DNA of 32,730 nt. Source: Kofleriaceae bacterium. Lineage in GTDB: Bacteria > Myxococcota_A > Polyangia > Haliangiales > Haliangiaceae. The translations under genes were made by a program, and so were the position numbers. Below are positions 1-32,730 of the stretch, one piece after another. Under the pieces are notes generated by a model. It had not been told where the DNA came from and did no database searches. It saw only the letters and a list, made by a program, of their open reading frames with translations. Each line of letters opens with the position of its first letter. Position 1 is the stretch's first letter. The stretch lies in contig JAGPCO010000085.1 of assembly GCA_018058095.1 (NCBI GenBank), positions 1-32,730 of the forward strand, written 5' to 3'.

Positions 1-31
1 GGCCAGGTGCCGCCGGCACCGGCCTCTCCGC

Positions 32-111
32 GATCAGTTTGGCCGCCCCCAGCGCGATCAGTTTGGCGGCCCCCAGGGCGATCAGTTCGGCGGCCTCCAC
101 ATGGATCAGTT
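32..111. repeat. Four 24-bp-spaced GATCAGTT repeats, IS21-type element end
   Basis: GATCAGTT occurs at 32, 56, 80 and 104, an exact 24-bp period, with GGCsGCCyCCA-type sequence following the first three copies. Arrays of GATCAGTT-containing repeats at the ends of IS21-family elements (istA/istB) are what this resembles; multiple transposase-binding repeats at element ends are known for that family. The transposase genes would lie left of the window. The last copy diverges after GATCAGTT, which may mark the outer end of the element. The IS assignment rests on recalled resemblance. Confidence 0.55.
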
Positions 112-661
112 ACCCGGCCTCGTCACAGTGAACTGCGTGAGCGCGCTGCTGGGCAAGGAGCGGCTGGTGGGGCGGTGGGCGACGAAGAAGGGGCGCAAGC
201 GGGTGGTGGAGACCTACTTCATCGACCTGTCGCCGCTGCCCGGGTGGCGCGGGCTGCGCGAGGAGCAGCGGCTGCACCGGGTGCGGCGCATGCTGGCCGG
301 CATCCAGCGCGACGCGGCGGCGGCGCGCGGCGAGGCGCCAGCGCTCGGCCGCGCCGCGGTGCTGGCGCAGGATCCGCTCGACCGGCCAAGCCGCAGCAAA
401 CACGGCGCGGCGCCGCCGTGCCACACGACGGAGCGCAACCGGCGCGACGCGTTCAAGGCCGGCCGCGAGTATTTGTGCGCGGCGTTCGCGGCGGCGCGCG
501 AGCGGCGGTGGCGGCGCGAGCACGAGGTGCCGGCCTTCCCGGCCGGCTGCTTCCCGAGCCCGCCCCGCTTCGTCGCCCCGATCGACCCGGCCGTGATCGC
601 CGCTCGCCGCGCCCGCGTGCTGGCCGCGCATCAGCGGACGCGGTGGCAGCCGATGGCGTGA
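101..661 (+). CDS. Truncated C-terminal part of a REP-associated transposase-like protein
   Basis: The 186-residue product starts at an ATG inside the last GATCAGTT repeat, so its first residues come from mobile-element sequence and the native start is probably lost. The body resembles the region after the HUH (Y1) domain in RAYT-like proteins: an RVRRMLAGIQRDAAAARG helix, a LGRAAVLAQDP segment, a PCHTTERNRRDAFKAGREY helix and a FPAGCFPSPPRFV end. No HUH motif or catalytic tyrosine domain is present, so it cannot be an active transposase; full relatives are near 300 residues. It is followed at once by three hairpin repeats, as expected for a RAYT/REP locus. Assignment is by recalled family features; an unrelated hypothetical protein is the alternative. 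Confidence 0.5.
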   Translation: MDQLPGLVTVNCVSALLGKERLVGRWATKKGRKRVVETYFIDLSPLPGWRGLREEQRLHRVRRMLAGIQRDAAAARGEAPALGRAAVLAQDPLDRPSRSKHGAAPPCHTTERNRRDAFKAGREYLCAAFAAARERRWRREHEVPAFPAGCFPSPPRFVAPIDPAVIAARRARVLAAHQRTRWQPMA

Positions 662-665
662 GCCA

Positions 666-741
666 GCAGAGACAAGGTCGTGAAGACGTGATCGCAGAGA
701 CAAGGTCGTGAAGACCTCCGCAGAGACAAGGTCGTGAAGAC
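666..741. repeat. Three hairpin-forming repeats (REP-like)
   Basis: A 22-bp unit beginning GCAGAGACAAGG and ending GTGAAGAC occurs at 666-687, 694-715 and 720-741. Copies two and three contain the perfect hairpin AGGTC-GTGAA-GACCT; copy one has one mismatch. Each unit starts with a GCAG tetranucleotide before the palindrome, similar in layout to REP elements recognised by RAYTs (GTAG/GGAG plus imperfect palindrome). A perfect CCTGATCAGG palindrome at 741-750 abuts the last copy. No further copy was seen in the window. Confidence 0.7.
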
Positions 742-750
742 CTGATCAGG

Positions 751-1074
751 GGATGGGTCGCGGAGTGGGGCGTCGTGTAAGCCGGCGAGATGGCTTGGGC
801 CGGGTGTCCGTTGAGGACGGGGGGCGGACGGTTTCGGACGGGGACGTCCGATGGGCCGGACGGGCAGGTTGGTAACCTGACGGAATGAGGCGAAAGGTTG
901 CCGGCGCGGGGAGGTGGGTAGGGACCGGAGGTTGGGTTCATTCGGGCGGCGGCTGGACGGGTAAGGGGTTGAAAGGAGGAGGAGTATTTCCTTTTGATGC
1001 GCCCGGAGGGGCGGGCAGGGTTGGCCGGCAGCCGCGGAGGCGTCGCCGGGGCAACCTGCTAGGATGCCGGCCGC
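751..1074. promoter_or_regulatory. Long hemE upstream region with phased GGACGG motifs and palindromes
   Basis: No convincing gene is seen here. GGACGG occurs at 815, 826, 836 and 858, spacings of 11, 10 and 22 bp that keep the copies on one face of the helix. A perfect hairpin CAGGTT-GGT-AACCTG follows at about 867-881. An unusually AT-rich patch at 983-998 follows an AAAGGAGG tract (972-979). TAGGAT at 1060-1065, 9 nt before the hemE ATG, could serve as a -10 element. A 21-codon ORF from ATG 997 to TAG 1062 might be a leader but has no other support. Confidence 0.35.
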
Positions 1075-2136
1075 ATGGCCGCCCCCGCCGAGCCCGAGCA
1101 CCTGTTCCTGCGCGCATGTCACCGCTTGCCGGTGCCGCGGACGCCCATCTGGATGATGCGCCAGGCCGGGCGCTACTTGCCCGACTACCAGCGGGTCCGC
1201 TCGAAGGTGTCGTTCCTCGAGCTGTGCCACACCCCGGCCCTGGCGGCCGAGGTCACGGTGCAGCCGATCGACGTGTTCGGCTTCGATGCCGCCATCCTGT
1301 TCTCCGACATCCTGGTGCCGCTGCCGGCCATGGGCCTGACCGTCGAGTTCCCCGACAAGGGCCCGAAGATCATGAACCCGGTGCGGACCCGGGCCGACAT
1401 CGACAAGCTGCGCGTGCCCGACCCCGAGGCCGAGCTGGGTGAGGTGATGGAGGCGGTCCGGCAGATCAAGCGGGCGCTGGGCGACCGCGTGCCGCTCATC
1501 GGCTTCGCCGGCGCGCCGTTCACGCTGCTGACCTACGCCGCCGAGGGCGGCGGCTCGAAGGACTACGACCACACCCGCCACTTCATCCACGGCGATCCGC
1601 CGGCGGCGCACGCGCTGCTCGAGAAGATGGCCGCGACCTGCGCGGTGTACCTCGAGGCGCAGATCGCCGCCGGCGCCGACGCGGTCCAGCTGTTCGACAG
1701 CTGGGCTGGCATCGTCAGCCCGGCCGACTACCGCGAGTTCCCGCTGCGGTGGGCGCGCGAGGTCATCACCCGCCTGCGCGCCTCGCCGACGTTCGCCCGC
1801 CGGCCGGTGCCCGTGATCTACTTCACCAACGGCTGCGCGCCGTACCTGGCCGACTACGCCAGCTGCGGCGCCGACGTGCTCGGCGTCGACTGGCGCATCG
1901 ACCTGGGCGAGGTCCGGCGCCGGGTCGGCGACGGGGTGGCGCTGCAGGGCAACATGGACCCGGGCGCGCTGTTCGCGACGCCGGCGGCGATCCGGCAGCG
2001 GGTCGCCGACATCCTCGGCCAGGCCGGCCCGGTCGGGCACATCTTCAACCTCGGCCACGGCGTGTTGCCGTCGACCAACCCCGAGCACGTGCGGGTCATG
2101 GTCGAGGCGGTGCGCGAGCTGTCGGCGCGGGCCTGA
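1075..2136 (+). CDS. hemE: Uroporphyrinogen decarboxylase
   Basis: The 353-residue product matches the usual length of HemE, the cytoplasmic enzyme that decarboxylates the four acetate side chains of uroporphyrinogen III to coproporphyrinogen III. The N-terminal signature [15 protein letters not shown] (about residues 22-36) supplies the substrate-binding arginine region. Also present are [14 protein letters not shown] with the catalytic-region aspartate, [10 protein letters not shown], and [15 protein letters not shown] near the C terminus with the conserved histidine. It heads an operon: hemG begins one nucleotide after its stop. The ATG at 1075 is preceded by TAGGAT rather than a strong Shine-Dalgarno. 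No key residue appears missing. Confidence 0.97.
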
Positions 2137-2137
2137 C

Positions 2138-3520
2138 ATGAGCAGCGGCGCGACCGACCCGGTCCTGGTGCTCGGCGGTGGCGTGGCCGGGCTGGCGGCG
2201 GCGCTGCGCCTGTCCCAGGCCGGGCACGAGGTGGTGGTGCTCGAGGCCGGGCCGACGCCCGGCGGCGTGGTCGGCACCGTCGCCGTCGACGGCTACCTGC
2301 ACGAGCGCGCGGCCAGCTCGTTCCTGGGCAGCGCCGACGACGGCGCCGCCGCGCTGTGCGACGAGCTCGGCGTGGCGGTGCAGGCCGCGGCCCCGGCCGC
2401 ACGCAGCCGCTGGATCTACCTCGACGGCGCGCTGCGCCGCCTGCCGCGTAACCCGCTCGAGCTGGTCACGACCGACCTCCTGACCTGGCGCGGCAAGCTC
2501 GATCTGGTGCGCGAGCCGCTGCGGCCCGGGCGCGACCCGGCCCATGCCGGGGACGAGTCGATCCACGCCTTCGCCGCGCGCCGGCTCGGGCCCGAGGTCG
2601 CGCGCGCCATCGTCGCCCCGTTCGTCACCGGCATCTTCGCCGCCGACGCCCACGCGGTGTCGCTGGCGGCCGGCTTCCCCAAGCTGGCCGCGCTCGACGC
2701 CGACGGTGGCCTGGTCCGCGGCGCGCTACGGCAGGGCCTGCGCCGGCTGGCCGGGGTGACCGCGTCGTCGCCGCGCCGTCGCCACCCGCGCGGGCTGCTG
2801 GCGCCGGTCGGCGGCATGCAGGCCATGGTCACGGCGATGGCCGAGCGGCTCGGCCCGGCCCTGCGCTGCGGCGTCACCGCGCGCGCGCTGGTGGCGAGTG
2901 GTGACGGCGTCGAGGTGGTGACCGACACCGGCCGGGTGCGCGGGCGCGGCGTGGTGCTGGCGCTGCCGGCGCGCGCCACCGCCGAGCTGGTGGCCGGGGC
3001 CGATCCGGTGCTGGCGGCGCGGCTGACCGGCTTCCAGCGCGCGCCGGCCGCGGTGCTGTACCTCGGCTACCCGGCCACCGCCGTGCCGCGCGCGGCCGAC
3101 GGCTTCGGCCTGCTGGTGGCGCAGGGCGAGGCGGCGCGCCTGCTCGGCGTGGTGTTCGAGTCGACGGTGTGGCCGGGGCGGGCGCCGGCCGGGCACGTCC
3201 TGCTGCGCTGCATCTACGGCGGCGCGCGTGATCCGGGCGCGGTCGGGCTCGACGACGACGCGCTGGTGGCCGCGGCCCGGGCCGATCTCGCTCGCACCCT
3301 CGGGGTGAGCGCCGCGCCGACCCACGTCGAGCTGATCCGCTGGCCAGCCGGCATCGCCCAGTACCCGGTCGGCCACCGCGAGCGGGTGGCCGAGCTCGAC
3401 GGCCGGGTCCGGGCCAGCCGGATGGTGCTGGCCGGCGCCGACTACCACGGCGTCGGCCTCAACGACGTCATCGCCGACGCCCGCCGGGTGGTGCGCGAGG
3501 TCGCCGGGTGGCGGGCGTGA
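2138..3520 (+). CDS. hemG: Protoporphyrinogen oxidase, FAD-dependent (HemG/HemY type)
   Basis: This 460-residue flavoprotein oxidises protoporphyrinogen IX to protoporphyrin IX, or coproporphyrinogen III if it is of the CgoX type. The N terminus has the dinucleotide-binding motif [14 protein letters not shown] (residues 10-23) followed by the FAD ribose-binding glutamate in VVVLEAG. A PGGVV segment is typical of the amine-oxidase-like PPOX family, and the C-terminal second FAD motif [11 protein letters not shown] is clear. Length is as in myxobacterial PPOX. It lies 1 nt behind hemE, so two late heme steps are co-transcribed; no hemN/hemF or hemH is in the window. The C terminus overlaps the next gene by a GTGA junction. 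Confidence 0.93.
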
Positions 3521-4437
3521 GGCGCGGCGCAGCCCTGGCCGCGGCGCTGGTGCTGGCCTGCTCGGGCGGCGGACGCGGTCGGCGCGACGACGCCGCGCCG
3601 ACCAACGGCTCGGGTGGCGCGGCCGCGCCGAGCGCCGATGCCGCGCCAGGCAGCGAGCCTGACCCGAGCGGCGCCGGCGCTGGCAGCGACGATGGCGACG
3701 ACGACGAGCCGATCGGCGCCGGCGCTGGTGGGGTCGACGCCGCGCCGCTGCCGCCGGTGCCCGGCGCCACCACCGGCGACGTGGTGGCCAAGGTGGTGTG
3801 GACCCGCGCCCCGGCCGAGGTGCGCGGCCCGGGGCCACGCGCGCGCTGCGGCCGGCCCGGCCGGGCCCAGGCCCAGGTCCACACGCTGTGGGGCGTGGCC
3901 GACGTCGTCGTCGCCATCGTCGATGCGCCCGCCGCGCCCGGGGCGCCGACCAGCGCGCCCGCCGCCGGCGCCAAGCCGCACGAGCTGTCGATCCGGCTGG
4001 CCGACTGCGCGGCGCGGCCGCGGGTCGTGGTCGGTCGTGCCCCGGTCCGGCTGACCGTGACCCTGGGCGAGGAGGGTGGCCGCGCCGTCGTGCTGCAGCC
4101 GGTGCCGGCGCCGCTCGGTGGCCTGGCCGAGGGTGCCGCCCGCACCGTGACCCTGCCGGTGATCGGCCACGCCGCCGTGGTCGAGCTGCCGGGCCCGACC
4201 GCGCTGGTGATCGACCCCGACGGCGACGGCGCGCTGGTGGTGGTGGCGCCGCACCGGCAGGTCGGGGTCACCGACGACACCGGCGCGGTCCGCCTGACCG
4301 GGGTCGGCCCGGGCAAGCACCCGGTGCTGGCCTGGATGCCGGCCCGGGCCGGGCGGCCCGAGCGGGTGGTGCGGGGCGAGGCCACGGTGGTGGCCGGGCG
4401 CACCGCGGAGGTGGCGCTGGAGCTGGCCGGGCCGTGA
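3517..4437 (+). CDS. Putative lipoprotein with cupredoxin/carboxypeptidase-regulatory-like fold
   Basis: The GTG at 3517 is chosen because it forms the GTGA overlap with the hemG stop used throughout this operon and gives a good signal peptide, [15 protein letters not shown], with lipobox VLAC. A low-complexity Ala/Gly/Asp linker follows to about residue 85. The remainder (TGDVVAKVVWT, LADCAARPRVVVG, GVTDDTGAVRLTGVGPGKHPVLAWMP) resembles plastocyanin-like plus carboxypeptidase-regulatory-like domains found in myxobacterial secreted proteins. The histidine/cysteine copper ligands expected of a plastocyanin are not evident, so metal binding is doubtful. A GTG at 3508 would add three residues. 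Exact function is unknown, and its link to heme synthesis is only positional. Confidence 0.75.
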   Translation: MRRGAALAAALVLACSGGGRGRRDDAAPTNGSGGAAAPSADAAPGSEPDPSGAGAGSDDGDDDEPIGAGAGGVDAAPLPPVPGATTGDVVAKVVWTRAPAEVRGPGPRARCGRPGRAQAQVHTLWGVADVVVAIVDAPAAPGAPTSAPAAGAKPHELSIRLADCAARPRVVVGRAPVRLTVTLGEEGGRAVVLQPVPAPLGGLAEGAARTVTLPVIGHAAVVELPGPTALVIDPDGDGALVVVAPHRQVGVTDDTGAVRLTGVGPGKHPVLAWMPARAGRPERVVRGEATVVAGRTAEVALELAGP

Positions 4438-5576
4438 TCACCCTCGACGACGTCGAGGCGGCGCTGCGCCAGGCCGCCGCCGCGGTGGTGCCGGCGGCCA
4501 GCGCCGGCCCCCGCCTGACCCGGGCGGTGATCGACCGCTCGCGCCGGTACACCAGCGAGCGCAGCGCGCTGGCGGCGCCGACCGACGGCGACGGCGACCT
4601 GGCCGCGCGCGCGCTGTTCTTCACCGTGGCCGACGTCGACAAGGTGATGGTGCCGCTGGCGGAGCTGGCCGGCGCCGGCGCGCTGCCGGTGCCGGCGCCG
4701 GGGCGTCCGCTGGTGGTGCTCGACCTCGGCGCCGGCTGCGGCGCGCTCGGGCTCGGCCTGCTCCGCTTCCTCGCCACCAGCCCAGCCGGAGCGCCCGCCG
4801 TCCACCTGACGATGGTCGATCGCGACGCCCGCGCCCTGGCCATCGCCCGGGCCGCGCTGACCGCGGTCGCGGCGGCCGCGGCGATCCCGCTCGAGATCGT
4901 GATCCGGGTCGGGGACGTCGGCGACGCCCGCGCCCGCGCCGGCACCGCGCCGGCCGACCTGGTCCTGTGTGGCTCGGTCCTCAACGAGCTGGCCGAGGCC
5001 GACCGGGTCGGCGTCATCACCGGCGGGCTCGACCGGCTCGAGCCGGCCGGCGCGCTGGTGATCATCGAGCCGGCGCTGCAGGCCACCGCGCGCGCCCTGC
5101 ACGCGCTGCGCGATCACGTCGTCGCCCACCGACTCGGTCACGTGTTCGCGCCGTGCACCCGCGCCGAGGCGCCGTGCCCCATGCTGACCAGCGCCGACGC
5201 CTGGTGCCACGAGGAGCGCCCGAACACGCTGCCCGAGCGGGCGCGCCAGCTCGCCACCACCACCGGGCTGCGCGACGGCGAGCTCAAGTTCGCGTACCTG
5301 GTGCTGCGGCACCGACCTGGCAACGTCGGCGGGACCGACCAGCTGCGGGTGATCGGGCGACCTCGCCACGAGAAGGGCAAGATCGAGGTGCCGGTGTGTG
5401 GCCAGGATGGCGCGACCACGGTGCGCCTGCTGCGCCGGCACCGTGGCGCCGGCAACAGCGCCCTCGACGATGCTCGCCGCGGCGACGTGCTGGCGCTGAC
5501 CCCGGCCCGCGCCAGCGGCGACCTCGGCCCCGACGATGAGGTGCGGGTGCAACACGTGCCGGGCGGGGCGCGATGA
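4434..5576 (+). CDS. Rsm22-family SAM-dependent methyltransferase-like protein
   Basis: The GTG at 4434 overlaps the previous stop (GTGA), giving a 380-residue protein. The SAM-binding motif VVLDLGAGCGALGLGL lies near residues 95-110, followed by TMVDRD (motif II) and DLVLCGSVLNEL. The C-terminal part contains CPMLTSADAWCHEERPN and a GELKFAYLVLR segment, characteristic of the Rsm22 family linked to the small ribosomal subunit. A short basic beta-rich tail follows. Family members act on or assemble with 16S-type rRNA; some mitochondrial relatives are proposed to carry an Fe-S cluster through conserved cysteines. The operon with heme genes is unusual. It overlaps the next gene by ATGA. Confidence 0.85.
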   Translation: MITLDDVEAALRQAAAAVVPAASAGPRLTRAVIDRSRRYTSERSALAAPTDGDGDLAARALFFTVADVDKVMVPLAELAGAGALPVPAPGRPLVVLDLGAGCGALGLGLLRFLATSPAGAPAVHLTMVDRDARALAIARAALTAVAAAAAIPLEIVIRVGDVGDARARAGTAPADLVLCGSVLNELAEADRVGVITGGLDRLEPAGALVIIEPALQATARALHALRDHVVAHRLGHVFAPCTRAEAPCPMLTSADAWCHEERPNTLPERARQLATTTGLRDGELKFAYLVLRHRPGNVGGTDQLRVIGRPRHEKGKIEVPVCGQDGATTVRLLRRHRGAGNSALDDARRGDVLALTPARASGDLGPDDEVRVQHVPGGAR

Positions 5577-6484
5577 TGACCGTGCGCGGGTTCGACCCGG
5601 GCGATCTGCCAGCGCTGCTGGCGCTGCAGCACGCCGAGGCCGGCACCGCGCCGCGCCTGACCCTGGCCGAGCTGCGCACCGCGCTGCAAGACGCCGCGCG
5701 CGGCCACGGCGCCCAGGTCCGGGTCGCCCACGTCGGCGGCCTGGTCGCCGGCGCCGCCGGCTGGGTCGTCGGCCCGGGCGCGATGTTCGCGACCCCGTTC
5801 ATGACCGGGGCCGGCCCGCACGCCCGCGCCGCCGCCGAGCGCCTGCTGGCCGAGCTGCGCGCCGTGCAGGCCGCGGCCGGCGCGCCGTGGATCCGCACCT
5901 CGACCGGCGACCCGTCGTCGGCGCGGGCCGCGGCGCTGGCGGCGGCGGGGTTCACCCCGCAGTTCGAGTTCCTCGACCTGGTCCGCGCCACCACACCGGC
6001 GCCCGCGCCGACCGCGCCTCCACCCGACCTGCACCTCGTCGCCGCCGGCGCCCTCGATCGCGAGCGCCTGCGCGCGCTCGAGAACGAGACCTTCGCCGAC
6101 GTGCCCAACGCGCTGCCGATGAGCGCGGCGCAGATCGACGAGGCGCTCGACGAGCCGGGCGCATTCTCCGCCGGGACCGGCGCGCTGGTCGACGAGCGCG
6201 GCGAGTACGTCGCGTTCCTGCGCGCCCAGCGTCAGGCCGATGCCGACGGGGTCGAGCACGCGGTGGTCGACGCCGTCGGCGTGGCCGCCGCCGCCCGCGG
6301 CCGGGGCCTGGGCCGGGTCCTGGTCGAGCGGATGCTGGCCGCCGCCGCTGCCGCCGGCATCCCCCGGGCCGGCGCCATCATCGCCTCGACCAACCCGGCC
6401 TCGCTCGCGCTGCACCAGGCGCTCGGCTTCACGGTCCGGCACCGGCGCCAGGTCTGGCAGGGCGGCGACCACCCCGCCCGCTGA
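5573..6484 (+). CDS. Tandem GNAT N-acetyltransferase
   Basis: The 303-residue protein has two GNAT-like halves. The first (1-140) is degenerate: it keeps the overall pattern ending in AAALAAAGFTPQFEF but lacks a clear acetyl-CoA pyrophosphate loop. The second (about 150-300) has the acetyl-CoA motif VAAAARGRGLGRVLVERML and the typical end NPASLALHQALGF. Such two-domain GNATs usually use one catalytic and one structural domain; the substrate cannot be read from sequence. It is translationally coupled to the Rsm22 gene by an ATGA overlap and is the last gene of the hemE operon. An ATG at 5576 is an alternative start. Confidence 0.85.
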   Translation: MMTVRGFDPGDLPALLALQHAEAGTAPRLTLAELRTALQDAARGHGAQVRVAHVGGLVAGAAGWVVGPGAMFATPFMTGAGPHARAAAERLLAELRAVQAAAGAPWIRTSTGDPSSARAAALAAAGFTPQFEFLDLVRATTPAPAPTAPPPDLHLVAAGALDRERLRALENETFADVPNALPMSAAQIDEALDEPGAFSAGTGALVDERGEYVAFLRAQRQADADGVEHAVVDAVGVAAAARGRGLGRVLVERMLAAAAAAGIPRAGAIIASTNPASLALHQALGFTVRHRRQVWQGGDHPAR

Positions 6485-6515
6485 GCTGGCCGGGGCCGCT
6501 CGGCCGACCCACGCA

Positions 6516-6552
6516 GCGCTCCGCGGGTGTGGATCACCCCTGTACGGAGCGC
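6516..6552. terminator. Nested inverted repeat after the hemE operon
   Basis: GCGCTCCG (6516-6523) pairs perfectly with CGGAGCGC (6545-6552), and inside it GGGTG (6525-6529) pairs with CACCC (6535-6539). This gives a long stem between the GNAT gene and the kinase gene. No T-run follows, so it may be a factor-independent structure of GC-rich genomes, an mRNA 3' stabiliser or an operator for the downstream kinase. Confidence 0.4.
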
Positions 6553-6586
6553 GGCCGTGGTCGACCCGTCGAGCTGGAGGTCCCGG

Positions 6587-8452
6587 GTGGAGAGCGGCGG
6601 TGATCGCGAGTTCGACCTCGACCGTGCCCCCGAGCACGTCGAGACCGTGGCGGCGGTGCGCGAGACCCTGGCCTGGGTCTCGCTCGGTGCGTCGGTGGTG
6701 TTCGCGATCTACCTGGTGCTCAACCAGGCCCGGTTCTTCCCGACCGGGCGCGAGCACCCGCTCATCGTCGCCTGTGACGCCGCGAGCTGGCTGGTCGCCG
6801 TGCTGGTCGCGGTCGCGGCGCGGCGCGGCCAGGGCGGGGTGGTCCGCGACGAGCGGCTGACCCTGGCCCTGGCCCTGTCCATCGTCGGCAACAACCTGGT
6901 CACCGCCGTCACCCTGGGGGCGCCCCTCGAGCTCCTGTACAACAGCCTGGTCGCGACCGGGGTCGCCGCCATCGTCGTGCGGCGCGTGGCCTGGATCGCC
7001 GCGGTCGGCGCGGCCGCGCTCGCGACCGGGATCGGCGTGGTCGTCCTCGCCGACAACGAGGTGCTGGGCTGGGCCATGCTGTTCGGGCTGCCCTCGCTCA
7101 TCACCAGCGCCGCCATCCACCGCGGCCGGCGGCGCGCGCTCGGTGCGCAGCTGCGGCTGCGCGCCGCCGAGCGCGCACGCCAGGCCGAGCTCGAGGCCGC
7201 GATGGCCCGCCTGGCCGACGAGCTCGACGAGCGGCACCGGGTCGAGGCCGAGCGTGAGGCGCTACGCGAGCGCGAGCGCGCGCTGGCCGACCAGCTCCGT
7301 CACGTCCAGAAGCTCGACGCTCTCGGCACCCTGGCCGGCGGCATCGCCCACGACATGAACAACGTCCTGGCCGCGGTGGTCGGGCTGGCCGAGGCGGGGA
7401 TGGAGAGCTGCCCGCCCGGGTCGGGCCCACGCGAGGACTTCGGCGCCATCCTCAGCGCGGCCCAGCGTGGCGCCTCGCTCACCCGCGACCTGCTCGGTTT
7501 CGCCCGTCGCGGCAAGCATCGCCACGAGGCGGTCATCGTCGCCACGCTGGTCGAGGAGGTGGTGGCGATGCTGGCCCGCACGGCGCGCCGGCGGGTCCGC
7601 TTCGTGACCGAGTTCGACGAGACGGTCGGCGCGGTGCTGGGGGATCCCGGTCAGCTATCGCAGGTGGTGATGAACCTGTGCCTCAACGCCATCGACGCCA
7701 GCGCCGAGGGCGGCCTGGTCACCATCCGCCTGTCCGAGCGCGTGGTCGTGGCTGGCACGCACCCGGAGCTGGCGCCGGGCCGGTACCTGGCGCTCGAGGT
7801 CGTCGACCAGGGCGTCGGCATGGACGCCGCCACGCTGGCGCGGGTGTTCGAGCCGTTCTTCTCGACCAAGTCGAGCAGCGCCGAGCGCAGCGGGCTCGGC
7901 CTGGCCATGGTCTACGGCACGGTGCGTGACCACCTCGGCGCGGTCGGCTTCACCAGCCTGCCAGGTCGCGGCGCCCATGCCACCGTGTTGCTGCCCATCC
8001 CGGCCGAGCTGCCGGCGCGCTCGACGCCGACCGCGCCCAGCGCCTGCGCCGATGACCCGCGCCCGCTGCTGGTCATCGACGACGAGGCGCTCATCCGGCG
8101 CGCGGTCGGGCGGTCCCTGACCGGGCTTGGCCGAACCATGGTCGAGGCGGACGGCGGCGCGGCCGGCCTGGCCCGCTTCCGCGCCGACCCGCACGGCTTC
8201 GCCGCGGTCATCCTCGATCTGGCCATGCCTGGCATGACCGGCGGCGAGTGCTTCCGCGCGCTGCGCGAGATCGACCCCGCCGTGCCGATCATCGTCATCT
8301 CCGGCTTCCCCAAGGGGCAGGACATCGAGCAGCTGATGGCCGCCGGCGCCAGCGTGTTCCTGTCCAAGCCGTTCCCCCGCGACGCGCTGGCCGAGGCGCT
8401 GGCCACCGCCCGCCGACCGCCTGCGCCCGAGGTGGCCGCGGCGGCTCGCTAG
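6587..8452 (+). CDS. Membrane-bound hybrid histidine kinase with C-terminal receiver
   Basis: The GTG at 6587 is chosen because GGAGG (6576-6580) lies 6 nt upstream; earlier in-frame GTGs fall in or next to a strong inverted repeat. The 621-residue product has about five to six membrane segments (residues 25-165), then an Arg/Glu-rich coiled coil (190-245). A HisKA box GGIAHDMNN with H255 follows, then HATPase motifs VVMNLCLNAIDAS, DQGVGM, FEPFFSTK and SGLGLAMVYG. The receiver domain has DDE near its start, phosphoacceptor D544 in ILDLAMPGM and a KPF lysine. All catalytic residues look intact. The input domain is a plain membrane module, so the signal is unknown. Its stop shares CTAG with the convergent cobW-like gene. 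Confidence 0.93.
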   Translation: MESGGDREFDLDRAPEHVETVAAVRETLAWVSLGASVVFAIYLVLNQARFFPTGREHPLIVACDAASWLVAVLVAVAARRGQGGVVRDERLTLALALSIVGNNLVTAVTLGAPLELLYNSLVATGVAAIVVRRVAWIAAVGAAALATGIGVVVLADNEVLGWAMLFGLPSLITSAAIHRGRRRALGAQLRLRAAERARQAELEAAMARLADELDERHRVEAEREALRERERALADQLRHVQKLDALGTLAGGIAHDMNNVLAAVVGLAEAGMESCPPGSGPREDFGAILSAAQRGASLTRDLLGFARRGKHRHEAVIVATLVEEVVAMLARTARRRVRFVTEFDETVGAVLGDPGQLSQVVMNLCLNAIDASAEGGLVTIRLSERVVVAGTHPELAPGRYLALEVVDQGVGMDAATLARVFEPFFSTKSSSAERSGLGLAMVYGTVRDHLGAVGFTSLPGRGAHATVLLPIPAELPARSTPTAPSACADDPRPLLVIDDEALIRRAVGRSLTGLGRTMVEADGGAAGLARFRADPHGFAAVILDLAMPGMTGGECFRALREIDPAVPIIVISGFPKGQDIEQLMAAGASVFLSKPFPRDALAEALATARRPPAPEVAAAAR

Positions 8453-9456
8453 CCCTGCTGGTCCGACCGGGCGCCGACCCGGCACGCCCACAACGCGCGG
8501 CGGATGGCGGCCTCGTCGAGGCCGTCGCCGATGAGCACCAGCTCGGACCGGCGCGGCAGCGCGGTCGACGGTGGCGCGGGGCCCAGGCTGGTGTGCAGCC
8601 CGGCCTTCTCGAGGTACTCGCAGCCACGACCTTCGGCCAGGTGGACGAAGCCCTTGGCCCGGATCAGCTGATCACCGAGCCCGCGCACCACCGCCAGCAC
8701 CCGCTCGGCCAGCAGCGGCTGGTCGTCGGTGAACACCATGGCGGCCAGCTGGCCGCCGTGCCCGTGATCCCCGGCGCCGTCGTGCCGGTGGGTCGGCCTG
8801 GGCGGCGGCGTCCACCGGCGCGGCGCCAGCAGCCAGCCGGCCAGCGCTCGCACCCCGGCCTCGTCGTCGGGGAAGCTGGCCCGATCGGCGCCCGGGGCCA
8901 GCTCGTCGAGCAGGTGGTGACACGTCCGCACCGCGTCGGCGTCGGCGCGGTCGAGCTTGCGCAGCAGCAGGCGGTCGGCGGCCAGCACCTGCTCACGCGC
9001 CTCCTCGCGCCGCGACAGCGTCGACGCCGCGGCCTCGGCGTCGACCACACACACCACCCCGGCCGGCTGCACCAGGTCACGCACCGCGACCGGGACCCGA
9101 TCCAGGTTGGCCAGGATGGCGGCCGGTTCGGCGATGCCGGTGGTCTCGAGCACCACGTGCTCCGGCCGCGACCGCACGATCACCTCGCCGATGCCGTCCC
9201 ACAGGTCGCTCTTGAGGTCGACCTTGCAGCAGATGCAGCCGCCGGCCAGCTCGAGCACGTCGCCACCTCCGCCGATGATGAGCTTGGTGTCGATGGCGAT
9301 GCGGCCGAGCTCGTTGACCAGGACGGCGACGCGGCGGCCGAGCCCGCCCGAGGCGCCGAGCAGCTGGTTGAGCGTGGTCGTCTTGCCGGCGCCGAGCCAG
9401 CCGGTGAGGATGGTGAAGGGCACCGCCGCGGGCCGGCCCAGGGCCGGCGCGGTCAC
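8449..9456 (-). CDS. CobW/COG0523-family GTPase, putative metallochaperone
   Basis: Starting at the GTG that overlaps the response-regulator stop (GTGA), the product has 335 residues. The Walker A motif GWLGAGKT spans residues 19-26, and the family metal-binding motif GGCICC places cysteines at 74, 76 and 77. ETTGIAEP follows. The G4 position reads RKLD instead of the usual [N/T]KxD, which may alter guanine specificity. A His-rich stretch (HRHDGAGDHGHGG) precedes the C-terminal CobW_C domain (AKGFVHLAEG onward). Relatives deliver Zn or Co to client enzymes; the client cannot be told here. It is the last gene of a minus-strand operon behind a thioredoxin and a receiver protein. Confidence 0.92.
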   Translation of the reverse strand: MTAPALGRPAAVPFTILTGWLGAGKTTTLNQLLGASGGLGRRVAVLVNELGRIAIDTKLIIGGGGDVLELAGGCICCKVDLKSDLWDGIGEVIVRSRPEHVVLETTGIAEPAAILANLDRVPVAVRDLVQPAGVVCVVDAEAAASTLSRREEAREQVLAADRLLLRKLDRADADAVRTCHHLLDELAPGADRASFPDDEAGVRALAGWLLAPRRWTPPPRPTHRHDGAGDHGHGGQLAAMVFTDDQPLLAERVLAVVRGLGDQLIRAKGFVHLAEGRGCEYLEKAGLHTSLGPAPPSTALPRRSELVLIGDGLDEAAIRRALWACRVGARSDQQG

Positions 9457-9839
9457 CGCGTCACGCGCCGGGGCCGCCGCTGCGCCAGCAGGCGCTCGAC
9501 GTTGCTGGCCATGATCTCGCGCAGGAACGGCCGCAGCACGAACGCGTCGGGCGCGCCGGCGGCGGTGACGTCCTCGAGCGCGACCTCGGCCGCGGTCATC
9601 ATGAGGATCGGCACCGCCTTGGTCGACGGGGTCAGGCGCAGCCGCCGGCACACCTCGTTGCCGTCGATCTTGGGCAGGTGCCGGTCGACGATGATCAGGT
9701 CGGGCACGTCGTCGCCAGCTCGGCGCAACGCCTCGGCGCCGTCGCGCGCGGTGACCACGGTGTGGCCACGCACGGCCAGCGTCTTGGCCAGCAGGCGGAC
9801 CACGTCGGGCTCGTCGTCGATGATCAGGATCTTGGCCAT
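9453..9839 (-). CDS. Single-domain response regulator with Lys-to-Arg substitution
   Basis: The 128-residue product is a lone receiver domain. Acidic D8 and D9, phosphoacceptor D52 in LIIVDRHLP and T82 are in place. The conserved lysine that normally sits in KPF is arginine (R103 in VLRPF). That residue coordinates the phosphoryl group, so phosphorylation or switching may be altered. There is no output domain, so it would act by protein contact, perhaps downstream of the nearby hybrid kinase (inference). A basic tail RRPRRVTR ends the protein. The start lies 18 nt after the thioredoxin stop and the end overlaps the CobW GTPase start, making one operon. Confidence 0.93.
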   Translation of the reverse strand: MAKILIIDDEPDVVRLLAKTLAVRGHTVVTARDGAEALRRAGDDVPDLIIVDRHLPKIDGNEVCRRLRLTPSTKAVPILMMTAAEVALEDVTAAGAPDAFVLRPFLREIMASNVERLLAQRRPRRVTR

Positions 9840-9857
9840 GGCGTGGCGGCGCCGGGC

Positions 9858-10616
9858 CTACTCGTCGACCAGCGAGCGGATGCAGGTGGCGGCGACCGAG
9901 GCGGTCCAGTCGCGCTTGTTGACGAAGTAGTAGCGGATGCGGCCCTCGCGATCGATGAGGAAGCTCTCCGGCACCTTCTCGATGCCCCAGCGCTGGGCGA
10001 CCTGGCCGAGGTTGTCGTCGCCGCTCGGCTGGTCGAGGAAGACCTGGTACGGCGTGCCGCGCGGCATGGCCTTGCCGTAGATGCTGAGCGCCTCCTCCAT
10101 GGTCGGCGCCGCGGCCTGGGCGTCCTTGAACTTGTCGGGCACCTGGGCCGGGTTGTGGGCCAGGGCGATCGCCAGCAGCACCTTGGCCCACTCGGCGTCG
10201 GACGCCAGCGTCACCACCACGTAGTCGTCGCTGGACAGCTCGGCGCTCATCGCCCGCAGCGACGGCTTCTCGGCCTTGCACACCGCGCACCACGAGGCCC
10301 AGAAGTTGAGCAGCACGACCTTGCCGCGGAACTGCGACAGCTGGATCTGCCGCCCGTCGTGCGCCGTCACCGTGAAGTCGGGCGCCGGCTGCGGCAGGGT
10401 GCAGCTGTCCTGGCCCTCGGGGCACAACGCCGGGTTGGACAGCGTCGGGCGTAGGCCGGCGCAGGCCGCCTTGACCTCGCGTGCCGCGGCCGGGGCGACC
10501 ATCCACAGGAACAGCGCGACGAGGACGCCGCTCACGACGAGGGCGACCCCGCCGGCGACCAGGGTGCGAGCATCGACGAGGTAACGTGACTTGTCGGACG
10601 ACACTCCCGGGGCCAT
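9858..10616 (-). CDS. Membrane-anchored TlpA/ResA-like thioredoxin
   Basis: The 252-residue protein has one N-terminal membrane segment (about 18-42), an extracytoplasmic region with several cysteines (52, 65, 72), and an AhpC/TSA-TlpA-type thioredoxin domain from about residue 78. The active site is WCAVC with C110 and C113. The cis-proline loop region reads KVPESFLIDREGRI. A long insert between about 140 and 180 (PDKFKDAQAAAPTMEEALSIYG) separates the halves of the fold. It probably reduces or isomerises disulfides on exported proteins, for example during cytochrome maturation, but the partner is unknown. It heads the operon with the response regulator and CobW GTPase and is predicted to be leaderless. 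Confidence 0.92.
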   Translation of the reverse strand: MAPGVSSDKSRYLVDARTLVAGGVALVVSGVLVALFLWMVAPAAAREVKAACAGLRPTLSNPALCPEGQDSCTLPQPAPDFTVTAHDGRQIQLSQFRGKVVLLNFWASWCAVCKAEKPSLRAMSAELSSDDYVVVTLASDAEWAKVLLAIALAHNPAQVPDKFKDAQAAAPTMEEALSIYGKAMPRGTPYQVFLDQPSGDDNLGQVAQRWGIEKVPESFLIDREGRIRYYFVNKRDWTASVAATCIRSLVDE

Positions 10617-10622
10617 GCGGCC

Positions 10623-10647
10623 ACTGTAGCGGAGGATCCGCTATGCT
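10623..10647. promoter_or_regulatory. Symmetric divergent promoter with palindromic operator
   Basis: The palindrome TAGCGGA-GGA-TCCGCTA (10627-10643) is centred on 10635, exactly 19 bp from each of the two divergent start codons (10616 minus, 10654 plus). Its arms run into -10-like hexamers placed symmetrically: TATGCT at 10642-10647 on plus and TACAGT at 10628-10623 on minus. Each is followed by 6 nt and then ATG. No Shine-Dalgarno fits in 6 nt, so both mRNAs are predicted to start at or near the ATG. A second small inverted repeat, ATGCT-CCA-AGCAT, covers 10643-10655. Confidence 0.65.
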
Positions 10648-10653
10648 CCAAGC

Positions 10654-11748
10654 ATGTCGGTGCGCGGCCAGCTGTCGACCATGCCCGCCGAGGACGTCCT
10701 CGAATGGGCCGGCCGGCGCAAGGTCGCGCTGGTGGTGACGGTGACCGGGGCCGACGCGGTGCGCAGCCTGGCGCTGGCGGGCGGGCAGGTGCTGTGGGCG
10801 GCGTCGAGCCGCGCCGAGGAGCAGCTCGGCACCGTGCTGTCGGCGTCGGGCCACCTGGCCGATCGCGGCCTGACCGACTCGCTCGAGGCCCGGGCCGAGA
10901 CCGGGGTGCCGCTGGCCAAGGTGATGCAGATGGCCGGCCTGGTCAGCGAGGACACGCTGGTCGAGGTGCTGGCCACCAAGATCCGCGAGGCGGTGACCGA
11001 CGTGGTCAGCTGGACCGACGGCGAGTTCGAGGTGGTGCCGCGGCCCAACCCGGCCGGCGCGGGCGTCGCCGCCGGCATCCCGGTCGAGGTGTGCCTGGCC
11101 ATCGCCCGGCGTCGGCGCGAGCGCCTGGCCAAGGCGGCCGCCCTGATCGGCTCCGATGACGTCTCGTTCCAGGTCAGCGCCGGCACCGCCGCGCCACCGG
11201 CGACCCCGGTCGAGCCGCCGGTCGACGCCGGACGCCTGTGGCGCCAGGTCGGCCAGGGCCGCACCGTGGCGCAGCTGGCCGCCGGCACCGGCGGCGAGCG
11301 CTTTGCCGTGCTGGTCACCCTGACCGACTGGGTCAACGCCGGGGCGCTGACGATCGACCGCCGGCGCCGGGCCCGGACCGATTCGGCGCACGAGCTGATC
11401 GCCGGCGCGCGCGGCCGGCTGCGCCAGGGGGATCGCGTCGGCGCGCTCGACCTGGCCCGGCGCGCGCTGCTGCAGCAGCCGGGTGACGTCGAGGTCCGGC
11501 GCGCGTTCTCGGCGGTGCAGCGGGCCCGCGTCGCCGAGGTCGCGCGCACGCTGCTGGCCCAGCACGTGGTGCCGCGCCGGACCGGGGTCGAGTCGGTCGC
11601 CGAGCTGGGCCAGTTCGAGCGCGAGCTGGTGCTGCGGGTCGACGGTCGGTGGGACCTCCTGTCGCTCATCCGCACCGTGCCGTCGCGCGAGGCCGAGGCC
11701 CTGCTGGCGTTCGTGCGCCTGGCCGAGCTGGGAGTGGTCACCCTGTGA
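10654..11748 (+). CDS. DUF4388-domain protein (PatA-N-like)
   Basis: The 364-residue protein begins with RGQLSTMPAEDVLEWAGRRK, typical of the DUF4388 domain common in delta-proteobacterial and cyanobacterial signalling proteins, followed by GGQVLWAAS and a GVPLAKVMQMAGLVSEDTL segment like that in many such proteins (about residues 60-120). The C-terminal half is largely helical, with a basic helix RRRRERLAK and a TPR-like stretch (RQGDRVGALDLARRALLQQPGDVEVRRAF, near 255-280) that suggests protein binding. No catalytic or DNA-binding motif is seen. It is the first gene of a three-gene operon. The ATG is fixed by the TATGCT element 6 nt upstream; no SD is present. Confidence 0.85.
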   Translation: MSVRGQLSTMPAEDVLEWAGRRKVALVVTVTGADAVRSLALAGGQVLWAASSRAEEQLGTVLSASGHLADRGLTDSLEARAETGVPLAKVMQMAGLVSEDTLVEVLATKIREAVTDVVSWTDGEFEVVPRPNPAGAGVAAGIPVEVCLAIARRRRERLAKAAALIGSDDVSFQVSAGTAAPPATPVEPPVDAGRLWRQVGQGRTVAQLAAGTGGERFAVLVTLTDWVNAGALTIDRRRRARTDSAHELIAGARGRLRQGDRVGALDLARRALLQQPGDVEVRRAFSAVQRARVAEVARTLLAQHVVPRRTGVESVAELGQFERELVLRVDGRWDLLSLIRTVPSREAEALLAFVRLAELGVVTL

Positions 11749-11761
11749 GCCGGGGGCGGCG

Positions 11762-12586
11762 ATGAGCGAGCGGCCGTCGGCCTCGGCGGCCGAGGCCGAA
11801 CTCGACGGCGGCGTGGTGCCGGCCGCGCTCGACCGGTCGCGCCTGCTGCCGCGCAGCGGCATCGGCGTCGATGGGGGCCACCTGGTCATCGCCCCGCCGG
11901 GCAACCCGGCCATCCGGCTCGACGCTCGCCTGCTCGACCGGGTCGAGCTGATCGGCCGGTCCCCGACCGGCGCGGTCGCCGCCTCGGTCGCGGCCACCGG
12001 CGGCGCGGCGGCGGCGGCGCTGTCGTGGGTCCCGGGTGGGGTGTTCGCGTGCGCGCTGCTGGCGTACCTGGCGCACGAGCGCTTCTCGGAGGCGCGCCGG
12101 CGGGCGCGCAGCCGCGACCTGCTGCTGGCGCTGGGGGACCTCGAGGTGGCGCTGCACGTCGTCGACGGACCCGACGCGGCCAAGCAGGTGGCCGACCAGC
12201 TCGCGCCGTACACCCGCGGCGCGCCGATCGGTCGGCCCGAGGTGTACGAGGACGCGCGCCGGCGCTTGCACGCCCAGGCCGCCGGCAAGGGCGCGCAGGT
12301 GGCGCGGCGCGAGGTCGAGCGCGCCCTGCTGGTCGGGGCCGAGGTGGTGCACGTGCGCGACGGCTTCCTCCAGGTCGGCCAGGTCGCGTTCCGGACCGAG
12401 GAGGTGCGCGAGTACGCCCTGCGCGGGGCCAACCTGCCGCTGCCGGGTGGTCGCCTCCTGCAGGCGGCGATGGGCCTGCTCATCGTCGCCGCCGAGGAGC
12501 GCGCCCGCAGCGGCGAGGATCTGACGGCGCTGGCCAAGCGGATCCACGCCTACGAGGAGTGGTCGGGCCGCGCGGCCGGGCGATGA
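11762..12586 (+). CDS. Membrane-associated protein of unknown function
   Basis: I do not recognise this 274-residue protein. The ATG at 11762 follows the DUF4388 gene by 13 nt with GGGGGCGG just upstream. Its N-terminal 60 residues look soluble (SGIGVDGGHLVIAPPGNPAIRLDARLLDRVELIG). A hydrophobic Ala-rich stretch (about 73-101, AAAAALSWVPGGVFACALLAYLA) could cross the membrane once or as a hairpin. The rest is charged and helical, with repeated EVERALLVGAEVV-type segments and a final AAEERARSGEDLTALAKRIHAYEEW helix. It overlaps the next gene by ATGA, so the two products are made together and may act at the same membrane site (inference). Confidence 0.75.
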   Translation: MSERPSASAAEAELDGGVVPAALDRSRLLPRSGIGVDGGHLVIAPPGNPAIRLDARLLDRVELIGRSPTGAVAASVAATGGAAAAALSWVPGGVFACALLAYLAHERFSEARRRARSRDLLLALGDLEVALHVVDGPDAAKQVADQLAPYTRGAPIGRPEVYEDARRRLHAQAAGKGAQVARREVERALLVGAEVVHVRDGFLQVGQVAFRTEEVREYALRGANLPLPGGRLLQAAMGLLIVAAEERARSGEDLTALAKRIHAYEEWSGRAAGR

Positions 12587-14670
12587 CCGTCGCCGGCACG
12601 CCGGGCGGGGACCGGGCCGAGGTCGTGGCGGCTGGCCCCGGCCCGTGGATCATCGTCGGCGCCGGCTTCACCGGCGTGGTGCTGGCCCGGCGCCTGGTCG
12701 CGGCCGGGGCGACGCTGTGGGTGGCGCGCCGCGATGGCGCCGCGGCGACGGCGCAGGCGGCCGAGCTGGGCGCCGCCCGCGGCCTGGCGGTCGACCTCGA
12801 CCATCCTGGTGACGGCGGCGGTCCGCCGTGGCCGGCCTCGGCCATCGTCGTCGATCTGGCCCCGCCCGGGCCGAGCCCGGGCGCGCGCGAGGAGGCGCTG
12901 CTGGCCCGCGCCGGCGGCGCGGCCATCGTGTACGTGTCGTCGACCGGGGTGTACGGGGCGGGCGGCGGCGCCTGGGTCGACGAGCGCTGGCCGCTGGCGC
13001 CGCTCGGCCCCAGCGGCGTGGCCCGGGTCCGGGCCGAGGCGGCGATCGGCGCCGGCGTCGGGCCCGACCAGCGCTACGCCATCCTGCGCCCGGCCGGCAT
13101 CTACGGCCCGGGCCGCTCGGTCGCCGATCGCCTGCGCGCCGGCAGCTATCGCGTGATCGGCGACGGCACCGCGGTCAGCCGCATCCACGTCGACGATCTG
13201 GCCAGCGCCATCGTCGCCGCCGGCGCGCGCGCGCCGCGCGGCGCCATCTACAACGTGGCCGACGACGACCCGGCCCCCTCGGGTCAGGTCGCCGACGCGG
13301 TCGCGGCCCGGCTCGGGCTGCCGCCGCCGCCGCGGGCAAGCGCGGCCGAGGTCGGGGCCGAGGCCGCGGCCATGCTCACCGCCGATCGCCGCGTCGACGC
13401 CGGCCGGATCCAGCGCGAGCTGGGCGTGCGCTGGCGCTACCCGAGCTGGCGCCTTGGCCTCCTGGCCGGGCTCTCGCTGCTGCTGCTGGCCGCCTGCGCC
13501 CCGCGGCAGCCTGGCGTCGGCGTGGTCGCCGCGCCGGGCGAGCTCGACCTGGCGCCGGCGCCGATCCGCGACGAGCGGGCCTACGTCCTGACCTGGGGCG
13601 GCGCGATCATCGGCCACGCTCGCGAGGTCCGGACCTGGCGCGGTGGTCGGCTGCACCTGACCCGGTCCGAGCACGTCCGGGTCCAGCGCCTCGGCGCCGA
13701 GGTCACCACCACCACCACCATCCGGGTCGAGGCCGACCACGCGCTCCGAGCCGACCGGATCGAGGTCGAGCAGGTCGACGCCGGCGCGCGCTGGCACGGG
13801 GTCGCGACCCGGGCCGACGATGGTCGCTGGCGGCTCGACGACGGCAGGCCGGGGCCGGTCCGGACGGCGCCGGCGACGGCCGTCCCGGCCGAGCTGGTGC
13901 CCGATCTGGTCGCGCGCGACCAGCGCTTCGTCGGGCCGGTCGTGCTGGCCGGGCACCAGCTGGCCCTGGCCGACGGCGTGGTCACTCGCGCCGGCGACCT
14001 CGCCATCGCCCGGCTCGACCTGCCCGGCCCGCCGCCGGCCTCGAGCCGGTCGGTCATCACCCTGGGCGTCGACGGCACCCCCGCGATCGTGGCCGGGGCC
14101 GACGGGGTCACCGCGACCGCGGTCGACCCGGCCGCGCCGGCGCCAGACTTCGTCGCCATCGACGTCGTCGCCGCCGCCGCGGTGCCGGTGCCGCCGGCGC
14201 TGGGCCCGACCACGCTGGTCGCGCTGTGGGTCGACGGCCGCCGGCTCGGCGCCGGCCGGCCCGCGCTCGGGCCACCCACACCGTCGGCCGCGCTGGCCTC
14301 GGCCCGCGCCGTCGCCGCCGCGGTCCACGCCGCCCTCGACGCCTCGGCCGACCCCGCTTCCGGGGTCGGCGATTGCACCAGCTACGCCACCGCGTTCGCC
14401 AGCGCCGCCCGCGCCGTCGGGCTCGAGGTCCGGGTCGCGACCGGGTGGGTCCGCGACGGCGACCGTCTGTGGCGGCACCGCTGGAACCAGGTCCAGCTCG
14501 GCCAGCGCTGGCTCGACGTCGACGCCAGCCGGGCCGAGGCACCGGCGACGCGGCCGCTGTACCCGCTGGTGCTGCACGGCGCCGAGGCCGACGCCGTCCG
14601 CGCCGCCGGCGCCGCCCTGGCCGCGGCCGTGCCCGTCGTCGCCGCCGCGCCGCGCCTCGTCGTGCCGTGA
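12583..14670 (+). CDS. Fusion: NAD-epimerase-like SDR, lipoprotein signal, transglutaminase-like domain
   Basis: One uninterrupted 695-residue frame. Residues 20-290 are an extended SDR like YeeZ/NAD-epimerases: nucleotide motif GAGFTGVVLARRL, VYVSSTGVYG, LRPAGIYGPGRS, SRIHVDDLASAI and an ELGVRWRYPSW end. A lipoprotein-type segment follows, LGLLAGLSLLLLAAC, with C305 as a lipobox cysteine. A beta-rich region (310-560) then precedes a transglutaminase-like domain with C598 (GDCTSYA), H632 (HRWNQV) and D647 (WLDVDAS). Either a cytoplasmic enzyme is tethered to a periplasmic transglutaminase, or an internal GTG at 13426 (residue 282, MRWRYPSWR plus the hydrophobic stretch) makes a separate lipoprotein. 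Starts by ATGA overlap. The periplasmic half may crosslink or cleave proteins. Confidence 0.8.
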   Translation: MTVAGTPGGDRAEVVAAGPGPWIIVGAGFTGVVLARRLVAAGATLWVARRDGAAATAQAAELGAARGLAVDLDHPGDGGGPPWPASAIVVDLAPPGPSPGAREEALLARAGGAAIVYVSSTGVYGAGGGAWVDERWPLAPLGPSGVARVRAEAAIGAGVGPDQRYAILRPAGIYGPGRSVADRLRAGSYRVIGDGTAVSRIHVDDLASAIVAAGARAPRGAIYNVADDDPAPSGQVADAVAARLGLPPPPRASAAEVGAEAAAMLTADRRVDAGRIQRELGVRWRYPSWRLGLLAGLSLLLLAACAPRQPGVGVVAAPGELDLAPAPIRDERAYVLTWGGAIIGHAREVRTWRGGRLHLTRSEHVRVQRLGAEVTTTTTIRVEADHALRADRIEVEQVDAGARWHGVATRADDGRWRLDDGRPGPVRTAPATAVPAELVPDLVARDQRFVGPVVLAGHQLALADGVVTRAGDLAIARLDLPGPPPASSRSVITLGVDGTPAIVAGADGVTATAVDPAAPAPDFVAIDVVAAAAVPVPPALGPTTLVALWVDGRRLGAGRPALGPPTPSAALASARAVAAAVHAALDASADPASGVGDCTSYATAFASAARAVGLEVRVATGWVRDGDRLWRHRWNQVQLGQRWLDVDASRAEAPATRPLYPLVLHGAEADAVRAAGAALAAAVPVVAAAPRLVVP

Positions 14671-14823
14671 CTCGACAAGTCCAGACTCGACAATGCCCGT
14701 GCCCGTGCCCGATCGCTCGACATCCGCGACCGCCGCAAGGCCGTCGCCGCCAGCGTCCTGACGCCCGCGCTCGAGTTGCTCGAGCGCGTCGTCGCCATGC
14801 TAGCCCGTCTCGCCGGAGCCTGA
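14671..14823 (+). pseudogene. Probable C-terminal remnant of a four-helix-bundle (S23/IVP-like) protein
   Basis: Immediately after the fusion gene's stop, the same frame reads on to TGA at 14821. It ends in a coding-looking helix, DRRKAVAASVLTPAL then ELLERVVAMLARLAGA. That pattern resembles the last helix of four-helix-bundle proteins of the 23S rRNA intervening-sequence family. No usable start codon lies in frame and the N-terminal helices are absent, so it is called a remnant. It sits between the two arms of a 20-bp inverted repeat. The family call is by resemblance and tentative. Confidence 0.3.
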
Positions 14824-14864
14824 CCGCCCAGATCGGGCACGGGCACGGGCACGGGCACGGGCAC
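14695..14864. repeat. 20-bp inverted repeat with GGGCAC hexamer array
   Basis: The left arm (14695-14714) is GCCCGT twice followed by GCCCGATC. The right arm (14831-14850) is its exact reverse complement and continues as five tandem GGGCAC units through 14864. The arms are 116 bp apart and enclose the putative four-helix-bundle fragment. The structure could fold into a long RNA stem or mark the ends of a small non-autonomous repeat. CTCGACAA also repeats directly at 14671 and 14686. Confidence 0.75.
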
Positions 14865-14879
14865 GGGGCAGGTCGCTGC

Positions 14880-14900
14880 AAACGCGGCTGCGCCGCGTTT
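14880..14900. terminator. Bidirectional hairpin terminator
   Basis: AAACGCGGC-TGC-GCCGCGTTT is a perfect 9-bp stem with a 3-nt loop (a flanking C-G pair extends it), ending in short T runs on both strands. It lies between the convergent ends of the fusion gene at 14670 and the BNR-repeat gene at 14913, so it can serve both. Confidence 0.75.
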
Positions 14901-14912
14901 GTCAGCGTCCTG

Positions 14913-16262
14913 CTAGCGCCGGCGCCGGCGCCGGCCGGCCAGGGCGGCGACCAGGCCGGCCGCGGCGAAGCTGCCGGCGGCGCCGCCGCCATCGCAGCAG
15001 CCGCCGGCGCCGCCGCCGCCGCGGGCGTCGGGCCCGATCGCCCCGGCGTCGACCGCGCCGCCGGCGCAGGCCGGAGCAGCGGCGCCGAACTGCTCGCGCA
15101 GCGACGGCCACAGCTGGGCCTCGCACATGTCGTGCTGCGGCGAGCCGACCGGGCAGCTGACCGGCCCGGCCAGCTCGGCGAAGCGGAAGGTCTTGGTCCA
15201 GGTCAGGCCATCGGCCGAGCGCGCCAGCGCCTTGAAGTCGGGATCCCAGTTGGTCCCACACGCGAGCAGGGTGCCGTCGCCACGCTGGTCGAGGCAGGCG
15301 GTCTTGGGTGCGCCGGGCACCGGCGCCAGCGGCGCGACGCCGTCGGCCGAGCGGTACAGCCCCGACATGGTGGTCGCCACCAGCACCTCGCCGCCGGCGC
15401 GGAGGAGCACGCGGTTGATGGGATCGGTGGTGACCAGCACCTCGGTCCAGGCCTGGCCGCCGTCGGTCGAGCGGTACAGGCGATCGCCGCCGGGCGGGTT
15501 GGCGCCGGACGAGCGCAGGTACAGGCGATCGGGGTTGCCGGGGTCGACCGCCTCGACCGTCACCAGCGGCGTCGTGTGCAGCGCGACGCCATCGAGCGGC
15601 AGCGGTGGTGACCAGGTGTCGCCGCCGTCGTCGCTGCGGAAGGCCTGGGTGATGGGCGGCGCCAGGCCGCCGTCGTCGGCCGCGCTCGACACCTGGTAGC
15701 CGCTGATGTAGACCCGCGCCGGCTGGCTCGGCGCGACCTTGACGCTCTTCCACCACATCGTCGGCGAGTTGCGCCCGCGCGCGACGAAGGTGCGGCCGCC
15801 GTCGGTCGAGCGGTACAGGTCGTTGTCGTCGCCCGACGCCGCGGTCGCCACCCACAGCTCGCCGTCCGGGCCGAGCTCGATCGCGTCGACCCACTTGCCG
15901 GCGAAGCGGCCGGGGTCGGCCTTGGGCGCGTCCTCGGTCGCGGTGGTGAACGAGCAGCCGCCGTCGCGGCTGACCCGCAGGCCGTTGAAGGTCGTGGCGA
16001 AGATGGTGCCGTCGGCGGTGACGGCGTACTTCGGGTCGAACATGCCGCCGTAGCCGATGTTGCCCTCGCAGATCCACCGGAACGAGCAGCCGTCATCCCG
16101 GCTGATGAGCAGCCCGAAGGTCGACGACAGGTAGATGTCGGTGCTGGCGCCGGGCTGGGTGTGCACCCCGGTCGTCGCCGGGGGCCGCCCGTTGCCGCGC
16201 GCCGGCGCCGACCCGGTCAGGACGACCGCCGCGGCGGAGGCAAGCACGAGGCGCCGGTTCAT
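14913..16262 (-). CDS. BNR-repeat beta-propeller protein with MYXO-CTERM sorting signal
   Basis: The ATG at 16262 gives 449 residues beginning MNRRLVLASAAAVVLTGSAPARG, a Sec signal peptide. The body carries repeated BNR/Asp-box motifs (SRDDGCSF, SRDGGCSF, RSTDGGRTF, RSDDGGDTW, RSTDGGQAW, RSADGLTW), which indicate a sialidase-like beta-propeller; no sialidase catalytic arginine triad is identifiable, so binding rather than hydrolysis is likely. The C terminus is Gly/Ala-rich with GGCCDGG, a hydrophobic helix (FAAAGLVAALAG) and RRRRRR, which fits MYXO-CTERM surface anchoring. It is transcribed toward the terminator at 14880, from a TACGGT element 6 nt before the ATG. Confidence 0.9.
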   Translation of the reverse strand: MNRRLVLASAAAVVLTGSAPARGNGRPPATTGVHTQPGASTDIYLSSTFGLLISRDDGCSFRWICEGNIGYGGMFDPKYAVTADGTIFATTFNGLRVSRDGGCSFTTATEDAPKADPGRFAGKWVDAIELGPDGELWVATAASGDDNDLYRSTDGGRTFVARGRNSPTMWWKSVKVAPSQPARVYISGYQVSSAADDGGLAPPITQAFRSDDGGDTWSPPLPLDGVALHTTPLVTVEAVDPGNPDRLYLRSSGANPPGGDRLYRSTDGGQAWTEVLVTTDPINRVLLRAGGEVLVATTMSGLYRSADGVAPLAPVPGAPKTACLDQRGDGTLLACGTNWDPDFKALARSADGLTWTKTFRFAELAGPVSCPVGSPQHDMCEAQLWPSLREQFGAAAPACAGGAVDAGAIGPDARGGGGAGGCCDGGGAAGSFAAAGLVAALAGRRRRRR

Positions 16263-16268
16263 GCCGCC

Positions 16269-16290
16269 ACCGTACCGCGGAATTCGCGGT
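16269..16290 (-). promoter_or_regulatory. Leaderless promoter (-10 TACGGT) with adjoining palindrome
   Basis: On the minus strand TACGGT (16274-16269) is followed by 6 nt and the ATG at 16262. Directly upstream lies the palindrome ACCGCG-GAATT-CGCGGT (16274-16290), which shares one base with the -10 hexamer. A regulator bound there would block RNA polymerase. Confidence 0.5.
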
Positions 16291-16336
16291 CGCAGCACGG
16301 GAGCCGACCGGGGCGACTTCCGTGGTACCTGGCGCC

Positions 16337-16357
16337 ATGTCCTCCGTGTCCTCGTGA
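16337..16357 (+). other. Six-codon leader ORF coupled to the JmjC gene
   Basis: ATG at 16337 reads MSSVSS and stops at TGA 16355-16357, forming a GTGA overlap with the likely GTG start of the downstream oxygenase. The oxygenase has no Shine-Dalgarno, so translation of this short ORF could deliver ribosomes to it. The hexamer GTACCT ends 6 nt before the ATG. Confidence 0.35.
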
Positions 16358-17244
16358 GCCCCGGTCTGGTCGCGCTCGGGGTGCCGCTGCCGCTGGAGGT
16401 GGTGCGCGATCAGGTGCAGCGCGGCGCCTGGTGGGTCGGCCACGAGCCGTCACTCGCGGTCGACGTGCTGCGCGGCCTGCCGCGGCTGAGCTCGATCGAG
16501 GCGCTGCTGGCGGCCTGGCCGGCGCCGATCACCGCCTCCGTGCGGGACCCGGCCGGGCGCGGCGACGAGGAGCGCTCGGTCGGAGTGTCGGCGACCGACG
16601 CGCCCATGCTGCTGGCCAGCGGCATGAGCCTGCTGTTCGACCAGGTGCAGCGCTACCTGCCCGAGCTGCCGCCGTGGCTGGTGGCGCTGCGGGGCGAGCT
16701 CGGCCTGTCGGCGCTGACCCAGCAGCGCTGCATGGTCTACGCCACGCCGGCCGGCGGCGGCACCGGCCCGCACTTCGATCACAACATCAACGTCGTGGTG
16801 CAGCTGACCGGGCACAAGACGTGGTGGCTGGCGCCCAACCACCACGTCCGCAACCCGCTGGCCCGGCACGCCATGGGGCTGCCGGTCGAGCCCGAGCTCG
16901 AGTCGTACGCCGCCCTGCCGATGCCGCTCGAGCTCCCGGCCGACGCCACCCGCGTCGAGCTTCGGCCCGGCTCCGTCCTGATCGTCCCGCGCGGCACCTG
17001 GCACGCGACCCGGGCCGACTCGATGGCGCTGTCGCTCAACTTCACGTTCACCGCGCCGACGTGGATCGACCTGTTCTCGGCGGCGCTACGCAGCCGGCTC
17101 GCGCTGTCGGCCGGGTGGCGGGCGTGCGCCTGTCCGGCCGAGCCGGGCGAGCTGGCCCAGCTCCTGCGCGAGCTGGCGGACGACGCGCCACACTGGTCGG
17201 CCGCCGACATCCTGGCGGTGACCGAGGCCGAGGCCGAGGCGTAG
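16354..17244 (+). CDS. JmjC/cupin-type Fe(II)/2-oxoglutarate oxygenase-like protein
   Basis: From the GTG at 16354 the product has 296 residues. It carries the iron-binding HxD motif in GTGPHFDHNINVVVQ (H140, D142) and the distal histidine in PRGTWHATRAD (H217), with KTWWLAPN between them, as in cupin_4/JmjC ribosomal-protein hydroxylases (YcfD/RoxA type). An RPGSVLIVPRG strand precedes the last iron ligand. A C-terminal helical tail (LAQLLRELADDAPHWSAADILAVTE) resembles the winged-helix-like ends of that family but is short. The substrate is not determinable; a ribosomal protein or small molecule are options. The long open frame upstream to 16135 has no good start. Confidence 0.85.
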   Translation: MSPGLVALGVPLPLEVVRDQVQRGAWWVGHEPSLAVDVLRGLPRLSSIEALLAAWPAPITASVRDPAGRGDEERSVGVSATDAPMLLASGMSLLFDQVQRYLPELPPWLVALRGELGLSALTQQRCMVYATPAGGGTGPHFDHNINVVVQLTGHKTWWLAPNHHVRNPLARHAMGLPVEPELESYAALPMPLELPADATRVELRPGSVLIVPRGTWHATRADSMALSLNFTFTAPTWIDLFSAALRSRLALSAGWRACACPAEPGELAQLLRELADDAPHWSAADILAVTEAEAEA

Positions 17245-17261
17245 CCGCGGCCGCGCCAGCG

Positions 17262-18197
17262 TCAGGCGACGCCCGGCGAGGCCGGGGTGCTCGGGGCGCC
17301 GGTGGTCCGGCGCGGCGAGGCGGCGACGGCGACGACCGGGGCCGGCTCGCGGCCGGCCTGCTTGTCGGCGCCGAGCTTGTCGGCGCCGAGCTTGTCGATC
17401 GGCGCCTTGTCGCTGGCGACGGTCACGGTCGCGGTCGCGGCGGCCTGCTCCTGCGCGGCCAGCGCGCGGTAGCCCTCGAGCCAGCGGCCGAGGGCGGTGA
17501 AGGTCGAGGCGGCGCCGGTGGCGAGCAGGGCGCCACCGAGCGCGGTGGCGGCGTGGTGGCTGGTGTCGGCCGCGGCCGCGAACCAGGCGCCGACCAGGGC
17601 GCCGGCCGAGACCAGCACGATCCGCTCGGCCCGCTGCATCACGCCGCCGCGCAGGGCCAGGCCGAGGCCCTCGCCGCGGGCCCGGGTGTAGCTGACCATC
17701 ATGGAACCGGCCACCGCCAGCATGACCGCGAGCAGCCACGGCGTGGCGCGCAGGTACCAGGCGAAGCCGGCGAACACCGCCAGCTCGCCCCACCGATCGG
17801 CGACCGAGTCGAACAGCGCCCCGGCCGGGCTCTGCGTGCCGCTGGCCCGGGCCAGCCGGCCGTCGAGCAGGTCGAGCACGCCGGCCAGGACGTACAGCCA
17901 GCACGCGGTGGCCAGGCTGCCGGTGGCGGCGGCGACGCCGGCGCCGGCGCACAGCAGGAGCGAGGCCCAGGTGATGGCGTTGGCCGAGACCCGGCCCAGC
18001 AGCACGCGCTCGACCGGGCCGATCAGCCACAGGATGTAGCGGGCCACGTACGGGCCGAAGAACTCGTTGTGCTTGAGCGCGGTCACCGCCGGCGGACGCC
18101 CGAGCGCGCACCGCACGGCGTACAGCACGAACGCCAGCAGCATGAAGCCGGTGGCGAGCAGCGCGGGAGCCAGGAGGATGAGGCGATCGGTCAGCAC
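17262..18197 (-). CDS. CDP-alcohol phosphatidyltransferase family membrane enzyme
   Basis: The family signature D-x2-DG-x2-AR-x8-G-x3-D-x3-D is complete in DLLDGRLARASG followed by GALFDSVAD (about residues 110-132). Around it are five to six membrane helices. These enzymes transfer a phosphatidyl group from CDP-diacylglycerol to an alcohol such as glycerol-3-phosphate, serine or inositol. The divergent pgpA gene suggests phosphatidylglycerol-phosphate synthesis, but the acceptor is not provable. The C-terminal 70 residues are soluble, with an imperfect DKLGA repeat. The GTG at 18197 is taken as start because the frame above it reads a Pro/Gly run from a homopolymeric C tract; GTG 18233 is the alternative. 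Confidence 0.88.
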   Translation of the reverse strand: MLTDRLILLAPALLATGFMLLAFVLYAVRCALGRPPAVTALKHNEFFGPYVARYILWLIGPVERVLLGRVSANAITWASLLLCAGAGVAAATGSLATACWLYVLAGVLDLLDGRLARASGTQSPAGALFDSVADRWGELAVFAGFAWYLRATPWLLAVMLAVAGSMMVSYTRARGEGLGLALRGGVMQRAERIVLVSAGALVGAWFAAAADTSHHAATALGGALLATGAASTFTALGRWLEGYRALAAQEQAAATATVTVASDKAPIDKLGADKLGADKQAGREPAPVVAVAASPRRTTGAPSTPASPGVA

Positions 18198-18297
18198 GGG
18201 GGGAGGGGGGCCAGGACCGAGGCGGTTTACCACCCGACCCCGACAAGGCCAAGGCCGTTGTCAGTGGGGTGAGTGAGTCGATTTGACCCTGGTTGGC

Positions 18298-18339
18298 CCT
18301 GGACGGTTCACCGGAAAAGCCGGAAAAGTCCGTTCCAGG
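18298..18339. promoter_or_regulatory. Inverted repeat around tandem CCGGAAAAG in pgpA upstream region
   Basis: CCTGGACGG (18298-18306) pairs with CCGTTCCAGG (18330-18339) apart from one bulged base. The loop contains CCGGAAAAG twice in tandem (18311-18319 and 18320-18328). A TTGACC hexamer at 18283 could be a -35 element but no good -10 follows at standard distance. The region separates the divergent phospholipid genes and may be a regulator site. Confidence 0.4.
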
Positions 18340-18369
18340 CCGCGGCTCGGCCGGGTCCGAGGTTCCCCG

Positions 18370-18888
18370 ATGGCCAGCGCCCCCGACCCCACCAGCCCGT
18401 CCCCCGCCGCCGCGCCGCCGGGGCGGGTGCCCAGCCTGGTCGCCCGGGTCATCGCCACCGCCGGCGGCGCTGGCTACTCGCCGGTCGCCCCGGGTACCTG
18501 CGGCACGGTGGTCGCGGTGCCGCTGGCCTGGGCCCTGGCCGGGGTCGGCCTGCCGCTCTTTGCCACCCTGGTCGTGGCCGTGACGCTGGTCGCGGTGTGG
18601 GCGGCGGCGACGGCCGACCGGGCCTGGGGTAGCCACGACTCGGGCCGGATCGTGATCGACGAGGTCGCCGGCTACCTGGTGACCGTGGCCCTGGTCGATC
18701 GCTCGTCGTGGCTGGTGCTCGGCGTCGGCTTCGTGGTGTTCCGCGCCCTCGACATCACCAAGCCGCCGCCGGTCCGGGCCATCGACGAGCGCCTGCCGGG
18801 CGGATGGGGCGTGGTGCTCGACGACATCGGCGCTGGCCTGTACGGGCTGGGGGTGATGGCCGGGCTGGCCGCGCTCGGGTGGATCTGA
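18370..18888 (+). CDS. pgpA: Phosphatidylglycerophosphatase A
   Basis: The 172-residue protein from ATG 18370 fits PgpA, the membrane phosphatase converting phosphatidylglycerol phosphate to phosphatidylglycerol. Family motifs are plain: GYSPVAPGTCGT near residue 38, the acidic DSGRIVIDEVAGYL, and the C-terminal FRALDITKPPPVRAIDERLPG then VVLDDIGAGL. Three to four hydrophobic segments lie between them. An Ala/Pro-rich N-terminal 25 residues precede the conserved part. It is divergent from a CDP-alcohol phosphatidyltransferase, whose product could be its substrate. It converges with the SDR gene, with one base between the two stop codons. Confidence 0.95.
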   Translation: MASAPDPTSPSPAAAPPGRVPSLVARVIATAGGAGYSPVAPGTCGTVVAVPLAWALAGVGLPLFATLVVAVTLVAVWAAATADRAWGSHDSGRIVIDEVAGYLVTVALVDRSSWLVLGVGFVVFRALDITKPPPVRAIDERLPGGWGVVLDDIGAGLYGLGVMAGLAALGWI

Positions 18889-18889
18889 C

Positions 18890-20602
18890 TCACCACGGCG
18901 CCGGCTTGTAGTCCTTGAGGAACAGGCCCCACAGGTGCTGGCCGGTGGTGATGCCGTCGAACAGCGGGTCGACGATGCGGGCGGCGCCGTCGACGATGTC
19001 GAGCGGCGGGTGGAAGCCGTGTTCGGCCTGCTTGCGGGCCGCGATCTGCACCGGGTCCTCGTCGGTGACCCAGCCGGTGTCGACCGCGTTCATGTGGATG
19101 CCGGACTTGACGTAGTCGGCCGCCGAGGTGCGCGTCATCATGTTGAGCGCGGCCTTGGCCATGTTGGTGTGCGGGTGCTTGTCGGTCTTCCAGCGCCGGT
19201 AGAACTGGCCCTCCATCGCCGACACGTTGACGATGTGGGTGTCGCGGGTCGGGACCCGGGCCATGAGCGGCTTGAGGCGCGCGCCCAGCACGAACGGCGC
19301 GACCGCGTTGACCAGGTGGACCTCGAGCAGCTCGGCCACCGGGACGTCGGTCATGGTCATGCGCCAGCTGTTGAACTCGCGCAGGTCGACCTGCTGCAGG
19401 TCGGCGTCGAGGCGACCGCTTGGGTACAGGTGGCTGCCGCGCTCGAGGTCGTCGGCCAGCAGCGGCACCTGCGACAACACGGCCGAGCGCCACAGCCCGA
19501 CCGCCGCCGCCTGGTCGCCATCGGCGGTGACCAGCGAGGCCCGTCCGGAATCGGCGTCGGCGTGGGCGTCGGCGAGCCGCGCGCGCCCGTCGGCGCCGTC
19601 GCGCAGCGCGAAGAAGCGGTCGAGCACGGCGCGCTCGGCCGGCGGCAGGGCGGCGCGACTGGTGGCCTCGTCGCCCAGCAGGTGGTCGTACCAGCCCGAC
19701 GGCCGCCGCACCGTCTGGCACGCGTTGTTGATGAGGCCGTCGAGGCGGGGCAGGGTGGCGACGAGGTGCTGGCACAGGGTCTCGACGCTCGGCGTGTGCC
19801 GCAGGTCGCACCCGTACACGTGCAGCCGGCTCAGCCAGTCGCCGGCGTCGGCCTCGGTGGCGAAGCGGCGGGCGGCGTCGCGCGGGAAGCGGGTGACCAC
19901 CACCGTCTCGGCGCCGGCGCGCAGGCACTTGATCGCGGCCTGGTAGCCGATCTTGACCCGGGCTCCGGTCACCAGCACGACGCGGCCGCGCAGGTCGGCG
20001 CTGGCGTTGCGCTTGCGCCAGTTGAACTCGGCGCAGCGCGGGCACATCTGATCGTAGAAGTCGTGCAGCTGCTGGAAGTCGCCCTTGCAGATGTAGCAGT
20101 GGCGGGCGACCAGCGTGCGCGGAGCGGCGCCGGCGCTCGGGCCGCGGCTGGCCTCGCCGCGCTGGGCCTCGGCCGCGGCCCAGGTGTCGACCTCGTCGCC
20201 GTCGCCGACCGGCTCGTCGCGGATGGCGGCCTCGAGCGCCTGCGAGGGCATCGGCAACGGGGTGCGGAACACCGGCTCGCGCCGCAGGGCGCGGATGCCG
20301 GTCTGGGCCAGCAGCGCGTCGTCCTGGGCCCGGGTCCGGCGCGCCCGCTCACGCACCGCCGCCTTGGCCAGCGCCTTGCGGACGTAGCGGTCGGGCCGCG
20401 ACAGGCGGCCGGCCAGGCTCATCAGCCGGATGCGGAGCGGCTGGTCGAGCGCGACCAGGGTCTCGGGCGAGCGCTCGAGGTGCTCGAGCATCTCGATGGC
20501 GGCGATGACCCGCTCGGCCACGTCGGGGCCGGCGCCAAGCGGCGGGGCCAGCCCGGGCGGGGCGGCCGAGGCGTCATCATCGGGACCGGAGGCGGTGGCC
20601 AT
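18890..20602 (-). CDS. SDR-family oxidoreductase with zinc-ribbon-like insert
   Basis: Starting at ATG 20602 the product has 570 residues. A helical N-terminal domain (25-130) is followed by a four-cysteine motif CYIC...CPRC (C169, C172, C187, C190) that looks like a zinc ribbon. A Rossmann domain follows from residue 205 with VLVTGARVKIGY (nucleotide loop) and GLINNACQTV. The usual YxxxK catalytic motif reads TNMAK, with Thr at the Tyr position and the Lys kept, so classical SDR catalysis is uncertain. A large insert (about 340-420) separates the two. I recognise a small family with this layout but not its substrate. An upstream ATG (20641) would leave 5 bp to the divergent gene, so it is less likely. 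Confidence 0.85.
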   Translation of the reverse strand: MATASGPDDDASAAPPGLAPPLGAGPDVAERVIAAIEMLEHLERSPETLVALDQPLRIRLMSLAGRLSRPDRYVRKALAKAAVRERARRTRAQDDALLAQTGIRALRREPVFRTPLPMPSQALEAAIRDEPVGDGDEVDTWAAAEAQRGEASRGPSAGAAPRTLVARHCYICKGDFQQLHDFYDQMCPRCAEFNWRKRNASADLRGRVVLVTGARVKIGYQAAIKCLRAGAETVVVTRFPRDAARRFATEADAGDWLSRLHVYGCDLRHTPSVETLCQHLVATLPRLDGLINNACQTVRRPSGWYDHLLGDEATSRAALPPAERAVLDRFFALRDGADGRARLADAHADADSGRASLVTADGDQAAAVGLWRSAVLSQVPLLADDLERGSHLYPSGRLDADLQQVDLREFNSWRMTMTDVPVAELLEVHLVNAVAPFVLGARLKPLMARVPTRDTHIVNVSAMEGQFYRRWKTDKHPHTNMAKAALNMMTRTSAADYVKSGIHMNAVDTGWVTDEDPVQIAARKQAEHGFHPPLDIVDGAARIVDPLFDGITTGQHLWGLFLKDYKPAPW

Positions 20603-20633
20603 GGCGGACGACGATCTATCAGGAACGCCGTGG

Positions 20634-20639
20634 TAAAGC
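20634..20639 (+). promoter_or_regulatory. Possible -10 (TAAAGC), 7 nt before ATG 20647
   Basis: TAAAGC sits 7 nt upstream of the ATG with a C-run between and no Shine-Dalgarno. It matches the leaderless pattern seen elsewhere in the window except for the last base. Confidence 0.3.
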
Positions 20640-20646
20640 ACCCCCC

Positions 20647-21996
20647 ATGCTCATCGGCAAGCGACTCCGCGGCGGCGCCATCGCCGCCTACCTCGGCGGC
20701 CCGGGCCAGGTGGTCCGCAGCCTGACCCACCAGGCCGAGCGGGCGCTGCGCCGGCGCCCGCCGGTGCTCGACGTGTACCTCGACCCCGGCGACCCGTGGA
20801 GCTACCTCACCGCGCAGGTCGCCGATCGCCTGGTCCGGGCCTACGGCGTGGAGCCGGCCGTTCACCTGGTGACCGAGCCGGCCAGCGACGTCAGCCCGGC
20901 GCCCGAGCTGCGCTCGCGCCACGCCGTACGCGACGCCCGGGTGGTGGCCGAGCTGTGGGATCTGGCGTTCCCGGGCATCAAGGAGGCCGATCCGAAGAAC
21001 CTGGCCAAGGTCTCGGCCTGCCTGGTCAAGGCCCGGCCGGCGCGCGAGCAGCTGGCGGCGGCGCTCGCCCTGGGCGACGCGATGTGGCGGCACGACGGCG
21101 CCGCGCTCGGCAAGCTGCTCGGCCCGCTCGGCAGCGAGGCGGTCGGCGCGGTGGCGCCGGCGCTCAACGCCGCCTACGCCGAGCTGCGCGGGCGCGGCCA
21201 CTACCAGCCGGCCATGCTGGCGTGGGGCGGCGAGTGGTTCGGCGGGGTCGATGGCGTGGCCGCGCTCGAGGCGGTGCTGGCGCGCGACCTCGGCCGCCCG
21301 GTCGCCGGGGTGGTGGCCGAGCGCCCGCTGGCCGAGCGCGGGCCGCTCCTCCTCGGCAAGGGCCCGCTCACGCTCGAGGTGTGGTTCTCGTTCCGCTCGC
21401 CGTACTCGTACCTGGCGCTCGAGCAGCTCGAGGCCACGTTGGCCAGCGCTGGCGTCGGCGCCGGACTCGACCTGACGGTGCGCCTGCGCCCGATCGCGCC
21501 GATGGTGACGCGCGGGATGAGCCTGCCCACCGTCAAGAAGCTGTACCTGGTGCGCGACGCCAAGCGGCACGCCGACCGGCTCGGCATCCCGTTCGGCAAC
21601 ATCTGCGATCCGCTCGGCCCGGCGGTCGACCACTGCCTGGCGATCGCCCACCACGCCGAGCAGCTCGGGCCGGCGGCGGCGCTGGCGTTCGCGCGCTCGG
21701 CCATGCGCGGGGCCTGGGCCGAGGCGCGCGACCTCTCCTCGTACGTCGACCTGCGGGTGGTGGTCGAGCGGGCCGGCCTCGACTGGGCGGCGGCGCGGGC
21801 CGCGCTCGGCGCGCCGGCGGCGGCGGCCTGGGCGGCGGCGGCGGCGACCGATCTCGGCGTGGTCGGCCTGTGGGGCGTGCCGTCGTTCCGCGTCGGCGAC
21901 CTGGTGACGTGGGGCCAGGACCGCCTGCCGGTGCTGGCCGATCGCCTGCGCCGGCACCAGGCGGCGCTGGCGGACGCCGCTCCGACTTCGGCGTGA
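20647..21996 (+). CDS. Tandem DsbA-like / 2-hydroxychromene-2-carboxylate isomerase-like protein
   Basis: The 449-residue protein contains two thioredoxin-fold DSBA-like domains. The N-terminal one begins VLDVYLDPGDPWSYLTAQ (about 39) and the C-terminal one begins LEVWFSFRSPYSYLALEQ (about 239). The second has the SPYSYLA motif of HCCA isomerases and kappa-class glutathione transferases, where Ser contacts glutathione; the first has DPWSYL instead. GLWGVPSFRVGDLVTWGQDRL near the end is the family cis-proline and C-terminal signature. No CxxC is present, so disulfide exchange is unlikely. It is probably cytoplasmic, with a role in glutathione-dependent isomerisation or an oxidoreductase partner role. 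It is divergent from the zinc-ribbon SDR. Confidence 0.85.
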   Translation: MLIGKRLRGGAIAAYLGGPGQVVRSLTHQAERALRRRPPVLDVYLDPGDPWSYLTAQVADRLVRAYGVEPAVHLVTEPASDVSPAPELRSRHAVRDARVVAELWDLAFPGIKEADPKNLAKVSACLVKARPAREQLAAALALGDAMWRHDGAALGKLLGPLGSEAVGAVAPALNAAYAELRGRGHYQPAMLAWGGEWFGGVDGVAALEAVLARDLGRPVAGVVAERPLAERGPLLLGKGPLTLEVWFSFRSPYSYLALEQLEATLASAGVGAGLDLTVRLRPIAPMVTRGMSLPTVKKLYLVRDAKRHADRLGIPFGNICDPLGPAVDHCLAIAHHAEQLGPAAALAFARSAMRGAWAEARDLSSYVDLRVVVERAGLDWAAARAALGAPAAAAWAAAAATDLGVVGLWGVPSFRVGDLVTWGQDRLPVLADRLRRHQAALADAAPTSA

Positions 21997-22073
21997 GCGA
22001 TCGCGGCGGCCGTGGTATCACCGCCCGGCCCGGCGGCGCGGATGACCGCGCGCTCGCGGCTCGGGAGGGGAAC

Positions 22074-23555
22074 ATGAACGACCACGCCTCGGGGACCTCG
22101 CAGCACAGAGACGCCACGCCCGCCGTCGCCGAGCTGGCCGGGGCGCGCCAGCCGGCCGACCACGGCCTGTCCGCGCTCGGCCTCATCATGCAGCTGGCCG
22201 GATCGGTGTTCGGGGCGATCGTCACCGGCACGCTGGTGGTGTCGCTGCTGACCATCATGATGATGTCGTCGATGCGCGGCGGCGGTGGTGGCCAGGACAG
22301 CGTGGTGCTGTGGATCCTGCTGCTGGCCGCCGCGTCCGGGGTGCGGTCCTGGTACCACCGCGGCGCCGGCACCCAGCTCCTGTACGGCACCGACGCGCCG
22401 CTGAGCGGCATCCGCCGCTACGTCGCGGTCGCGTTCGCGCAGACCGCGCTCATCCTGCTGTTCCTGCTGATCAAGGCCGACGCCGGCGGCAAGGTGCTGC
22501 TGACGATGGGGGCCATGCTCGGCGCCTGGCCGGCCGCGCTGGCCATCCTGCTCGTGACTCCCCGCATCAAGGCCCTGGGCGAGCGCCCGCTGCCGGTGCC
22601 GGAGGACAAGGGCTTCGAGGGCGTGTCGATCCTCATGACCATCCTCGGCCTGACCGGCCTCGGCTTCGCGCTCATCATGCTGTACGGGATCTTCAAGCTG
22701 CCGGGCGAGCTGATGTCGAAGACGCCGGTGGTGCTCATGATGCTGACCTTCATCGCCCTGGCGGTGCGGTCGGGCCTGCACGTGCGCGCCGGCTGGACCG
22801 GCCTGAGCCAGGTCGACATGAACGCCTCGGTCGAGGCGGCTGGCCGCTACGCCGACTTCGGGGTGATCACCGCCTTCGTCGGCGGTGGGGCCATGCTGGT
22901 CATCTTCCTCGACATGCCTGGCGGCATCACCGGCTCGGCCTTCTTCATGATCCTCGCCTACGTCAGCATGATCGCCTACCTGCTGGCGGCCTGGCCGATG
23001 ATCATCCGGCGCTACTTCGGCGAGCGGCAGTTCTCCGACCTCATGGCCGGGGTCGAGGCGCCGGTGCACCGGCGCGCGCCCGACATGGGCCTGACCGCGC
23101 TCGGCTGGCTCTTGACCGCGTTTGCGGTCATGACCCTGGGCATGACCGTGCCGGGCGCGCTGTTCTCCGATGGCAGCGGCGCGGCCAGCTTCGGTCGCAT
23201 GGGCGGCGGCCTCGACGGCCTGATGGCGATGAGCGCGACCATCCCCGGCCATTCGCCGTGGTGGGGCGTCGGGGTGGCGGGCCTGCAGCTGTGGGCCGGC
23301 CTCGAGCTCATCCGCATGTCCGACCTGCACAAGCCGATCGCCACCGCCTACGGCGTCGTCGCCACCGTGGTCGCGCTGTGGCTGAACTGGCCGGCGCTCA
23401 AGTCGATGAGCGGGTCGCTCGGCATCCTCAAGGAGGGCCCGCTCGGCAGCATGTTGTACATGAGCATCGCCGTCGGCCTCATCATCCCGATCGGCACCGC
23501 GATCCTGGTCAACCGCCACGGGATGGCGGGCGCCCAGGCGCGCTACCGGAAGTAG
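22074..23555 (+). CDS. Polytopic membrane protein of unknown function (~12 TM)
   Basis: GGGAGGGG at 22063-22070 gives a Shine-Dalgarno just before ATG 22074; the 493-residue product is otherwise unrecognised. After a 30-residue soluble N terminus there are about twelve hydrophobic segments, starting at LIMQLAGSVFGAIVTGTLVVSL and ending at LYMSIAVGLIIPIGTAILV. The two halves look alike in layout (each with a cytoplasmic loop rich in Arg, as in IRRYFGER and GIRRYVAV), which suggests internal duplication as in transporters, but no transporter motif was identified. It follows the DSBA-like gene by 77 bp on the same strand and could be co-transcribed or have its own promoter. It is convergent with a lipoprotein gene. 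Confidence 0.85.
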   Translation: MNDHASGTSQHRDATPAVAELAGARQPADHGLSALGLIMQLAGSVFGAIVTGTLVVSLLTIMMMSSMRGGGGGQDSVVLWILLLAAASGVRSWYHRGAGTQLLYGTDAPLSGIRRYVAVAFAQTALILLFLLIKADAGGKVLLTMGAMLGAWPAALAILLVTPRIKALGERPLPVPEDKGFEGVSILMTILGLTGLGFALIMLYGIFKLPGELMSKTPVVLMMLTFIALAVRSGLHVRAGWTGLSQVDMNASVEAAGRYADFGVITAFVGGGAMLVIFLDMPGGITGSAFFMILAYVSMIAYLLAAWPMIIRRYFGERQFSDLMAGVEAPVHRRAPDMGLTALGWLLTAFAVMTLGMTVPGALFSDGSGAASFGRMGGGLDGLMAMSATIPGHSPWWGVGVAGLQLWAGLELIRMSDLHKPIATAYGVVATVVALWLNWPALKSMSGSLGILKEGPLGSMLYMSIAVGLIIPIGTAILVNRHGMAGAQARYRK

Positions 23556-23575
23556 GCGCCGGCCTGGCCGTCACG

Positions 23576-24235
23576 TCACGGGCAGGGCGGGGCGGGCTGG
23601 CCGTGGGCCAGCGCCTGCAGCACCACGAAGCGCTGCCGCATGCTGCCGAGCATGTCGGTGGTCCCACCCGACAGCGCGTCGAGGTGCTCGATGAACTGCA
23701 CCTCGGTCCAGTCGGGCCGGTCGGTCGCCAGCACCTGGATCGAGCCCTCGAGCAGGTAGATGTACTCGGTGCCGAACACCTTCTGGTAGCGGATCATCGC
23801 CAGCTCGGGGGCGTCGACCGCGCCGCGCACGGTGCCGTAGCGCCACTGCTCGTCCCACTCGATGGTGAGCAGGTCGTCGACCCGGTAGTGCAGCGAGAAG
23901 CCGTACTCGTAGGTGGCGTCGGTCGCCGGCGACGAGCTGACGGCGGTGACCGCGCAGGTCGCGGCCATCGCCGTCGGGTCCTTGCTGGCGGCCCACACCA
24001 CGCCGGGGGCGGCGTTGAGGTAGCCACGGCCATGCGCATAGTACGGGCCGGCCCGGCCGGCGACGGTGACCAGGGCCTCGGCCTGCTGCTCGGTCGGGAC
24101 GGCCTCGACCCGGTTGTCCTCGAGCGGCTCGAGGCCGGGCGGGAACTCGGTCAGCTCGTCGCCGTTGCAGGCGGCCGCGGCCAGGACCAGCACCAGCGCG
24201 GCGCTGCCGGTCTTCACCTCCACGGCCCGGACCAT
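23576..24235 (-). CDS. Lipoprotein of unknown function
   Basis: From ATG 24235 the 219-residue product begins MVRAVEVKTGSAALVLVLAAAAC, a lipoprotein signal with a cysteine after AAAA. The mature part (about 24-219) has no recognised domain. Distinct segments include YEYGFSLHYRVDDLLTIEWDEQW, RYQKVFGTEYIYLLEGSIQV and MLGSMRQRFVVLQALA. Aromatic and beta-prone residues suggest a ligand-binding beta fold. The start fits a GATGAT element 6 nt upstream and there is no Shine-Dalgarno. It is transcribed in the same direction as slyX, 119 nt upstream, and converges with the 12-TM gene. Confidence 0.75.
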   Translation of the reverse strand: MVRAVEVKTGSAALVLVLAAAACNGDELTEFPPGLEPLEDNRVEAVPTEQQAEALVTVAGRAGPYYAHGRGYLNAAPGVVWAASKDPTAMAATCAVTAVSSSPATDATYEYGFSLHYRVDDLLTIEWDEQWRYGTVRGAVDAPELAMIRYQKVFGTEYIYLLEGSIQVLATDRPDWTEVQFIEHLDALSGGTTDMLGSMRQRFVVLQALAHGQPAPPCP

Positions 24236-24237
24236 CG

Positions 24238-24247
24238 GATGATCATC
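24238..24247 (-). promoter_or_regulatory. Palindrome containing a -10-like GATGAT
   Basis: GATGATCATC is a perfect 10-bp palindrome. Read on the minus strand, its GATGAT half (24247-24242) ends 6 nt before the lipoprotein ATG at 24235, matching the spacing used by the other leaderless-type starts. Confidence 0.35.
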
Positions 24248-24354
24248 GGGCAGTTGGGCGAGGGGCGCAAGTGGCGGTGCGGCGACGGTGTGGGCGCGGC
24301 CTGGCAGGATGTGGCACCGCGCACGCGGCGGCGCCGTCGGGGGCTCCCCATGGG

Positions 24355-24567
24355 TCAATAGTGCGGCGGCGGCTCCTGGGCCGGGCCGATCGGCTCGGCC
24401 GGGCTCTTGGCCGCGGCCTTCATCTCCGTGATCTGGCGCTCGAGCTCCTCGACCCGAGCGGTGAAGGTACGCACGACCTCGTCGAGGGCGGCCACCTTGC
24501 GGTCCTGGTACGCGACCCGGATCTCGAGTTCGAGCACTTGTTCGCTCAGCGCCGTGGGCTCGCTCAT
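24355..24567 (-). CDS. slyX: SlyX family protein
   Basis: A 70-residue coiled-coil protein: the N-terminal heptad-rich helix (SEQVLELEIRVAYQDRKVAALDE, in two halves) and VEELERQITEMK are typical of SlyX, and the C terminus ends in PPPHY, a hallmark of the family. Length also fits. The cellular role of SlyX is not established. The start codon at 24567 is 28 bp from the divergent asparaginase-like gene, with a shared GGTATAACC box between them. Confidence 0.9.
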   Translation of the reverse strand: MSEPTALSEQVLELEIRVAYQDRKVAALDEVVRTFTARVEELERQITEMKAAAKSPAEPIGPAQEPPPHY

Positions 24568-24575
24568 GGGGCGAC

Positions 24576-24584
24576 GGTATAACC
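24576..24584. promoter_or_regulatory. Shared TATA-containing box between slyX and the asparaginase-like gene
   Basis: GGTATAACC gives TATAAC on the plus strand (24578-24583) and TTATAC on the minus strand, 15 and 13 bp from the divergent start codons at 24595 and 24567. It can supply a -10 element in each direction with very short leaders. Confidence 0.45.
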
Positions 24585-24594
24585 AGGACGCCCG

Positions 24595-25110
24595 ATGACC
24601 AAGCAGCGCATCGCCATCATCTCCACCGGCGGCACCATCGAGAAGACCTACGACGAGCTGTCGGGGGTGCTGGCCAACAAGGTGTCGGTGCTCGACGTGA
24701 TGCTGGCCTCGCTCGAGCTGCGCGGGGTCGAGGTGTCGCGGGTCCAGCTCATGAACAAGGACAGCCTGGAGATGAGCGCCGAGGACCACGCGCTCATCGC
24801 CGAGACGGCCGAGAGCATGGCCCGGGCCTGCGATGGGGTGATCGTCGTGCACGGCACCGACCGCCTGGCCGAGTCGGGCGAGGCCCTGGTCGCGCGCTAC
24901 GGCACGCCGCGCCGGCCGGTGGTGTTCACCGGGGCGATGCGCCCATACGAGCTGCGCTCGACCGACGCGGTGCAGAACCTGACCGAGGCGCTGCTGGCGG
25001 TGCAGCTGCTGCCCCCCGGCGTCTACGTCGCCATGCACAACCAGGTGCTGGTGTTCCCCGGGGTGCGCAAGGACCGCCAGGCCGGCACCTTCGTCAAGGC
25101 CGACGGATGA
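24595..25110 (+). CDS. Short asparaginase-family protein (N-terminal domain only)
   Basis: The 171-residue product covers only the N-terminal catalytic domain of type I/II L-asparaginases (usually about 330 residues). STGGTIEKTYD holds the nucleophilic threonine (T14) and a Tyr (Y19). VVHGTDRLAES holds the T88-D89 pair. PVVFTGAMRP is present, but the lysine of the T-D-K group is Arg (R107). The C-terminal domain that completes the dimer active site is missing and the gene ends cleanly with an ATGA overlap, so this looks like an evolved short form rather than a broken gene. It may act on asparagine or a related amide, or be non-catalytic. Confidence 0.88.
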   Translation: MTKQRIAIISTGGTIEKTYDELSGVLANKVSVLDVMLASLELRGVEVSRVQLMNKDSLEMSAEDHALIAETAESMARACDGVIVVHGTDRLAESGEALVARYGTPRRPVVFTGAMRPYELRSTDAVQNLTEALLAVQLLPPGVYVAMHNQVLVFPGVRKDRQAGTFVKADG

Positions 25111-26192
25111 ACCGCCCCATCCCGAACAACCCGCCCTCGGCCGAGGTCCTGCTGGCGGCCCTCGAGGCGGCCGACGTCGGGGTGACGAGGGTCGCCATCC
25201 GCGGCGGCGCGCTGGTGCGCGAGCGGCTGTGCCCGGTCATCGCCCGCTCGCTCGGCTACACCCTGGCCGAGCTGGTCGAGCGCGACGCCCTCGACGTGGT
25301 CGCCCCGCACGACCGGCCGCGTATCGCCGCCATGGTTCAGCGCGCGGCCATCGCCGGCGCGCCGGCCCAGGTCGAGACGTGGTTCACCCACCGCGACGGC
25401 CACCTCCTGCCGGTCGAGATGGTGCTGCACCAGACCACCAGCGCCGACGGCTTCGATCTCACGATCGTCGTGCAGTTCCTCGGCGCCCGCCAGCGCACCA
25501 GCGCGGCCCACGCCGTGGCCGACCGCGCCACCCTGGTCGGCTCGCTCGCCGCCGGCATCGCCCACGAGCTGTCCAACCCGCTCACCTTCGTCGGCCTCAA
25601 CGTGCACCAGCTGCGGCGGGCGCTCGAGCGGCCCGACCTCGACCGCGGCCGGCTGGCGGAGATCGCCGGTGAGCTCGGCGGCGGGCTCGAGCGGGTCGAG
25701 CGGGTGGTGCGGGCGCTGGCGGTGTTCGCGGCGCCGGCGCGCGCCGCCACCGCGATCGACGTGCGCGCGCTGGTCGGCGCGGCGTTGACCCTGGTCCGGC
25801 CCAGCATCGAGCGGGTGGCGCGGGCCGAGGCCCACTTCGACGAGGTGCCCCGGGTGGTGGCCGAGGAGGCCCGGCTCGGCCACGCCGTGCTGGCCGTGCT
25901 GCTGCACGCGATCACCGGCTTCGATCACGACGACCTGGCCCGGCAGCGCGTCGACGTCGTGGTCGAGCGACGCGGCGACGCGGTGGCGATCGCGATCAGC
26001 GACAACGGCCGCTCGCCGGTCGGGCGCGACCTGTCGTGGGCCGGCGTGCCGCTGCCGTCGCGGTCCGAGCAGGTCCACCTCGGCCTGGTCGTGGCCCACG
26101 CCATCATGGTCGGGCAGGGCGGCCACCTCGCGGTCGGCGAGCGCCTCGGCGGCGGCATGACCGTCACGCTCAGCGTCCCCGCCGCGCGCTGA
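25107..26192 (+). CDS. PAS-domain histidine kinase with degenerate ATPase N-box
   Basis: The 361-residue soluble protein begins at the ATGA overlap with the asparaginase-like gene. It has a PAS domain (about 15-130; ARSLGYTLAELVERD, WFTHRDGHLLPVEMVL), a HisKA box GIAHELSNPLTF with H153, and a HATPase region. The N-box that usually carries the catalytic Asn reads VLAVLLHAITGF, with no Asn. DNG (G1) is kept, and G2 reads VHLGLVVAHAIMVGQGGHL, still recognisable. ATP binding may be weak. No transmembrane segment is seen, so it senses a cytosolic signal. Its cognate regulator is not adjacent. Translational coupling to the asparaginase-like gene suggests a shared signal (inference). Confidence 0.9.
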   Translation: MNRPIPNNPPSAEVLLAALEAADVGVTRVAIRGGALVRERLCPVIARSLGYTLAELVERDALDVVAPHDRPRIAAMVQRAAIAGAPAQVETWFTHRDGHLLPVEMVLHQTTSADGFDLTIVVQFLGARQRTSAAHAVADRATLVGSLAAGIAHELSNPLTFVGLNVHQLRRALERPDLDRGRLAEIAGELGGGLERVERVVRALAVFAAPARAATAIDVRALVGAALTLVRPSIERVARAEAHFDEVPRVVAEEARLGHAVLAVLLHAITGFDHDDLARQRVDVVVERRGDAVAIAISDNGRSPVGRDLSWAGVPLPSRSEQVHLGLVVAHAIMVGQGGHLAVGERLGGGMTVTLSVPAAR

Positions 26193-26229
26193 CGGGCGTC
26201 GCGGTCCGCCTGGCCCCGGGCGCATCGGG

Positions 26230-27051
26230 CTACAGGAACAGGTGGGCCGCGATCAGGATGCGCGGGGCGAAGACCAGGCCGAGGCTGGTCTGCTTCTCGA
26301 TGGTGTCGACGCCGCCCAGCTGCTGGGTCTCCTTGGTGTAGGAGATGAACGGGTTCGAGCCGGTGACCGAGAACGCCCAGTGCGAGCTGGCCCAGTAGGT
26401 CAAGCCAAGGCCCCATCCCAGGGCGAGGGTCGTGTTCGTCGTGTCGTTGTCCGCGCCGACGGGGCGCTCCGACAGGACCTCGACAGCGGCGGCTGCGAGC
26501 GCGTCCAGGTCAACCCGGCCACGGGTGCGCAGTGGGTACCGCACGATGGCCGTGGCGAGGAGGAGCGAGGCAGCGTCCTCCGGAGGACCTCCGCCGGCGT
26601 CCAGGCCAGAGGAGCTGCGGTTGCGCAGCAGGGCCAGCCCCGGCTCCACCGTCAGTCCAGACGGGAACCGGAGACGGACCGTGCTGACATTGGGCTCGAG
26701 CAGGTTGGCCGGGAACAGGTAGCCGATGCCGACCCCGACCGAGAACTGTGATGGACGGAGCCGTTCGGGCGGCGGCACCACCGGCGCCGCGGCGGGCGAT
26801 GGGGCGACAGGGGCTGGACCGGCCCCCTGCGCCGATGCAACCGCGGCGCTCGCGTGGGCGGTCGCCGCGACGGGCGCGGTGGGCATCTCCGCCGGCGGGA
26901 CCTCCGCACCTCGCGGGTCCGGATCCTGAGGCGCCGCTGGTGGTGCGTCGGGCGCCGGCTCGACCGGCGGCGAGGGGGGGCTCGGCTGCGCCACGGCGAC
27001 CCCACCGGCGAGCAGGCCCACCAGGACGATCCCAGGACGGGTGATGTGCAT
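26230..27051 (-). CDS. Secreted protein with outer-membrane beta-barrel-like domain
   Basis: ATG 27051 gives 273 residues, with signal peptide [23 protein letters not shown] 90-residue Pro/Ala-rich linker follows, then a domain (from about 105) of alternating hydrophobic strands: [59 protein letters not shown] and the end [13 protein letters not shown]. That strand pattern suits an 8-10-stranded outer-membrane barrel. Its function is unknown. A GATGCT element lies 6 nt before the ATG. The Pro-rich linker could span the peptidoglycan. Base use is slightly less GC-biased in 26470-26700 than nearby. Confidence 0.8.
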
Positions 27052-27057
27052 GGCACG

Positions 27058-27063
27058 AGCATC
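27058..27063 (-). promoter_or_regulatory. Possible -10 (GATGCT) for the barrel gene
   Basis: On the minus strand GATGCT ends 6 nt before ATG 27051. It fits the window's leaderless spacing, with G in place of the first T. Confidence 0.3.
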
Positions 27064-27135
27064 GTCGACACGGCCGGCCGAAGCGAGCGTGCGCGATTCT
27101 TTGGGCGATGGGGTCGGCGGCGGGATCGCTTCCGG

Positions 27136-27141
27136 TACGAT
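27136..27141 (+). promoter_or_regulatory. -10 element TACGAT, 7 nt before ATG 27149
   Basis: TACGAT ends 7 nt upstream of ATG 27149 and overlaps the earlier ATG at 27140. This argues for 27149 as the true start and for a leaderless or nearly leaderless mRNA. Confidence 0.5.
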
Positions 27142-27148
27142 GGGGCCG

Positions 27149-28948
27149 ATGAGTGGACCTGGCGCTGGAAAGCCTGGTGGTCGGTCGACGCTGCCGCCGC
27201 CGTTCGCCAACCCTGGGCAACCTGGTGCACCGGCGGCGCCACCGGCGCCGGCGTACCCGCCGCAGCCCCAGCCGGGTCCGCCGCCCGGGGGCGCGCGGCC
27301 GGGGTATCCGGCGCCCGCGCCTGGCGCCCCAGGCCCGCACGGCGGGTATCCGCCGCCGGCCCAGCCAGGTTATCCGCCACAGCCGGGACACCCGGCGCAG
27401 CCACAGGGTGGCTACCCGGCGCAGCCCGGCTACCCGGCGCAGCCACAGGGTGGCTACCCGGCGCAGCCCGGCTACCCGGCGCAGCCCGGCTACCCGGCGC
27501 AGCCTGGCTACCCGGCGCAGCCTGGTTACCCGGCGCAGCCTGGTTACCCGGCGCAGCCGCAGGGTGGCTACCCAGCCCAGCCCGGTGCGGCGCAGCCCGG
27601 TGCGGCGCAGCATCCGGCGTACGCGCCGTCGCCGTACGCGCCGCCGCCGGCCGGCGCCGCGCCGTCGCCGTATGCGCCGCCGCCGGCCGGGGCTGCGCCG
27701 TCGCCGTATGCGCCGCCGCCGGCCGGGGCCGCGCCGCTCGCGCCGGGCGCGGTGCCGCCGGGTTGGCCCGCGCCGATGCCGGTGACCGCCGCGCCGGCGG
27801 GCCAGGCCGGCGCCAGCTTCGGCAGTCTGTACTCGCTGTCGATCAAGCGCGCGTTCCGCCTGCGCATCGAGCCGAGCGAGGTGCTGCCGGCCGAGCGCGC
27901 CGCCCTCGAGGTCGCCAGCCCGCCGGTGCGCGACCCGAGCATGCAGGCGTTCCTGGCCTGGCGCCGGTCGGTCCTGCTGGTGGTCGCGGTGGCCCTGGTG
28001 CCGCTGTCGGTGCTCCGGCTGATCGACGCCCTCGACGTCGACATCCCCGGCAGCGGCGGCGTGCTCAAGTTCCTCGGCGTGATGCCGGCGCTGGCCGAGG
28101 CGTTCTTCGCCGTGTTGTGCCTGGCCCAGCTCAAGCAGTGGACCCACTGGCGGACCCAGCGCCGGACCCTGTTCCTGGGCTGGCTGGTGTTCCTGGCCGC
28201 GCCGTTCCTGGTCTACCTGTACCCGCTCGAGACGGTCGTCGACGGCATCATCAAGGCCCAGCTCGTCGCCGCCAACGGCGGCGCGGACGTCGACCTGGCC
28301 GCGGCCATGGCCGATCCGGCGGCGCAGCAGGCCCTGGGCGCCGTGCGTATGATGGCCACCTCGGCGCTGGCGCTGTCCGCGCTCATCACCCTCGCGCCCA
28401 AGGCGGTGTCCCTCATGCCCGGCCTCATGCGGGCCGGCATCGTCAGCAAGATGCTGTTCCCTGGCGCCACCGCGCCCGGCTGGCTGCTGGTGCTGGGCGC
28501 GCCGGTGTACTTCTTGTTCCTGTACTCGGTGCTGATCGTGCCGTACCAGCTGACCGGCAGCGGCTGGTTCGTCGGCGGCATCCTGGCCATCGGCGCCGGC
28601 CAGCTCATCCTGGCCAAGGCCGGCTACGCGCTGGCCCGGCCGCTCGACCGCGCCGGGGCGGTGGCCGAGGTCGGCAAGGCGCGCAGCGCCTACCTGGCCT
28701 CGATGGTGGCCGCCGCGGTGCTCATCGTCATCGCCGTGGCCCGCCTGGCCGAGAAGCTCGACTTCAGCGCGCTCACCGTCTTCACCACGCTGATGTCGTT
28801 CGCCACCAACGTGCTGGTGCTGACGCTGATCGGCACCGACCTGGTGATCTCCAGCCTCGAGCGGGCCCGGCAGATGGAGGCCGGCTCCGGCGGCGCCGCC
28901 AAGCAGACCGACGACGCCCTCGCCGCCTTCGTCAGCGACGGCGCCTGA
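27149..28948 (+). CDS. Membrane protein with Pro/Gln/Tyr-rich repeat N-terminal tail
   Basis: The 599-residue product has a proline-rich N-terminal half (1-225) dominated by GYPAQP repeats and three near-identical [12 protein letters not shown] units. A membrane domain follows from about residue 270, with seven to eight hydrophobic helices ([19 protein letters not shown], then [38 protein letters not shown]). The tail probably lies in the cytoplasm and may bind partners or phase-separate, as Pro/Tyr-rich tails do in other membrane proteins (inference). No enzyme motif is seen. The start 27149 is preferred over 27140 because a TACGAT element precedes it. It converges with the hotdog genes; its stop lies in a short tandem repeat. 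Confidence 0.85.
27364..27590 (+). repeat. In-gene 18-bp tandem repeats encoding GYPAQP
   Basis: GGyTAyCCGGCGCAGCC recurs about eight times in this stretch, with longer units that insert CAGGGT (QGG). Near-identity at DNA level, including third positions, indicates recent slippage or recombination, so copy number probably varies among strains. Confidence 0.85.
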
Positions 28949-28980
28949 CGGCCGCGACGGCGCGTGACGGGTCGCGACGG
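28935..28980. repeat. Short tandem repeat over a stop codon
   Basis: GCGACGG occurs at 28935, 28954 and 28974, with TGACGG between copies (28946, 28965), a 19-20 bp period. The first TGACGG contains the stop codon of the repeat-tailed membrane protein gene. It fills the gap between two convergent genes. Confidence 0.65.
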
Positions 28981-28985
28981 GGTGG

Positions 28986-29438
28986 TCAGCCCTCGGGGGC
29001 GATGACCAGGAACGTCGCGTGGGCCCCGGCCACCGGCGCGGCCCGATCGTCCTGCCAGGCCTCGACCCGCACGTTGGCGACGCGCCGGCCGTGACGGGTG
29101 ACGATGGCCCGGGCGTGGGTGTCGACCGGTCGGGCCGAGCGCAGGTAGTCGACGGTGATCGAGATGGTCTTGGGCAGCACGACCGAGTCCGACCGCCACA
29201 GCAGCTCGAAGATGGCGGTCGACTCCAGCAGGGCGCCGAGGGTGCCGCCGTGCAGCGCCGGCAGGGCCGGGTTGCCGATGAGGTGGGGCGCCGCCCGCAT
29301 GGTGACGATGAGCTCGTCGCCGGCGAGCGCGGCCGACAGGCCGAGGAAACGCGCCAGCGGGATGGCGTCGACGACGCGGCCGAGCGCGTCGGCGCCCTGG
29401 GCCCGGGCGCTGGTCAGGCGTCCGACCAGGTCGCTCAC
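28986..29438 (-). CDS. Hotdog-fold thioesterase family protein (PaaI-like)
   Basis: From the GTG that overlaps the preceding stop (GTGA), 150 residues: MSDLVGRLTSARAQG, then PLARFLGLSAAL and the hotdog core HLIGNPALPALHGGTLGALLESTAIFELL. The HGG and the acidic residue in the helix (Glu in LLEST rather than the common Asp) are where acyl-CoA thioesterases of this type have their active site. VDYLRSARPVDTHARAIV is the conserved central strand. It is probably cytoplasmic; the substrate is unknown. It is the second of two tandem hotdog genes; the pair may form a heteromer or be a duplication. Confidence 0.9.
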   Translation of the reverse strand: MSDLVGRLTSARAQGADALGRVVDAIPLARFLGLSAALAGDELIVTMRAAPHLIGNPALPALHGGTLGALLESTAIFELLWRSDSVVLPKTISITVDYLRSARPVDTHARAIVTRHGRRVANVRVEAWQDDRAAPVAGAHATFLVIAPEG

Positions 29439-29977
29439 GGCGTCTCCGTCCCCGCCGGTGGCGCCGCCGCCGGCGCGGGCGCCGCCGCCGGGGTGCCGAG
29501 CTTGGTGCCGATCATGAAGGTGCCGGCCGCGGTGGCGATGAGGTCGGCCTCGTCGGCATGGAAGGCGTGCGCGCGCACGAAGGCGACGTTGCGGGTCACC
29601 TTGTAGCAGTGCGCGCGCGCGGTCACCGCCTGGCCCGGGTCGGCCGGGCGCAGGTAGTCGATGCGCAGGTCGAGGGTGGCGATAGGCACCAGCCGGGGCA
29701 GGGCGGCGAACACCGCGCTGCCCGAGCAGGCGTCGAGCAAGGAGGTGATCACGCCGCCGTGCAGGACCCCGGTCTCGGGGTTGCCGACCAGCTGCGGATG
29801 GTACGGCAGCCGGAACAGCGCCCCGGCCTCGCTCAGCTCGAGGATCTCGAGGCCGAGCGCCCGGTTGAACGGCACGTTCTCGGCGAACAGCCGGTTCCAC
29901 TGCGCGCGCTGGGCGGTGCGGTCCGGACTCGCGGCGGGGACCGAGCCGGGCGGGGTGGGCGCGTCGGGGCCGGGCAC
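29435..29977 (-). CDS. Hotdog-fold thioesterase family protein (PaaI-like)
   Basis: The 180-residue product starts at GTG 29977. After a Pro-rich start, the hotdog domain runs from about residue 30: VPFNRALGLEILELSEAG, VGNPETGVLHGGVITSLLDACSG with the HGG and helix Asp, IATLDLRIDYLRPADPGQ and the last strand ATAAGTFMIG. A Pro/Ala tail of 20 residues ends it. Members hydrolyse acyl-CoA thioesters. TAGGCT, formed partly by the stop of the upstream membrane gene, lies 6 nt before the GTG. It is coupled to the next thioesterase by GTGA. Confidence 0.9.
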   Translation of the reverse strand: MPGPDAPTPPGSVPAASPDRTAQRAQWNRLFAENVPFNRALGLEILELSEAGALFRLPYHPQLVGNPETGVLHGGVITSLLDACSGSAVFAALPRLVPIATLDLRIDYLRPADPGQAVTARAHCYKVTRNVAFVRAHAFHADEADLIATAAGTFMIGTKLGTPAAAPAPAAAPPAGTETP

Positions 29978-29983
29978 GGCCGC

Positions 29984-29989
29984 AGCCTA
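29984..29989 (-). promoter_or_regulatory. -10 element TAGGCT, 6 nt before GTG 29977
   Basis: On the minus strand TAGGCT ends 6 nt before the GTG. Its TAG is also the stop codon of the upstream membrane protein gene. It may give the two thioesterases their own leaderless transcript. Confidence 0.4.
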
Positions 29990-30595
29990 CACCAGCCGCG
30001 CCGGCGCCACCGTCGGCCCGGCCGGCGCGTCGTCGACGCTGGCGAACAGGCGGTCGAGGCTGATCCCGACGGCGATGACCACCACCAGGTTGATCGCCAG
30101 GATGACGTCGCGCGCGCCGTGGTCGGCGCCGGGCGCGGCGGCGCCGGGGGCCAGCCACGCCACCATGGTCGGGGCCAGGACCATCAGCGCCACGACGTTG
30201 AGCAGCGCGGCCCGGCGCGCCGATGGCCGGCGCCACAACGCGGCGGCGCTGGCCAGCGTGGCCACGGCGGCGATCACCGCGGCCGAGGCGTCGGCCGGCC
30301 GGGCGTTGCGCGGGGTCCACCAGCCACCGATCACCACGATCAGGTTGAACCCGACCACCACCAGCAGGGCACCGACGCAGCCGGCCAGGATCGTGCGGCC
30401 CGAGCCGACCAGGATGGCCGGCCGCCGCCGCGGTACGCCGCGGATCAGGAAGCTGACCAGGTGAACCAGCGCGGCCAGGTAGGCCAGGCCCGCGCCGCCC
30501 CGGAGCGCCGTCTCCGAGCCGAGCAGGCCGCCGGCCGCGGCGAGGGCCCCGGCGCCGAGGATGACGTAGGCCAGGACCAGGCGGCGCCGGGTCAT
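29987..30595 (-). CDS. Small polytopic membrane protein of unknown function
   Basis: The 202-residue product has about six hydrophobic helices (VLAYVILGAGALAAAGGLL near 7, then GLAYLAALVHLVSFLI, LAGCVGALLVVVGFNLIVVI, AAVIAAVATLASAAALW, LNVVALMVLAPTMVAWL and DVILAINLVVVIAVGISL) joined by short Arg-rich loops such as RGVPRRRP and RRPSARRA. No family was recognised. It starts 13 nt after the Cys-rich lipoprotein gene on the same strand, so the two are probably one operon. Confidence 0.8.
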   Translation of the reverse strand: MTRRRLVLAYVILGAGALAAAGGLLGSETALRGGAGLAYLAALVHLVSFLIRGVPRRRPAILVGSGRTILAGCVGALLVVVGFNLIVVIGGWWTPRNARPADASAAVIAAVATLASAAALWRRPSARRAALLNVVALMVLAPTMVAWLAPGAAAPGADHGARDVILAINLVVVIAVGISLDRLFASVDDAPAGPTVAPARLV

Positions 30596-30608
30596 CGGCC
30601 GACGGGGG

Positions 30609-31322
30609 TCACAGCGGCGGGCACGGCATGCCGATCGAGAAGGTCAGCGACTCGACCATGAACGAGCAGCCGTTCGGATCGATCATCGGGTTGGTCAGGC
30701 CGCTCACCGCCGAGAAGGTCGCGCCGGTCAGGGTCCCGCTGGCGCCGACGCTGCACGCGGTCTCGAACGTGAGCGTGCCGGCGGTGGCGAAGTACACGGC
30801 TTCCGGCATGAAGGTGTTGATGTCGATGTTGTAGAGCGCGCCGACCGCGGGCGGCTGGCCCAGGGTGATGGTCGACAGGTCGATCGGCGTGCCGATGACC
30901 GGGTCCATCTGCGCGTAGCCGACCGCCAGCGCGTTGAGGGTGGTGCCGAAGAACGGGCGCAGGGCGATGAAGGAGCCGGGCAGGAGATCGCCCCGCACCA
31001 TGTCCTGGCCGATGCCGGGCGGGTTGGACGGCAGGAACGACGGTGGGCACACGCACTCGCCGCCGGTGCAGCTGGCGCCGGACTGGCAGGCGGTCATGCA
31101 GTCGCCGCAGTAGTTCTCGTCGGTCTGGGTGTCGACACACTCGGCCCCGCACAGGGTCTGGGTGCAGACGAAGGCGTCCGGCCCCGGCGCGTCGGGCGGC
31201 GCCGCGTCGGTGGTGGCGATGATTCGAGCGTCGGGTGTCGCCGCCTCCTCGCCACAGGCGGCGAGCGAGAGCAGCGCGGGCAACACGAGGCAGGACGGGA
31301 CGGCGAGCAAAGAACGGCGCAT
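30609..31322 (-). CDS. Cys-rich myxobacterial lipoprotein
   Basis: The 237-residue product begins MRRSLLAVPSCLVLPALLSLAAC, a lipoprotein signal with lipobox LAAC. A short Asp/Pro/Ala linker is followed by a cysteine-rich module (about 52-95: CTQTLCGAECVDTQTDENYCG, then DCMTACQSGASCTG and GECVC), a repeat type frequent in surface lipoproteins of myxobacteria. The C-terminal part (100-237) is beta-rich, with TAGTLTFETACSVGASGTLTG. GGAGG lies 4 nt before the ATG and TAGATT further upstream may be the -10, so this transcript has a normal leader. It is divergent from the DUF3108 lipoprotein gene. Confidence 0.85.
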   Translation of the reverse strand: MRRSLLAVPSCLVLPALLSLAACGEEAATPDARIIATTDAAPPDAPGPDAFVCTQTLCGAECVDTQTDENYCGDCMTACQSGASCTGGECVCPPSFLPSNPPGIGQDMVRGDLLPGSFIALRPFFGTTLNALAVGYAQMDPVIGTPIDLSTITLGQPPAVGALYNIDINTFMPEAVYFATAGTLTFETACSVGASGTLTGATFSAVSGLTNPMIDPNGCSFMVESLTFSIGMPCPPL

Positions 31323-31438
31323 GAGACCTCCGGTGCCGGCAATCTACCGCCATTTCGCCGCCACGTTGGTGCCATCTCGCGGCCCAACCAGGCGACGCCC
31401 GAAGGCGGTCGGCTCGACCGCCAGGGCAGCGTCCGTGC

Positions 31439-31444
31439 TGTAAT
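31439..31444 (+). promoter_or_regulatory. -10 element TGTAAT, 7 nt before ATG 31452
   Basis: TGTAAT ends 7 nt before ATG 31452 and overlaps an earlier in-frame ATG at 31443, so the second ATG is preferred. TCGACC at 31414-31419 is a possible but widely spaced -35. Confidence 0.45.
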
Positions 31445-31451
31445 GCGCACG

Positions 31452-32303
31452 ATGCGCGGCGGCGCCCTCCTCCTGGTGGCTGGCCTGGTCAGCTGTGGCG
31501 GGCGGGCCGCGCCGCCGGCGTGGCAGGCCAGCGCCGCGCGCCCCGTCGCCCTCGAGCCGGCGCAGTCGCCGATCCGGGCCGTCCCGGGCGAGCGGATGGC
31601 GTACGACCTCCGCCTGGCCGGGATCCGGGTCGCCAGCTTCATCATCGCCGTCGGTGAGCCGGTCGAGTTCGCGGGGCGGCGGGTGCTGGTCGCGCAGTCT
31701 GGCATCCGCGCCGAGGGGGTGGCCCGGCTGGTCCACGACGTCACCACCGAGTTCACGTCGTGGCTCGACCCCGGCACCGGGCTGCCGCTGCTGACCCGGG
31801 TGGTCGAGACCGCGAGCGCCGACGACGCGGCGGTCGAGGAGATCGAGGTCCGGCACCACCAGCGCGCCGACGGCCACGTCCCGGTGTGGGCCAGGCATCC
31901 CCGCGACGGCGACAAGCTCGAGGCGCAGCGGGCCCCGGCCGAGCTGCTCGACCTGCACGCCATCCTGTTCCGCATGCGGGCCTGGCAGGGGCCGCCGGGC
32001 AGCCGGTTCGACGCCGACGTGGTGCGCAGTCGCTACCTGTGGCGGATGCAGTGGACCCTGGCCGGGCCCGAGACGCTGACGACCACGCTCGGCAACCTGC
32101 CGGCGCTGCGGATCGACGCGCTGGCCCGCCGGCTCGGCCGCGACGGCGCCACCCCGCTCGAGGGGCCGCCGCGCCAGATCTCGCTGTGGATCAGCGACGA
32201 CGCCGATCGGGTGCCGTTGCGGCTGGTGGCGCGCACCGACTACGGTGCCATCACGATGGAGATCGTCGACTACGTGGCCGGGGCCGCCGGCGCCGGCCCA
32301 TGA
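31452..32303 (+). CDS. DUF3108-type lipoprotein
   Basis: From ATG 31452, 283 residues. MRGGALLLVAGLVSCGG is a lipoprotein signal with lipobox LVSC. The mature part has the pattern of DUF3108 periplasmic proteins: PGERMAYDLRLAGIRVASF near residue 45, then LVHDVTTEFTSWLDPGTGLPL, a central segment ELLDLHAILFRMRAW, and the end RQISLWISDDADRVPLRLVART then GAITMEIVDYV. Such proteins are beta-barrel-like lipid-binding candidates; the role is not established. The start is set by TGTAAT 7 nt upstream; ATG 31443 would add three residues. It overlaps the next gene by ATGA, suggesting a pair. Confidence 0.85.
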   Translation: MRGGALLLVAGLVSCGGRAAPPAWQASAARPVALEPAQSPIRAVPGERMAYDLRLAGIRVASFIIAVGEPVEFAGRRVLVAQSGIRAEGVARLVHDVTTEFTSWLDPGTGLPLLTRVVETASADDAAVEEIEVRHHQRADGHVPVWARHPRDGDKLEAQRAPAELLDLHAILFRMRAWQGPPGSRFDADVVRSRYLWRMQWTLAGPETLTTTLGNLPALRIDALARRLGRDGATPLEGPPRQISLWISDDADRVPLRLVARTDYGAITMEIVDYVAGAAGAGP

Positions 32304-32730
32304 CCTGGGCTGGCCACGGCGCCGCCGGGCTCGTGCTGAGCCTGACCGTGGTCCTGGGGCCGGGCTGCCGCGATGGCGCGCCACCCGCGCCCGCGCCCGA
32401 GCGCCCCGCATCACCGGCCTCGGGCCCGGCCGGCCCGGGGCCATCGCGGTCCACCCCGACCGGCGCGGGCGTGGCGGCCGCGCCACCGGCCGCGCCGACG
32501 CTGGCGCCGGCCCCGCGGCTTGGGCTGCGCGCCAACCACTTGCGCCTGCAGCCGTGGGCGCGGGGCCCGGTCGTGCTCGTCGGCGGCGAGGGCCTGCGCA
32601 AGCACGACCTTGAGTACCGCTCGCCATGGGCGGAGCCCCGGGTCCGGGCCGGGCGACCGGCCAGGGTGGTGCGTGGCCGCAAGGCGACCCTCACCGTGCC
32701 GTGGCCGGGCGGCGAGTCCGAGGTTGCGAT
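32300..32730 (+). CDS. Lipoprotein-like protein, cut by window end
   Basis: At least 143 residues, still open at the window edge. The N terminus MTWAGHGAAGLVLSLTVVLG then PGC suggests a lipoprotein, though the lipobox (GPGC) is weak. Residues 25-75 are a Pro/Ala linker. The rest (LRANHLRLQPWARGPVVLVGG, KHDLEYRSPWAEPRVRAG) shows no recognised domain. It is translationally coupled to the DUF3108 gene by ATGA, so the two products may share a periplasmic task. Confidence 0.75.
   Translation, partial: MTWAGHGAAGLVLSLTVVLGPGCRDGAPPAPAPERPASPASGPAGPGPSRSTPTGAGVAAAPPAAPTLAPAPRLGLRANHLRLQPWARGPVVLVGGEGLRKHDLEYRSPWAEPRVRAGRPARVVRGRKATLTVPWPGGESEVA

Follow-up and report, generated by a model that had tools for sequence, protein, structure and literature searches.

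A candidate lineage-specific fusion of an SDR gene and a transglutaminase-like lipoprotein gene in a Kofleriaceae bacterium

The Bradyrhizobium cytochrome b/c1 protein FbcH is reportedly a polyprotein that is split at an internal signal sequence. FbcH resembles the gene described here in that an internal signal parts an N-terminal portion from an exported enzyme. It differs in its parts, two subunits of a membrane complex, whereas those of the present gene are a lipoprotein and a soluble SDR that are not known to belong to a common complex. To our knowledge, a lipoprotein signal placed behind 290 cytoplasmic residues is unusual, and no usable report of a fusion with such an internal signal came out of a literature search. 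A different route to two products is seen in Salmonella, where internal in-frame starts give proteoforms that may differ in location (PMC11005335), and in E. coli start selection is possible without a Shine-Dalgarno (SD) sequence (PMC7043885). Like the Salmonella cases, the gene studied here could give two products of unequal length and different location from one frame; unlike them, the shorter of its products would be an entire exported enzyme.

Both halves of the gene have separate counterparts. PDB 3ius, an uncharacterized conserved protein and atypical extended SDR, aligns to residues 20-290 (E 2.1e-33) and shares with the SDR half the glycine-rich NAD motif and a C-terminus of the form ...LGVR..YP..R, but it terminates soon after the aligned region, while the last SDR helix of the fusion continues into a lipoprotein signal. 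The transglutaminase-like (TG) lipoproteins encoded beside SDR genes in the same order (for example L040:4749-6038 and L049:9268-10569) have the same domain order, the lipobox Cys and the GDCT and RHRW motifs at 29-36% identity; they are separate genes, most with a conserved promoter of their own, whereas the TG part of the fusion is joined and its promoter is gone.

Other long SDR frames in the class are either joined to other domains or simply open upstream. An SDR relative at L060:1622-3280 (minus strand) shares one frame with a tryptophan 2,3-dioxygenase domain (PF03301, E 1.8e-23), so that C-terminal fusion of this type of SDR has a precedent within the class. Those at L065:528-1778 and L061:2012-3295 carry C-terminal extensions of 131 and 156 aa with no Pfam match; by eye, the L065 extension is cupin-like and that of L061 resembles a worn relative of the L060 dioxygenase. 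In L060 and L065 a related SDR is lengthened at the same C-terminal point as in the fusion, but their extensions look cytoplasmic and follow without a signal peptide between, where the fusion has a lipoprotein signal.

The locus lies in a stretch of 32,730 nucleotides (the window) from an uncultured, myxobacterium-like Kofleriaceae bacterium, and its features are collected in Table 1. An earlier note had described an SDR, a lipoprotein signal and a transglutaminase-like domain in one frame, and this layout is borne out: translation gives 695 residues with no internal stop, and Pfam places Epimerase at residues 108-226 and Transglut_core at 593-648, both over the curated cut-offs. The positions it had assigned to GTG 13426, C305, C598, H632 and D647 were likewise correct; the GTG encodes V282, and the C305 codon is at 13495. 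GC content by codon position is gene-like in the SDR half, in the TG half and over the junction, with third-position values of 0.95 and 0.96 for the two halves. The frame is open further 5', from 12025, with codon bias in it starting only near 12560-12583, and the ATG at 12583 overlaps the stop of the upstream gene w8b as ATGA. The fusion is present once in the host genome, which has no orthologue of either half elsewhere; the second SDR match there is a 40% paralogue that relatives also have. The fusion is known from one assembly only, on a 32.7-kb contig of a 227-contig draft genome.

Table 1. Features of the fused gene and its neighbours (positions in the window)
Feature	Position	Strand	Basis or remark
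DUF4388 gene w8, same direction, in conserved neighbourhood	10654..11748	+	Pfam, relatives
Upstream gene w8b, no Pfam family, homology from near 11810, start approximate	11483..12586	+	ORF, Pfam, relatives
Fused ORF: SDR / internal lipoprotein signal / transglutaminase-like protein	12583..14670	+	Translation, Pfam, codon-position GC
SDR domain, residues 1-290, NAD-binding GAGFTG	12583..13452	+	Pfam, PDB 3ius alignment, relatives' alignment
GTG (V282), most plausible independent lipoprotein start	13426..13428	+	Cys would be 24th residue; no Shine-Dalgarno support
Hydrophobic segment LGLLAGLSLLLLAAC, residues 291-305, lipobox LAAC	13453..13497	+	Hydrophobicity, alignment, AlphaFold
Lipoprotein part: beta-rich N-terminal domain and transglutaminase-like domain	13495..14667	+	Relatives' alignment, AlphaFold, fold search
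Transglut_core with C598 (14374), H632 (14476), D647 (14521)	14359..14526	+	Pfam, alignment
BNR-repeat gene w9, convergent; adjoins SDR 3' end in relatives	14913..16298	-	Pfam, relatives

The SDR half scores 38-42 bits against the PF01370 (Epimerase) profile (cut-off 20.9), and its glycine-rich NAD(P) motif occupies residues 26-31, with G26, G28 and G31 invariant. It contains no Lys at all, so the classical YxxxK catalytic pair is absent, and we therefore term it an atypical SDR. The TG half reaches 43.5 bits against PF01841 (cut-off 23). Across 14 transglutaminase proteins of relatives, C598 and H632 of the Cys-His-Asp triad are invariant and D647 nearly so, and the GDCT motif, the RHRW motif and the lipobox Cys show no variation either; profile and triad together place this half in the transglutaminase-like family as a predicted enzyme. 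Its AlphaFold model is fair (mean pLDDT 79.6), and a fold search with it gave only weak matches, one of the beta domain to DUF1089 (2h1t) and one to a putative cysteine protease (3isr).

The junction between the halves is abrupt. SDR homology extends at least to R290, which is invariant in 16 SDRs, and TG homology starts within the next few residues, so that the protein reads LGVRWRYPSWRLGLLAGLSLLLLAAC with neither spacer nor stop. In relatives, stand-alone SDRs end in LGVxLRYPSWR and a short tail, terminating about 3-23 residues past R290, and TG genes open with GTG or ATG and an Arg codon, after which a short hydrophobic core leads to the Cys. Since these SDRs stop just beyond the point at which the fusion enters the hydrophobic core of the lipoprotein, the junction coincides with a natural domain border. 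Residues 291-305 form the most hydrophobic 15-mer in the entire protein, and RWRYPSWRLGLLAGLSLLLLAAC fits the bacterial lipobox [LVI][ASTVI][GAS]C after a positively charged stretch and a hydrophobic core. In the whole-chain AlphaFold model, which was built on an alignment of SDR rows only and is therefore poor in the TG half, residues 289-305 are one unbroken helix in which the last helix of the SDR turns into the core of the signal. This signal is not N-terminal in the 695-aa frame, and would be so only if GTG 13426 initiates.

How were the two halves arranged before they shared a frame? The fusion was not found again among the genomes of the genus (16), family (30), order (35) or class (317), which makes it 1 of 317 class genomes searched, and viral contigs gave no match. 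A search of genome contigs returned one SDR-only locus. The comparison with relatives that the earlier note had called for found separate genes, and at thirteen loci of the order these are adjacent, on opposite strands and start to start. Divergent SDR/TG pairs occur at ten loci of the genus (L035-L042, L045, L046) and, in outgroups, at L047, L048 and L049. A same-strand tandem of w8b and SDR, as in the window, is found in G010, G016, G025 and G017, where the SDRs have their own stop about 15-20 residues past the equivalent of R290; G016 and G025 have their TG gene elsewhere. The w8b-SDR pair with its ATGA overlap is thus a layout shared with relatives, and specific to the window is a TG gene that lies between SDR and w9 and in frame with the SDR. 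Although w8b belongs to no Pfam or NCBIfam family, conservation in the neighbourhood is highest for this gene, with identities across the family mostly at 63-77%.

Trees set both halves of the fusion as sisters to the SDRs and TGs of the genus, the TG half on a long branch, and the two halves are probably vertically inherited orthologues and neighbours, not a foreign insertion. Several narrower accounts fared poorly in this comparison. Derivation of the TG half from the genus g2, to which the top tblastn score (G025) pointed, was rejected, because its neighbour in the tree is the g1 clade, although its branch is long; the idea that the TG half evolved unusually fast after the fusion was dropped, as the trees show similar lengthening of both halves; and the idea that the SDR gene had been inverted between divergent partners lost weight with the w8b-SDR tandems. 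The TG gene is instead regarded as having changed place with respect to the w8b-SDR pair, and the type of recombination is left unclaimed.

Most TG genes of relatives also bring their own promoter. A conserved element, TTTGCG-N19-TACGAT (or TTGCG/TTGCC with N18), stands upstream of them: in the regions L035-L055 of relatives, 293,829 bases in all, its pattern has 12 matches, all at TG 5' ends and pointing into TG, and it occurs at four further TG loci (L071, L073, L080 and L082). One match in L075 has a different spacing and lies away from any TG gene. Instances of the form TTTGCG-N19-TACGATCATTTTTC stand at the TG 5' ends of L035, L036, L038-L042, L044-L047, L051, L071, L073, L080 and L082. 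At the promoter-bearing TG loci, except L046, the start codon follows the TACGAT (-10) box by only about 6-10 nt, and for this reason the TG mRNA is likely to be leaderless across the family. No promoter of this type is present in the window, where matches with two mismatches are at chance level. Expression of the TG part would thus seem to rely on transcription that comes through w8, w8b and the SDR.

Together, these comparisons lead us to lean, by a modest degree of belief, towards a lineage-specific gene fusion that arose through local rearrangement of two neighbouring genes. A TG gene that stood divergently beside the SDR with its own promoter, as it does in relatives, would have moved behind the SDR onto the same strand, losing promoter and start codon on the way. 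Comparison with relatives shows the in-frame join at the natural C-terminus of the SDR, and from it we infer the order of events. Ribosomes starting at 12583 would then encounter no stop and make a 695-aa chain. The SDR would fold in the cytoplasm, its last helix running into the 15-residue hydrophobic stretch preceded by Arg residues, and this stretch could act as an internal lipoprotein signal that takes the transglutaminase-like part to the periplasm. The chain might remain a membrane-anchored fusion with its N-terminus inside; alternatively, C305 might be lipidated and signal peptidase II might cut the chain into an ordinary lipoprotein and an SDR that keeps a hydrophobic tail. The full form of the latter idea, a working polyprotein of divergent-pair origin in which the last SDR helix became the lipoprotein signal and signal peptidase II yields a tail-anchored SDR and a lipidated periplasmic TG-like enzyme, is rather doubtful.

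Could the lipoprotein have a start of its own inside the SDR? The earlier note had proposed that the stop of the SDR was lost while an internal start was retained, and this order of events is not supported, as the relatives' genes are divergent and not tandem and the promoter and start of TG are absent from the window. Because these are missing and the codon at 13426 is a Val conserved in SDRs, an internal start would be new and not retained; a local rearrangement, yielding one cytoplasm-to-periplasm fusion with an internal lipoprotein signal, is more likely than the loss of a stop with a retained start. A newly nested gene, in which the TG lipoprotein comes mainly from initiation at GTG 13426 (or ATG 13372) on the same mRNA and the long fusion is a minor or additional product, is a tentative reading, possible though on the improbable side. 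The note's case for GTG 13426 stands as far as the signal goes: counting the Cys, the signal of the product would span 24 residues, with MRWRYPSWR as its positively charged n-region and a perfect lipobox, a textbook signal peptide that would be superfluous for a purely full-length product. At some nine loci the TG gene of relatives likewise has GTG as its start and Arg as its second codon (VR...), and the Salmonella proteoforms and the SD-free start choice in E. coli introduced above provide precedents. The codon itself says less. The V282 position is Val in 12 of 17 free-standing SDRs of relatives, encoded by GTC in seven and GTG in three, and 21 of the 78 Val codons in the fused ORF are GTG, so conservation within the SDR explains the residue. 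Anti-SD pairing at 13426 (-3.1 kcal/mol) offers no advantage, being equalled by 38% of ORF positions, a score that is not decisive as strong SDs are rare among the genes of the window. The leaderless-looking start of relatives would not transfer to the interior of an mRNA, and no promoter-like site was found in 11600-15100, which is a weak test.

The fusion might instead be spurious or on its way out. That a chimeric join in the assembly or a base error masks a stop between genuinely separate genes is improbable, although the junction occurs in one draft genome only, relatives keep the genes apart, a single base change would turn in-frame codons such as TCG into a stop, and shortly after the gene, at 14694-14851, a perfect 21-nt inverted repeat forms part of a (GGGCAC)n run. 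Only one random join in three would keep the frame, and such a join would seldom fall exactly on a domain border, and a missed indel would leave the halves in different frames. The flanks are chromosome-like, with the w8b-SDR pair common to G010, G016, G025 and G017 and w9 convergent as in relatives; coding bias is uniform, and both halves occupy the same phylogenetic position. Decay, by which the fusion would be an accident en route to loss with one or both parts no longer working, seems very unlikely. The loss of the conserved promoter and start of the lipoprotein would suit it, as would the divergence of the TG half, which is merely 35% identical to genus relatives that average 62% among themselves. 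Codon bias nevertheless stays strong over the 695-codon frame, in which the lipobox and the catalytic residues are intact, and tree lengthening of the fusion relative to the genus clade is similar in the two halves (TG 2.34 versus about 1.4, SDR 0.78 versus about 0.5), so there is no sign of relaxation specific to TG.

The fused gene is a real-looking, one-off gene fusion, not a new kind of system. If real, neighbouring and separately controlled genes, found in related layouts among relatives, became one gene that spans two cell compartments. Its wider impact is limited by its resting on one genome, and the gene offers an easy way to ask whether bacterial lipoprotein machinery can use a signal that is preceded by 290 residues.

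Two minor features lie downstream. The arms of the inverted repeat, 14694-14714 and 14831-14851, are built of TGCCCG/CGGGCA units and stand 116 nt apart, just 3' of the fused gene and before the BNR gene, as a possible terminator or rearrangement-prone site. Beyond them, the longest frame of a JmjC_2/cupin-like gene (16135-17244, plus strand) overlaps the start of the opposite-strand BNR gene, and its true start is probably further downstream.
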